This document shows, in pieces, positions 1 through 43,893 of a stretch of 43,893 bases of DNA. Origin of the DNA: Chitinophagales bacterium (lineage in GTDB: Bacteria; Bacteroidota; Bacteroidia; Chitinophagales; UBA2359); NCBI GenBank assembly GCA_016787295.1, contig JAEUUX010000033.1:1-43893 (forward strand). The letters run 5' to 3'. Each line of letters begins with the position of its first letter. Positions within the stretch are counted from its first letter, which is position 1. The notes beneath the pieces were generated by a model. That model ran no database searches, was not told where the DNA came from, and saw only the letters and a list, made by a program, of their open reading frames with translations. The position numbers and the translations under genes are program-made.

Positions 1-2
1 AA

Positions 3-149
3 GCTCAAGCGGAGCAAATTATGCGCAAAAGTATCCTTACATTCTATACCCACCTTCAATTACCAATTTTCCAAATAGCAGAGAAATTAGGACTGTCCGA
101 AGAACTTGTTCGCAATACCCTCATCAGCGAAAAAATTATACAAAAATAA
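3..149 (+). CDS. C-terminal fragment of unknown protein (cut by window edge)
   Basis: An open frame runs from the window edge to TAA at 147-149 and gives the last 48 residues of a protein. The visible part has a helix-turn-helix-like stretch ([16 protein letters not shown]) followed by a short basic tail. Similar tails end many Rpn/PD-(D/E)XK nuclease-transposase-like proteins, but too little is visible to decide, and other proteins with a sigma-like HTH tail are possible. It lies only 19 bp upstream of ahcY on the same strand. The start and most of the protein are outside the window. Confidence 0.5.
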
Positions 150-168
150 AGTTAACAATTTAAATAAC

Positions 169-1488
169 ATGAACGTACCCGCCGTTGATTTATCATTACC
201 CTACAAAGTTAAAGATTTTAGTTTAGCTGAATGGGGACGTAAAGAAATTGAGCTTGCCGAAGCTGAAATGCCCGGGCTAATGGCTCTTCGTGCCGAATAC
301 AAAGGAAAAAATCCCCTTAAAGGCGCGCGCATTGCAGGTTGCTTACATATGACCATCCAAACCGCAGTGCTTATCGAAACACTCGTAGACTTGGGTGCCG
401 AAGTGCGCTGGTCTTCTTGCAACATTTTCTCTACCCAAGACCATGCCGCTGCTGCCATTGCCGCCGCAGGTATTCCCGTTTTTGCATGGAAAGGCATGAA
501 CGCCGAAGAGTTTGACTGGTGTATCGAGCAAACATTGTTCTTTGGTAGCACAGACCGCCCACTCAACATGATTTTGGACGATGGCGGAGATCTTACCAAT
601 ATGGTTCTTGATCAATATCCCGAATTGGTGCAACACATCAGAGGTATCAGCGAAGAAACAACCACAGGCGTACACCGTTTATATGAGCGTATGGCAAAAG
701 GCACTTTGTCACTCCCTTGTATCAACATCAACGATTCTGTAACTAAGTCTAAATTTGACAACAAATATGGTTGCAAAGAATCTTGTGTAGATGCTATTCG
801 CCGTGCGACCGATGTGATGATGGCAGGTAAAGTAGCTGTTGTAGCAGGCTATGGCGACGTTGGCAAAGGTTCTGCTGCGAGCCTGAAAGGTGCTGGTTGC
901 CGCGTGATTGTCACCGAAATAGACCCTATCTGCGCCCTACAAGCAGCTATGGACGGTTTTGAAGTAACAAGCATGGCAAAAGCTATCCCTCGCGCCGACA
1001 TCGTGGTGACTTGTACAGGCAACCGCGACATTATCACCGACCGCTACTTCCGTGCCTTGCGCGACAAAGCTATTGTCTGTAATATCGGTCACTTCGATAT
1101 CGAAATCGATATGGCTTGGTTAAACGACAACTATGGTGATACCAAAGTAGAAATCAAACCACAAGTCGACAAATATACCATCGATGGCAAAGATGTTATT
1201 ATCCTCGCCGAAGGTCGATTGGTTAATTTGGGTTGTGCCACAGGGCACCCAAGTTTTGTAATGTCCAACTCTTTCACCAACCAAGTATTGGCACAATTAG
1301 AACTATGGCAACACACGGATAAATACGAAAACAAAGTCTATATGTTACCAAAACATTTGGACGAAAAAGTAGCTCGTTTACATCTTGCCAAAATCGGTGT
1401 AGAATTGGAAGAATTAAGCGAAACTCAAGCCGAATACTTGGGCATTGCTGTAGAAGGTCCTTACAAACCTGAGTATTATCGCTACTAA
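169..1488 (+). CDS. ahcY: Adenosylhomocysteinase (S-adenosyl-L-homocysteine hydrolase)
   Basis: A cytosolic, NAD-dependent enzyme that splits S-adenosylhomocysteine into adenosine and homocysteine, removing the product inhibitor of methyltransferases. The protein is 439 aa, normal for the family. Visible hallmarks are the substrate-domain motif [15 protein letters not shown], the active-site region [13 protein letters not shown], the Rossmann NAD loop GYGDVGKG (residues 227-234) and the C-terminal KPEYYRY, which supplies the Lys and Tyr that close over NAD of the neighbouring subunit. The ATG at 169 was chosen over an in-frame upstream start because the upstream stretch overlaps the preceding gene and matches nothing in the family. 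A long imperfect hairpin and a strong terminator follow before mrp. Confidence 0.97.
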
Positions 1489-1530
1489 TAATTGTCTTTG
1501 TTAAAGTTGGTCATGATTTAGTTGTGTTTC

Positions 1531-1585
1531 GTCTAAAAAAATAAACTTTAGGTAGCAACAGCGCTACTAAACTTATTTTATAGAC
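1531..1585 (+). other. Long imperfect hairpin downstream of ahcY
   Basis: The arm starting GTCTA at 1531 and running to GGTAGC pairs imperfectly with GCTACTAAACTTATTTTATAGAC, which ends at 1585. About 20 base pairs form with small bulges, around a short loop (AACAGC region). No uridine run follows directly, so it may be a 3'-end stabiliser of ahcY mRNA rather than the terminator, which lies about 55 bp further on. Confidence 0.5.
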
Positions 1586-1637
1586 AAAATAAATCTGTTA
1601 GTCTACCAAAAAACAACAATAAAGACAATTTATCTCA

Positions 1638-1676
1638 AAACTGTTAGATTCATCACAGAATCTAACAGTTTTTTTA
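1638..1676 (+). terminator. Rho-independent terminator after ahcY
   Basis: A perfect 13-bp stem, AAACTGTTAGATT (1638-1650) with AATCTAACAGTTT (1659-1671), has an 8-nt loop and is followed by a T run. It separates ahcY from mrp, so the two are independent transcripts. Confidence 0.9.
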
Positions 1677-1687
1677 GTAAAAACACC

Positions 1688-1695
1688 TACCTTTG
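1688..1695 (+). promoter_or_regulatory. Bacteroidota -7 element TACCTTTG for mrp
   Basis: TACCTTTG matches the TAnnTTTG -7 consensus of the Bacteroidota primary sigma factor and sits 30 bp upstream of the mrp ATG, just after the ahcY terminator. No convincing TTTG -33 box is present 20 bp upstream. Confidence 0.6.
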
Positions 1696-1724
1696 CACAC
1701 CTAAAACCATACCATAACAATCGT

Positions 1725-2810
1725 ATGATAACAACAGAAGCCGTACTCAAAGCCCTTAGCTATGTTGACGACCCCGACCTTCACAAAGATCTTGTGACCC
1801 TAAACATGGTAGACAACATTGTTACGGGAGAGCATTTTGTGGGTTTTCGCCTCATATTAACAACGCCTGCTTGTCCGCTCAAAGATCAAATTAAACAAGC
1901 CTGCATCAATGCTATCCACTATTTTGTCGATAAAGAAGCGCGCGTAGAAGTGGAAATAACTTCGCGCATCACCAGCCAACGAGCAACTACCGACACCGTT
2001 TTAGCTGGTGTAAAAAACATTATCGCTGTAGCCTCTGGCAAAGGAGGAGTGGGTAAATCTACCGTAGCCGTTAATCTGGCATTAGGTCTTGCCAAACAAG
2101 GCGCTACAGTAGGTTTGATAGATGCAGATATTCATGGTCCATCTATTCCTACCATGCTCCACCTGCGAAACGCTCGTCCCTATGTGACCCAAACACCCGA
2201 AGGCAAACAACAAATCGTACCCCTCGAACAATATGGCATTAAAACACTCTCCATCGGCTTTCTTGCCGACGAACGACAAGCCATCGTTTGGAGAGGTCCG
2301 ATGGTGTCTTCTGCCCTGCGCCAATTTATTACTGACGCTGCTTGGGGAGAACTGGACTACCTCTTACTCGACCTGCCGCCGGGTACGGGCGATGTACACC
2401 TCACCTTAGCACAAATAGTACCACTCACAGGCGCTATCATCGTCACAACCCCACAAGATGTAGCCAAAGCCGACGTTATTAAGTCCATAGCCATGTTCCA
2501 GTTGCCACAAGTCAACATTCCCATTATCGGCATTGTCGAAAATATGTCTTATTTTATTCCGTCTGATATGCCCGACAAAAAATATTACATCTTTGGACAA
2601 GGAGCAGGCGAACAATTGGCACAAGAATACCAACTCACCCTATTGGCACAACTTCCCATAGAACCAAGCGTTGCCCAACGAAGCGACACAGGAGTGCCTG
2701 CGGTTATGGGCAATGACCACGTAGCCCAAACTTACCAAGACTTGGCACAAACCGTTGCTCGTTACATAGCTATTAAGAACGAACAAGTCTTATCGAACCA
2801 AAATACCTAA
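1725..2810 (+). CDS. mrp: Mrp/NBP35 family Fe-S cluster carrier ATPase
   Basis: A cytosolic P-loop ATPase (361 aa) of the Mrp/ApbC/NBP35 family, which carries and delivers iron-sulfur clusters. The N-terminal ~85 residues form a MIP18/DUF59 domain (YVDDPDLHKDLVTLNMV, with TTPACPLKDQI). The deviant Walker A, GKGGVGKST, is at residues 105-113, followed by the family motifs DADIHGPSIP and LLLDLPPGTGDVHLT. In many Mrp proteins the region after GIVENMS carries a CxxC that bridges the cluster; here it reads ENMSYFIPSDMPDKKYYIFG and has no cysteines, a variant I recall as usual in Bacteroidota. It is a single gene between its own promoter and a terminator-like hairpin. Confidence 0.93.
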   Translation: MITTEAVLKALSYVDDPDLHKDLVTLNMVDNIVTGEHFVGFRLILTTPACPLKDQIKQACINAIHYFVDKEARVEVEITSRITSQRATTDTVLAGVKNIIAVASGKGGVGKSTVAVNLALGLAKQGATVGLIDADIHGPSIPTMLHLRNARPYVTQTPEGKQQIVPLEQYGIKTLSIGFLADERQAIVWRGPMVSSALRQFITDAAWGELDYLLLDLPPGTGDVHLTLAQIVPLTGAIIVTTPQDVAKADVIKSIAMFQLPQVNIPIIGIVENMSYFIPSDMPDKKYYIFGQGAGEQLAQEYQLTLLAQLPIEPSVAQRSDTGVPAVMGNDHVAQTYQDLAQTVARYIAIKNEQVLSNQNT

Positions 2811-2831
2811 GCAATTTGTCGTATTGCTCAC

Positions 2832-2903
2832 AACTTCCAAAGAAACACACTTATTGCCTCCACGTGCATTCATGTTGATAGCCATTTCTTTGGAAGTTTC
2901 TTT
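2832..2903 (+). terminator. Large-loop inverted repeat after mrp
   Basis: A perfect 14-bp inverted repeat, AACTTCCAAAGAAA (2832-2845) and TTTCTTTGGAAGTT (2885-2898), is separated by 39 nt and followed by TCTTTTG. It is the likely mrp terminator, although the loop is unusually long. Confidence 0.55.
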
Positions 2904-2969
2904 TGACCATACCACACACATAACCTACTAATAGTCTACATCGTTTTTTTATATCTAAAATAATAACAC

Positions 2970-3485
2970 ATGGACATCAAAAATTGCCTACAAAGCGATA
3001 CCAATACTATTTTATCCTTGTATGAATCAGCTCGACAACTCCAAATCGCTAAAAAAATGGTTGTGTGGCCCCCATTTTCGGCAGCATCCATCGAAAAAGA
3101 AATCGACGAAAAGCGCCAATGGAAGCTATCCAATGAACAACAAATCGTTTGTAATTGGGCAATTACTTTTCAAGACCCAGAAATTTGGGAAACACGCGAC
3201 AAAGATGATGCCATTTACATACATCGCATCTGTACTCACCCACTATTTCGTGGGAACAGGTATATAGATACCATTGTGACTTGGGCAAAACAATATGCTA
3301 CTACCCTAAACAAACAATATGTCCGTTTAGATACGTTGGGAAACAATACCAACCTCATCAAACATTACACATCGGCAGACTTTCAGTTTTTGGGTATGTT
3401 TGAACTGACCAACACCCAAACACTTCCTAAACATTACCAAGACGAACCCAATTGCTGCCTTTTTGAAATCAATCTTTGGCAATAA
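2970..3485 (+). CDS. GNAT-family N-acetyltransferase
   Basis: A 171-aa protein with the general layout of GCN5-related N-acetyltransferases: an N-terminal helix pair (SLYESARQLQ), central strands, and a segment YIHRICTHPLFRGNRYIDTIVTWAKQYA. That segment corresponds to motif A, where acetyl-CoA pyrophosphate is bound after an R/Q-x-x-G-x-G/A-like turn (here FRGNRY). It is followed by VRLDTLGNN and HYTSADFQFLG, the typical motif B strand-helix. The substrate cannot be read from sequence. The gene stands alone; an inverted-repeat element begins 15 bp after its stop. The fold assignment is reasonable, the specificity unknown. Confidence 0.75.
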   Translation: MDIKNCLQSDTNTILSLYESARQLQIAKKMVVWPPFSAASIEKEIDEKRQWKLSNEQQIVCNWAITFQDPEIWETRDKDDAIYIHRICTHPLFRGNRYIDTIVTWAKQYATTLNKQYVRLDTLGNNTNLIKHYTSADFQFLGMFELTNTQTLPKHYQDEPNCCLFEINLWQ

Positions 3486-3500
3486 GTCTTGACCTTTGTT

Positions 3501-3967
3501 TATACTAAATTGAATACAGTATTCGGATTTTGTAAAATGTTGGCAGTCGAATAATTGCGGTCACAAAAAACACACATCTGCATACACTATTTTCGTCACC
3601 CGAAATAGTGCTGTTTCGGTCGTTGAGGCATGAAAATCACGGTTAAACAGACAAAAAAACGATAATTGCCTCCAACGATTGCCTACATTTTGTGGTAGCT
3701 AATGTCGAAAAACAGACAAAATGCCTACGATTTTCTTTGCTACCACAAAATTAAGCAAAGACCACAGCACAACGGACGAATCCACTCGAAAAAAGAACAC
3801 CCTTTTTGCTGCTTTTTTGGGTGAGCAAAAAAACAGAATCACCATTTGTCACTTACGATAATAGCATTTCGAGGAATGACAAATTGTCGTTAATTGATGT
3901 TACATTTGGGGACGAGTGCGTGACATCGTCTATTATCAAATCCGAAAAGTATTTTCAATTCAGTATA
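3501..3967. repeat. 467-bp noncoding element with ~30-bp terminal inverted repeats (MITE-like)
   Basis: The left end starts TATACTAAATTGAA and runs to CGGATTT at 3530. The right end, read on the minus strand, starts TATACTGAATTGAA at 3967 and runs to CGGATTT at 3938. About 24 of 30 positions agree. Inside are further inverted repeats: TTTTGTGGTAGC with GCTACCACAAAA, a CACTATTTTCG/CGAAATAGTG hairpin, and ATTTGTCA with TGACAAAT. No coding potential and no clear target-site duplication were seen. It fills most of the gap between the GNAT gene and the next terminator. Confidence 0.55.
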
Positions 3968-4008
3968 CATTTTACTTGAACCGCTTTTCTGTTATTCCCT
4001 AACATACC

Positions 4009-4045
4009 AAAGACTGCTTTCGCGAAGAAAGCAGTCTTTTATTTT
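4009..4045 (+). terminator. Hairpin terminator
   Basis: A perfect 13-bp stem, AAAGACTGCTTTC (4009-4021) with GAAAGCAGTCTTT (4027-4039), has loop GCGAA and is followed by TATTTTG. The orientation fits plus-strand transcription arriving from the GNAT gene through the inverted-repeat element. Confidence 0.75.
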
Positions 4046-4134
4046 GTAGTTTAAGTTTGTCTATATTTTTCATATCAAATACTACTGTTCTATTTTGGTT
4101 AAATAGTCCAATAATATAACGCATTATTTTTTTT

Positions 4135-4245
4135 GGGCGTTTCCCTGCGGGTCGGGCTGCTACGGGCTTCGCTTCGCTTGGTGCTGCGTTGCTCTCCGCA
4201 CTGGCTAACGCCACCCTCCGCATCCCTAACGCGCTTCGCCATTCG
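4135..4245 (-). repeat. Dispersed GC-rich repeat, copy 1 (subtype A)
   Basis: This copy reads on the minus strand from CGAATGGCGAAGCGCG to AAACGCCC. It contains GGCGTTAGCC and TGCGGAGAGCAACGCA self-complementary stretches. AT-rich flanks are conserved with copies 2 and 3, including TGCGTTAT and GGACTATT on one side and AAAAAATAACGA on the other, so the full unit is about 170 bp. Frames open across it, but their peptides recur only because the DNA recurs. Confidence 0.85.
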
Positions 4246-4359
4246 AACAAAAATGTCGTTATTTTTTTAGCCATAGAACCCGATTGTTGATACAACGCCA
4301 TGCCCATGCACCCATACCACAAAAACAGCTTTTTCCGACAAAATAGATAAAATAGAACA

Positions 4360-5349
4360 CTACTTAGTACCACGTCCACTACAATAAACACAAGTAACTT
4401 GTTCTTTAATGACCAAGAATCCTACCCCAACACAATGGTTACATAATTCATTTTTGCTGCCCTGCCCACCACAAACAGTGCAAATTTGGTCATTGACTTT
4501 ACCTGTGGTTGAACAATAATCACACGGAACAGCCATATTTTTTTTGCCTTTACAAACTTGGCAGCGTTGGGGTTTGGATTGAATAATTTTTTTTTCACCT
4601 TTGCATAAGGGACAGGCATTGGTGATGGCAGAAACATCGACATTGGTAGGCGATGTTGGAGGCGATTCGGTGCGAACAAGCGGAGTAGTTGCTGCGGGTT
4701 TGGTTTTGGGGGGAGAGGTGGTGATTGATGGCGGGGTAGAATTAGCGTTAGTTATTTTTCGCTGTGCTGCTGGTGTGGTGGATACAAAACCGGCTGTGGG
4801 CAATACAGTTGAGTTGTTAACTTTGGGTGTAGTGGGTTGTGTAGGCAAGGAATAAGGTGTTTCCCTATATTTTTTGAGTGCTGCTTTTATGGTATTAAAC
4901 AACATAAAAGTATGATAGCGAGCTTGGGTAGCGCTCATTAAGCTTTCATCTTTTTGTACCCAAGGCGTTTTACCATAACCAATCAAAAAACGTGAACCTT
5001 TTAAATTGGTCATTGTTTTGGGATAAATCAAATGCTCCTCTGCGCGCATAAACAAAGCTGTATCTACTGCTTCGACAGTAAAAACAACCGCATTATCCTC
5101 GTTAAATCGATAAAAAAAAGTGGCTTTGCTGCCTTGTCGCCAATCTATTGCATCAAGCATTGTATATCGTTGGCTACCAGCATCGTTTCGCAAAGTCTTT
5201 ATTTCATGGGCTTTTTGGTAAATTTGAAGGGTTTGTACCACTATTTTTTGTGCAGTTGGGGCAGGAATACCCCAATAAGCAACCATCTGTGCCATGCAAA
5301 ATTGAACCGATAAACAAGTTGTAAAAAGGTAAAGAAACCAGATTCTCAT
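4360..5349 (-). CDS. Secreted protein with C-terminal DnaJ-type zinc-finger-like cysteine repeats
   Basis: A 329-aa protein starting MRIWFLYLFTTCLSVQFCMAQ, a clear signal peptide; the ATG at 5349 is preferred to an upstream TTG because it starts at the signal. Residues ~25-160 form a domain I do not recognise. Residues ~165-235 are a Pro/Thr/Ser-rich linker. The last ~85 residues carry repeated C-x-x-C-x-G-x-G-like pairs (CPLCKGEKK, CQVCKGKKN, CDYCSTTGK, CTVCGGQGS, CNHCVGVGF, CVYCSGRGT), like the DnaJ central zinc finger. No J domain is present, and export of such a domain is unusual. It could bind zinc or act in disulfide-linked surface structure; that is inference. It is monocistronic. Confidence 0.75.
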   Translation of the reverse strand: MRIWFLYLFTTCLSVQFCMAQMVAYWGIPAPTAQKIVVQTLQIYQKAHEIKTLRNDAGSQRYTMLDAIDWRQGSKATFFYRFNEDNAVVFTVEAVDTALFMRAEEHLIYPKTMTNLKGSRFLIGYGKTPWVQKDESLMSATQARYHTFMLFNTIKAALKKYRETPYSLPTQPTTPKVNNSTVLPTAGFVSTTPAAQRKITNANSTPPSITTSPPKTKPAATTPLVRTESPPTSPTNVDVSAITNACPLCKGEKKIIQSKPQRCQVCKGKKNMAVPCDYCSTTGKVNDQICTVCGGQGSKNELCNHCVGVGFLVIKEQVTCVYCSGRGTK

Positions 5350-5487
5350 ATTAAACAAGTATTTGAGGTTAAAAATACGACATTTATTAGAAAATATCGA
5401 ATAACTTGCCGAACAATGGTAGCATAATTGGGCAAGCCATTAAAAAAAAATAAATTCATCATGTTTTAGCGAAATTTCGCTGGATTT

Positions 5488-5519
5488 TTTGGACAGTAGT
5501 ACAAAAAGTCGTAACTTTG
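5488..5519 (+). promoter_or_regulatory. Promoter TTTG-N20-TAACTTTG for pckA
   Basis: TTTG at 5488-5491 and TAACTTTG at 5512-5519 are separated by exactly 20 bp, the Bacteroidota -33/-7 arrangement. Transcription would start near 5527, giving a leader of about 110 nt before the pckA ATG. Confidence 0.75.
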
Positions 5520-5636
5520 CGGCAAAATTCACACACACCATTCCTTTTTGGTGATTGACCATATTTTTTTATCACGTCTACTTAATAGCCAGCGCTATTA
5601 TCTCACGCTTTATTGCCTAAAAAATCTGTTATATCC

Positions 5637-7268
5637 ATGCAACAACAATTTGGGATTAAAAACAACCATACCATTCAAAATTTGGAAGGTATTTCTCAAC
5701 CAACAGTATATTGGAATTTATCTGCCGCCGAATTGGCAGAACACGCTTTGAATAGTGGTGAGTGTATGCTTGCCGATTCAGGTGCGTTAGTGGTTGATAC
5801 AGGTGAATTTACAGGACGTTCGCCCAAAGACCGTTTTATTGTCAAAGATGCCAAAACTGCTGATAGCGTTCATTGGGGTAAAATTAACATTCCTTTCGAT
5901 GCCGACCAATTTGACCGTTTGCACGATAAGGTAGTTGATTTTCTGAACCAACAAAATGCTGTTTATGTGCGCGATGCTTTTGCTTGTGCTAACCCAGAGT
6001 ATCGTTTATCTCTTCGTTTGATAGCCGAAAAACCTTGGGAAGCCTTATTTGCCTATAATATGTTTATGCGTCCTACGGTGAGTGAATTGGAGCAGTTCCA
6101 AGCTGAGTGGACTATTTTAGCAGCTCCAACTTTTAGGGCTAATCCCGAAGTAGATGGCACACGCCAACACAATTTTGTGATAATCAATTTTACCAAAAAA
6201 ATGGTATTGATTGGAGGTACTGCCTACACAGGTGAAATCAAAAAAAGCATATTTTCTACCCTCAATTACCTTTTACCGCATGAACATGGCGTTTTGTCTA
6301 TGCACTGCTCCGCCAATGTAGGCGAAGGCGGTGATACTGCTTTGTTCTTTGGTTTGTCAGGAACAGGTAAAACAACCTTATCTGCTGACCCACATAGACA
6401 ACTGATTGGTGATGATGAACATGGCTGGTGCGACAGTTCCGTATTTAATTTTGAAGGTGGTTGCTATGCCAAATGTATCGACCTTACTAAAGAAAAAGAA
6501 CCACAAATTTACGATGCTATTCGCTTTGGGGCTTTGCTCGAAAATATCAATTTTTTCCCCAATACCCGCACGGTCAATTATGCTGATAGTAGCCGCACCG
6601 AAAATACACGTGTAAGCTATCCGCTGTATCACATCGACAATATTGTACCAACTTCGATGGCAAAACCGCCACAAAATATCTTTTTCTTGACTTGTGACGC
6701 ATGGGGAATTCTGCCGCCTATTTCTCGCCTCACACCCGAACAAGCCATGTACCATTTTATGTCGGGTTATACCGCCAAAGTTGCTGGCACCGAAAAAGGT
6801 ATTGTTGAACCTGTAAGCACTTTCTCTGCCTGCTTTGGCAATGTATTCTTGCCTTTGCACCCCGCACAATACGCAAGTATGTTGGGTGAAAAATTGCGAA
6901 AAGATAACATTTCTGTATGGTTAATCAATACAGGTTGGATTGGTGGCGAATATGGCAAAGGCGAACGCATTAAATTGTCATACACCAGAGCCATGATCAC
7001 AGCAGCGCTGCAAGGCGAACTTAATAGTGTATTGTATGATACAGACAACGTTTTTGGCTTACAATTCCCAACAACATGTCCTAATGTACCTTCCGAACTC
7101 TTGAATCCTCGCAATATCTGGACAGATAAAGAGGCGTATGATAGCGATGCTATTGAATTGGCAAAAGAATTTATTGAAAATTTCCAACAATATGCCGACC
7201 AAACAAGTCCCGAAATTATTGCAGCAGGTCCCAAAATTCGCCAAGCCGAAGACGTAGTAATGGCTTAA
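5637..7268 (+). CDS. pckA: Phosphoenolpyruvate carboxykinase (ATP)
   Basis: Cytosolic enzyme of gluconeogenesis (543 aa) that converts oxaloacetate and ATP to phosphoenolpyruvate, CO2 and ADP. Visible motifs are GEFTGRSPKDRF near the N-terminus (substrate-binding Arg), the P-loop GLSGTGKTT (residues 239-247), the metal/kinase motif IGDDEHGW, the EGGCYAK strand and RTENTRVSYP, which supplies the adenine and active-site contacts of the ATP-type family. The ATG at 5637 gives the usual MQQQFGI-like start; an in-frame TTG 24 bp upstream is less likely. It has its own TTTG-N20-TAACTTTG promoter and is followed by a long-stem hairpin. Confidence 0.97.
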   Translation: MQQQFGIKNNHTIQNLEGISQPTVYWNLSAAELAEHALNSGECMLADSGALVVDTGEFTGRSPKDRFIVKDAKTADSVHWGKINIPFDADQFDRLHDKVVDFLNQQNAVYVRDAFACANPEYRLSLRLIAEKPWEALFAYNMFMRPTVSELEQFQAEWTILAAPTFRANPEVDGTRQHNFVIINFTKKMVLIGGTAYTGEIKKSIFSTLNYLLPHEHGVLSMHCSANVGEGGDTALFFGLSGTGKTTLSADPHRQLIGDDEHGWCDSSVFNFEGGCYAKCIDLTKEKEPQIYDAIRFGALLENINFFPNTRTVNYADSSRTENTRVSYPLYHIDNIVPTSMAKPPQNIFFLTCDAWGILPPISRLTPEQAMYHFMSGYTAKVAGTEKGIVEPVSTFSACFGNVFLPLHPAQYASMLGEKLRKDNISVWLINTGWIGGEYGKGERIKLSYTRAMITAALQGELNSVLYDTDNVFGLQFPTTCPNVPSELLNPRNIWTDKEAYDSDAIELAKEFIENFQQYADQTSPEIIAAGPKIRQAEDVVMA

Positions 7269-7283
7269 TACCGAATATTAAAC

Positions 7284-7412
7284 ATGATGGTCTCAAAAGT
7301 CAATTTTATCATTATTTTAAATAAAAATTTATTTATAAATACCAGTAATTCTGTTTTTTATAAATAAAATAATTTACAATAAGATAATTTTTATGACTTT
7401 TGAGACCATCAT
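7284..7412. repeat. 129-bp nested inverted repeat downstream of pckA
   Basis: An 18-bp perfect inverted repeat, ATGATGGTCTCAAAAGTC (7284-7301) and GACTTTTGAGACCATCAT (7395-7412), encloses a second 12-bp pair, TTTATTTATAAA with TTTATAAATAAA. A T run follows the right arm (7412-7417). It may act as the pckA terminator or be a small MITE-like element; the interior is almost pure A/T. Confidence 0.7.
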
Positions 7413-7459
7413 TTTTTGTGGACAATTTTGCTGTAAAAAAAATAACGATATTGTTTGTT

Positions 7460-7570
7460 CGAATGGCGAAGCGCGTTAGGGATGCGGAGGGTGGCGTTAG
7501 CCAGTGCGGAGAGCAACGCAGCACCAAGCGAAGCGAAGCCCGCAGCAGCCCGACCCGCAGGGAAACGCCC
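7460..7570 (+). repeat. Dispersed GC-rich repeat, copy 2 (subtype A)
   Basis: The core, CGAATGGCGAAGCGCG to AAACGCCC, is nearly identical to copies 1 and 3. It is followed by the conserved tail ATGCGTTATTATCGGACTATT, reaching about 7602, and preceded by AAAAAAATAACGATATT. No real protein is encoded; frames on both strands are by-products. Confidence 0.9.
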
Positions 7571-7716
7571 AAAAAAATAAATGCGTTATTATCGGACTAT
7601 TTAAGCAAAATGGTATACTGCAATTTAGTTTATTTATTTTGACGACAAAAAAAACAATTGCCTCTCTAATGAAATACATCATCAAAAGGCAATTTGCAAG
7701 AAAAGTAAACACAAAA

Positions 7717-7960
7717 AAGAGCTTAATAAGCTCTTCCTTGATTTAACCCAAATTTTTTATTTATATGATTTTAAAGTGAAAGAGCCGCAAGTTGTGCGGC
7801 TCTTTTTTTTAACCAAACCCTTAAAATTATCTCAAATGAAAAAAAACTTTTTTATAAAAGAGCCGCAATCTCTACGGCTCTGATACCAAACCCTTTAAAA
7901 TTCTCTATGAAAAAAACATTTTTTTTTATTGAAAGAGCCGCATCACTACGACTCTTTTTA
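7717..7960 (+). repeat. Tandem hairpin repeats, ~77-bp period (3 clear units plus 1 diverged)
   Basis: Hairpins AAAGAGCCGC..GCGGCTCTTT start at about 7779, 7856 and 7932. Each is followed by ACCAAACC, and in the first two units then by an ATGAAAAAA-containing AT-rich stretch, so the whole unit is repeated. A weaker relative, AAGAGCTTAATAAGCTCTT at 7717-7735, precedes them. Units 1 and 3 end in T runs and resemble intrinsic terminators; unit 2 does not. They sit between pckA and a convergent secreted-protein gene. Confidence 0.75.
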
Positions 7961-8126
7961 ACCAAACCTTTTAGATTTTAAATTATTTTAATTGCTGTCG
8001 TCTTACGTTTTTGTCTTACGCACTGTATTAATCAATAACTGTGCCAAAAACAAGAAAAAGCTCAAAAAATGCAAAGAAATCATTTAGTTTTAGTCAAAAA
8101 AATCAAAAAATATTCTCCTCAATTTC

Positions 8127-8906
8127 CTATTTCAAGAATTTCAGGATTTGTGTTTGTTTTCCATTACTGATTTGTACAAAATATAGTCCATTTGGAAGAC
8201 TTTGCGTGTCGATTTCGTACAATTGTGTATTGTTTTGTAGAATATCTTGTTGTATTACGCTACCAACATTATTCAACACTTGCAATACGCTTGCTTGTGT
8301 GGTTGCATTGGTGAAATTGAGAGTCACACTACCATTGTTTTGGTGTAAACTTGCAACTGGAGCGTTAAGTTTAGCAATTTGGGTAACTGTTTCTTCGGTC
8401 ACACCAAAGGGTAGCGAGACACCAGTAGCCTGTGGTAAAGTACATAAAAGTGTTGTTAGTGACGATATGTTTCCGTCAGTTAAGAGTTCGGGACAATTAT
8501 TTTGTATGCCTCCCAACAAATCAGTTATCAAATAGTTACCGTTGACCTGTTGCAAACTAATACCCGGACATACCAAAGGCAAAAGTCCTAAAAGCGTTGG
8601 CATGGCAGCATTCAAATCGGCTTGGTTGTAGGTCAAACAATAAAAACCATAACCATTGGTGGTTGGAATGCTACTCAAATTAAAAGATAATTCATTGCGA
8701 GCTGTTAACAAAACAGCATTTCGGTCTGTTACCAAAATGGCATAATCCGTAAAAACGTTGGGATTGGGCGTAGCAAATGACAAAGTGACATTTGTGCCAT
8801 CATACGCGCTCACCTGCAAGGTAGGCGTGGAGTTGGGAGTGGGACACTGCGCCAAAAGTGTAGCGCTGATGCTTAGAATAGCAAAGAAAAAAGTAAATGT
8901 TTTCAT
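8127..8906 (-). CDS. Secreted protein with type IX secretion C-terminal sorting domain
   Basis: A 259-aa protein with signal peptide MKTFTFFFAILSISATLLAQ. The first part resembles a fibronectin type III-like beta domain (SAYDGTNVTLSFATPNPNVFTDYAILV). The middle is unrecognised. The last ~75 residues match the T9SS type A sorting domain: SLHQNNGSVTLNFTN, ASVLQVLNNVG, the short LPNGLYFVQIS strand and the final QILKFLK. It is therefore predicted to cross the outer membrane through T9SS and be attached to the surface or released. Function is unknown. It is convergent with the tandem hairpins and divergent from the DUF58 gene. Confidence 0.8.
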   Translation of the reverse strand: MKTFTFFFAILSISATLLAQCPTPNSTPTLQVSAYDGTNVTLSFATPNPNVFTDYAILVTDRNAVLLTARNELSFNLSSIPTTNGYGFYCLTYNQADLNAAMPTLLGLLPLVCPGISLQQVNGNYLITDLLGGIQNNCPELLTDGNISSLTTLLCTLPQATGVSLPFGVTEETVTQIAKLNAPVASLHQNNGSVTLNFTNATTQASVLQVLNNVGSVIQQDILQNNTQLYEIDTQSLPNGLYFVQISNGKQTQILKFLK

Positions 8907-8957
8907 ATTATATGAAATTTAAAAATCTATAGTCAATATTTTTTTGTAATAAAAATT

Positions 8958-8989
8958 TTTGTTGGTTTGAGATTTTTGACTTACCTTTG
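8958..8989 (+). promoter_or_regulatory. Promoter TTTG-N20-TACCTTTG for the DUF58 gene
   Basis: TTTG at 8958-8961 and TACCTTTG at 8982-8989 have the exact 20-bp Bacteroidota spacing. The start codon of the DUF58 gene is about 60 bp downstream. Confidence 0.8.
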
Positions 8990-9052
8990 CATGAAAAGCC
9001 AAAGTAGGGCATTTTTTTTGAATCTACTCTCCTTTAGACGCAATTATTTAAA

Positions 9053-10381
9053 ATGGTCAAGCAAATATATTTAGGCAAGCGTTTTTTCATCAGTGGGTTG
9101 CTGCTGGTGGGCATATTTATTTGGGCGTTTAGTCACCCACATTGGTTAGACATTGCTAAATTGTGTCTTTTGGCTTGGGTGTTGTTGATTTTTGTCGATA
9201 TGTTATTGTTATTTCGTTGGCAAAAAGGTATTACTGCTAATCGTCGCACCACCGAACGGCTATCCAATGGCGATGCCAATACCGTGACCATCGATGTAGA
9301 AAACCGCTATCCTTTTGATATTGCCATCAACATCATCGACGAACTGCCCGCACAACTGCAAATCCGCAATTTTTTGCTCACCGACCACCTAGCATCGCAA
9401 GCATACCACCAACTCACCTATACCATTCGCCCTACGGAGCGCGGCGAGTATTTTTTTGGTAGCTTACACATTTTTGTTAGCAGTCCGCTGGGCATTGTGC
9501 AACGCCGCTATAGTCTTATGGGCAAAGAAAGTATGTTGGCAGTATATCCTTCTTTTATCCAGATGCAAAAGTACGAACTTTTGGCATTTTCGAACCAAAT
9601 ACAAGCTTTTGGTATCAAAAAAATGCGCCGCATTGGACATAGCATGGAATTCGAACAAATCAAAAATTATGTGGTAGGAGACGACTATAGGCATGTGAAT
9701 TGGAAAGCAACAGCTCGACAAAATGAGTTGATGGTCAATCAATATCAAGACGAAAAATCGCAACAAATATATTGTGTTATAGACAAAGGTAGAACGATGA
9801 AAATGCCGTTCGATGGACTCACATTGCTCGATTATGCTATCAATTCGACTTTGGTGATGTCAAACATTGTCCTCAAAAAAGGTGATAAAGCGGGTTTGCT
9901 CACCTTTGCGGAACAGCCACATAGTTTCCTAAAAGCCAGCAAACAAGCCAGCCAAATGCGCCACATTCAGGAGTTACTATACCGTGAGCAAACTAATTTT
10001 ATGGAGTCGGATTACGAAAAACTATATAGCCTTATTCGTCGCCAAATCACCCAACGCTCGCTGATTTTGTTGTTCAGTAATTTCGAAACCTTGTCGGGCA
10101 TGCAACGACAATTACCTTTCTTGCTCAACATTGCGCGCCGCCATTTGTTGGTCGTTATCTTCTTTGAAAACACCGCACTCCACACCCTCCTCCAACAAAA
10201 AACGGACAACATACAAAAGGTATACGAAAAAACTATTGCCGAAAAATTTGCCTACGAAAAACAACTTATCATCAAAGAATTACATATTTATGGCATTCAA
10301 ACCATTTTTACTCAACCCCAAGACCTCAGTATCAATACAATTAATAAATACTTAGAACTCAAAGCCCGCGGGCGAATTTAG
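9053..10381 (+). CDS. DUF58 domain-containing protein
   Basis: A 442-aa membrane-anchored protein. Two hydrophobic segments near the N-terminus (about residues 10-60: FISGLLLVGIFIWAF and LCLLAWVLLIFVDMLLLF) precede a beta-rich domain. The DUF58 signature follows: RRIGHSMEFEQIKNYVVGDD, then YRHVNWKATARQ and VIDKGRTMKM, which begins a von Willebrand A-like fold. DUF58 proteins are usually encoded with MoxR AAA ATPases and BatA/B-type proteins; no moxR is in this window. The likely role is a chaperone-like or envelope function, as inferred for the family. It has a strong predicted promoter of its own; era follows 99 bp downstream. Confidence 0.85.
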   Translation: MVKQIYLGKRFFISGLLLVGIFIWAFSHPHWLDIAKLCLLAWVLLIFVDMLLLFRWQKGITANRRTTERLSNGDANTVTIDVENRYPFDIAINIIDELPAQLQIRNFLLTDHLASQAYHQLTYTIRPTERGEYFFGSLHIFVSSPLGIVQRRYSLMGKESMLAVYPSFIQMQKYELLAFSNQIQAFGIKKMRRIGHSMEFEQIKNYVVGDDYRHVNWKATARQNELMVNQYQDEKSQQIYCVIDKGRTMKMPFDGLTLLDYAINSTLVMSNIVLKKGDKAGLLTFAEQPHSFLKASKQASQMRHIQELLYREQTNFMESDYEKLYSLIRRQITQRSLILLFSNFETLSGMQRQLPFLLNIARRHLLVVIFFENTALHTLLQQKTDNIQKVYEKTIAEKFAYEKQLIIKELHIYGIQTIFTQPQDLSINTINKYLELKARGRI

Positions 10382-10480
10382 GGTAAAAATATTGCTAAAA
10401 ATTAAAATTTCAAACCGCAAAAGCAATCACAATTTCCACTCAAAAACAATAGTAATTTAGACGCGATTTTTATTATTTCC

Positions 10481-11374
10481 ATGAATCAAACATACAAAGC
10501 AGGATTTGTCAACATCATTGGCAAGCCTAATGTAGGAAAATCAACGTTGATGAACGCCTTAGTTGGCGAACAACTTTCTATCATCACCTATAAAGCCCAA
10601 ACCACACGCCACAGAATTATGGGTGTGGTGAATGGCACAGATTGGCAAATTGTCTATTCCGATACGCCCGGTATGGTCGACAATCCGGGTTATAAAATGC
10701 ACGAAGCGATGAACCGTTTTGTGCAAACAGCCTTGCATGATGCCGATGTGGTGTTGATTTTGCTCGATGCCACTAACCAACAAGAAAAAGCGAGCGAATA
10801 TGCCAAACGCTTGCAAAAAATAAGCGCACCCGTCTTAATTTTGCTCAATAAGTGCGATGCTGTTAGCGAAGACAAAGCTAATGTTATTTTGGCAGAATGG
10901 CAAAAAGATTTTCCAACAGCAGTGGGTTATTATCGAATTTCGGCACTAAAAAACCAAAATCTCGAACCCATTTTGCCCAAAATCATCGATTTGTTGCCCT
11001 TTCATCCGCCCTATTATGATGAAGAAACGCTCACCGACCGCCCGGTGCGTTTTTTTATCGCCGAAATCATTCGCGAAAAAATACTCCTACTATATGCCGA
11101 CGAAATTCCTTATTCCGTAGAAGTGGTGATTGATGAATATAAAGAGTCTCCCGAAATAGACCGCATTCGTGCAATAATTGTCACTAACCGTCCTTCTCAA
11201 AAACCGATTCTTATTGGCAAAAACGGAGCTATGCTAAAAAAAGTAGGAACGCAAGCTCGTTTGACAATGGAAGCATTTTTGGAGAAAAAAGTGTTTTTGG
11301 AATTATTTGTCAAAGTCAAAGAAAATTGGCGAAACGACGAACAGTTTCTTCAAAGCAAAGGTTATGAAGTTTAG
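10481..11374 (+). CDS. era: GTPase Era
   Basis: A 297-aa GTPase of the Era family, which binds the 3' end of 16S rRNA and helps assemble the small ribosomal subunit. G1 is GKPNVGKST (residues 14-22). The effector threonine lies in the TYKAQTTRHRIMG segment, G3 is DTPG and G4 is NKCD. The C-terminal KH domain includes VVIDEYKESP and the GKNGAMLKKVG loop (the GxxG of KH) before FLELFVKVKENWR. Length and domain order are normal. It is followed by a small membrane protein on the same strand. Confidence 0.96.
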   Translation: MNQTYKAGFVNIIGKPNVGKSTLMNALVGEQLSIITYKAQTTRHRIMGVVNGTDWQIVYSDTPGMVDNPGYKMHEAMNRFVQTALHDADVVLILLDATNQQEKASEYAKRLQKISAPVLILLNKCDAVSEDKANVILAEWQKDFPTAVGYYRISALKNQNLEPILPKIIDLLPFHPPYYDEETLTDRPVRFFIAEIIREKILLLYADEIPYSVEVVIDEYKESPEIDRIRAIIVTNRPSQKPILIGKNGAMLKKVGTQARLTMEAFLEKKVFLELFVKVKENWRNDEQFLQSKGYEV

Positions 11375-11435
11375 ATTTTCCGAATACAAAAATCAACAAA
11401 ATATCAACAAATAAACCTTTATTGTACTACAGAAA

Positions 11436-11738
11436 ATGGCAAACAAAACCTCTCAACATATATTAGGTACAGCCGCCAACTTATTAGGTTTTTGTTTATT
11501 TATTATTACCTCTTTACATTTTGCAAATAAAACTGAAAACAACCTAATTGATGAATTCACTTCTGTTGTTGCCCTGATTTTGACAATTTCTTCTATTTTT
11601 TCTTTTGTTTCAATAAGAACCGATAATCCCCAAAAAGAGTATGCCTTGGAAAGAATAGCTGACTATTTTTTCCTACTTTCGCTTATTGGCATATTTAGCA
11701 TCATCTTGTTTATTATTATCAATTTTTGGAACAAATAA
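11436..11738 (+). CDS. Small membrane protein, unknown function
   Basis: A 100-aa protein with three hydrophobic segments: about residues 10-28 (LGTAANLLGFCLFIITSLH), 42-60 (SVVALILTISSIFSFVSI) and 76-97 (YFFLLSLIGIFSIILFIII). A short polar loop, RTDNPQKEYALERIAD, lies between the last two. I do not recognise the family by name, but the regular helices and codon use fit a real gene. It lies 61 bp after era; a dispersed repeat copy follows. Confidence 0.65.
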   Translation: MANKTSQHILGTAANLLGFCLFIITSLHFANKTENNLIDEFTSVVALILTISSIFSFVSIRTDNPQKEYALERIADYFFLLSLIGIFSIILFIIINFWNK

Positions 11739-11818
11739 CAATTATATTACTGTTTCATTTTAACTATTTTGTCAGAAAAAAACTGTTTTTGCCGTAAAAA
11801 AATAAGGATATTTTTGTT

Positions 11819-11929
11819 CGAATGGCGAAGCGCGTTAGGGATGCGGAGAGTGGCGTTAGCCAGTGCGGAGAGCAACGCAGCACCAAGCGTAGCGAAGCCC
11901 GTAGCAGCCCGACCCGCAGGGAAACGCCC
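11819..11929 (+). repeat. Dispersed GC-rich repeat, copy 3 (subtype A)
   Basis: The same core as copies 1 and 2, with the same flanks: GTAAAAAAATAAGGATATTTT before and the TGCGTTATTATCGGACTATT tail after, reaching about 11960. It fills the 318-bp gap between the small membrane protein and the next lipoprotein gene; apart from it nothing else was seen there. Confidence 0.9.
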
Positions 11930-12056
11930 AAAAAAATCAATGCGTTATTATCGGACTATTCAATTTCCTAAACTTCTAAGTTAAGTTATAGGAATACAAT
12001 ACTCATTTCATTACACAAGCTGCGTTTTTTATTTTACTTTATTTTTCAAAATATTC

Positions 12057-12746
12057 ATGAAAACCAAACAGCTATTTTTGCTGCTTTTATTGGCATTGTT
12101 GAGTGCTTGTACCGCCAAACGCATTGGTTCGGTCAATGCCAACATGAACATTCTGTCTTTGAAAGCCAACAACATAGAGGAGACCATTTCGCGCCAAGAC
12201 GAAATTTCGCTTACTTATTCGTTAAGTGTCTACAACAAAAAAGGCAAACTCTATTCAGTAGTGAATGGGGTTTGGGGCATCACGACCATGAAAACAGGCG
12301 ACCAATACGCCAAAGAAGCCTTCCAGCCTTTGGAGGTTGTTATTCCTGAAGGTGGCAGTATCAAAATGGCAGTGGCACTCACCGAAATTGACGATTATGA
12401 ACAAGCCAAAAAATTGGTAGCCCAAGCCAAAAATATCGCCAACCAAATTCGTTTTCCCGATATTGTGGAGGCAGTTGCTCCACGTGTCGAAACCGCCATA
12501 ACCCTCCTACGTACCACATTCACGGTGGCAGGGGTGGCTGTTGATGTTGTTGGTTTTTTTGATAATGATGACCTTTTGGGGCAAGATCTTCACCAAATTA
12601 GTGCAAGCTCTATTGCCAAAGGCAACCGCTATTTCAAGGTTCCATTAGTATTTAAAGGGCGAAATTTTGGCGACTCCTACGAATATACCCTCGAATATGA
12701 CCTTTTGCTCAAAGATTTGCGAGCTAAAAAGAAAAAAGAAAAATAA
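12057..12746 (+). CDS. Predicted lipoprotein, unknown function
   Basis: A 229-aa protein with a lipoprotein signal: MKTKQLFLLLLLALLSAC, with the lipobox LLSAC at residues 14-18. The mature part begins with polar residues and continues as a mixed alpha/beta domain. A glycine-rich hydrophobic stretch near residues 140-165 (TLLRTTFTVAGVAVDVVGFF) could be membrane-interacting. The C-terminus is strongly basic (KDLRAKKKKEK). No family was recognised. It should be acylated and sit in the inner or outer membrane. The next gene starts 86 bp downstream with its own promoter. Confidence 0.7.
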   Translation: MKTKQLFLLLLLALLSACTAKRIGSVNANMNILSLKANNIEETISRQDEISLTYSLSVYNKKGKLYSVVNGVWGITTMKTGDQYAKEAFQPLEVVIPEGGSIKMAVALTEIDDYEQAKKLVAQAKNIANQIRFPDIVEAVAPRVETAITLLRTTFTVAGVAVDVVGFFDNDDLLGQDLHQISASSIAKGNRYFKVPLVFKGRNFGDSYEYTLEYDLLLKDLRAKKKKEK

Positions 12747-12760
12747 TATTAGTCATTTTG

Positions 12761-12792
12761 TTGCACAATTTGCAATAATTTCCGTATCTTTG
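12761..12792 (+). promoter_or_regulatory. Promoter TTG-N21-TATCTTTG for the LRR gene
   Basis: TATCTTTG at 12785-12792 matches the TAnnTTTG -7 box, with a TTG at 12761-12763 21 bp upstream. The LRR protein ATG lies 40 bp downstream. This supports the downstream ATG at 12832 over longer frames that would start inside the preceding gene. Confidence 0.65.
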
Positions 12793-12831
12793 ACTGTTTT
12801 TAGCCCATTACCGCACAACAACCTAATTATT

Positions 12832-14235
12832 ATGGAGAAAAAAGATATTCTTAGGCTTATTGACGAAGCCGTCGATGAAGAAAAAATTAGCCTTTCCTTC
12901 TATAGTTTAGGCATCAGCGAACTGCCGCCCGACATTGAGCGCGCTAAACATTTGCGATACTTAGACCTTAGTTACAACCAACTAAGTAGCCTACCCGCAA
13001 GCATTGCCCACTTGCCACATCTTACTAACTTGTGCATAGACTATAATCGTTTCGACCAACTTCCTGCCTGTGTAGGAGATTGCGGAGCGTTGGAAGAACT
13101 ATTTTTGTCCCACAACAATATCAAAACACTACCAACCGAAATTGGGCGCTTACACAGTTTGCGTCAATTGGGAGCGCGCAGCAATCAATTGAAAGACTTA
13201 CCCGACACTATTCAAGACCTTGCTGCATTACAAAATTTAAATTTGGCAGAAAATGGTTTTGACAAAATTCCTGCTTTTGTGGGTAATCTACGCCAAATAC
13301 AAGAGATGGATTGGTCCGAAAACGCCCTAAAAACCGTTCCTTCTTCTTTTGCCAACTTAATAAATTTGCGCGAGTTAGATCTTAGCCACAACCAATTGGT
13401 CAAAATCCCTACTTTTATTGCACAACTCAACCAACTAAATACGCTATATCTGGGCAACAACCAACTCACTGCTATCCCCAACAGCATAGAACACCTCACG
13501 GAATTGAGTTTATTGTATCTACAACACAACCAAATTAGCGAAATTCCACCTGCCATAGGACAACTTACTAAATTGCGCGACCTCAATTTGTCCTACAACC
13601 AAATCAAACAACTACCCATCGAGATGACCAATTTGCATTGTTTGCGCTATTTGGATTTGGAGGACAACCCACTCGAATCTCCCTTGAATGGCATTATTCA
13701 TGAAGGAATTTATGCTATTATGCTCTATCTACAATGCGGACTTGATGTAACACGCAGCGAACGCATGTTGCGCATCGAAATTCATTTGGAACGCTCCTTA
13801 CAAACAATAGCCAAACAATTTTTGGCAGCTTTTCCCGACTTTTTGCAACATTGTCACCAACAAAGCGTCGAATGGCAAGTATCGACATGGAAAAAAGACA
13901 CCCTAACCGTCGATATTAAATACATCGACATTATGGATATGCAATTAGTGGAAAGGTATTTGCAAAACTTCCTACAACTCCTCTCCCACCCTACCGCCAT
14001 AGACACCTGGATAAGCAAATTGTCCACCGAAAGTGTTGATACCTTTGCCACACCAATGAAACGACTTATCGAACACATCGGAACAGTTTTGCAAAGACAT
14101 CACCTCACCGCTCCCAAATTTGCTAAAACCTTAGCCGCTATCCCTGCCCGCATTCTGTCAGAAATTAATTATCACACACCTCAAACAGCTCCACAATGGG
14201 GTTGGGACAACATTAATCCAGGTCCAGCAAATTGA
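12832..14235 (+). CDS. Leucine-rich repeat protein
   Basis: A 467-aa protein with no signal peptide, so probably cytosolic. After a short N-terminal region it has 11 consecutive ~23-residue leucine-rich repeats (about residues 40-280) of the form LxxLxLxxNxLxxLPxxI, such as LRYLDLSYNQLSSLP and LNTLYLGNNQLTAIP. These are of the plant/bacterial type that form a curved solenoid for protein binding. The C-terminal ~185 residues are helical and unrecognised (IMLYLQCGLDVTRSERMLRIE). No catalytic domain such as kinase, Roc/COR or E3 ligase was seen. The start is set by the upstream promoter and a clean MEKKD start. Binding partner unknown. Confidence 0.85.
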   Translation: MEKKDILRLIDEAVDEEKISLSFYSLGISELPPDIERAKHLRYLDLSYNQLSSLPASIAHLPHLTNLCIDYNRFDQLPACVGDCGALEELFLSHNNIKTLPTEIGRLHSLRQLGARSNQLKDLPDTIQDLAALQNLNLAENGFDKIPAFVGNLRQIQEMDWSENALKTVPSSFANLINLRELDLSHNQLVKIPTFIAQLNQLNTLYLGNNQLTAIPNSIEHLTELSLLYLQHNQISEIPPAIGQLTKLRDLNLSYNQIKQLPIEMTNLHCLRYLDLEDNPLESPLNGIIHEGIYAIMLYLQCGLDVTRSERMLRIEIHLERSLQTIAKQFLAAFPDFLQHCHQQSVEWQVSTWKKDTLTVDIKYIDIMDMQLVERYLQNFLQLLSHPTAIDTWISKLSTESVDTFATPMKRLIEHIGTVLQRHHLTAPKFAKTLAAIPARILSEINYHTPQTAPQWGWDNINPGPAN

Positions 14236-14326
14236 TACCATTTATCCCAACCATTTTTCATAGCCCTTGAGTGCCGTTATGATATTTTCCAATATCCAAT
14301 TTCGGCACATTAGATCTCATCTTACC

Positions 14327-14986
14327 ATGTCCCTCTTACAACAAATAGGTCTACTCATTACCAAAGATCTCCGTCTTGAGTGGCGACAGCGCTATGCCCT
14401 AAGTGGTATTTTGCTTTATGTCGTTTCTACGGTGATGGTAGTCTATCTTTCTTTGTCTAATCCTCAACCCGCAATGTGGACAGCAGTGTTGTGGATTATT
14501 CTATTATTTGCTTCTGTTAATGCGGTAGCGAAAAGTTTTATGCAAGAAAGCACTTCACGCCAACTATATTATTATACCATAGCCAGTCCTCAAGCCATTA
14601 TTGTTGCCAAAATGCTCTACAATGTACTGTTGTTACTGCTTTTGGCGAGTATTGGTATGCTTGTTTATAGCACCCTTTTAGGCAACCCTGTAGAAAATAT
14701 CCCCTTATTCTTGGGTATTGTTGCCATGGGTGCGTGCAGTTTTGCACTTTGTTTCACACTAATAGCAGGCATTGCCGCCAAAGCTGGAAAAAGTGCTGTT
14801 TTGATGCCCATCTTAAGTTTCCCGATTATCATTCCCACCTTGGGCTTGCTCGTTCGCACATCGAAAGTAGCGGTCTTGGGCATTGATGATATCGATTTGA
14901 ACAAAGATTTAGGTATTTTAGCAGCGCTCAATTTGATGCAACTTACCTTATCCTATATCTTATTCCCTTTTCTCTGGAAAGACTAA
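14327..14986 (+). CDS. ccmB: Heme exporter protein B family (CcmB)
   Basis: A 219-aa integral membrane protein with six hydrophobic segments. The N-terminal signature LLITKDLRLEWRQRYALSGILLY and the segment LLFASVNAVAKSFMQES..YYYTIASPQAIIVAKMLYN match CcmB, the membrane subunit of the CcmAB(C) system for cytochrome c maturation. The ATG at 14327 was chosen because homologues begin just before the KDL-LEWRQ motif; an in-frame ATG at 14279 would add 16 residues. The other ccm genes are not in this window, although scattered ccm genes occur in this phylum. It is followed closely by bshB1. Confidence 0.85.
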   Translation: MSLLQQIGLLITKDLRLEWRQRYALSGILLYVVSTVMVVYLSLSNPQPAMWTAVLWIILLFASVNAVAKSFMQESTSRQLYYYTIASPQAIIVAKMLYNVLLLLLLASIGMLVYSTLLGNPVENIPLFLGIVAMGACSFALCFTLIAGIAAKAGKSAVLMPILSFPIIIPTLGLLVRTSKVAVLGIDDIDLNKDLGILAALNLMQLTLSYILFPFLWKD

Positions 14987-15011
14987 TTCATAATAAAAAG
15001 CTACTTTCTTT

Positions 15012-15731
15012 ATGCAATTAGATATTCTAGCCTTTGGTGCGCACCCCGACGACGTAGAACTTAGTTGTGGTGGCACATTACTCTCCCATATCGCACAAGG
15101 GAAAACCGCAGGTATCATCGACCTCACTCGCGGTGAATTAGGCACACGCGGCTCGGTGGCATTGCGCCACGAAGAAGCCACCGAAGCAGCTCGCATCTTG
15201 GGCGTTTCGGCACGTGACAACCTCGGATTTGCTGATGGCTTTTTTGCCAACGACCCACAACATCAATTAGCTGTCATTCGCAGCATTCGCCAATATCGCC
15301 CCGAAGTGGTGCTGACCAATGCCACCGACGACCGTCACCCCGACCATGGCAGAGCTTGTCAGTTGGTGACCGATTCATGCTTCTTGGCAGGACTGTCCCG
15401 AATTGTTACTTACAACACTCAAGGACAAATCCAAAAACCACACCGCCCACAATCGATATATCATTGTATCCAAGACCGCTTACTAATTCCCGATTTTGTA
15501 GTCGATGTCACACCTTTTTTTGAACGAAAAATGGAAGCTGTATTGGCGTTCAAGTCACAGTTTTATGACCCCTATTCTGTCGAACCCAACACCTATATCA
15601 CCGAACCATCTTTTCTTGAGCGCGTTCGTAACCGCCACATTGACTTTGGACGACCTGTCGGATTTCAATATGCCGAAGGGTTTAAGTTGGCGCGTTATGC
15701 TGGCGTAAAAAATCTTTTTCATTTATTCTAA
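15012..15731 (+). CDS. bshB1: Bacillithiol biosynthesis deacetylase BshB1
   Basis: A 239-aa zinc-dependent deacetylase of the LmbE/PIG-L family that removes acetate from GlcNAc-malate in bacillithiol synthesis. Zinc ligands are seen in GAHPDDVEL (His11, Asp14) and in DDRHPDHGR (His112). BshB1-specific stretches include DLTRGELGTRG, LRHEEATEAARILGV and RDNLGFADGFF. Bacillithiol is the low-molecular-weight thiol of many Bacteroidota, and a thiol pathway fits with the sulfur cluster elsewhere in the window. It lies 25 bp after ccmB and only 4 bp before dapD, so it is probably cotranscribed. Confidence 0.93.
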   Translation: MQLDILAFGAHPDDVELSCGGTLLSHIAQGKTAGIIDLTRGELGTRGSVALRHEEATEAARILGVSARDNLGFADGFFANDPQHQLAVIRSIRQYRPEVVLTNATDDRHPDHGRACQLVTDSCFLAGLSRIVTYNTQGQIQKPHRPQSIYHCIQDRLLIPDFVVDVTPFFERKMEAVLAFKSQFYDPYSVEPNTYITEPSFLERVRNRHIDFGRPVGFQYAEGFKLARYAGVKNLFHLF

Positions 15732-15735
15732 AAAC

Positions 15736-16557
15736 ATGTTTTCTGAATCCATCATACATACTATAGAAACAGCTTTTGAGCAACGCGAATTGCTCAAAAA
15801 TACTGCTACTCAAGAGGCTATCCTATCAGTCATCGCCGCTTTGGATAGTGGCAAAATTCGCATTGCCGAACCCACTACCAACGGTTGGAAAATTAATGAA
15901 TGGGCAAAAAAAGCCGTCATTCTCTATTTTCCTATCGCACAAATGGAAACATTTGAGTTACGTCCGTTCGAATTTTATGACAAAATTCCGCTCAAAACCA
16001 ATTTTGCTCAACAAAATGTGCGTTGTGTACCGGGAGCCATTGCTCGTTATGGCAGTTATATCGAAAATGGTGTAATCCTAATGCCTTCTTTTGTCAACAT
16101 TGGTGCCTATATTGGTAGTGGCACGATGGTCGACACATGGGCAACAGTGGGATCTTGTGCGCAAATTGGTAAAAATGTACACTTGAGCGGTGGTGTTGGT
16201 ATTGGTGGCGTATTAGAACCCGTGCAGGCTGCTCCCGTCATTGTGGAAGATAATTGCTTTTTGGGATCACGTTCCATTGTTGTCGAAGGCGTTCATATAG
16301 GAGCTGAAGCTGTGTTGGGTGCTAATGTGGTGCTAACACAGTCGACCAAAATCATAGACGTTAGTGACAGTACAACACAACACCATACCGCCTATATCCC
16401 GCCACGTTCGGTGGTGATTCCGGGCAGCTACACCAAGAAATTTGCTGCGGGAGAATTTCAAGTTTCTTGTGCGCTTATCATTGGCAAACGCAAAGAAAGT
16501 ACCGATAAAAAAACATCGCTCAACCATGCCCTGCGCGATTTTTCTGTGGCAGTGTAA
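15736..16557 (+). CDS. dapD: Tetrahydrodipicolinate N-succinyltransferase
   Basis: A 273-aa cytosolic enzyme of the succinylase branch of lysine/diaminopimelate synthesis, transferring succinyl from succinyl-CoA to tetrahydrodipicolinate. The N-terminal helical domain is followed by hexapeptide repeats of a left-handed beta helix: GSYIENGVILMPSFVNIG, GSGTMVDTWATVG, GKNVHLSGGVGIGGVLEP, then CFLGSRSIVVEG and GAEAVLGANVVLT. Length and motif order are normal. Its start is 4 bp after the bshB1 stop, which suggests translational coupling within one transcript with bshB1 and possibly the PPK2 gene. Confidence 0.95.
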   Translation: MFSESIIHTIETAFEQRELLKNTATQEAILSVIAALDSGKIRIAEPTTNGWKINEWAKKAVILYFPIAQMETFELRPFEFYDKIPLKTNFAQQNVRCVPGAIARYGSYIENGVILMPSFVNIGAYIGSGTMVDTWATVGSCAQIGKNVHLSGGVGIGGVLEPVQAAPVIVEDNCFLGSRSIVVEGVHIGAEAVLGANVVLTQSTKIIDVSDSTTQHHTAYIPPRSVVIPGSYTKKFAAGEFQVSCALIIGKRKESTDKKTSLNHALRDFSVAV

Positions 16558-16589
16558 AACACAATGTATCTTAAAAATCCTATTTATTT

Positions 16590-17378
16590 ATGTATAAACT
16601 CTCCGAAATTTCGTGCAAAGCCCCGAAAGAACTCGACAAAGAGGCAACCAAAGAAACGACCAAAGAATTACTCGAAGAATTAGATGAACTGCAAAATCGG
16701 CTCTATGCCGAAACCAAGCAAAGTCTTCTGGTGGTGTTTCAAGGTATGGACGGTAGTGGCAAAGATGGCGCTACAAAAGCTGTTTTCAAGGGCATTAACC
16801 CACAAGGTATCCGTACTGTATCGTTCAAAAAACCTACGGTGGACGAGTTGGCGCAAGATTTTCTCTGGCGCGTACATCGCCATGCTCCGCCCAAAGGTTA
16901 TATCCAAATTTTTAACCGTTCGCATTATGAAGATGTTTTGGTCGTGCGTGTAGATGGTTATGTAGACGACAAAACTGCCCAAAAACGTTTTAAGATGATT
17001 AACGATTTTGAGCAGTTGCTGCAAAATACTGGCACACGCATTCTGAAATTTTACCTACATGTGTCGATGGAGTCTCAATTAGAGCGCTTTGCGGAGCGTG
17101 TTGTTGACCCGCGCAAACAGTGGAAATTTGGTGTCGAAGATTTGCAAAAATTTAAGCAACGCGACAAATATCTCAAGTATTATGGCGAGGTGTTCGACAA
17201 TTGTAGTCCTGATATACCTTGGCACATTGTTCCATCAGACCAAAATTGGTATAAAGAGTACTACATCACCAAAACCATCGTAGAAACCCTGAAAGACATG
17301 GATCCACAGTATCCACAAGTCAAAATTGACCGCACCGACCCCGAAATCGCAGAACTGATTCGTCGATATGGCAAATAA
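16590..17378 (+). CDS. Polyphosphate kinase 2 family protein
   Basis: A 262-aa P-loop kinase of the PPK2 family, which transfers phosphate between polyphosphate and nucleotides. Walker A is QGMDGSGKDG (residues 51-60). The lid and Walker B regions are RVHRHAPPKGYIQIFNRSHYEDVLVVRV, with the family Asp/Arg signature FNRSHYED, and ERVVDPRKQWKF and RDKYLKYYGEVF follow. One-domain PPK2 proteins fall into classes that phosphorylate NDP, NMP or both; the class cannot be read safely here. It lies 32 bp after dapD and 15 bp before the DUF423 gene on the same strand. Confidence 0.9.
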   Translation: MYKLSEISCKAPKELDKEATKETTKELLEELDELQNRLYAETKQSLLVVFQGMDGSGKDGATKAVFKGINPQGIRTVSFKKPTVDELAQDFLWRVHRHAPPKGYIQIFNRSHYEDVLVVRVDGYVDDKTAQKRFKMINDFEQLLQNTGTRILKFYLHVSMESQLERFAERVVDPRKQWKFGVEDLQKFKQRDKYLKYYGEVFDNCSPDIPWHIVPSDQNWYKEYYITKTIVETLKDMDPQYPQVKIDRTDPEIAELIRRYGK

Positions 17379-17393
17379 AACACCTATTATCAC

Positions 17394-17795
17394 ATGAATT
17401 CACAAAATAGTTTATTCTGGGGAAGCATTTTGGCGGCATTGGCAGTAGCTCTGGGTGCGTTTGGCGCACATGGGCTAAAAAATTTCATACCTCCCGACCA
17501 ATTACAGATTTTCGAAACAGGTATCCGCTACCATTTTTACCATAGTTTTGCCTTGCTCATTACCGGTTTGGTGTTGCATTGGTATCCCAATAAATGGGTG
17601 TCACGCGCAGCGGTTTGTTTCATGGTCGGTATCCTATTTTTTTCGGGTTCGCTATATTTGTTGGCAAACCGTGTGCCACTAAACATCGAAGGTTGGTGGT
17701 GGCTTGGTCCCATAACTCCTATTGGTGGTATTTTTTTCATCATCGGATGGCTGTTGTTCTCCATTGGTATCGTACAAAATAATCAAAAATCTTGA
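17394..17795 (+). CDS. DUF423 family membrane protein
   Basis: A 133-aa inner-membrane protein with four predicted helices. The N-terminal motif AALAVALGAFGAHGLKN and the later ETGIRYHFYHSFALLI are the DUF423 (YgdD-like) signatures. The C-terminal GPITPIGGIFFIIGWLLF is also typical. Function is unknown. It is the last gene of the plus-strand housekeeping run and is followed by a G/C-rich hairpin. Confidence 0.9.
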   Translation: MNSQNSLFWGSILAALAVALGAFGAHGLKNFIPPDQLQIFETGIRYHFYHSFALLITGLVLHWYPNKWVSRAAVCFMVGILFFSGSLYLLANRVPLNIEGWWWLGPITPIGGIFFIIGWLLFSIGIVQNNQKS

Positions 17796-17816
17796 ACTAA
17801 TATCTCTTTTATTTCT

Positions 17817-17855
17817 AAACCCTCATCATTGTTTTTTGGGCAGCGATGGGGGTTT
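17817..17855 (+). terminator. Hairpin after the DUF423 gene
   Basis: AAACCCTCATC (17817-17827) pairs with GATGGGGGTTT (17845-17855) through 11 bp including one G-U pair, with a 17-nt loop. There is only a short T stretch after it (GGGTAATTTT). Its stem closely resembles that of the terminator at 19821-19857 on the far side of the AAA module. Confidence 0.65.
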
Positions 17856-17918
17856 GGGTAATTTTATGTAGCCTAAAATGTATTTAGAAGGCATATTAAC
17901 GCAAAGCCCCCAAAACAG

Positions 17919-17926
17919 TATTTTTG
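17919..17926 (+). promoter_or_regulatory. -7 element TATTTTTG upstream of the AAA module
   Basis: TATTTTTG fits TAnnTTTG and lies 58 bp before the AAA gene ATG. No TTTG is found 20 bp upstream, so this is a moderate call. Confidence 0.4.
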
Positions 17927-17983
17927 CGCCAAAATTGCGATAGATATAACGCACTTTTTTATACTATTTTTAAAAAATTAATA

Positions 17984-19357
17984 ATGCAACAATTGCAAAA
18001 AATCTATATAAAAAACTTCGGACCCGTAGCAGAAGCTAATATCGATATTAATAAAGTTATGGTATTTATTGGTCCGCAAGCAAGCGGAAAAAGTACTATT
18101 TCTAAATCTATTTATTTATTCAAATCATTAAAAGATGATTTGATAAGGTATATTATTGAAACAGTAGAAAAAGAAAATCCGGTAGCCAATATTTCAGAAA
18201 CAACAACAGTATTTAAAAAAATAATCCGTGCAAAATTTGTGAGTTTTTGGGGAACAACAAAATATTTGGAGCAATTTGAATTATCTTATAACTACAATAA
18301 TAGAAAAAAAATTAGCTTTAACCTTGATAATCAGGGTTATGTAAAAGCTATTCTCTCATCAGATTTTCAAGAAAAACTGAATACAATCTTAGAGCAAACA
18401 CAAAATTTTATTATTAAACAAAAAAACAATAATAAATCTTTTGCTTCTGTTGCTGAACTTCTTGCGATGGATAGCGAAAAAAAGAATTTTTATAGAACAA
18501 TTGAGCAAGAATGCAATCAGTTGTTTGAGGACGACAAACTATCGTTATATATTCCCGCAGGACGTAGTGCGTTAGCCACTTTATCCGATCCTATACAAAA
18601 ATTAATTCTAACTAAAATTTCGGATAATATCTCTGCTAACCAAGACACTGTCAATCCATATTTATTGGATTATACCTTAAAAGCATTTATTGAACGAATA
18701 AATAACCTAAAAACCTCATTTTTATCTGATTATGATACCATTATAAGAGATAAAGTTAATTTTACTAACGAATCAGTCGACTATGACAGTCTACATGCAG
18801 CCACAAGCATTTTTGATAACATACTAAAAGGACGTTATCGATACGATAAAGATGGCGAAAAGATATTTTTAAATAACTCCGACCGATTTGTTAAATTATC
18901 TTTTGCATCCTCTGGTCAACAAGAAGTGGTTTGGATATTATTGCAAATTTTTATGCTTATTCTCAATAAAACAAGAACGCATTTTTTCATAGAAGAACCC
19001 GAAGCACATCTTTTTCCTGTTGCACAAAAAGATGTGGTCGAACTTTTTTGTTTGTTTGCTAATCTGTTGGACAATCAAATGCTTATCACAACACATAGTC
19101 CCTATATTTTGTCGGCATTAAACAATTTTATGTATGCAGGTAAATTGGGCAAAACACAAGCCGCAGAAGTGAGCAAAATTATCAACAAAAAAACATGGCT
19201 AAAACCCGGTCAAGTCGTTGCTTATTATGTCGAAAATGGTAAACTTACCAATATCATTGATGACGAGTTGCAACTTATCAAAGCCGAAATGATAGACCAA
19301 GCATCGGGTTTGGTAAATCAAGAATTTAATCAACTTTTCGAATTAGACCTATTATGA
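17984..19357 (+). CDS. AAA family ATPase, OLD/SMC-like (module gene A)
   Basis: A 458-aa protein starting MQQLQKIYIKNFGPVAEANI, the classic opening of AAA15/OLD-like and RecF/SMC-type ATPases. Walker A is GPQASGKST (residues 30-38). The ABC-type signature is ASSGQQE (308-314), Walker B with the catalytic Glu pair is FFIEEPEAHLFP (334-345), and the switch His is in ITTHSPYIL (His371). The central 170 residues are helical and carry no TOPRIM or other effector. The stop overlaps the start of the next gene (ATGA), so the two are translationally coupled. Codon use is more A/T-rich than in the flanking genes. The architecture resembles ATPase components of antiphage systems such as PARIS, Gabija and retron-Septu, but the specific family was not recognised. 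Confidence 0.85.
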   Translation: MQQLQKIYIKNFGPVAEANIDINKVMVFIGPQASGKSTISKSIYLFKSLKDDLIRYIIETVEKENPVANISETTTVFKKIIRAKFVSFWGTTKYLEQFELSYNYNNRKKISFNLDNQGYVKAILSSDFQEKLNTILEQTQNFIIKQKNNNKSFASVAELLAMDSEKKNFYRTIEQECNQLFEDDKLSLYIPAGRSALATLSDPIQKLILTKISDNISANQDTVNPYLLDYTLKAFIERINNLKTSFLSDYDTIIRDKVNFTNESVDYDSLHAATSIFDNILKGRYRYDKDGEKIFLNNSDRFVKLSFASSGQQEVVWILLQIFMLILNKTRTHFFIEEPEAHLFPVAQKDVVELFCLFANLLDNQMLITTHSPYILSALNNFMYAGKLGKTQAAEVSKIINKKTWLKPGQVVAYYVENGKLTNIIDDELQLIKAEMIDQASGLVNQEFNQLFELDLL

Positions 19358-19803
19358 TACCTTGTAACGAACGATTTGAGGCACATTGCCTCGAATGGTG
19401 CGACCAGCGGCAAAATATATCTGTAGAAGAAAACAAGCGCAAATATCTTGCCTCCAACACACAGCAAAATACATTTGCTCTCTATAGAATTGATGGTTGC
19501 GTCATTAAAGATGGCGAAAGATGCGACTTTTTGCTCCTCAAATGCGAGGAAAATGGTATCATTGCCTATTTTATTGAGTTAAAAGGAAGTGATTTGACTC
19601 GTGCGCTGGAGCAAATCAATGCGTCTATAGATAAATTGCTTCCCAAATTGAAGCCACATCTTGCTGTTCATGCAAGAATTGTGCTAACCAAAGTCAATGC
19701 ACCTGATATAAAAGGCAGCGATTATATCAAATTGAGCAAAAAAATTAGACAATTAGGTGGCACTATAAAGCAACAGGTACGACTTATAGAAGAAAAATTA
19801 TAA
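19354..19803 (+). CDS. PD-(D/E)XK nuclease-like partner of the AAA ATPase (module gene B)
   Basis: A 149-aa protein starting inside the stop of the ATPase gene. It contains CDFLLLKCEENGIIAYFIELKG, in which Asp58 and the Glu75-Leu-Lys77 triad, separated by 16 residues, fit a PD-(D/E)XK nuclease core. The following helix, LTRALEQINASID, has Gln87 in the position of motif IV. An N-terminal region with cysteines (CNERFEAHCLEWC) precedes the core. No other domain was seen. A small nuclease-like protein coupled to an OLD-like ATPase suggests an effector-sensor pair; this is inference. It is followed by a perfect 15-bp terminator. Confidence 0.7.
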   Translation: MIPCNERFEAHCLEWCDQRQNISVEENKRKYLASNTQQNTFALYRIDGCVIKDGERCDFLLLKCEENGIIAYFIELKGSDLTRALEQINASIDKLLPKLKPHLAVHARIVLTKVNAPDIKGSDYIKLSKKIRQLGGTIKQQVRLIEEKL

Positions 19804-19820
19804 TCATTGCCCATCTTAAA

Positions 19821-19857
19821 AAACCCCCATCATCGACAAAAACGATGATGGGGGTTT
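19821..19857 (+). terminator. Strong hairpin closing the AAA module
   Basis: A 15-bp perfect stem, AAACCCCCATCATCG (19821-19835) with CGATGATGGGGGTTT (19843-19857), has a 7-nt loop. It can act in both directions, also serving the convergent TonB genes. Confidence 0.85.
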
Positions 19858-19932
19858 AATAATAACGAGCAAATATGTTTCACAAAGTTGTTTTCAATGT
19901 ATTACAGAATTTCGGGAAACTTTGGGTAATTT

Positions 19933-20685
19933 TTATTGAAATACAACAGGAATGGTATACAATGTTTTGACAGGTATACCTTTGATTTTACCGGGAGACC
20001 AGCGTGGCATCTTAGCCGCCACTCTCAAGGCTTCGTCTTGAAAAGCGGGTTGGTCAGTAAAAGGTGTTTTTTTGATTCGCAAATTGGCAAATTGACCGTT
20101 TTCCAATACAATCAATTCAATATGAACAGTACCTTTTAGGGCAGGGAAATTTTTAGGTTTTTCGATATACGTAGTAAAAAAAAGCAACATCGCATCAAAA
20201 CCATCAGGAAAATGCGGTTTTTCATCGACAAAAGCAGCTTGATAGACCAACAAACCTATGGTATCAATTTCTCGTAAACTTATAGAATCGATAAGAGAGG
20301 TAAGGCTATCAGCAGTTGGATCCAATAAATTTTGTGGTGTTGGCGGCGTGTTGGTTAGTTGTAGTGTGTCTCTGGTTGGTGGTTTTGTGGTGTCATTGAT
20401 GGTTGTTGTTTCTTGGTTTTCTATGGGAGTTGGTGTTATATTATCGGCTGTTGCTGTCGATGGTGCGATGGGCTGTGCCGTGACTACGGGTGTCGGCAAT
20501 GGTGGTGGGTTGAGTGGTTCTGTTGGAGTAGGCTGAAAAACCCGTTCATCAAAATTCAAAGTTATGCCATTATTTTGTTCGCCCAAGTATTGTCTTTGTA
20601 GTTGTTGTTGCGACAGATATAAGCCAAAGAAAAGGTGTATGACAATTGATGCGAGAATTGCCTTTTTTTCGATGTTTGTTTTCAA
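19933..20685 (-). CDS. TonB family protein (second of a pair)
   Basis: A 250-aa protein with one N-terminal membrane anchor (ILASIVIHLFFGLYL, residues ~11-25), then a Pro/Thr-rich periplasmic spacer (~50-125) and a C-terminal TonB domain (~160-250). The domain shows KGTVHIELIVLENGQFANLRIKK, QDEALRVAAKMPRWSPGKIKG and the last strand VKTLYTIPVVFQ. TonB passes proton-motive-force energy from ExbBD to outer-membrane receptors. ExbB/D are not encoded nearby. It lies 21 bp downstream of a second, longer TonB gene, so the pair is probably an operon. Confidence 0.88.
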   Translation of the reverse strand: MKTNIEKKAILASIVIHLFFGLYLSQQQLQRQYLGEQNNGITLNFDERVFQPTPTEPLNPPPLPTPVVTAQPIAPSTATADNITPTPIENQETTTINDTTKPPTRDTLQLTNTPPTPQNLLDPTADSLTSLIDSISLREIDTIGLLVYQAAFVDEKPHFPDGFDAMLLFFTTYIEKPKNFPALKGTVHIELIVLENGQFANLRIKKTPFTDQPAFQDEALRVAAKMPRWSPGKIKGIPVKTLYTIPVVFQ

Positions 20686-20706
20686 ATCAAAACAAGAAGT
20701 GGTATT

Positions 20707-21639
20707 TTAAGGGTTTTTGGTTCGCATTTCGAATCGGATTGGAATGGTAATGAGGCATTTCACGGCTTTGCCATCGCGTTCGGCGGGCATCCATCGTGGC
20801 ATAATGGTGAGTATCCGTTTAGCTTCTTTGGCAGCGGTAGCAGGCACATCTTTGTTACTCACAAAAATTTGTCCCCAAGTGCCTGTTTCCAACACTTCGG
20901 CAGATATTCGCACAACACCTTCCCAGCCCGACTCGCGCAGAAGTGGAGGATAGGTGATGTTTTCTTGAATGAATTGTCGCATTTTGGTTTCGCCACCGGG
21001 AAAAGAAGGAAATTCGGTGAGGTAGGTTGATTTCCAAGCTGTGGTATCTTTTTCCACCACTTGTGAGGGTGTTGAGGTTTTGGGAGTATTGTTGGAGGTA
21101 TTGGCAGTTGTATCCTTACTGTTAGTTGATTTATCGGTAGTTGTATTATCTGTCAGATGATTTGACGCTGTAAGAAAATCTGATGCCTTGTTGGATATTA
21201 GCACATCGCTGGAAGGCTTTGGGGGAGTAGGTTTAGGCGGTGGTTTTTGAGCTGGTGTTGGTTTTTGAGCTGGTGCTGGCGGTTGTGGTTGTGGTGGGTC
21301 GGGTAATGTTGGTGGCGGCAAGAGGTGGACTTCTACCGTCTCAATGTCTTCATATTCGTCTTTTTCGATGTTCCATCTCCACTCAAAAGAGGAAACAATA
21401 TCAGAAAAAAGGAGTAGTAAAGATAACATTAATATGGCAATCGCAAAACTAAGGGCATAGTAAAACAGCCGAAAACCGCGCGTGTCAGTTTCGGCATATC
21501 TTGGCAAATAATAGGGCTGTTCATTGTCTTTATTATATTGGATAGCGTTTGCGCCCCATTTTTTTCGGGTTGTATAGAGATACAACAACACCAATAGCGC
21601 ACCAACGACCAATAATACAAGCCAAATTATTGGATTCAT
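20707..21639 (-). CDS. TonB family protein (first of a pair)
   Basis: A 310-aa protein with two N-terminal membrane segments (residues ~4-24 and ~58-80) separated by a basic cytoplasmic loop, then an acidic stretch (NIEKDEYEDIETVEV). A proline-rich region (PPPTLPDPPQPQPPAP, PAQKPPPKPTPP) and a Thr/Asn/Ser-rich spacer follow. The C-terminal TonB domain includes FPSFPGGETKMRQFIQENI, GVVRISAEVLETG and AAKEAKRILTIMPRWMPAERDG. The extra first membrane segment is atypical of single-anchor TonB and gives an N-out/N-terminal hairpin arrangement. It is the upstream gene of the tandem TonB pair. Confidence 0.88.
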   Translation of the reverse strand: MNPIIWLVLLVVGALLVLLYLYTTRKKWGANAIQYNKDNEQPYYLPRYAETDTRGFRLFYYALSFAIAILMLSLLLLFSDIVSSFEWRWNIEKDEYEDIETVEVHLLPPPTLPDPPQPQPPAPAQKPTPAQKPPPKPTPPKPSSDVLISNKASDFLTASNHLTDNTTTDKSTNSKDTTANTSNNTPKTSTPSQVVEKDTTAWKSTYLTEFPSFPGGETKMRQFIQENITYPPLLRESGWEGVVRISAEVLETGTWGQIFVSNKDVPATAAKEAKRILTIMPRWMPAERDGKAVKCLITIPIRFEMRTKNP

Positions 21640-21652
21640 TGAAAGTGTTTAA

Positions 21653-22027
21653 TCAGTTTTGCAACGTAGTGCGACGATATTGTAGCCATAAAACAGCATT
21701 TGCCATGCAACACCCAAAAGTATTGGCAATGACATCGGCAAGTTCAAAATGGCGATTAGTGACGGCATATTCTTGCAAAAATTCTATGAATAAACCGTAA
21801 ACAATGGTAATAAGTAGGCTATATATTATTTTTTGTATTAACGTGATAGCAGGCAAATTGCTCCAATATTTCCACCATAGATATGTGAGGCTTGCATAGA
21901 AAAAGGCATGAACGGCTTTGTCTATACTAAACAATTCAAATTCTATTTTGGGCAACCGATTGAGGGGTATGATGGAAAGACATAAAATAGTTGTCATCCA
22001 AGCAATTGGTTGATAAGGCTTATTCAC
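21653..22027 (-). CDS. VanZ-like membrane protein
   Basis: A protein of about 124 aa with four hydrophobic segments. The VanZ-family marks are FSIDKAVHAFFYASLTYLWW (the DKxxH...Y pattern) and FIEFLQEYAVTNRHFELADVIANTFGC (E-LQ...R..D..D-ANT-G). The best start is a GTG at 22027 that overlaps the gcvH stop by 8 bp (starting NKPYQPIAW after the initiator); an ATG at 21997 is also possible, and longer forms would lie deep inside gcvH. VanZ proteins are of unclear function and are often linked to the cell envelope. It is cotranscribed with gcvH. Confidence 0.8.
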   Translation of the reverse strand: MNKPYQPIAWMTTILCLSIIPLNRLPKIEFELFSIDKAVHAFFYASLTYLWWKYWSNLPAITLIQKIIYSLLITIVYGLFIEFLQEYAVTNRHFELADVIANTFGCCMANAVLWLQYRRTTLQN

Positions 22028-22403
22028 CAATAAGTTCTTGATATTTTTCAGGAGATAGCAAGGCATCTAGATCAGCCAGATTGTCGGGTTTGATTTGTAT
22101 CATCCAACCTTCTCCATATGGATCACTATTAACCAATTCGGGTTGATTAGTTAGGGCTTCATTTTGTGCGATAATTGTTCCTGACAGTGGCATATATAGG
22201 TCTGATGCAGCTTTTACGGCATCTACTGCTCCGAAGGAAGTTCCCGTTTGGAGTGTCTGTCCTACTGCATTAATGTCTACATACACTATATCGCCCAATT
22301 CGCTTTGTGCAAAATCGGTGATTCCTACATACAATATATCAGCCTCTACTCTTGTCCATTCGTGGTCGTTGGTATAGCGCAAATTTGCTGGGATAAGACT
22401 CAT
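22020..22403 (-). CDS. gcvH: Glycine cleavage system H protein
   Basis: A 127-aa lipoyl carrier protein of the glycine cleavage complex, shuttling the aminomethyl group between the P, T and L proteins. The lipoylated lysine is Lys64 in GAVDAVKAASDLYMPLSG. The N-terminal RYTNDHEWTRVE and later EGWMIQIKP are also family marks. Length is normal. The other gcv genes are not in this window. Its 3' end overlaps the start of the VanZ-like gene and it lies 31 bp after a small unknown gene. Confidence 0.96.
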   Translation of the reverse strand: MSLIPANLRYTNDHEWTRVEADILYVGITDFAQSELGDIVYVDINAVGQTLQTGTSFGAVDAVKAASDLYMPLSGTIIAQNEALTNQPELVNSDPYGEGWMIQIKPDNLADLDALLSPEKYQELIGE

Positions 22404-22434
22404 AGTATTTGAGTTACGATATTGTTTAAATGGT

Positions 22435-22737
22435 TTAATTTAAGGATAGGTCGGGAATGATGGGTGCGGCTGTTTGGTGGAACATCAATTCGATAATTTG
22501 TTGTCCTTCAAAATAACTTACCAACGGAAACTTGTTGATAAATTCGCGCACTCCGGCTTTGTTATTGGCATTAAAAGTAATCCATAGGGTAGAACGGTCA
22601 GCGGACACAGAATAACCCAATATAACATTGTCACTCACCAATTCATTGATATAGATGCGTTGTTCAGGAATTTTGCGAACAAATTCTTCTGTTATTTCGT
22701 CGGGTAATTGAATGATTACCATATATTGTCTTTGCAT
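22435..22737 (-). CDS. Small alpha/beta protein, muconolactone isomerase-like
   Basis: A 100-aa cytosolic protein: MQRQYMVIIQLPDEITEEFVRKIPEQR, then GYSVSADRSTLWITFNANN, then REFINKFPLVSYFEGQQIIELMF. The strand-helix-strand pattern with a final beta strand resembles the ferredoxin-like dimeric alpha/beta barrel of YCII/muconolactone isomerase-type proteins. The catalytic role is unknown. It lies between a secreted-protein gene (24 bp upstream) and gcvH (31 bp downstream), probably in one transcript. Confidence 0.65.
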   Translation of the reverse strand: MQRQYMVIIQLPDEITEEFVRKIPEQRIYINELVSDNVILGYSVSADRSTLWITFNANNKAGVREFINKFPLVSYFEGQQIIELMFHQTAAPIIPDLSLN

Positions 22738-22761
22738 GGCAGATAGGTTTATGGTTTTGTG

Positions 22762-23970
22762 TTATTTGAGATTAAGCATTTGAGGTGTAATAATTGCGTC
22801 TTTTTTTCGAAAAACTTCGGTTTGCTTAAGTGGTTCTTTATTAAGGTCTATGTATTCGGTTGTGGAAGTAAGTGTGAATACAGCAGGATTGTCTTTGAAG
22901 TATTTTTGGTTGATATCGAGATTCACATCGATGTCCAATATGCGCGAGGATACCACACTGGGTATAATTGCTCGCAATTCGTCGGTTTCCATAGAAGGTT
23001 TGATGACTTGTTTGCCTAATGAACAAAGGTCTAAATTCTTTTCGGAACACCTTCCCCACAACTCCACCTCACCTTCCTTAATAACAACTTTGACGGTGGG
23101 TGCGCGACGGTCAGTATTGAACCATTCCCCTTCCATTTGTTTAATAAGTTTCTCGGTTGTTGCCATTTTTTCGGAATTAGGGTCTTTGACAAAAAATTGG
23201 CGCAAAATACCTTTCGGAGCTTCATCTGTGTATATTTCCTCTACTATCAAGTCCACACCAAACAGTTTATTGCCCAAATAAATTGGACGGAAGTAGTTGA
23301 TGGTGCGCAACTCACCCACTTGCCATTCGATGATTTGTGTACCATCACTTTGGGCGCGGGAGATGTTATATTCTCCTTGCAAACGTGCTTTATCGGCTGC
23401 CATACGAAACATCTTGAAGCGCAAATTGCCGTCGGAATTTCTATAGACTTGAAATTTGGGTATGATTTGGTTTTCAGCCCATTCGTTTATCCAATATCCC
23501 TCCCATTCTTTGTTTGTCGAAATTGGAACTTTAAGGGTCGAGGGATTCGCACTTTTATTTTTTACTAAATAGTCTATTGCAATACCGAGCCATGCTCCAG
23601 CAGCATTTACAATAATGGAGTAGACCTTGAGCTTCGGTTGTCCATTCACTATCATAGGCATTACCATACATTTCGACTCCAAGATGGTAGCAATATATGC
23701 CATTTCGCGTTCTGAAACCTGTAACGAAGCCTCGGGAGCGGGATATTCTTGGTCGCCCAGCGAATAATAAGCTACAATGCGATAGCTATTGACAATGGTG
23801 CGATAGATACTTAGTTTACTGATGCGCTTGGTGGAGTCGGTTTTTTCGTTGTACCATTCACCTGTTATATCAAAAAACTGGGTACTGCCGACATATTCTT
23901 TTTGTGCAAATGCAGGAATGCTAATTAACGTAGAGAAGAAAAACAGTATGTATAAAATGTAATTTTTCAT
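22762..23970 (-). CDS. Secreted protein of unknown function
   Basis: A 402-aa protein with signal peptide MKNYILYILFFFSTLISIPAFA followed by QKEYVG. The body is beta-rich with repeated W-Y/W-F motifs: FFDITGEWYNEKTDSTKRI, EWEGYWINEWAENQIIPKF and MEGEWFNTDRRAPTVKVV. Their spacing suggests two or three copies of a lipocalin-like beta barrel unit. I do not recognise a named family. No T9SS sorting domain or lipobox was seen, so it is probably periplasmic. The gene is the first of the minus-strand run that includes gcvH. Confidence 0.65.
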   Translation of the reverse strand: MKNYILYILFFFSTLISIPAFAQKEYVGSTQFFDITGEWYNEKTDSTKRISKLSIYRTIVNSYRIVAYYSLGDQEYPAPEASLQVSEREMAYIATILESKCMVMPMIVNGQPKLKVYSIIVNAAGAWLGIAIDYLVKNKSANPSTLKVPISTNKEWEGYWINEWAENQIIPKFQVYRNSDGNLRFKMFRMAADKARLQGEYNISRAQSDGTQIIEWQVGELRTINYFRPIYLGNKLFGVDLIVEEIYTDEAPKGILRQFFVKDPNSEKMATTEKLIKQMEGEWFNTDRRAPTVKVVIKEGEVELWGRCSEKNLDLCSLGKQVIKPSMETDELRAIIPSVVSSRILDIDVNLDINQKYFKDNPAVFTLTSTTEYIDLNKEPLKQTEVFRKKDAIITPQMLNLK

Positions 23971-24193
23971 AAAGAAAGAAACAATAATCTTGCCAAATAA
24001 TTGGGGATTTATTCATAAAAACAAACCGGAGCCGAGGGCAGGAATAGTGCAAAGTATTGACACAAATAATGGTATATAACGAGTATTTTGCAGGGGTAGT
24101 ATGTTTTGGCACACAAAGTTAAGGAAATATTTGCCAAAAATATAGTTTTCTGTTTTTTTTTATCGAAATTTGATTTCGGAACGCTGAATAATT

Positions 24194-24223
24194 AAAAAAC
24201 CTTGCACCAACATTGGTGCAAGG
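24194..24223 (-). terminator. Rho-independent terminator after tRNA-His
   Basis: On the minus strand, an 11-bp perfect stem CCTTGCACCAA/TTGGTGCAAGG with a 2-nt gap is followed by TTTTTTAATT, starting 10 nt after the encoded CCA. Confidence 0.92.
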
Positions 24224-24233
24224 CATTTTACTA

Positions 24234-24311
24234 TGGGGTGTCTGATGGGATTCGAACCCACGACCAACGGAACCACAATCCGCTACTCTAACCTACTGAG
24301 CTACAAACACC
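24234..24311 (-). tRNA. tRNA-His (anticodon GTG), with encoded CCA
   Basis: On the minus strand the acceptor arm GTGTTTG pairs with CAGACAC, with one G-U. An extra 5' G (position -1, at 24311) lies opposite C73, which is diagnostic of tRNA-His. The D arm is GCTC..GAGT and the anticodon arm is GCGGA-TTGTGGT-TCCGT, with GTG at positions 34-36. The T arm is GTGGG-TTCGAAT-CCCAT, and CCA is encoded at 24234-24236. A promoter just upstream and a terminator just downstream show a stand-alone unit. Confidence 0.96.
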
Positions 24312-24323
24312 GTTTTTGTGGCA

Positions 24324-24355
24324 CAAAGGTACGGCGAAGTAGCGAAATCTCCAAA
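24324..24355 (-). promoter_or_regulatory. Promoter TTTG-N20-TACCTTTG for tRNA-His
   Basis: On the minus strand TTTG (24352-24355) and TACCTTTG (24324-24331) are 20 bp apart. The -7 box ends 12 bp before the tRNA 5' end, so the primary transcript has a very short leader. Confidence 0.85.
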
Positions 24356-24432
24356 CTTTTTGGTCTTTCTTGTTAGATTTTTTTTTCGACTATATGTTAT
24401 AGAAAGACAGTGGTGGTTGATGCCAGAACCAT

Positions 24433-25848
24433 TTAATGGGTCAATTTGCTTTGGCACACAAAATCGGTAGTAGGCACATTGGTTTTTTCTATGGCAGCAA
24501 ATCCACCTCCAATTTCCGTAAAATTGCGATAGCCACGCGCCTGCAAAATACTTGCTGCAATCATACTGCGATAGCCTCCTGCACAATGTAGATAAAAATG
24601 CTGACTGGGTGTGATGTCTTTTATCCATTCGTTAATGGCTGCCAAAGGTTTGCTATAGGCATCTGGCACATGTTGAGCGCTATATTCACTTTCTTTTCTA
24701 ACATCTATCACCACATCTTTTTCGGCATTGAATTGTTGTGCAAATGTGTCGGCGCTAATGCGATTGACGCTATCTGTTGCTTTACCTGCGGCTATCCAAG
24801 CAGCCATACCGCCTTTGAGGTAGCCTATAGTATTGTCAAATCCAACACGTGCCAAACGCGTGATGGTTTCGGCTTCTTGTCCTTCGTCTGTAACAAGGAT
24901 CAGCGGCTGTTGGGTATCCACAACCATCGCACCAACCCAAGGAGCAAAATCGCCTTTGAGACCAATGTTGATAGACTGTGGAATAAAAGCTTTGCTAAAA
25001 TTGTCGTTATTGCGTGTGTCCAAAATAAGGGCGTGTAATGATTCGGCAGCAACTTCTACTTCATCGGGCGACAATGCTCGCAAACCTTTTTGTAATACCG
25101 TATCAAAATTGGCATAACCTGTTTTGTTCATCGCCACATTCATACCAAAATAACCCGGAGGTGGTAGCAAACCGTCTGTTACAGCCTCAATAAAGGCTTC
25201 TTTGCTCGGTTGATTAAGGGCATAATTCATTTTTTTCTGATTGCCAAGGCTATCAATGGTCTCTTTCATCATATTCTTGCCACAAGCGCTACCTGCTCCG
25301 TGTGCGGGATACACAGTTACATCGTCGGGCAAATGCAATATTTTGTTGTATAGGCTATCATACAACAAGCCCGCTAATTGTTCTTGTGTCATATTGGCAG
25401 CTTTTTGCGCCAAATCAGGACGACCTACATCACCCAAAAACAAAGTATCTCCACTAAACAAAGCTGTGGGTTGTCCGTTTTCGTCCCACAACAAAAAGCA
25501 AGAACTTTCTAAGGTGTGTCCTGGTGTGTGAATAACCTGAATACTGATGTCGCCAACCTGAAATTTTTCACCATCTTTGGCTTGAATAGCCTCAAAAGTA
25601 GGTTGTGCTGTTGGTCCGTATACTATAGAGGCATCGGTTTTTTGACTAAGGTCGAGATGACCACTCACAAAATCGGCATGGAAATGTGTTTCAAAAATGT
25701 ATTTTAATTGCACTTCGTCGCGCTGTAAACGGTCAATATAGGGTTTGGTTTCGCGCAAAGGGTCGATGATTGCCGCTTCGCCATTGGAGGTAATATAATA
25801 AGCACCTTGTGCCAAACAACCTGTATATATTTGCTCTATTTTGTGCAT
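24433..25848 (-). CDS. MBL-fold hydrolase with two rhodanese domains (persulfide dioxygenase-like)
   Basis: A 471-aa cytosolic protein. Residues 1-240 are a metallo-beta-lactamase fold of the ETHE1/Blh type: THFHADFVSGH (His55, His57, Asp59), His111 in HTPGHT, Asp134 in FSGDTLFLGDVGRPDL and His183 in YPAHGAGSACG. Two rhodanese domains follow at about 265-355 and 365-455. The first has TDEGQ at the catalytic loop and no cysteine, so it should be inactive. The second has HCAGGYRS with Cys422. ETHE1-type enzymes oxidise glutathione or similar persulfides to sulfite, and the rhodanese domain handles sulfane sulfur. It is the last gene of the sulfur cluster, 148 bp after the YeeE/YedE genes. Confidence 0.9.
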   Translation of the reverse strand: MHKIEQIYTGCLAQGAYYITSNGEAAIIDPLRETKPYIDRLQRDEVQLKYIFETHFHADFVSGHLDLSQKTDASIVYGPTAQPTFEAIQAKDGEKFQVGDISIQVIHTPGHTLESSCFLLWDENGQPTALFSGDTLFLGDVGRPDLAQKAANMTQEQLAGLLYDSLYNKILHLPDDVTVYPAHGAGSACGKNMMKETIDSLGNQKKMNYALNQPSKEAFIEAVTDGLLPPPGYFGMNVAMNKTGYANFDTVLQKGLRALSPDEVEVAAESLHALILDTRNNDNFSKAFIPQSINIGLKGDFAPWVGAMVVDTQQPLILVTDEGQEAETITRLARVGFDNTIGYLKGGMAAWIAAGKATDSVNRISADTFAQQFNAEKDVVIDVRKESEYSAQHVPDAYSKPLAAINEWIKDITPSQHFYLHCAGGYRSMIAASILQARGYRNFTEIGGGFAAIEKTNVPTTDFVCQSKLTH

Positions 25849-25996
25849 TATAATAGTGTCTTTTAATGTTAATAAAATTAAAAAATAGCGATGTATAAAT
25901 AACTGATTATCAAGTGTTTATGAGTATAATCTACAAACGATAAAGAGTGTAGTATTTGATTTTGTGGTGTTGTTTTTTAGGAGGGTATACTGAAAT

Positions 25997-26515
25997 TTAA
26001 TGCGGCAATTTGTCTCTCAAATAGGCATACGCCCATGTGCCAATTAAGGCACTCATGACGGTGATTAGGATAACAGATACCCCTGCTCCGACTTGTGCAT
26101 ACAAAGGACCAGGACAAGCTCCCGTGATTGCCCAACCGCTGCCAAAGATTAAACCGCCAATGATTTGTCCTCTATTAAAGGTTTTGGGTGCAATATGAAT
26201 TTCTTCGCTGTAGATGGTTAGCAGCCCAAAGCGCTTGATAAGCCAAATGGAAAGACTTGCTACAGCAATGGCACTACCAATAATGCCATACATATGGAAA
26301 GATTGTAGGCGAAACATTTCTTGGATTCTGAACCAGCTAATGATTTCGGCTTTCACAAAAACAAGCCCCAATAAGGATCCCACAATAACATACTTTAGAT
26401 TATGATACCAACGATGCTCCAAATGGCTCTGGTTGGTACAAATGGCATCGGAATTTCTGGTTGCATCTTGTACTTCGAGGGTGTTTTGTGTAGGTGTTTC
26501 TACAAAGTTTGACAT
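25997..26515 (-). CDS. YeeE/YedE-type sulfur transport protein (half 2, DUF6691-like)
   Basis: A 172-aa membrane protein. After a polar N-terminal ~35 residues come about four hydrophobic segments: YVIVGSLLGLVFVKAEIISW, YGIIGSAIAVASLSIWLI, IIGGLIFGSGWAITGACPGP and SVILITVMSALIGTWAYAYL. The motif GACPGPLYAQ carries a conserved Cys134. In YeeE/TsuA, cysteines like this line the path for thiosulfate. In many bacteria the transporter is split into two small proteins, as here and in the preceding gene. It lies 32 bp after that gene. A TATCTTTG-like sequence in the gap (minus strand, 26551-26558) could be an internal promoter but lacks a -33 box. Confidence 0.85.
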   Translation of the reverse strand: MSNFVETPTQNTLEVQDATRNSDAICTNQSHLEHRWYHNLKYVIVGSLLGLVFVKAEIISWFRIQEMFRLQSFHMYGIIGSAIAVASLSIWLIKRFGLLTIYSEEIHIAPKTFNRGQIIGGLIFGSGWAITGACPGPLYAQVGAGVSVILITVMSALIGTWAYAYLRDKLPH

Positions 26516-26547
26516 ACTATTGTTTAGGTTAAATGTATTATATAGTT

Positions 26548-27114
26548 TTACAAAGATAAAATGAATGGAACAATGTAGTTAGCACTGATAAAGCCTCCTA
26601 TCATAAAACAACAGGTTGCAATAACAGAAGGAATTTGTAGGCTCGATATACCCATAATTGCATGACCGCTTGTGCAGCCGCCCGCATAGCGAGAGCCAAA
26701 ACCAATCAAAAAACCGCCCATTATCATCATCGCAAAACCACGCAAAGTGAACAGATTTTGCCAATTGAACAACTGCGCTGGTGTTAGCTGAGTAAAATCG
26801 GTGATGCCATATTGTTGCATTTCGGCTACCAATTCGGGGTGCAATTGTGGGGCTTGAGCGGGGGCAGATAAATAATAGGACGCAATAAAACTACCTAATA
26901 AAACACCCACCACAAAAAACAAATTCCATTGCTCTTTCTTCCAGTCATACTGTAAGAACTTGATACCATTTGGAAAAGTAGCCGCACAAACGTGGCGAAA
27001 AGAAGAACTAATCCCAAATGATTTGTTGCCTAACAATAAAAGTAAAGGCACTAAAATCCCTATCACGGGTCCGGCTATGTACCAATCCCATGGTTGTTGA
27101 AAAAACGTCAACAC
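26548..27114 (-). CDS. YeeE/YedE-type sulfur transport protein (half 1)
   Basis: A 188-aa membrane protein with about five hydrophobic segments. It has the family pattern SSSFRHVCAATFP (Cys43) and GFLIGFGSRYAGGCTSGHAIMGIS (Cys147), the cysteine motifs of the YeeE/YedE thiosulfate/sulfur-compound importers. Together with the next gene it forms the two halves of a full-length YeeE. Which sulfur species is moved, and in which direction, cannot be read. It lies 45 bp after the DUF2892 gene within the minus-strand sulfur cluster. Confidence 0.88.
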   Translation of the reverse strand: MLTFFQQPWDWYIAGPVIGILVPLLLLLGNKSFGISSSFRHVCAATFPNGIKFLQYDWKKEQWNLFFVVGVLLGSFIASYYLSAPAQAPQLHPELVAEMQQYGITDFTQLTPAQLFNWQNLFTLRGFAMMIMGGFLIGFGSRYAGGCTSGHAIMGISSLQIPSVIATCCFMIGGFISANYIVPFILSL

Positions 27115-27159
27115 AATTATATATAAAAGTTTTTAGGGTTAGAAAATCAGCAAGGCAAA

Positions 27160-27369
27160 CTATTGATTTTTGCGCTCACGAGTAGAAATACCAAAAATGG
27201 TATACAAAGGACAAAAACTAATGGCGCTTGTTAAGGCAAAAATAATTGCCAAGATGCCCAGAACAATTGCCAAAGTGCCAGAAATTGCGTTGGTGTAATA
27301 CAAAGCAGCGATCGCAATCGCAACTATCAAACGAACAACTTTGTCGATGGTGCCCATGTTTTTTTTCAT
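27160..27369 (-). CDS. DUF2892 (YgaP-like transmembrane) protein
   Basis: A 69-aa protein with MGTIDKVVRLIVAIAIAALYYT and GTLAIVLGILAIIFALTSAISFCPLYTIFGIST. This is the DUF2892 pattern of two membrane helices ending in the CPLY motif. In some proteins this domain is fused to a rhodanese domain (E. coli YgaP); here the rhodanese is the separate preceding gene 35 bp upstream, so the pair may work as a split YgaP: a membrane anchor next to a sulfurtransferase. Confidence 0.92.
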   Translation of the reverse strand: MKKNMGTIDKVVRLIVAIAIAALYYTNAISGTLAIVLGILAIIFALTSAISFCPLYTIFGISTRERKNQ

Positions 27370-27404
27370 GATACTGTGAATTTAAAATGTAAAAAAATAC
27401 TTGT

Positions 27405-27719
27405 TTATTTAGAATAGCTTCTGACGTTTTCCCAAGTCCCGCCATTAGTTACATTGTTGAATCCATTTTGATTCAAAATGCCTTTGGCTTGTCCACTACG
27501 GTTACCGCTACGGCAAAAAACGATAATTTGGTCTTTGCCTTTAAACTCGTTAAGGCGATGTCCTACTTGATCTAAGGGGATATTGACCGCACCTTTAACA
27601 CTACCACCCGCAAACTCTTGGGGCGTGCGAACATCAACCAAAAATGCGCCACCGTCGATAAGCTGTTTCAAATCGGCAGAATCTTGTGGCATAAGTAAAT
27701 TTTTTAGAAAATCTAACAT
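27405..27719 (-). CDS. Single-domain rhodanese sulfurtransferase
   Basis: A 104-aa single rhodanese domain: FLVDVRTPQEFAGGSVKGAVNIPLDQV and the active loop IIVFCRSGNRSGQA, with catalytic Cys69. It probably carries sulfane sulfur as a cysteine persulfide between thiol donors and acceptors. No signal peptide is evident, so it is cytosolic. It lies 14 bp after the TSUP transporter gene and 35 bp before the DUF2892 membrane protein. Confidence 0.94.
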   Translation of the reverse strand: MLDFLKNLLMPQDSADLKQLIDGGAFLVDVRTPQEFAGGSVKGAVNIPLDQVGHRLNEFKGKDQIIVFCRSGNRSGQAKGILNQNGFNNVTNGGTWENVRSYSK

Positions 27720-27733
27720 GTTTTATAAGTTTT

Positions 27734-28549
27734 TTAATGATGAAAAAACAACTCTTTAACGATGATGTAGATACCCATAACTAGTACAAACCAACCAAAA
27801 GCGGGTTTTAATTTATTGCCGTCGACACGCTTGGCTAAAGTAGCACCAACAAAAATACCAACAATAGCAAAAACAGAAACCGACAATAACAATCCCCAAT
27901 TGACACCTGTTTCGTTACTTTCGCCCAAAAAGCCAATTAACGATTTTAGGGCAATAATAACCAATGACGTACCAACAGCTTGTTTCATGTCCAATTTGGA
28001 GAGCAACACCAATGCGGGAATGATGAGAAATCCGCCGCCTGCACCCACCAAACCTGTCAAAGTACCAACGATTAAACCTTCGGCAATGATCATGGGATAA
28101 TTCAAATTTGCAGTATCAGTAGCCAAAGCACTTGTGGAAGAATTGGTATTCGTCTTGCTGGGTTTTATCATGCTATAAGAAGCCGCAATCATCAACAAAG
28201 CAAACAACACTAACAACAAAATACCTTTGGTAATGACTAAGCCATTGAGACTAAACAAAGTGTCGGGTATGGCAGGCACAAGATAAGCACGAGTCATAAA
28301 AACGGCAACAATAGATGGCAAACCAAAAACCAATGCTATCCGAAGGTTCACCAAGCCATTCCTGAAATAGTTGATAGACCCTATTGCACTTGTCAAACCA
28401 ACAATAAACAACGAATAGGCTGTTGCTGTAACGGCTGACACGCCAAACAGATAAACCAAAACAGGAACAGTCAAAATACTTCCACCACTACCAATTAAGC
28501 CCAAAGAAAGTCCTATGAGCATAGAACATAAATAACCAATGATTTCCAT
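27734..28549 (-). CDS. TauE/SafE (TSUP) family sulfite/sulfur-compound exporter
   Basis: A 271-aa integral membrane protein with about eight helices. The two TSUP repeats are visible as LSLGLIGSGGSILTVPVLVYLFGVS in the N-terminal half and GTLTGLVGAGGGFLIIPALVLL in the second. The family exports anions such as sulfite, sulfoacetate or thiosulfate. In this cluster the likely job is to remove sulfite or thiosulfate made by persulfide oxidation; that is inferred from context. It is the second gene of the cluster, 59 bp after the ArsR regulator. Confidence 0.92.
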   Translation of the reverse strand: MEIIGYLCSMLIGLSLGLIGSGGSILTVPVLVYLFGVSAVTATAYSLFIVGLTSAIGSINYFRNGLVNLRIALVFGLPSIVAVFMTRAYLVPAIPDTLFSLNGLVITKGILLLVLFALLMIAASYSMIKPSKTNTNSSTSALATDTANLNYPMIIAEGLIVGTLTGLVGAGGGFLIIPALVLLSKLDMKQAVGTSLVIIALKSLIGFLGESNETGVNWGLLLSVSVFAIVGIFVGATLAKRVDGNKLKPAFGWFVLVMGIYIIVKELFFHH

Positions 28550-28608
28550 TTAAAGGATATTTTAAACATAGAAAGATAGTTATTGTTATATGTATTTTAG
28601 CAAAAAAA

Positions 28609-28914
28609 CTATAATTCTACGCAACAACTTTCTAAACAATAGATGATATTTTGCATCTTAGGAAAGCGTAGAGCAATGTATTTGTTTCGTCCAATTTTTT
28701 CTGATATTACCACTCCTTTGTCTTCCAAAAGGTTGATGTGTTGCGAGGCAATAGCTTGCTCCAAACCTAATGCTTCTTGGATTTCCAATACGGTCATTCG
28801 AGTATGAATGGTCAATAAATCAACGATGCTTAGGCGAACAGGGTGTGCTATAACTTTGAGCATATTGACCGAAGCCTTAAGTTTTTGGGCTTCTAATCGC
28901 TTATTTAGTACCAT
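28609..28914 (-). CDS. ArsR-family regulator with cysteine-rich C-terminus (BigR-like role)
   Basis: A 101-aa winged-helix repressor. The family core is KVIAHPVRLSIVDLLTIHTRMTVLEIQEALGLEQAIASQHINLLEDKGVVISEKIGRNKYIAL, with the recognition helix at ASQHINLL. The only cysteines are at the very C-terminus: IYCLESCCVEL (Cys93, Cys97, Cys98). Proteobacterial sulfide/persulfide sensors (BigR, SqrR, YgaV) use two cysteines placed differently, one early in the protein, so the thiol switch here may be different; a metal or arsenite site is the alternative. It is the first gene of the sulfur cluster and probably represses it through the palindrome over its own promoter. Confidence 0.9.
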   Translation of the reverse strand: MVLNKRLEAQKLKASVNMLKVIAHPVRLSIVDLLTIHTRMTVLEIQEALGLEQAIASQHINLLEDKGVVISEKIGRNKYIALRFPKMQNIIYCLESCCVEL

Positions 28915-28930
28915 ATCGCTAATTTTGATG

Positions 28931-28962
28931 CAAAGATAGGCATAATTCTATGTATTTCCAAA
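28931..28962 (-). promoter_or_regulatory. Promoter TTTG-N20-TATCTTTG of the sulfur cluster
   Basis: On the minus strand TTTG (28959-28962) and TATCTTTG (28931-28938) are 20 bp apart. The ArsR ATG is about 17 bp downstream of the -7 box, so the leader is very short. Confidence 0.85.
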
Positions 28963-28970
28963 TTTTGGAA
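28956..28970. promoter_or_regulatory. Candidate operator palindrome over the -33 box
   Basis: TTCCAAATTTTGGAA is a 15-bp palindrome with one central base and contains the -33 TTTG of the ArsR promoter. A second, imperfect palindrome, CATAATTCTATG (28941-28952), lies in the spacer. Either would place an ArsR-type repressor so as to block RNA polymerase. Confidence 0.6.
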
Positions 28971-29340
28971 CATTTTTTTTCAAAAAAAGTGCATTTTTTT
29001 TCTTTTTGCCCCATTTTAGACACAAAATGGCTTTTTTATAACCCCAAACGCCTTTTTAGAAGCGTTTTTTTAGATACAAAGATATATATAACTCTATCTT
29101 TTTTTTGTTCATTAAAAAGTGCCACTACCAATTCTGTGCGTATTTGTGTTTTGATTGCTCGATGCGCTTTGAACCAAAATCCAAACAAAAAATGTAATGT
29201 TACTATACTATTTGCGTTGTCCCGAATAGAAATCTATCCGCTGAGATAAATAAAATCATAAACAAGCAAACAATGAAATAATTATTTCACAAAAGTTAGC
29301 CACATCAACAACCTACCGAACAAGTACACTTTTTAAAAAA
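28971..29340. other. Intergenic stretch, no gene seen
   Basis: AT-rich DNA upstream of the sulfur cluster. A 99-codon plus-strand frame (28950-29249) crosses it but overlaps the ArsR promoter and has a composition unlike a real protein. A weak AAACGC..GCGTTT hairpin with a following T run is at about 29045-29071. Confidence 0.5.
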
Positions 29341-29381
29341 GTATCTTTTGCTTTTGTTGTAGGATAAACAAAAAAGACGAA

Positions 29382-29668
29382 TTAACATTGGTCATCTAAT
29401 AGTGTTTGAAAAAATAAGACCCCCAAATTTCGCAAACCTACAATTTTTTCCAACCTTTTGTCGTTGTACCAAAAGGAGAAATCCGCCAACCTAAGAAGGC
29501 TAGCGGATTGCATGATACGAACAATTGTTAACAAAACATTTATGCAACACATACCCCTATTAGCTGCGATAAACTTTCCCGTTTTGCCAAACAAACGCCC
29601 TTTATCAAGTTCTCTAATTTAATACACTACACTAACTTTTTTACCCTTATCTTTCTCTTCTATGAAAG
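29382..29668 (-). ncRNA. Possible minus-strand transcript of unknown kind
   Basis: A well-formed minus-strand promoter lies just upstream, yet no recognisable gene follows. A 70-codon frame with only a TTG start ends at 29382 and resembles no family I know. Within the transcribed stretch is a hairpin in which AATCCGC pairs with GCGGATT, with an inner CCT/AGG pair (about 29488-29518). It may be a regulatory RNA, a short leader-peptide gene or a decayed gene. Confidence 0.3.
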
Positions 29669-29674
29669 ACAATG

Positions 29675-29706
29675 CAAAGATAAGGCGATTTTAGAGGGTT
29701 GCCAAA
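29675..29706 (-). promoter_or_regulatory. Orphan promoter TTTG-N20-TATCTTTG
   Basis: On the minus strand TTTG (29703-29706) and TATCTTTG (29675-29682) are 20 bp apart, as in the best promoters of this window. It points into a region with no recognised gene. Confidence 0.7.
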
Positions 29707-29722
29707 CCAATTTTTGCCAAAT

Positions 29723-29756
29723 ATTAGAAATCAATGTTTAAACATGGATTTCTAAT
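29723..29756. promoter_or_regulatory. 34-bp near-perfect palindrome
   Basis: ATTAGAAATC and GATTTCTAAT flank a central ATGTTTAAACAT; only one position pair (29733/29746) is mismatched. Its centre is about 70 bp upstream of the expected start of the orphan minus-strand promoter, a typical activator position. There is no T run, so it is not a plain terminator. Confidence 0.65.
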
Positions 29757-29759
29757 GCT

Positions 29760-30190
29760 GTGCTAATATTATCGTTTAAAGGAAAAATAGATTTTTATGT
29801 ACCTGAAAAACAGTATTTTATAAATAATAAAAAGATTTCATTGACGCATCGGAAAACAAAATAGTTATTCCGAAATTAGGTTAGTTAGTATTTGGCAAGG
29901 TAATTTTTTTATTCATTTTTTAATTGAGTGGCTAATTAGTGGTCAATATTTGAAAGAAAAAGAATAGCATTGAAAATAATGTCCCCAAAATGCAAAAAAT
30001 GTAATTAGCAGGTAACATTCTTTGCTAAGTAAGGAATAAAAGGTACATACAACGGTTATATGGCGGTTATTTCCAAAACTGCTGTTGCCTAACAAAAAAA
30101 AAATCAAACAGTAGGTAACAAAGCAACGAACAAACGGAATATAGCTAATGTACTTGAAACAATTATTTTTAAAAATTCAAAAATCAATAA
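29760..30190. other. Intergenic stretch, nothing further seen
   Basis: About 430 bp of AT-rich DNA between the palindrome and the peptidase gene. No frame with coding character, no TAnnTTTG box at a useful distance and no strong hairpin was found. The peptidase promoter must be of another type or was missed. Confidence 0.5.
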
Positions 30191-30192
30191 CC

Positions 30193-30927
30193 ATGCAAAA
30201 AAAGATTGCACACTTGTTTTTTATGGCTACACTTGTTATTAGTAGTCTTTCTCTTTCAGCCTCTCAACATTACGTAGGTGCTTATGTAGGTGATGGTGCT
30301 TATCAAGATGTTATGATTTACAATTGCTGGAACTTCGTAAATGCTTTTTCGGGCAATCCAGCTATTGGCGGACATAACTACGTTAAAGACCAATATTATT
30401 ATGGCGCTCCTTATATGTTTACGACCAGCAACAATTCTTATGCCGACTACGAAGATGTAGCGTTTTATTGTGGTCATGGTTCTTCTTACAATTTGGCAAT
30501 GGGTAGTGGAGCTGCTGTGTCGAGTATGCCTTTGGGCGACAGTTGGGCAGAATTTGTTACTTTCTTCTCTTGTCAAACAGTGGTTTCGGCACCCGAAAGT
30601 AGCACTTGGTGGACACCTTATTGTAGTATGTTCAATGGTTTACATATGTTATTAGGTTTTCGCAGTTTAGCCTCGGCTGCTCGCACCGATATTCCTTTTG
30701 ACTATTCGGCACGTCTCAAAGCAGGTTGGACGGTGAAAGATGCTTGGTTCAGCAGTATCGACGACGAACGTTATTGGATATTTAATCCAAGTATGAGTGA
30801 CGGTTCTCCTTATCCTGGTTGGGCTTCTTGTGTGGTGGGTTCGGGACACTACTACGACCGATTGAGCAGTTATGGTACTGACCCTGCTCCTGGTTGTGGC
30901 GGTATGTGGAACTATTGGCAGTATTAA
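30193..30927 (+). CDS. Secreted clan CD-like cysteine peptidase (DUF6345-like)
   Basis: A 244-aa protein with signal peptide MQKKIAHLFFMATLVISSLSLSAS. The pattern DVAFYCGHGSSYN (His95-Gly96) and, 30 residues later, FVTFFSCQTV (Ser126-Cys127) is the His-Gly/(Ala/Ser)-Cys dyad of clan CD peptidases (caspase, gingipain, legumain). The surrounding sequence (WNFVNAFSG, LHMLLGFRSLASAA, YWQY) recalls DUF6345 proteins. The ATG at 30193 is used because it opens the signal peptide. No T9SS sorting domain or propeptide is present; the next gene encodes a separate propeptide-like protein. Activity is unproven, and a catalytically inert surface protein is possible. Confidence 0.7.
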   Translation: MQKKIAHLFFMATLVISSLSLSASQHYVGAYVGDGAYQDVMIYNCWNFVNAFSGNPAIGGHNYVKDQYYYGAPYMFTTSNNSYADYEDVAFYCGHGSSYNLAMGSGAAVSSMPLGDSWAEFVTFFSCQTVVSAPESSTWWTPYCSMFNGLHMLLGFRSLASAARTDIPFDYSARLKAGWTVKDAWFSSIDDERYWIFNPSMSDGSPYPGWASCVVGSGHYYDRLSSYGTDPAPGCGGMWNYWQY

Positions 30928-31013
30928 TCATCGGCACCTTCAAGACAATACACTCTCCACCAATTCGCTATTTTTTTTCACCAATTTTTAAATTTCTAAA
31001 ATAAACAATAACA

Positions 31014-32024
31014 ATGAAAAAGTTTTCAATTATAGCAGGATTATGCTGCACTGTGGCAATTGCCTATTTCGCTTCTATGAGTTTTCAAGTTACTGCTCCT
31101 CCTCCTGTGGTCAATCACTTTCAAGACGATGACAATCTAAGTATTATTACGATGGATAAAGCTGCTTTGGGTAAAGGAGCGGCTGTGGGTAAATTGGCAA
31201 AGAGCCTCAACAATCCTCGCCTCAACAATGTGGGCGAAGATGTGGAATACCTAAACGATGCCGACCCAGGTAATTTTATCAAAACCAATGCCGCGAAAGG
31301 ACATATTGCGTTTGGGAAAAGCACCAAAAAATATGAAGGTGCGTTTAAACCTCAATTATTGGATACCAAAAGCGCTCAAAATGTTGCCGAGAAATTTTTG
31401 CAAGACAATGATTTGATGCCTAAAAACAAAAGCGAACTGAAATTGTTGCATGCTGGCGGGCTTAGAGCAGCTTCGGCAGACGACGGTGGCAAAGTAATTG
31501 ACAAAATGCAAACTTTTACGTATGGACGCGTTATCAATGGCGTTCCTGTATCGGGCAATGGTTCGCGTATTGTGGTGAATATGGGCGACAAAGGTGAAGT
31601 GTTGGGTGTGTCTAAAAAATGGAAAGAGTTTGAAACAAGTAAATCTCAAAAAGTACAAAAAGCCGAATTGAAAAGCCAACCAGAAGCAGAAGCAGAATTT
31701 GGTAAATTAGTCAATTTCAATTTTGGCAAAGGCGCTTCGCCTAAAGTTAAAACTATCCACAAAATGTACTATGATGGTGGTGGCAACTATATTCAGCCTG
31801 CTTATTTCTTTGAAACAACAGTGACTGTAACGGACGAAAAAGGCAAAAAATCAGAACAACCTTTCTTGGGTGTGGTTTCTATGCTCAAAAATTCTCCCGA
31901 AGCCATCAATCCTGACCCTGCTGAAGTAGCTAAAATTGCTAAATCTGTTCGTACTGCACAAGAAGGTGTTGACCCCAACACACAGAAAAAAGCAAACGAA
32001 CGAGCAGGTAACGAAAACAAATAA
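31014..32024 (+). CDS. Secreted protein with peptidase propeptide-like domain
   Basis: A 336-aa protein with an N-terminal signal/anchor (MKKFSIIAGLCCTVAIAYFASMSFQV). The segment at about residues 120-210 follows the FTP/PepSY-type propeptide layout seen in front of fungalysin, thermolysin-like and DUF6345 peptidases: AQNVAEKFLQDNDLMP, then FTYGRVINGVPVSGNGSRIV, then GDKGEVLGVSKKWKEFE. No protease motif follows; the rest is YYDGGGNYIQPAYFFETTV and a Lys/Asn/Glu-rich tail. It lies 86 bp after the peptidase gene. It may act in trans as inhibitor or folding helper for that peptidase; this is inference from order and domain type. Confidence 0.7.
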   Translation: MKKFSIIAGLCCTVAIAYFASMSFQVTAPPPVVNHFQDDDNLSIITMDKAALGKGAAVGKLAKSLNNPRLNNVGEDVEYLNDADPGNFIKTNAAKGHIAFGKSTKKYEGAFKPQLLDTKSAQNVAEKFLQDNDLMPKNKSELKLLHAGGLRAASADDGGKVIDKMQTFTYGRVINGVPVSGNGSRIVVNMGDKGEVLGVSKKWKEFETSKSQKVQKAELKSQPEAEAEFGKLVNFNFGKGASPKVKTIHKMYYDGGGNYIQPAYFFETTVTVTDEKGKKSEQPFLGVVSMLKNSPEAINPDPAEVAKIAKSVRTAQEGVDPNTQKKANERAGNENK

Positions 32025-32050
32025 AAATTTATTCCTCTTTTTCCCTCTCC

Positions 32051-32081
32051 TTGGCAGGCAGTCGACAGTACTGTCTGCCAA
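32051..32081 (+). other. Hairpin between the propeptide-like and Kazal genes
   Basis: TTGGCAGGCAG pairs with CTGTCTGCCAA through 11 bp (one G-U) around TCGACAGTA. No T run follows, so it may be a processing or attenuation structure between the two genes rather than a full terminator. Confidence 0.5.
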
Positions 32082-32114
32082 TAGGGATATATGGCTATTC
32101 CAAATTTCTTTGCT

Positions 32115-32480
32115 ATGAAAAAAATAATGTGTTTGTTGATCTGTTGTTTTTTGGGGCTAACAATGGCTTGTAATACCGCCAAAAATGGTGGCGAAAATAA
32201 CAGAAATACACCCGCTACTCCCAATGGTTCGCAAAATGGCATTCCGTTGCCTGCACGCGACCCCAATCCACCTGCGGACTATGTGCCGCCGCCACCTCCG
32301 CCGCCGCCACTGACCAATGTGGGCAAAGACTGTGTTGATAAATCAAAGGTGAAAAATCCTAACGAAGACTGTACTTTTTTGTGGGATCCTGTGTGTGGTT
32401 GCAACAATGTAACTTATGAAAACGAATGTTTGGCTCGCAAGGCAGGTGTCCTGAAATGGAAAAAAGGTAAATGTCAATAG
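32115..32480 (+). CDS. Kazal-type serine protease inhibitor, predicted lipoprotein
   Basis: A 121-aa protein with signal MKKIMCLLICCFLGLTMAC, ending in a lipobox-like LTMAC (weak). A polar linker and a proline run (residues ~44-66) follow. The C-terminal ~50 residues are a Kazal domain: Cys73, Cys86, then DPVCGCNNVTYENEC (Cys94, Cys96, Cys105), then WKKGKC (Cys120). This is the P-V-C-G-C-(D/N)-x-x-T-Y-x-N-x-C signature of bacterial Kazal inhibitors, which block serine proteases. It is the last gene of the peptidase/propeptide/Kazal run. The target is unknown; the cysteine peptidase nearby is of a different catalytic type from the classical targets. Confidence 0.88.
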   Translation: MKKIMCLLICCFLGLTMACNTAKNGGENNRNTPATPNGSQNGIPLPARDPNPPADYVPPPPPPPPLTNVGKDCVDKSKVKNPNEDCTFLWDPVCGCNNVTYENECLARKAGVLKWKKGKCQ

Positions 32481-32638
32481 CGTTCTAGGTTTGTTGTAAA
32501 TACCTGATATTTTGATAACGACATCATTTAGTGGTATGGCAAAAATAACAACAGTAAAAACGTTAAGAAAATTTGGGCAAATAAAGCCCAATGGCATATA
32601 ATGATTATAGAAAAAATGAACGATGAATAGCAATAAAA

Positions 32639-32679
32639 CCCGACAGAGTGAATAGTTTCACTCTGTCGGGCTTTTCTGT
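32639..32679 (+). terminator. Terminator of the peptidase/Kazal cassette
   Basis: A perfect 14-bp stem, CCCGACAGAGTGAA (32639-32652) with TTCACTCTGTCGGG (32656-32669), has a 3-nt loop and is followed by CTTTTCTGTT. Confidence 0.88.
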
Positions 32680-32733
32680 TGTATTATTGAAATTATTGCA
32701 AATAGTGTTTTTTTAATATCCTTATCAAATTAA

Positions 32734-33000
32734 CTTACCTTTCGCTAAAAAATATTGGCAAAAAACAAATTGAAATACTTAGCTCAAAGCCCCATTTTAT
32801 GCCTCAAATACGTGAAAATAATGAGCAGAACGCTAAAATACTGTCACTCTTGATCTATTTTTGTTGTAATAGGGCTTCAACAATGCAACATATCGGTTAA
32901 CAAATCTACCCATCCGAGTAAAAAGGAACCCTTTCATGCTAAATGTAGCCCCAAAATACCCGAATCTTTTTTTCGAGTTAATTTTTTAGCGAAAGGTAAG
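32734..33000. mobile_element. 267-bp MITE-like element with 20-bp perfect terminal inverted repeats
   Basis: The left end CTTACCTTTCGCTAAAAAAT (32734-32753) is the exact reverse complement of the right end (32981-33000). AATTAA occurs directly on both outer sides (32728-32733 and 33001-33006), a probable 6-bp target-site duplication. The interior has no open frame of note. It abuts the palindrome array by one base. Confidence 0.75.
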
Positions 33001-33007
33001 AATTAAG

Positions 33008-33461
33008 CTAAACGTTTAGGTGTTCGAGCTAAACGTTTAGGTCTTTTGATTAAACGTTTAGGTTTTTGGGATATCGAAACCTTAAACGTTTAGGTGTTTG
33101 AGCTAAACGTTCAGGTCTTTTGGTTAAACGTTCAGGTCTTTTGGTTAAACGTTTAGGTGTTGGGGTTAAACGTTTAGGTGTTCGAGCTAAACGTTTAGGT
33201 GTTCGAGCTAAACGTTTAGGTCTTTTGATTAAACGTTTAGGTGTTTGAGCTAAACGTTTAGGTGTTCGAGCTAAACGTTTAGGTGTTCGAGCTAAACGTT
33301 TAGGTGTTCGAGCTAAACGTCTCGGTGTTCGAGCTAAACGTTTAGGTCTTTTGGTTAAACGTTTAGGTTTTTGGGATATCGAAACCCTAAACGTTTAGGT
33401 GTTGGGGCTAAACGTCTCGGTGTTGGAGCTAAACGTCTCGGCGTTGAGGCTAAACGGTTGA
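33008..33461. repeat. Array of 21 palindromic 12-bp sites (CTAAACGTTTAG) with 21/32-bp periodicity
   Basis: The site YTAAACGTTTAG starts at 33008, 33029, 33050, 33082, 33103, 33124 and 33145, and onward to 33450. All steps are 21 bp except two of 32 bp (33050 to 33082, and 33355 to 33387), where a longer spacer GTTTTTGGGATATCGAAACC is inserted. Ordinary spacers are 9 bp and few in kind (GTGTTCGAG, GTCTTTTGG, GTGTTGGGG, GTGTTTGAG). Sites 5 and 6 read CAG for TAG at the end. Sites 15, 19 and 20 end CTCG, and the last is broken (CTAAACGGTTGA). No coding potential. Confidence 0.95.
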
Positions 33462-33600
33462 TATATTGTATCTGGTTGGGTTTATTTTTTAGTGACAAAT
33501 GACGCTTTTTTTAATGTTGTTATCTAAATCAAGGCGTTATGTTGGTTTTGGGCATACCATGTTGGGTGATAAGAAAAAAAAATAATAAGGTATTATAGAA

Positions 33601-33703
33601 CGAATGGCGAAGCGCGTTAGGGATTGTAAGGGCAGCCGCAGGCTGGTGCTTGCACCGTAGCGGCAGCGAAGCCCTGTAAAGCCCGACCCGCAGGGAAACG
33701 CCC
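33601..33703 (+). repeat. Dispersed GC-rich repeat, copy 4 (subtype B)
   Basis: It shares the ends CGAATGGCGAAGCGCGTTAG and GCCCGACCCGCAGGGAAACG with subtype A, but the middle is different: GGGCAGCCGCAGGCTGGTGC, a variant shared with copy 5. Confidence 0.88.
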
Positions 33704-33728
33704 AAAATAAAATAAAAAAAATAAAAAA

Positions 33729-33770
33729 ACATCGGTTATTTTCGCAAATAAGTGAATATAGCCGATGTTT
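33729..33770. other. Hairpin AACATCGG..CCGATGTT
   Basis: AACATCGG near 33729 pairs with CCGATGTT ending near 33770 over a ~26-nt AT-rich loop. It lies between dispersed repeat copy 4 and the lysyl oxidase gene. Possible minus-strand terminator or part of the repeat. Confidence 0.45.
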
Positions 33771-33951
33771 CGTGCTTGAGCAAGTGAGCGAATGTCAATT
33801 CATTTTTGAATAAATATAGCTTTTAGTAATAAAATTTGTACGAAGTGGACAGTTTTGGTATTTTTTTTTTAACTTTACCGCCCCAAATGTCCATTGGAAA
33901 CAATGGACTATCGTCTAGCATTTTTTTACCAAAATCAAAAAATTATTGTCA

Positions 33952-36234
33952 ATGAAACTTTTTTTTACTTTGTTCGTCTTTGTTTATTTTTCTTGTTTGA
34001 CTTGGGCTGTGTGTCCGACAGGTCAGGCAGAGGTAAGCATTCAGATTACACCCGATTCCTATGCTGCTCAAGAAACAGATTGGTACTTGTATGATTCCGA
34101 CAACACGCTTTTGGGAAGTGGTAGTACGGGAGATTTGATTACTTGTGTACCTGCCAATGAATGCTTGCGTTTTTTGATTACTGATAGCTATGGAGATGGT
34201 TTAACGACTTCGAGTTTTACGGGTAACTATAGTGTATATTATAATGGCACACTTGTGCAAACAGCAAGTAATTTTGGTTATGATGATGAATTTAATTTCG
34301 GGAATTGTCCTGCGGGTATGAGCTGTTATTTGCCACTTGATATTAATAGTGTTGGCAGTTATACAGCACCGTTCAATAATAGTTGGTATGCTTTTACGCC
34401 CGATACGACCGGCAATTATCTGATTCGTACTTGCGATGCTACCTGCAATACTACTATTTGGGTTTATGACCATTGCGACAATTTGGCATGGGGAGCCAAC
34501 CAAGAGGCTACTATGGCATATAGTGTGAATGGCTGTAGCGCGAGCAATGCTTTGGCTAAATTGACAGTAAGTTTGGTCAAAGACCATATTTATTATATTC
34601 GTATTGGCGGCGATGCCACTTGCGACAACTTGACTGTGCCTTGGGATATGGAATATCTGGGTCCTGTATCAGGCTGTATGGACATCAATGCGTGTAATTA
34701 CAATCCTGTGGCGCTTATTAGCGAACCGGGAGCTTGTCTGTATTCGCCCGACGCAAATTGTCCCGAAGGTCCTGACCTGAAAATTGTGCAATCAGATATT
34801 GTTAGTTCTTTGTCCGTTACAACGCAAACTTATAACAGCAGTTGCTATGTCAATGAAGGTTGTTTGAGTGGTTATGGTACGAGAAAATTATTGCGTTTTA
34901 CGACTCACATCAAAAATATTGGCACTCAAGACTATTATGTGGGTGCGCCGTCGGCAAATAGCGACCAGTGGGAATGGGACGAGTGTCATGGACATTGGCA
35001 CTATGAAGGATATGCTGAATATGTACTTTATACGCTTGATGGCATCGAAATGCCTATTGGTTTCAAAAATGGTTTTTGTGTGTTGGATTTGGAATGTAGC
35101 GATGGTGGTGTGGCTAAGTTTACTTGCAATAATCAAGGTATCACGGCAGGTTGTGGTGATATATACAATTCGAGTTTGGCTTGTCAATGGATAGATATTA
35201 CCAATGTGCCGTCGGGGATTTATACCTTGGTGGTACGGGTCAATTGGGATCAATCGCCCGACAAGTTAGGACACTATGAACTGCGGTATGACAACAATTG
35301 GGCGCAAGTGTGCCTTAATATACAACACACCAGCACGAGCGCAACCGTAAGCGTGGTGAATAATTGTTCGCCATATGTGGATTGTGCAGGACAAATATAT
35401 GGATCGGCTCAACCCGATTGTGAAGGAACTTGTAATGGTCTTCGCAAAGCAGGCGACCTTGATGTGAATTATGTATATGAAGCCAACGATGTTAATACCT
35501 ATCTAAGCAATATCGCCGCCAATACTGCCACCTTGACACCCTGTACCGATTTGGTAGCAGACAACGAAATTGATGTATACGATGCCATTATGCTGAATGC
35601 TTGCATACAAGAAAACAATGGTGGCACACACCCCGGCGGAGCAGGCGTAGAATTTTGTGAATTACCTACTATGGTTCTTGATAATGTCAACGACACGGCT
35701 TGGTTTGGTATTGGAGCGATTAATACCAACCAGAAATTTGTTATTGTTGCGTTGCAAAATCCTTTGGCGCACCTATTGGGCTACCAATTTACTTTGCAAG
35801 GACTTAACATTACCAACGTAGAAACCATTGATCCCACAGCAGGTTATTTACCGCAAATTACCTATAACGCAACTACCAAACGAATCATTGTCTCTTCACC
35901 TACCGAAACGATGACTGACCGTTTTTCTAATCCAACACCTATTCTAAAAGTAAGCTATAGTAGTTTGTCGGGTGGTGAGGTGAAAATCGGGCAAGTAGAA
36001 AGTGTGGTGAACAATAATTACGAAAAAATTGTGGGGCAATGTCGTCCGTTTGTGCAGGGCAACAACAATGTTTGCAATACGGGTGCTTATACCTACGGCG
36101 TTCCGTCGGTCACAGGCACAGGTTTTACTTGGTCAATCAATGGCGGTACTATCCTTTCGGGACAAGGCACCAATATGGTCAATGTCAATTGGAATGGTGG
36201 AACAGTAGGCTCGTTGAATGTTGTTCAGCAATAA
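33952..36234 (+). CDS. Secreted lysyl oxidase-domain protein
   Basis: A 760-aa protein starting MKLFFTLFVFVYFSCLTWA (signal peptide). An N-terminal beta region (to ~245) precedes a lysyl oxidase domain at about 270-460. The copper site is WEWDECHGHWHYEGY (His346, His348, His350). Lys372 in GFKNGFC and Tyr405 in DIYNSSLACQWIDIT align with the Lys and Tyr that form the LTQ cofactor of animal lysyl oxidases. Then come a dockerin-like stretch (DLDVNYVYEANDVNTYL, DNEIDVYDAIML, ~500-550), a cohesin-like beta domain (~575-690) and a short PKD/SprB-like piece. The protein ends there without a T9SS sorting domain. It probably oxidises peptidyl lysine or amines outside the cell; substrate unknown. Confidence 0.88.
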   Translation: MKLFFTLFVFVYFSCLTWAVCPTGQAEVSIQITPDSYAAQETDWYLYDSDNTLLGSGSTGDLITCVPANECLRFLITDSYGDGLTTSSFTGNYSVYYNGTLVQTASNFGYDDEFNFGNCPAGMSCYLPLDINSVGSYTAPFNNSWYAFTPDTTGNYLIRTCDATCNTTIWVYDHCDNLAWGANQEATMAYSVNGCSASNALAKLTVSLVKDHIYYIRIGGDATCDNLTVPWDMEYLGPVSGCMDINACNYNPVALISEPGACLYSPDANCPEGPDLKIVQSDIVSSLSVTTQTYNSSCYVNEGCLSGYGTRKLLRFTTHIKNIGTQDYYVGAPSANSDQWEWDECHGHWHYEGYAEYVLYTLDGIEMPIGFKNGFCVLDLECSDGGVAKFTCNNQGITAGCGDIYNSSLACQWIDITNVPSGIYTLVVRVNWDQSPDKLGHYELRYDNNWAQVCLNIQHTSTSATVSVVNNCSPYVDCAGQIYGSAQPDCEGTCNGLRKAGDLDVNYVYEANDVNTYLSNIAANTATLTPCTDLVADNEIDVYDAIMLNACIQENNGGTHPGGAGVEFCELPTMVLDNVNDTAWFGIGAINTNQKFVIVALQNPLAHLLGYQFTLQGLNITNVETIDPTAGYLPQITYNATTKRIIVSSPTETMTDRFSNPTPILKVSYSSLSGGEVKIGQVESVVNNNYEKIVGQCRPFVQGNNNVCNTGAYTYGVPSVTGTGFTWSINGGTILSGQGTNMVNVNWNGGTVGSLNVVQQ

Positions 36235-36267
36235 AAAACACCCTTTCTCCTTCATAATCTTATGCAA

Positions 36268-36313
36268 AACAGCGGCTATCTCTATATGTGGAGATAGCCG
36301 CTGTTGTATTTTT
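36268..36313 (+). terminator. Terminator after the lysyl oxidase gene
   Basis: A perfect 15-bp stem, AACAGCGGCTATCTC (36268-36282) with GAGATAGCCGCTGTT (36291-36305), has an 8-nt loop and is followed by GTATTTTT. Confidence 0.9.
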
Positions 36314-36369
36314 ATCTAAGTTGGGAAGCTATGGGAATGGGGGTTTTATTACCTATTCACCAAAAACAA

Positions 36370-36723
36370 TCACAACAACTGCAAAGTATCAAGCAAAACA
36401 GCATGTATTTTGAGCATACTTTTATGGTCAATTTTACCTTTTATGTCCAATATTCGGTCAAAAGATATTGTTCTTATTTGGTGACAAAGAGCATAACTAT
36501 CAGACCTTAGCCCGCCTTCGTTTTGTAGAATTTTAACCACCGTGTAAAGATTGAACTTAGGTTTGCTGCTTGTAAGAGGAATGACAATAACTAAGCCTAA
36601 TTGTTCAAAGGCTGTTATGACAATACATGGTCTAATGTATGCTTGTTCATGCCCTTTAATTTCGGCAGGAGGGCTACCAAGATCTACATTAATCACATCT
36701 CCTTTGGTATAAGTGTTTGGCAT
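36370..36723 (-). CDS. PemK/MazF-type toxin (endoribonuclease family)
   Basis: A 117-aa protein of the MazF/PemK fold. Visible marks are YTKGDVINVDLGS at the N-terminus, IRPCIVIT with the conserved Arg31, VIVIPLTSS with the catalytic-region Thr51/Ser52, and SYALCHQIRTISFDRI with Arg84 and Ser87. Members usually cut mRNA at short sites and are held by a small antitoxin. The start codon overlaps the stop of the preceding 258-aa gene in a TAATG arrangement, so translation is coupled. No MazE/PemI-like gene of normal size is present; the large upstream protein is the only candidate partner. Confidence 0.85.
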   Translation of the reverse strand: MPNTYTKGDVINVDLGSPPAEIKGHEQAYIRPCIVITAFEQLGLVIVIPLTSSKPKFNLYTVVKILQNEGGLRSDSYALCHQIRTISFDRILDIKGKIDHKSMLKIHAVLLDTLQLL

Positions 36724-37499
36724 TATTGATACGAAAAAAATTTAGCAAAATCATCTAAACCTAAGTTGGCTAAATGTTTTTGTTCTGTAATAGAATCATT
36801 GTCAAAAGAGAAATTAGTTTTTATTAATGTAGTTGTGCGTGTTTTCACCAAACCCAAATTTACTGCCAAAGCAAAGTAATTTTGGGCTGAATCGGCAGCA
36901 AGAAAAGCTAAATCGTTAAGAATCTCCTCCGCAATTAATAGTGATTTTGTATGGATAATACTAGCAGCTATCATCACCCATTCTATAGACAAAGAAGCAT
37001 TAAGCCAATCAACAGTTTCTTGCATCTCCTTGTCATCGGAAATTTCAATGGCTAAGGTAGCCAAAAAATCAAAATAGCTTTGGTCGGGAAGTTCAGCAAA
37101 CAAAAGTCCAAATGCTTCGGGTTGCAAGTTAGTGGTTTGCATAATACTTTCCATTACGCGTTGATGACAGCGAAGTGCGAAAAGCAAATTTTCACTAAGC
37201 ACATTTAAAGTAGGTGTGGTTTTTAGCTTTTCGATAGTTGGAACAATAGCCGCCAATTGCTGCATATAGTCAAAATTTTCTTGACTTGCTAACCATTTTA
37301 ACGCTTTGATACGCAACTCAAAAACTTGAGCAAGCAAATGAGTGCTTACTGCCTCCAATGGTTTAGCCGAAAGCAATACCTCTTGGGTATCGTTCGAAAG
37401 TTGGTCGAATAATTTTTGTAGCGGTTGTTTTAATGTAGGAGATACATTGTATTGCAATTGATAGCAAGGGAAATCTTGATATATAAAAGCGGTTTGCAT
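36723..37499 (-). CDS. Unrecognised helical protein coupled to the PemK toxin; candidate antitoxin
   Basis: A 258-aa, mostly alpha-helical, acidic protein without signal peptide. No DNA-binding motif such as AbrB or ribbon-helix-helix could be seen. The body looks like a helical-repeat or bundle (for instance LLAQVFELRIKALKWLASQ, ENLLFALRCHQRVMESIM, IEWVMIAASIIHTKSLLIAEE). The C-terminal tail, EQKHLANLGLDDFAKFFSYQ, resembles the short acidic/hydrophobic tails by which antitoxins wrap MazF-type toxins. Order, coupling (TAATG) and a shared promoter support a toxin-antitoxin role. It is much larger than known MazE/PemI proteins (~80 aa). The antitoxin function is inference. Confidence 0.7.
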   Translation of the reverse strand: MQTAFIYQDFPCYQLQYNVSPTLKQPLQKLFDQLSNDTQEVLLSAKPLEAVSTHLLAQVFELRIKALKWLASQENFDYMQQLAAIVPTIEKLKTTPTLNVLSENLLFALRCHQRVMESIMQTTNLQPEAFGLLFAELPDQSYFDFLATLAIEISDDKEMQETVDWLNASLSIEWVMIAASIIHTKSLLIAEEILNDLAFLAADSAQNYFALAVNLGLVKTRTTTLIKTNFSFDNDSITEQKHLANLGLDDFAKFFSYQ

Positions 37500-37606
37500 T
37501 TTTTTCTTTTTAAGATGATACAGATGGTTTAGGTGTTTGTTATCTTAGGAGGGGAAAATACTTTCTTACATTGCTATAACCATGATAGATAGGCTATTTG
37601 TTGGCA

Positions 37607-37638
37607 CAAAATTACCTTTTTTCTCCCAAACTACCAAA
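37607..37638 (-). promoter_or_regulatory. Promoter TTTG-N20-TAATTTTG of the toxin operon
   Basis: On the minus strand TTTG (37635-37638) and TAATTTTG (37607-37614) are 20 bp apart. It gives a leader of about 100 nt before the 258-aa gene. Confidence 0.7.
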
Positions 37639-37667
37639 AAATGATACCCTCCCCCCAAAAACACCTC

Positions 37668-37883
37668 CTATTCTTCCTCTTCCTCCGCTGCCTCCTTCCA
37701 CTCGCCATACGCCCTATACAATCGATAGATACCATATATGACACACAAGGCAGCAAAGGCTTTTTGCAAGGCGGGAGAGAATCCAAAATCGGGCGAAATG
37801 CGCCAAATGGCAACACCCATCACCACATAGAGCATGGCAATGACAAACAGAAAAATAGGACGAATGCGGTGCATTAGTTTCAT
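37668..37883 (-). CDS. Small membrane protein with acidic tail
   Basis: A 71-aa protein with two membrane helices (IFLFVIAMLYVVMGVAIW and LQKAFAALCVIYGIYRLYRAY) and a strongly acidic C-terminus (EWKEAAEEEEE). The RLYRAY/YGIYR pattern recurs in small Bacteroidota membrane proteins of unknown function. It lies 72 bp downstream of the PIF1-like helicase gene on the same strand. Confidence 0.7.
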   Translation of the reverse strand: MKLMHRIRPIFLFVIAMLYVVMGVAIWRISPDFGFSPALQKAFAALCVIYGIYRLYRAYGEWKEAAEEEEE

Positions 37884-37955
37884 AAATAAAGTGGATTTCG
37901 AAACTGCAATAGCTTGGTTAAAAGGATGAAGTGGGCGAGCTGTTGGTGGTGGTAT

Positions 37956-39254
37956 TCATTTGTATAGCTGGCTTTGTTCGGCAAAACGCAAGATTCTTTC
38001 ATCAATTTTGATGTCTTGTGGCTTGATAGGTTTTCGCAACACCAAACCTTCTAAGGTGGTACAACGACTAAGGGCAACATAGACTTGTCCCGGAGCAAAA
38101 GCACCATTGTAGCCCAAATCGACGACAATTTTTTCAAAGGTTTTGCCTTGACTTTTATGGATAGTGATTGCCCATGCCAATTTGATGGGATATTGTTTGA
38201 ATACGCCAATGACTTCGGGCGTAACTTTTTGGGTGTCGCGGTCGAGGTCATAGCGCACCATTTCCCACTCTTGTTTTTCGATGAGGTAAGGTTTTTTGAT
38301 GCCGTCGTGTGTGATGGTCACTCCCAGCGAATCTTGGTCAACATAATGCACCCTACCAATAGTGCCATTCACCCAACGTCCATATTGGTCGTTGCGCACA
38401 AACATCACTTGCGCTCCTTCTTTGAGTTGCAAAAGTTCGTCGTTGGGATAAGAGTTGGGATTAATGTCTCCCACAATTTCTGCTTTGAAAGAGAAAGCAG
38501 TTTGGTCGATTTTCTCCAACTCTTGCTTATTGATTTTAATGGCAATTTGGTTCGTTGAGGTGAGGGTGATATATTCCTCCTCTTCGGGCGGACGAAAAAA
38601 ACTGCGACAACGTTCTTTGTTTAGGTCGTATAGGGTGTGAATATCTATGGTGTTTTTGCGAATTTTTTCCAAAATGCTCAAGAAATAAGCATCTTTTTGG
38701 CGATATACTTTCTTGAGTTCTATCTGCTGCAAATCTACTTTATCCATAACTTGGGCGCTGAAAAAATAAGGTGTATCATACAAAAAACTAAACAATGTTC
38801 GTTCCACATCGGACGAAATAACTGGTGGCAACTGAAACAAATCGCCTATCAATACCATCTGCACACCGCCAAAAGGTTTGGAGCGCTCGCGTCCGTTGAT
38901 GCGCATAAAATAATCTATACCGTCCAATATATCGGCTCGCACCATCGAAACTTCGTCGATAATAATGACATCTAATTTTTCGTACAATTCTCTTTTTTTG
39001 CGCTTGTGAATGTGGTCGGGGTGAATGGGGTGTAACGGAAAACCAAAGAAAGAATGAATCGTTTGTCCACGCACATGTAGCGCCGCCAAGCCTGTTGGTG
39101 CCAACACGACATGGTTTCTGGTAGTTGTCTCGCGAAAATATTGCAGTAAAGTAGATTTTCCTGTGCCTGCGCGCCCTGTGATGAACACCGATTCGCCACT
39201 TTCGATAAGGTCTAAGGCAGTCCGAAAGTCTTCGTTTAATTCAAAATCTGTCAT
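37956..39254 (-). CDS. PIF1/RecD-like helicase (superfamily 1B)
   Basis: A 432-aa ATP-dependent helicase. Walker A is GRAGTGKST (residues 27-35). Then follow LAPTGLAALHVRGQTIHSFF (motif Ia), IIIDEVSMV (Walker B), MVLIGDLFQLPPV (motif III region), VYRQ, WAITIHKSQGKTF (motif V) and VYVALSRCT (motif VI). These are PIF1-family motifs; Bacteroidota PIF1-like proteins act on G-quadruplexes and stalled forks. It ends right after motif VI, shorter than many relatives that carry extra C-terminal domains. A TAAGTTTG -7-like box (minus strand, 39277-39284) precedes it without a -33 match. Confidence 0.93.
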   Translation of the reverse strand: MTDFELNEDFRTALDLIESGESVFITGRAGTGKSTLLQYFRETTTRNHVVLAPTGLAALHVRGQTIHSFFGFPLHPIHPDHIHKRKKRELYEKLDVIIIDEVSMVRADILDGIDYFMRINGRERSKPFGGVQMVLIGDLFQLPPVISSDVERTLFSFLYDTPYFFSAQVMDKVDLQQIELKKVYRQKDAYFLSILEKIRKNTIDIHTLYDLNKERCRSFFRPPEEEEYITLTSTNQIAIKINKQELEKIDQTAFSFKAEIVGDINPNSYPNDELLQLKEGAQVMFVRNDQYGRWVNGTIGRVHYVDQDSLGVTITHDGIKKPYLIEKQEWEMVRYDLDRDTQKVTPEVIGVFKQYPIKLAWAITIHKSQGKTFEKIVVDLGYNGAFAPGQVYVALSRCTTLEGLVLRKPIKPQDIKIDERILRFAEQSQLYK

Positions 39255-39288
39255 AATAAAACGGAAAAGGTTGAGTCAAACTTATGGG

Positions 39289-39789
39289 TTATTGACTGGT
39301 ATGGTACTGGTCGTTGGTAGATGTTTTTTGGTCGTTTTCATTGCGTTTTTTGCAGGAACTACACACACCATATATGTTCAAAGAATGGTGTGAAATGCCA
39401 AAATCCAACAATTCGCCCACCATCGATTTGATTTGCTGAATGCGTGGGTCACAAAATTCTATCACTTTGCGGCATTCGATACAAATCAAATGGTCATGTT
39501 GTTTATATCCGTATGCTTTTTCGTATTGTGCTGTATTTTTGCCAAATTGATGTTTAGTCACCAAATCACAAGCCACCAAAAGTTCCAATGTATTGTAAAC
39601 CGTAGCTCGACTAATGTTTTGATGGTTGTTTTTCATCTCTATATACAAGGTTTCGGCATCGAAATGGTCGTTTCGGCTATAAATTTCCTCCAATACCATG
39701 TAGCGTTCAGGGGTTTTGCGTTGTCCGTTTTTCTCCAAAAAAGTAGAAAAAATGTTTTTAATTGTTTTGAGTTGCTGGTCGTTTTTCAT
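39289..39789 (-). CDS. Fur/PerR family regulator
   Basis: A 166-aa winged-helix regulator: [48 protein letters not shown] (the DNA-binding domain with [10 protein letters not shown]), then [12 protein letters not shown] and IYGVCSSC. The two CxxC pairs (Cys103/Cys106 and Cys143/Cys146) make the structural zinc site, and HDH belongs to the metal-sensing site. Whether it senses iron, peroxide or zinc cannot be told. The ATG at 39789 is chosen because the next upstream in-frame ATG lies inside the -7 box at 39808-39815. It is the upstream neighbour of the helicase gene. Confidence 0.93.
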
Positions 39790-39807
39790 TTTGCGTAATT
39801 TTGACCA

Positions 39808-39815
39808 CAAAGGTA
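39808..39815 (-). promoter_or_regulatory. -7 element TACCTTTG for the Fur-family gene
   Basis: TACCTTTG on the minus strand lies 18 bp upstream of the ATG at 39789. No TTTG is at the ideal -33 place. It argues against a longer Fur protein. Confidence 0.6.
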
Positions 39816-39829
39816 CAATAAAAATGGCA

Positions 39830-40140
39830 ATTTCTGTATACCTACCTCGAGTTTGATAACAGACATCAAAAAGAGTTCAAAGTTGCTCCATTGTAAAAAA
39901 CAGTAATAAATAGAAATGAGGAAACTCATCAACTTTGGGGTAAAATAGCAGGATTATTTTCTTTTAATGTCCTTAACATGTGGGATTCGTGGAAAGGAGT
40001 TTTTGCTCCAATCAAAAGCTTTTTTCCGAACAGCCATCTACCTCAATACCTCCCAAATAAACTTTACAAACACTATAGTTCATAAATAAAGCCCTTCCAA
40101 AGCATTTTTCAACAAAAAAATCCTCAAAAAACACAGTAGC
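39830..40140. other. Intergenic stretch, nothing seen
   Basis: Divergent intergenic DNA between the Fur-family gene and the UbiA gene. Frames are short and show no coding character. No strong hairpin or repeat was found. Confidence 0.5.
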
Positions 40141-40155
40141 AAACAATTTTTTGTC

Positions 40156-40163
40156 TACCTTTG
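40156..40163 (+). promoter_or_regulatory. -7 element TACCTTTG for the UbiA gene
   Basis: TACCTTTG lies 42 bp upstream of the GTG start at 40206. No TTTG -33 match is at the 20-bp distance. Confidence 0.6.
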
Positions 40164-40205
40164 CGTTTTTTCGCACAAAACTGTTCATTTTAAAATCTAA
40201 AAAGC

Positions 40206-41366
40206 GTGGCAATACTAAAATTAGTTCGCTGGTCTAATTTGCTCTACATTTTTGCGCTCATGTCTTTATTGCGCTATTGTTTGGTAAAACCTTTTTATAG
40301 CTTTACGGCTTATCAATTGAGTCTCAACGACGGACAATTTTTGTTGTTATGTCTATCGGTTGTCCTTATTGCAGCAGGTGGCTACATCATCAACGACTAT
40401 TATGACCGACCTACCGATACGCTTAACAAACCCGACAAAGTGTGGATAGGTACGGACATTTCTCCCACCTTCGCCCTTCAGCTTTATGCTCTTTGCAACG
40501 TCTCGGGTATCGGCATTGCCTTTTGGGTAGCCAATGTGGTGGGCGTTCCCAAATTGGCTTTTATTCAAGTAGCAACAGCCATTTTGTTGTGGTTCTATAC
40601 GCTTTATTTGCAGCGGCTACCTTTGATAGGCAATATTTTGGTGGCGCTGCTTTGTGGAGCGGTTGTTTTGATAGTAGCATGGTATGAAAAAGCTTTGCTC
40701 AATAGTTTCCTCAATGATGTGTTGTTGCTATTGGGATTTTCTCCGACAAGTATTACTGATTTAGGTTTAGATGTGTCTGAATTTAGCAGTTATGTCTTGT
40801 TTTATTTCTATGTCTTTGCTTTTTTTGCGTTTCTATACACCCTTTTGCGCGAGTTAATCAAAGATATAGAGGACAGCGAAGGCGACGAAAGTATGGCATA
40901 CAAAACATTACCTATTGTGGTAGGCATTCCGATTAGCAAGTTAGTTGGAGCGGTTATTGTTGCGATTAGCCTCAACTATTTAGCCAAAATTGCCTTAGCG
41001 GAGTCGAGTGTAGGACAGTTCTGGTCAGCATCGTTAATTGTCATTCTGGCTATTGTACCGTCGGTTTATTTGTTGTATAACATTTGGAAAGCCCGCCGAA
41101 CTGCCGATTTTTCACGTGTGAGTCTATTGGTCAAAGTTATTATGTTTCTCACTTTGTTGTACCTCCCCTATTTTCGTTCGACGATTAAAATGGGCGATAT
41201 GGTGGTGGTTGACCCGAATGGCGAAACAATTGCTAACATTTCTTTGGATAGCACTAAAACCGCTACTCCTGATACTTTGTCTGCCGAACCAACTGCTTCG
41301 CCGAACAATAATATAGACATTCATATTGATACCGCTCAAACCGTTTCGCCGACTCGTGAACCATAA
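40206..41366 (+). CDS. UbiA-family prenyltransferase
   Basis: A 386-aa membrane protein with about eight or nine helices. The first Asp-rich motif is GGYIINDYYDRPTDTLNKPDKVW (N63-D64-x-x-D67-x-x-x-D71) and the second is RELIKDIEDSEGDE, both magnesium/prenyl-diphosphate sites of UbiA enzymes. The sequence LVRWSNLLYIFALM is the typical start, which supports the GTG at 40206. The tail (about 55 residues) is a Ser/Thr/Pro-rich extension after the last helix. The substrate is not known; in this phylum such paralogues make quinones, heme O or lipids. The stop overlaps the next gene. Confidence 0.88.
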   Translation: MAILKLVRWSNLLYIFALMSLLRYCLVKPFYSFTAYQLSLNDGQFLLLCLSVVLIAAGGYIINDYYDRPTDTLNKPDKVWIGTDISPTFALQLYALCNVSGIGIAFWVANVVGVPKLAFIQVATAILLWFYTLYLQRLPLIGNILVALLCGAVVLIVAWYEKALLNSFLNDVLLLLGFSPTSITDLGLDVSEFSSYVLFYFYVFAFFAFLYTLLRELIKDIEDSEGDESMAYKTLPIVVGIPISKLVGAVIVAISLNYLAKIALAESSVGQFWSASLIVILAIVPSVYLLYNIWKARRTADFSRVSLLVKVIMFLTLLYLPYFRSTIKMGDMVVVDPNGETIANISLDSTKTATPDTLSAEPTASPNNNIDIHIDTAQTVSPTREP

Positions 41367-42240
41367 TAATTCCGCTTTTAACCTTAAAAAAATAGGCACT
41401 ACGGCGCTCAAAATCAGTTTGACAGCCATAGCGCTTTGGTGGGTGTTTCAGAAAATAGACCGAGCTGCCTTGCAAGATATTTTGTGGCGTGCCAATTGGT
41501 GGTATTTGATAGTGGCTTTGGTTTTATTCAATGCTTCGAAGATAGTGAGTAGTTTTCGGCTTAACCATTTCTTTCGTTGTATTGGCTTGGTGTTGCCCGA
41601 ATCAGCCAATTTGCGGCTCTACTATATTGGCATGTTTTACAACTTGTTTTTACCCGGCGGCATTGGTGGCGATGGCTACAAAATATACCTACTACACCAG
41701 CGTCATTCCATTGCGGTAAAATCGCTTTTGGCGGCTACTTTGTTAGACCGAATAAGCGGTGTGGTGGCATTAGCAGTGTTGGCAGTTGGGTTGAGTTTGG
41801 GCAGTCATCTATATATTGCTACCCAAACCTTGCCTTATAGTGCTTTTTTTCCTTGGATAGCAGCTATTGGATCCCTTGCTTTGGTGGTTTTTTTTTATGT
41901 CTATGTCCATTTTCAAATGCCCGTGTACCGCAAAGTTTTGCATATTACCAACTTTCAGGCTTTGGCAGTGCAGTCGCTACAGGTGGCAGCGGCTTTGTGT
42001 ATTTTGTGGGCATTGCAAGTACAACACAATTATATGGACTATCTTTTGCTGTTCTTGTTGTCGTCCATTGCTGCCATTCTACCGCTTACGATTGGTGGTG
42101 TTGGTATGCGGGAGTTGGTCATGTTGTTGGGCTATGCCTATCTGCCTATCGAATCGGAACAAGCGGTTGCTTTTAGTTTGCTATTCTTTGTCATAACGGC
42201 TGCAAGTTCGTTGGTGGGAGCGTTTTTGGAGGGAATATAA
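41356..42240 (+). CDS. Lysylphosphatidylglycerol synthase-like membrane protein (UPF0104 family)
   Basis: A 294-aa integral membrane protein. Family marks are FNASKIVSSFRLNHFF, the loop YYIGMFYNLFLPGGIGGDGYKIYLL, LLDRISGVVALAVL, and PLTIGGVGMRELVML near the end. The family (LPG_synthase_TM) holds flippase-like domains of MprF and related proteins; this one has no synthase domain. The start is a GTG at 41356 that overlaps the UbiA stop by 11 bp; a TTG at 41326 is possible. The pairing with UbiA suggests lipid handling. A terminator follows. Confidence 0.87.
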   Translation: MNHNNSAFNLKKIGTTALKISLTAIALWWVFQKIDRAALQDILWRANWWYLIVALVLFNASKIVSSFRLNHFFRCIGLVLPESANLRLYYIGMFYNLFLPGGIGGDGYKIYLLHQRHSIAVKSLLAATLLDRISGVVALAVLAVGLSLGSHLYIATQTLPYSAFFPWIAAIGSLALVVFFYVYVHFQMPVYRKVLHITNFQALAVQSLQVAAALCILWALQVQHNYMDYLLLFLLSSIAAILPLTIGGVGMRELVMLLGYAYLPIESEQAVAFSLLFFVITAASSLVGAFLEGI

Positions 42241-42316
42241 TTTCGTTGGCTGAATAAAAAATCACTTGCCCACAAAACATTGCTTCTTCTATTGAAAAAC
42301 CTGAAAGTGTTTTCAC

Positions 42317-42366
42317 AAAAAAGCACACCTTACAATCAATAACAATTGTAAGGTGTGCTTTTTTTT
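42317..42366. terminator. Strong bidirectional terminator between convergent genes
   Basis: A 20-bp perfect stem (42317-42336 with 42345-42364) has an 8-nt loop and A/T runs on both outer sides. It ends both the UPF0104 gene and the convergent ribH. Confidence 0.92.
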
Positions 42367-42458
42367 GCAGTATTGAGGCAAATGATTTTTTGCTATTTTG
42401 GGTATTACAAGAATAGCTTAGTTATGGTTTAGTGTTTGGGCAGTACGTCACCTCGCTC

Positions 42459-42956
42459 TCAAAACAAATTTCCTCCCATAAGTTCTGCCATTCGCAAAGC
42501 AGAGATAGCCGCTTCTATGCCTTTATTACCATGTTCGCCACCTGCTCGGGCGAGGGCTTGTTCATATGTACGGGGTGTTAGTACGCCAAAGACGATAGGC
42601 AAGGAGTATGACATTCCCAATTGCATGATAGCTTGTGCTACGGCTTGGTTGATGTAGTCGTCGTGTTTTGTTTCGCCAGTAATGACACAGCCAATACAAA
42701 TAACCGCATTGATTTCGGGTGTATCTTCCACCATTTTTTGAGCGGCTAAGGGGAGTTCAAAAGCCCCCGGCACATGCCAAACAGTAATATCTTTTTCGGC
42801 TACTTGGTGGTCTTGCAGTGTTTCGATACAGGCAGATAATAGGGAATATGTAATGTCGGAATTGTAGTCCGATACCACGATGCCAAAGTGTTTGTTTTCT
42901 CCCGACGGAACGACAGAAGGATCATATAAGGAGAGATTTTTGTGGGTAGATGCCAT
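42459..42956 (-). CDS. ribH: 6,7-dimethyl-8-ribityllumazine synthase
   Basis: A 165-aa cytosolic enzyme, the penultimate step of riboflavin synthesis. Motifs are FGIVVSDYNSDIT, WHVPGAFELPLAAQKM (substrate pocket), CIGCVITGETKHDDYIN (with the catalytic-pocket His) and PIVFGVLTPRTYEQALARAGG. The ATG at 42956 gives the normal length; an in-frame extension upstream lies inside the preceding SDR gene and is not used. Its start overlaps the SDR gene end by 35 bp, so the two are probably one transcript. Confidence 0.96.
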   Translation of the reverse strand: MASTHKNLSLYDPSVVPSGENKHFGIVVSDYNSDITYSLLSACIETLQDHQVAEKDITVWHVPGAFELPLAAQKMVEDTPEINAVICIGCVITGETKHDDYINQAVAQAIMQLGMSYSLPIVFGVLTPRTYEQALARAGGEHGNKGIEAAISALRMAELMGGNLF

Positions 42957-43653
42957 AATTTTTAAGGAGTTTGGGTAGATACGGGTATGATTTTCCGTTA
43001 AAAAATTGATGTCCTTTGGTAGCAAAATCGGCAATGAATTGTGCCATTTTTTGAGGCGTTTGTTCAGTGTTGTAATCAGGAAAAGCCGCTTGTAACATAT
43101 CTGTTTGCACTGCTCCCAATGCCAAACAGTTGACTTTGATGTCATACTGTTCTAACTCTACTGCCAACGACTCGCTTAGGTTTCCCAATGCAGCTTTGGT
43201 AGCAGTATAGAGTGATAAACCCCCAAAGCGTTGGCTACCCTGAAAACCGCCCATGCTTCCGATATTGACAATGTGGGAAGGTGTTGTAAAATAAGGTTGT
43301 AGGATTTGTATCAGATAGACGATGCTATTGAAGTTAATCGCAAAACTTTCGGCAATATCTTCGGGCTGTAGGTCGAGAAAATTTTTGTTACACAAAGTGG
43401 CTGCATTGTTGATTAAAACACCTACTTTGTGGTCTAAAAACCGCATAGCTTGCTCCAAGGCAGGAACAAAATTAGTTTTAGGGGCAGCAAGGTCAATGGC
43501 AATAGCTTTTATGTTGGGATAGGCTTCTTGTATGGCTGCTAAGGTAGCGGGTTGTCGCACTAAGGCTACAATGCGGTGTTCGGGTTGTTGTGCCAAAGCC
43601 AACAAGGTAGCGTATCCTATGCCGCGTGTAGCACCGGTAAGAATATAGTGCAT
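42922..43653 (-). CDS. Short-chain dehydrogenase/reductase
   Basis: A 243-aa SDR oxidoreductase. It has the NAD(P) motif TGATRGIG (residues 6-13), LINNAA, the catalytic Ser in NIGSMGG and the YTATK Tyr-Lys pair, followed by LAVELEQYDIKVNCLALGAVQTDML. The substrate is unknown. Family length is normal. It overlaps ribH at its 3' end and has a TACCTTTG box 24 bp upstream of its start. Confidence 0.93.
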   Translation of the reverse strand: MHYILTGATRGIGYATLLALAQQPEHRIVALVRQPATLAAIQEAYPNIKAIAIDLAAPKTNFVPALEQAMRFLDHKVGVLINNAATLCNKNFLDLQPEDIAESFAINFNSIVYLIQILQPYFTTPSHIVNIGSMGGFQGSQRFGGLSLYTATKAALGNLSESLAVELEQYDIKVNCLALGAVQTDMLQAAFPDYNTEQTPQKMAQFIADFATKGHQFFNGKSYPYLPKLLKNYGIYPQKSLLI

Positions 43654-43676
43654 GGTATTAGGTATTTTTGTGGGGG

Positions 43677-43684
43677 CAAAGGTA
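43677..43684 (-). promoter_or_regulatory. -7 element TACCTTTG for the SDR-ribH pair
   Basis: On the minus strand, 24 bp upstream of the SDR ATG. No -33 TTTG at the ideal distance. Confidence 0.6.
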
Positions 43685-43768
43685 CGGTTTTTTTGGTCAA
43701 TTTGAGTGCAAACCTCAAAATTAGTTACCTAATAGCGTTTCATTTTTCTCTCAAAAGCATATTATTTT

Positions 43769-43871
43769 GGGCGTTTCCCTGCGGGTCGGGCTTTACAGGG
43801 CTTCGCTTTGCTTCGGTGCAAGCACCAGCCTAACGGCTGCCCTTACAATCCCTAACGCGCTTCGCCATTCG
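43769..43871 (-). repeat. Dispersed GC-rich repeat, copy 5 (subtype B)
   Basis: Reverse orientation of copy 4, with GGGCGTTTCCCTGCGGGTCG at one end and CGCCATTCG at the other. It shares the subtype B middle (GTGCAAGCACCAGCCT and GGCTGCCCTTACAATCC). It lies in the gap beyond the SDR promoter. Confidence 0.88.
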
Positions 43872-43893
43872 GAACAATAGACTTTTTAGGTTT

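What the first reader, a model, noticed from the sequence alone, without database searches (positions are those of the whole stretch)
30193..32480. Secreted cysteine peptidase, separate propeptide-like protein and Kazal inhibitor in one run
Three consecutive exported proteins: a clan CD-like peptidase with a His-Gly/Ser-Cys dyad and no propeptide of its own, a protein with a propeptide-like domain but no catalytic part, and a Kazal inhibitor. A trans-acting propeptide plus a second inhibitor suggests a controlled weapon or processing system with self-protection. The Kazal domain would target serine proteases, so it may guard against another enzyme such as a competitor's or prey's protease.
Basis: partly seen in the sequence, partly recalled or inferred. 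Interest (0 to 1): 0.75.

Follow-up and report, generated by a model that had tools for sequence, protein, structure and literature searches.

The report
Secreted caspase-fold protease with separate propeptide
Three neighbouring genes of a Bacteroidota bacterium encode an uncharacterised secreted protease with a caspase-like fold, a separately made partner that in other bacteria is fused to the same protease as its propeptide, and (in some Bacteroidota only) a Kazal inhibitor lipoprotein, which together look like a secreted enzyme whose safety catch is supplied in trans.

Summary
Gene A (30193-30927) is a secreted DUF6345 protein, a Pfam family of unknown function. AlphaFold2 gives it a clan CD (caspase/legumain/CHAT) fold (Z 14.7 to SAVED-CHAT, 12.8 to caspase-7); its His/Cys dyad is invariant in 43 of 43 aligned relatives. 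Gene B (31014-32024) has a PepSY/FTP-propeptide-like fold and lies directly downstream of A in 38 of 38 testable loci from several phyla. Among 100 genomes of the order A and B occur in the same three only. Natural fusions exist: B-A in five proteins, A-B in at least one. A+B read through as one chain folds with pTM 0.84. B is best read as A's propeptide, encoded in trans. The Kazal lipoprotein (32115-32480) is third in 8 of the 38 loci, all Bacteroidota; its target is unknown. Exploratory: B ends in Asp/Glu in 32 of 33 loci whose A carries RxxRNxW at an S1-forming position, and in Lys/Arg (never seen there) in 9 of 17 others, window included, which fits a charge-matched, substrate-mimicking tail. 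No experiment exists; 'weapon' is not supported, 'controlled secreted protease' is.

The parts
30193..30927 (+). Gene A: secreted DUF6345 protein, predicted clan CD-fold cysteine peptidase; signal peptide about 30193-30261
   Evidence: PF19872 E 3e-17; AF2 pLDDT 84.5, pTM 0.86; Z 14.7 SAVED-CHAT, 12.8 caspase-7, 11.7 legumain
30475..30477 (+). Predicted catalytic His95 of the His-Gly motif
   Evidence: invariant in 43 of 43
30571..30573 (+). Predicted catalytic Cys127 of the Ser-Cys motif
   Evidence: invariant in 43 of 43
30304..30330 (+). Start of helix 1 of A (QDVMIYNCW), where most relatives have ESRFVRNVW; in clan CD this region lines the S1 pocket
   Evidence: S1 residues of caspase-7 and RgpB from PMC4357240
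31014..32024 (+). Gene B: exported PepSY/FTP-propeptide-like protein, predicted trans-acting propeptide of A
   Evidence: adjacent in 38 of 38 loci; fused to A in relatives; same three of 100 genomes as A; fold matches 5coz, YycI, YpeB, fungalysin propeptide
32019..32021 (+). Last residue of B (Lys336); Asp/Glu in most relatives
32115..32480 (+). Gene C: Kazal-domain lipoprotein (ORF opens at 32091; ATG at 32115 is the likelier start)
   Evidence: PF00050 above cut-off; third gene in 8 loci
32355..32432 (+). Kazal domain match; canonical P1 position is Phe at 32376-32378
32639..32670 (+). Terminator-like hairpin closing the A-B-C unit

Best explanation
A split zymogen. A is a secreted clan CD-fold cysteine peptidase (DUF6345) made without a prodomain. 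B, made from the next gene and exported with it, is the missing propeptide: it binds A outside the cytoplasm, probably helps it fold and keeps it inactive until B is removed or digested. In relatives the same two parts form one polypeptide. The Kazal lipoprotein, present in some Bacteroidota only, is a membrane-anchored second guard, against A itself or against another protease. Shown by computation: genes, dyad, fold, linkage, fusions, co-occurrence, co-fold. Inferred: proteolytic activity, inhibition by B, cellular location, and the role of C.
For: A fold: AF2 pLDDT 84.5, top matches SAVED-CHAT, caspases, MALT1, legumain. Dyad 43 of 43, kept in 25 more distant members. B directly downstream of A in 38 of 38 distinct testable loci. 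B found in exactly the three of 100 genomes of the order that hold A, once each. Natural fusions B-A in L058, L059, L117, L118, L119 (B profile E 2e-26 to 6e-10) and A-B in L111 (3e-7). Co-fold of A+B pTM 0.84 despite about 60 disordered residues. B resembles a fungalysin propeptide, YpeB and YycI. Trees of A and B correlate, r 0.81. A terminator-like hairpin lies after C and none between the genes on that strand.
Against: No assay exists. PAE and coordinates could not be inspected, so it is not shown that B covers the active site. The co-fold used the natural read-through of L013, whose linker tethers the parts. Several distant DUF6345 members have no recognisable B within the 1.5 kb flank (L093, L096, L097, L101, L107, L115), so A can probably work otherwise. 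Sequence matches of B to FTP are sub-threshold. The Kazal gene is absent from 30 of 38 loci.
Confidence: 0.72

Rival explanations
1. B is a dedicated folding chaperone, anchor or substrate adaptor rather than an inhibitor; A is active as soon as it is exported and serves nutrition or envelope turnover.
For: All A-B linkage, fusion and co-fold data fit any obligate partner. B's fold class also includes non-inhibitory regulators such as YycI and YpeB. B looks like a lipoprotein in several loci (e.g. L029, L030, L031; and alignment).
Against: The B-A order of the fusions is that of a zymogen; FTP-PepSY propeptides of metalloproteases combine chaperone and inhibitor (established knowledge); B's charged end tracks a motif at the S1 position of A.
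Confidence: 0.2
2. The Kazal protein is an unrelated passenger: a general surface inhibitor of serine proteases that happens to lie downstream.
For: Kazal domains are very common in the window's family (21 of 26 relatives, up to 44 matches per genome); 30 of 38 A-B loci lack it; P1 is Phe in the window, as for a chymotrypsin-type target.
Against: Eight independent loci from several Bacteroidota families keep it in the same place and strand; in Aequorivita (L018) and Fluviicola (L035) it is the only Kazal match in the genome.
Confidence: 0.35
3. A is not a hydrolase but a transpeptidase/ligase-type clan CD enzyme (like GPI transamidase or plant legumain ligases) that processes surface proteins.
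For: Such enzymes share the dyad and appear among the fold matches.
Against: No sorting-type substrate or anchoring gene was recognised nearby; a propeptide-like partner and a neighbouring protease inhibitor are typical of proteases.
Confidence: 0.08
4. A is a delivered weapon against competitors or prey, and B and C are immunity proteins.
For: Exported enzyme with one or two adjacent inhibitor-like proteins.
Against: B is fused to A in relatives, which suits a propeptide and not an immunity protein; no delivery domain on A; no defence-system match; no plasmid copies.
Confidence: 0.08

Closest known systems
SpeB-Spi of Streptococcus pyogenes (C10 cysteine protease with an adjacent propeptide analogue), and Bacteroides fragilis Bfp-Bfi pairs (PMC2873492)
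   Same: Secreted cysteine protease gene followed by a co-oriented gene for a dedicated partner; Spi is described as a propeptide analogue
   Different: C10 is a papain-like clan, SpeB keeps its own propeptide as well; here the enzyme is clan CD-fold, has no propeptide of its own, and the partner is fused to it in relatives
Gingipain RgpB zymogen (C25, clan CD) (PMC4357240)
   Same: Clan CD enzyme held by a large prodomain; RgpB prodomain puts a substrate-mimicking Arg into the S1 pocket against Asp163 on helix 1
   Different: Prodomain is part of the same chain and of another fold; no sequence relation found between A and C25
Thermolysin/fungalysin FTP-PepSY propeptides
   Same: B's fold (4k90_B Z 8.5) and faint FTP sequence matches
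   Different: Those guard metalloproteases and are covalently N-terminal; B partners a cysteine peptidase and is mostly a separate gene
Tannerella KLIKK proteases with potempin inhibitors (from general knowledge; only KLIKK papers seen)
   Same: Bacteroidota proteases encoded beside lipoprotein inhibitors thought to protect the producer
   Different: Other protease clans, no separate propeptide, inhibitors are not Kazal

Membership tests
DUF6345 (PF19872) | Pfam model above gathering score | tested here: met
   63.2 bits against cut-off 26.9
Clan CD cysteine peptidases | Caspase/haemoglobinase fold | tested here: met
   predicted model, Z 14.7 to 11.4 for CHAT, caspases, MALT1, legumain; no solved structure
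Clan CD cysteine peptidases | His-Gly and (Ala/Gly/Ser)-Cys dyad after successive strands | tested here: met
   invariant in 43 of 43 relatives
Clan CD cysteine peptidases | Hydrolysis with strict P1 specificity | not testable with these tools
   no assay
Named clan CD families (C11, C13, C14, C25, C50, C80) | Sequence match to the family | tested here: not met
   35 members match DUF6345 and no clan CD peptidase model in Pfam; NCBIfam none
FTP/PepSY propeptides (for B) | Pfam match above cut-off | tested here: not met
   FTP 13 bits against 21; 9 of 34 members hit it, best E 2e-4
FTP/PepSY propeptides (for B) | Same fold | tested here: inconclusive
   Z 8.5 fungalysin propeptide, 9.1 YpeB, 9.7 YycI, 12.4 5coz, at rmsd 4 to 7
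Propeptide of A (for B) | Covalently N-terminal to the enzyme in some relatives | tested here: met
   L058, L059, L117, L118, L119
Propeptide of A (for B) | Inhibits or folds the enzyme | not testable with these tools
   only co-fold with pTM 0.84
SpeB-Spi type C10 pair | C10 papain-like enzyme | tested here: not met
   A has a clan CD fold
Kazal inhibitors (for C) | Kazal_1/Kazal_2 above cut-off | tested here: met
   28.4 bits against 21 and 27.5 against 22.8
Kazal inhibitors (for C) | Classical six-cysteine pattern | tested here: inconclusive
   six Cys, but one sits in a CGC motif and the classical fifth is missing, as in many bacterial Kazal domains
Kazal inhibitors (for C) | Inhibits a serine protease | not testable with these tools
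   no assay

The most novel reading that the evidence does not exclude
A split zymogen with a charge-coded plug: the free C-terminus of B is a ready-made cleavage product whose last residue sits in the S1 pocket of A, and pocket and last residue switched charge together (Arg pair with terminal Asp/Glu; Arg pair lost with terminal Lys/Arg in the window's lineage and in Chlorobiaceae), with the Kazal lipoprotein as a second guard of the same enzyme.
Probability: 0.33. Interest if true: 0.78.

Novelty: new variant of a known kind. Interest (0 to 1): 0.62.

Why it matters
It proposes a function for a family listed as unknown (DUF6345), found here in several bacterial phyla with a match in the control archaeon Methanosarcina acetivorans, and for its partner, which has no family name of its own. 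An enzyme whose propeptide is a separate gene in most members and fused in others, in either order, shows how propeptides and stand-alone inhibitors turn into each other, and pairs a clan CD cysteine peptidase with a propeptide-like fold known from metalloproteases. The charge rule predicts substrate specificity, which one assay can test.

Tried and rejected
Sequence searches of the PDB with A or B, alone or as profiles, found nothing meaningful. NCBIfam and PADLOC gave no informative match to A or B. No plasmid record encodes A or B, so a mobile-element reading has no support. No held paper names DUF6345. The first alignment of L056 and L057 seemed to break the dyad; this was an artefact of taking the wrong end of A-B proteins and vanished on realignment. 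The idea that the Kazal P1 tracks A's specificity is weak: P1 is Asp in six linked loci against 11 of 100 unlinked domains, but the linked ones are probably orthologues, and in the window and L013 it is Phe, not Lys/Arg. The tail labels printed on the trees are partly wrong (domain envelopes cut the last residues); tails were taken instead. Sigma-70 promoter matches do not exceed shuffles.

Full report
Setting. The window is contig C254 of a 5.4 Mb, 98% complete assembly. Its nearest relative holding this cluster is Bacteroidetes bacterium UBA2322 (L013 = G011), whose A is 71% identical. The open frames at 30193-30927, 31014-32024 and 32091-32480 run in the same direction. A strong terminator-like hairpin follows the third at 32639-32670, and none lies between the genes on the + strand.

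A is a clan CD-fold enzyme. Pfam assigns A to DUF6345, a family of unknown function, and no held paper names it. The alignment of 43 relatives keeps His95-Gly96 and Cys127 without exception. The 25 more distant proteins added later still have the His and the Cys, though in a few the residue after the His is not Gly. The AlphaFold2 model of the window's own A has pLDDT 84.5 and pTM 0.86. Its best structural matches are almost all clan CD: SAVED-CHAT Z 14.7, caspase-7 12.8, MALT1 12.4, legumain 11.7. By sequence it belongs to none of the named clan CD families.

B belongs to A. A scan of named genomes with a three-sequence profile of A gave 34 loci from Bacteroidota, Chlorobiaceae, gammaproteobacteria, Verrucomicrobia, Phycisphaerae and Zipacnadia. 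With the window and further loci, B lies immediately downstream of A in 38 of 38 distinct loci with enough sequence; L041 ends too early to tell. Often the two open frames are only 3 to 20 bases apart. In 100 genomes of the order A is found in three, and B in exactly the same three, once each. Wider sampling found both parts in one polypeptide: B then A in L058, L059, L117, L118 and L119, and A then B in L111, with L057 weaker. This is the classic Rosetta-stone argument, and the B-A order is that of an ordinary zymogen. Some distant DUF6345 proteins show no B in the short flank held (L093, L096, L097, L101, L107, L115).

Fold of B and of the pair. In L013 the two genes are in one frame, so the natural stretch could be read through its stops and folded as one chain with 57 aligned rows. 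The result has pTM 0.84 over 580 residues although most of residues 229-272 and 566-580 is disordered. Two parts of about 225 and 290 residues without a defined mutual position should not reach that value, so I infer that the model places A and B against each other with confidence. PAE and coordinates could not be inspected, and the linker tethers the parts. The B part resembles 5coz (Z 12.4), YycI (9.7), YpeB (9.1) and the fungalysin propeptide chain 4k90_B (8.5). FTP matches by sequence stay below the Pfam cut-off.

The Kazal gene. It is third in eight loci: window, L013, L018 Aequorivita, L022 Flavobacteriaceae UBA3591, L026 (= G006), L027 Ulvibacter, L028 Marixanthomonas and L035 Fluviicola, each with a lipoprotein-type signal by eye. 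Kazal domains are abundant in the window's own family, so there the linkage says little. In L018 and L035 it is the only Kazal match of the genome, so there it says much. Other Bacteroidota (Chitinophaga, Mangrovibacterium), Chlorobiaceae and gammaproteobacteria have A-B without it. It is therefore an accessory, and its target is open.

An exploratory rule. B's last 20 or so residues are poorly conserved, but its final residue is not random. Where A has the motif RxxRNxW at the start of helix 1, B ends in Asp/Glu in 32 of 33 loci and never in Lys/Arg. Where A lacks it, B ends in Asp/Glu in 5 of 17 and in Lys/Arg in 9 of 17. Asp/Glu ends make up 14% among neighbouring open frames. Fisher's P of 6e-7 ignores descent. 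In the tree of A the window and L013 nest inside the motif-bearing clade, so they appear to have lost the motif and the acidic end together, but on a long branch. The position matters because the S1 pocket of caspase-7 uses Arg87 on the loop after the first strand, and that of gingipain RgpB uses Asp163 on helix 1, against which its prodomain places a substrate-mimicking Arg (PMC4357240). Chlorobiaceae L053-L055 have Asp where the first Arg stands and end B in Lys. Exceptions are L044 (Asn end with the motif) and L047, L094, L098, L108 and L109 (acidic end without it). The tail of L013 was not placed by the model, so the contact is not shown. I searched for this pattern after seeing the alignment, so it needs an independent test.

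Comparison. What it works like: SpeB-Spi, where a propeptide analogue is encoded next to a secreted cysteine protease (PMC2873492), and the RgpB zymogen. What it is: a DUF6345 clan CD-fold enzyme with a PepSY/FTP-like partner; it fails the C10 test and matches no named clan CD family by sequence. To my knowledge a separately encoded propeptide has not been described for a clan CD peptidase; only the held open-access library was searched.

Verdict. 'Weapon' is not. Activity, inhibition and the Kazal target need the bench.

Noticed in passing
33946-36234 (+): Large exported protein with a lysyl oxidase domain (PF01186, E 2e-35) and a PKD-like C-terminal domain, directly downstream of the cluster. 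Lysyl oxidase domains are unusual in bacteria.
   Followed up: no
24433-28914 (-): Sulfur-handling gene set: metallo-beta-lactamase/rhodanese protein, sulfur transport (PF04143), rhodanese-like protein, TauE exporter and an ArsR-type regulator.
   Followed up: no
36370-37499 (-): PemK/MazF-like toxin gene overlapping a 258-aa gene without a confident Pfam match, possibly its antitoxin.
   Followed up: no
32635-32674: Very strong inverted repeat (up to 18 pairs) that scores as a terminator on both strands.
   Followed up: no
G003, G001, G013 and other genomes of the window's family: Giant open frames (up to 4293 aa) carrying many Kazal domains; 44 matches in G003 alone. A family-wide expansion of bacterial Kazal domains.
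   Followed up: no
L112, L120, L122, L123 (genome G1394): Tandem pairs of DUF6345 genes in one genome (four copies), with a B-like gene behind them.
   Followed up: no
L111: DUF6345 inside a very long open frame (about 1450 aa) with Ig-like/Big domains before it and a B-like part after it.
   Followed up: partly
L018, L022, L026, L027, L028, L035: All six linked Kazal proteins outside the window's closest lineage have Asp at the canonical P1 position; window and L013 have Phe.
   Followed up: partly

Follow-up and report, generated by a model that had tools for sequence, protein, structure and literature searches.

Here we compare a chromosomal array of short palindromic DNA sites with the closest described systems. 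One of these is the ParB/parS pair of plasmid pSM19035, which, as outlined in PMC9499535, is plasmid-borne, has contiguous 7-bp heptads without a gap and works with a ParA motor. The ParR/parC and TubR/tubC systems, in the account of PMC5016525, combine ribbon-helix-helix or winged-helix proteins with a filament motor. REPs are characterized in PMC3733652 by GTAG or CGTC tags, and their RAYT partner is an HUH transposase. For CRISPR, PMC6344855 gives ranges of 23-55 bp for repeats and 25-60 bp for spacers. Lastly, heptamer intergenic repeats (TAACTGA) with no known role have been described in Bacteroidota and other groups (PMC4679880, PMC6344855), and the SPADE survey, as far as its account in PMC6344855 goes, left unexplained why the intergenic tandem repeats of many prokaryotes prefer 7-bp units. 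Full-text searches of open-licence papers found no description of the array class presented here, and searching such papers by sequence motifs gave an unrelated match only.

The window, by which we mean the whole stretch of 43,893 nucleotides that was analysed, is contig C254 of its own genome (5.42 Mb in 296 contigs). At 33008..33461 (no strand) it holds 21 dyad sites of the form (Y)TAAACGTTTAG, set at 18 steps of 21 bp and two of 32 bp, exactly as the initial annotation had described. YTAAACGTTTAG is present in 21 copies over 33008-33461, and allowing up to two mismatches to TAAACGTTTA likewise returns 21 sites within 33009-33460, namely 15 exact, two with one mismatch and four with two. All 15 exact matches to TAAACGTTTA in the window lie inside the array. 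With up to two mismatches the whole window has 44 matches against 48 expected by chance, so there is no excess, and what stands out from chance is the exact matches and their spacing. With TRF the array comes out in three parts, each of period 21. The first 32-bp step lies between sites 3 and 4 (33051..33092, no strand), with GGTTTTTGGGATATCGAAACC inserted, and the second, between sites 17 and 18 (33356..33397, no strand), is a copy of the first 305 bp downstream; both carry an arm-matched GGTTT...AAACC insert. The block of about 70 bp at sites 2-4 is duplicated at sites 16-18, as the annotation had also noticed, and the copy is visible as a 305-bp lag. Because steps of only 21 and 32 bp occur in the window array and in a related array on contig C55, no unit has been missed in either. 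The annotation further took the sites near the right end to be decayed. Their form, TAAACGTCTC, is however not confined to the right end: it recurs inside the window array, and the C55 array has it at either end as well as in its middle, which makes it a variant common to both arrays and not only a sign of decay.

The array sits between two genes of the same direction, at distances of 528 and 485 bp, which we mention as context only. The left one (32091..32480, + strand) encodes a 129-aa protein with a cysteine pattern that we take to be Kazal-like; the right one (33946..36234, + strand) encodes a 762-aa protein with a lysyl oxidase domain and a PKD-like domain. A repeated element of about 280 bp (32726..33005, no strand) abuts the array on its left. 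Its inverted-repeat arms are 38 nt long (32734-32771 and 32963-33000) and 79% complementary, two further copies of about 92% identity lie at the starts of contigs C170 and C32 of the same genome (L085 1-273 and L120 1-260), and the element appears to be MITE-like.

Such arrays are found at at least 14 contig positions of this genome, although a single array may account for two of them where they lie at contig ends. Family A, to which the window array belongs, is also present on C55 (35 units), C62 and C261. A sister family B, with outer arms ACCT/ACGT and steps of 21/22 bp, occurs on C48, C75, C84, C103, C144, C190, C192, C220, C249 and C286. Requiring TAAANNTTTA twice at steps of 20-22 bp gave 146 exact matches in the genome, compared with 2 for the reversed control. 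In 68 units from four of its arrays what is conserved is the block CTAAACGTTTAGGTNTT, not the 12-bp palindrome alone, with about 5 bp free to vary; the right half is altered in 17 units, the left half TAAA having been part of the search pattern for this comparison. No gene-context bias, including a preference for gene 3' ends, was evident in 19 arrays. Strong GGGGGTT/AACCCCC hairpins were seen between the units at C62 and beside C261, and L032, L033, L037 and L038 have hairpins of this type in the gaps separating units or next to lone TAAANNTTTA-like sites.

When two sites were searched for together with up to three mismatches, neither 99 relatives nor 395 genomes of the class gave anything similar, apart from single chance matches in three genomes. 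The idea of an array family private to this genome was nevertheless dropped, because that search was too narrow and BLASTN and a pattern search found arrays in relatives. BLASTN of the whole array against 198 relatives pointed to three genomes of one genus in another family and, weakly, to G011. In G525, G528 and G540 (one genus, another family) there are rows of 8-11 TAAA-NN-TTTA dyads at 21/22-bp steps with unrelated spacers, hardly detected by TRF. With the generalised dyad consensus RSC-TAAA-NN-TTTA-GSY, arrays are known from genomes of three families of the order, G042 being of the third. The pattern search of 396 genomes of the order gave a match in 72, mostly one or two as in the reversed control, whose maximum was 6, in two genomes. 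The exceptions (pattern/control) were the window's own genome (146/2), G016 (24/0), G525 (9/0), G528 (8/0), G540 (8/2), G042 (5/0) and G011 (3/0); further pattern counts were 7 in G772, from another repeat, 3 in G080, as scattered single pairs, and 3 in G523. The TAAACGTTTA dyads of G772, which is of another family, stand at 10/20-bp steps on its contigs C35, C55, C92 and C122 (L324-L327); this is a different repeat with the same dyad and was set aside from the counts.

The spacing of these sites is narrowly kept. When any of the 31 steps from 12 to 42 bp was allowed, 67 of 70 exact pairs in G016, G042, G525, G528 and G540 were found at 21 (45 pairs), 22 (9) or 42 bp (13, of which at least three are isolated), and 3 elsewhere. 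The reversed control under the same free spacing gave 1 pair in G016, 31 in G042, 3 in G525, 2 in G528 and 6 in G540; in G042 the control thus exceeds the pattern (9), and an excess is present at 21 bp only. In G011, among the 5 of 7 pairs listed, two are at 21 bp, one at 42 bp and two elsewhere. Six diverged arrays (G525, G528, G540, G042) with 52 sites have 46 steps, 33 of 21 bp and 13 of 22 bp, chaining having admitted steps of 20-23 and 42-44 bp. Their core positions carry 1.6-2.0 bits, with 11 mismatches in 416 core letters, a conservation partly inflated by ascertainment since the choice of sites permitted 2 of 8 core mismatches. The centre carries 0.17-0.25 bits, the middle of the spacer 0.00-0.14, and each side has three flanking positions of 0.43-1.00 bits, of which the third is symmetric across the site in 30 of the 52 sites, against 19.4 expected (P 0.001). 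A core kept against near-random spacers is the pattern of a protein site and not of a drifting satellite. Because the core and the 21/22-bp step are kept while the centre and mid-spacer are near random, and because 67 of 70 pairs fall at 21, 22 or 42 bp, the sites look like helix-phased protein sites. The annotation had claimed that the palindrome is conserved over the spacers, and this stands for the diverged arrays of other genera and families, but not strictly within the genome itself, where conservation is not limited to the palindrome. It had named lost spacing or lost palindrome conservation in relatives as signs of a neutral satellite, and neither was seen in the other genera and families compared; the further arrays for which it suggested searching are those described above.

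Is there a protein that goes with these arrays? G525 and G528 encode proteins of about 160 aa, 80% identical, beside arrays in different surroundings. TBLASTN found the family at eight places, all near 21-bp arrays, in 149 stretches, many of which had been fetched for their arrays, so that the count is biased. These places are G525, G528, C84, C103 and C55 (a fragment) of the window's genome, two in G016 and one in G042 (frameshifted). A profile search added a member on C20 of the window's genome, and over whole genomes it gave roughly 80 matches and placed the family in 34 of 298 genomes, often with several paralogs. The gene lies 5 bp from the array in G525, 27 bp in G528, about 155-260 bp in G042 and 226 bp in G016 C140; on G016 C148 it is 104 bp from a 21-bp array with such sites, and in the window's genome the distances are 604 bp (C84), 2.3 kb (C103) and 129 bp (the C55 fragment). 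The G042 gene is split over two frames at L316 ~1690-2165, by a frameshift or a sequencing error. The array is upstream of the gene in five of the eight loci and downstream in three, so it is not simply the gene's operator. Except for C84 and C103, the surroundings of the eight loci are non-syntenic. The family is the best cognate candidate.

Over the window's genome, G016, G042, G369, G011 and G540, 6 of 21 family loci have an array no more than about 2.5 kb away, against 0.12 expected (P ~1e-9); this value is optimistic, as counts were typed by hand, split arrays were counted apart and single exact pairs were taken as arrays, and also as the profile contains members from the window's genome and G016 and the linked genes of these two genomes and G042 had been noticed beforehand. 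Linkage was met purely by coordinates in G369 only, a genome with just two exact pairs, one of which has a family gene at 0.6 kb and another at 1.1 kb. None of six loci in G011 and none of three in G540 is near an array: in G540 the three family genes are on contigs other than that of its array, and none of the 10 family matches in G011 is on an array contig among the pairs listed (5 of 7). All six searched genomes with at least five exact phased pairs have the family, compared with 34 of 298 overall (P 1.5e-6; three of the six are of one genus). In the window's genome 11 of 14 array places (at least 14 are known), that of the window among them, are on contigs that lack a family gene, and several of the arrays end at contig ends. 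Apart from the C55 fragment, no distant paralog was seen by a TAAANNTTTA array in the window's genome, G016, G042, G369, G011 or G540; the 21-bp array that is 135 bp from the divergent paralog at C20:274-732 is an unrelated one.

Four family members had no Pfam or NCBIfam match at cut-off and no recognisable DNA-binding domain. Their best weak matches are to Retrotrans_gag (E 0.02) and the MobP3 relaxase (E 0.002, 17.7 bits against a cut-off of 150). The family gave nothing below E 0.02 in PHROGs and no match in PADLOC or among PDB sequences. Of seven members four are acidic (pI 4.8-5.5) and three basic (8.1-8.9), the latter being two of G016 and the one on C20. A Pfam scan of ten other array-adjacent genes returned a polysaccharide flippase, TonB, an FMN-binding protein, a GDSL lipase, a beta-barrel DUF5777 protein, an S74 chaperone, a helix-turn-helix protein, the lysyl oxidase of the window, a DtxR-type repressor and one protein with no match. 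The helix-turn-helix gene, in G042, is 107 bp away from a stretch with three sites. The iron-dependent repressor gene of DtxR type (Pfam above cut-off; L315 3729-4385 in G540) is 24 bp from the TAAANNTTTA array; its product is another candidate for binding that array, and no DtxR-type repressor was seen beside any other array here.

From the dyad, the phased step, its conservation against diverged spacers, the dispersal and the statistical linkage of arrays to a gene, we propose with moderate confidence that the window array is one of a dispersed set of multi-site landing platforms. The DNA-binding protein that lands there would be sequence-specific and probably a dimer, and our candidate partner is the ~160-aa family. 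Each site would be a 16-bp dyad, RSC-TAAA-NN-TTTA-GSY, in the window of the form CTAAACGTTTAG. At two turns (21-22 bp) or three (32 bp) apart, bound dimers would be aligned on one helix face and could stack or cluster. The annotation had suggested a protein that binds each palindrome on one face of the helix; the dyad and the step kept amid unrelated spacers support this. That a protein binds, that it is the ~160-aa family and that it does so cooperatively is what we infer. The same type of platform is apparently dispersed over the chromosome and in other genera and families of the order, and the likeliest partner is, or works with, the family encoded beside some arrays. Could an array such as that of the window, with no family gene adjacent, have the same partner? 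It would then be served in trans. The final role may be local silencing or condensation of DNA, or centromere or nucleoid organisation. Counterweights to this proposal are the family's lack of any known DNA-binding domain, the missing gene at 11 of 14 places, a general habit of 21-bp repeats in this genome and the spacer-centred symmetry of family B, both discussed below. If it is right, this is an unrecognised class of chromosomal site whose candidate partner family is described in none of the libraries searched, and the array geometry is directly testable. A bolder version, possible though doubtful, is a new two-part chromosomal system of one order, in which a fast-diverging multi-copy ~160-aa family has subfamilies that each read their own two-turn-phased array, the TAAANNTTTA arrays belonging to one and the unrelated 21-bp arrays to others.

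The linkage could also be read as that of a selfish repeat cassette similar to REP/RAYT, in which the ~160-aa gene and the array copy themselves, or the gene copies the array, and gene-less arrays are non-autonomous remains. Array and gene do occur together at non-syntenic places in several genomes, next to the C55 array is a fragment of a broken gene, arrays of the same family that lack the gene are dispersed, and there are several paralogs per genome. We consider this reading unlikely, as the protein matches no transposase or nuclease family at cut-off, the relaxase match mentioned above being the best weak one; the left and right flanks of eight loci never match beyond 11 bp; the array is found on either side of the gene; and no relative of the protein was found in viral contigs (profile A1) or plasmids (two members).

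Equally improbable in our view is a neutral minisatellite, i.e. a lineage which duplicates DNA in steps of about 21 bp, two helix turns, regardless of sequence, so that the palindrome is incidental. A process generating 21-bp repeats does operate generally in this genome. A tandem-repeat search of 54 of its stretches (722,806 bp; 53 chosen regardless of arrays, and the window) gave 59 array rows outside clear ORFs, of which 28, four of them supplied by the window, have period 21; the others have periods 22 (two rows), 42 (five), 43 (two), 84 (two), 125/126 (four), 168 (two), 294 (one) and 235 (two), with six heptamers and five single others. The rows occupy 122 bp per kb of non-ORF DNA, about 12% of the sample. 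For comparison, period 21 accounted for 4 of 26 rows (29 bp per kb) in 39 stretches of same-family genomes searched by the same script, 1 of 24 (34 bp per kb) in 24 Bacteroidota icd-gene neighbourhoods and 2 of 20 (25 bp per kb) in 56 stretches of other genomes, where the stretches from the window's genome and its family start at contig starts and are thus array-enriched places. Of 86 contig ends examined in the window's genome, 10 were inside or close to arrays. The 20-22-bp units, targeted loci included, form 25 sequence clusters, and 16 of the 24 besides the TAAA/TTTA cluster have at least three copies. These 24 unrelated clusters mean that two-turn phasing alone does not single out the window array; the helical phase stressed in the annotation is kept as a 21/22-bp step in relatives but is no special mark of this array. 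Seven arrays inspected closely step by 20, 21 or 22 bp and hence are not coding, and the lack of evident gene-context bias also suits a neutral repeat. Local tandem duplication has taken place in the window array, as the block copy at a 305-bp lag and the shared spacer types show. However, the parts of the unit have not diverged alike (core 1.6-2.0 bits against 0.00-0.14 in mid-spacer, with site choice partly ascertained): other families retain the TAAA/TTTA cores amid spacers that are unrelated, the steps of 67 of 70 pairs in five other genomes stay at 21, 22 or 42 bp, and the linkage to a protein gene would be left unexplained. Self-complementarity beyond that of shuffles was found in the TAAA/TTTA cluster only, of the 25.

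The repeat habit raises questions of its own. In a lag analysis, which counts related lags more than once, R was 0.54 at 10.5 bp, 0.47 at 7 bp and about 0.2 at 10 or 11 bp, and from array periods alone 10.5 and 7 were indistinguishable (0.84 and 0.85). Helical A-tract bending gave no 10.5-bp signal inside 23 units; a weak 7-bp A-tract signal had z 2.8-2.9 among 40 tests. Heptamer identity in the 21-bp units showed no excess at rotation by 7 (0.272 against 0.309 expected). No neighbour common to all 21-bp arrays of the genome was found among 333 ORFs near 43 array rows, the exceptions being one set of large proteins of secreted type and a small number of pairs, including that of the two ~160-aa family genes. 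Many unrelated arrays of 20-22 bp or multiples (42, 84, 126, 168) outside clear ORFs were observed in this genome, at L052, L054, L059, L063, L064, L069, L078, L080, L083, L117, L120 and L127. The long tandem arrays at L069 14465-19508 have units of 126 bp, or 6 times 21, and of 168 bp, or 8 times 21; TRF gave no 21-bp sub-units for them. AATTAAC-type heptamer repeats stand beside 21-, 42-, 84- and 126-bp repeats at L080, L113, L114 and L129. Other Bacteroidota seem to prefer other units, mostly 7/14 bp at L165 and 8/16 bp at L206 and L105. As 21 bp is both a multiple of 7 and two helix turns, the preference of this genome may offer a handle on why intergenic repeats of many prokaryotes favour 7-bp units.

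It is very unlikely that the arrays act as single-strand hairpins, with neighbouring arms pairing across the spacer in RNA or ssDNA as an mRNA stabiliser, a terminator or a REP-type structure. The arm types of family B are symmetric across the spacer at 80 of 102 junctions (Fisher P 2e-9, from mutually dependent units), against 51 of 117 cases across the site, and the strong hairpins at C62 and beside C261 also fit such a structure. RNA fold z-scores for 33008-33230 are -7.2 and -13.0 on the two strands, values possible for any palindromic repeat; no known RNA family was found at the window array. What weakens the hairpin reading is that flanks in the diverged arrays show no covariation across the spacer except, weakly, at the first position (31 of 46 against 25.7 expected, P 0.018). 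Moreover, right halves vary in family A while left halves stay, and gene 3' ends are not evidently preferred. Two further candidates can be set aside: a coding repeat (heptad peptide KRLGVRA) is ruled out as steps of 32, 22 and 20 bp shift the frame, and no ORF of at least 80 aa overlaps the window array; an origin from a plasmid, phage or virus was rejected as the array has no blastn match in plasmids or phages, and the 33-bp two-site pattern was absent from viral_contigs and genome_contigs.

How, then, does the proposed landing platform compare with the known systems? It differs from CRISPR in its sites of 12-16 bp and recurring spacers of 9-12 bp. With the heptamer repeats, as these are portrayed in the sources cited above, it shares an intergenic, tandem arrangement, 21 bp being three heptamers, and AATTAAC heptamer arrays are present in this genome too; unlike them, its 21-bp units show no heptamer identity and their core is a dyad. 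Like parS of pSM19035, where according to PMC9499535 the copy number matters for the nucleoprotein complex, it has several copies of a short sequence in a row, but here these are 16-bp dyads at 21-22 bp, dispersed over the chromosome, with a candidate partner of no annotated family. As in ParR/parC and TubR/tubC, repeats lie near the gene of the candidate binder, and one dimer per repeat is the arrangement given for ParR in PMC5016525; the linked ~160-aa protein, in contrast, has no such domain match. No ParB-, ParR- or TubR-type neighbour was found among four family members (Pfam and NCBIfam) and ten other neighbours (Pfam), the one to the right of the window array included, and inspection of the array neighbour lists by eye gave no motor ATPase or GTPase. 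A known partition site, one of the annotation's suggestions, is not borne out, given the absence of a Pfam or NCBIfam match at cut-off in the linked protein and the dispersal of the arrays over many contigs. Like REP/RAYT as presented in PMC3733652, the arrays are dispersed intergenic palindromes, some beside the gene of an associated protein; unlike it, they are long and phased, and the ~160-aa protein has no HUH domain. No HUH tyrosine transposase match was obtained for the linked protein or the ten other array neighbours. A GTAG or CGTC tag is not part of the window units; GTAG does stand at the spacer end in the C140 and C3 arrays of G016. While they fail a tested defining feature of each, the arrays somewhat resemble plasmid partition arrays in the way they would work and REP/RAYT in their distribution.
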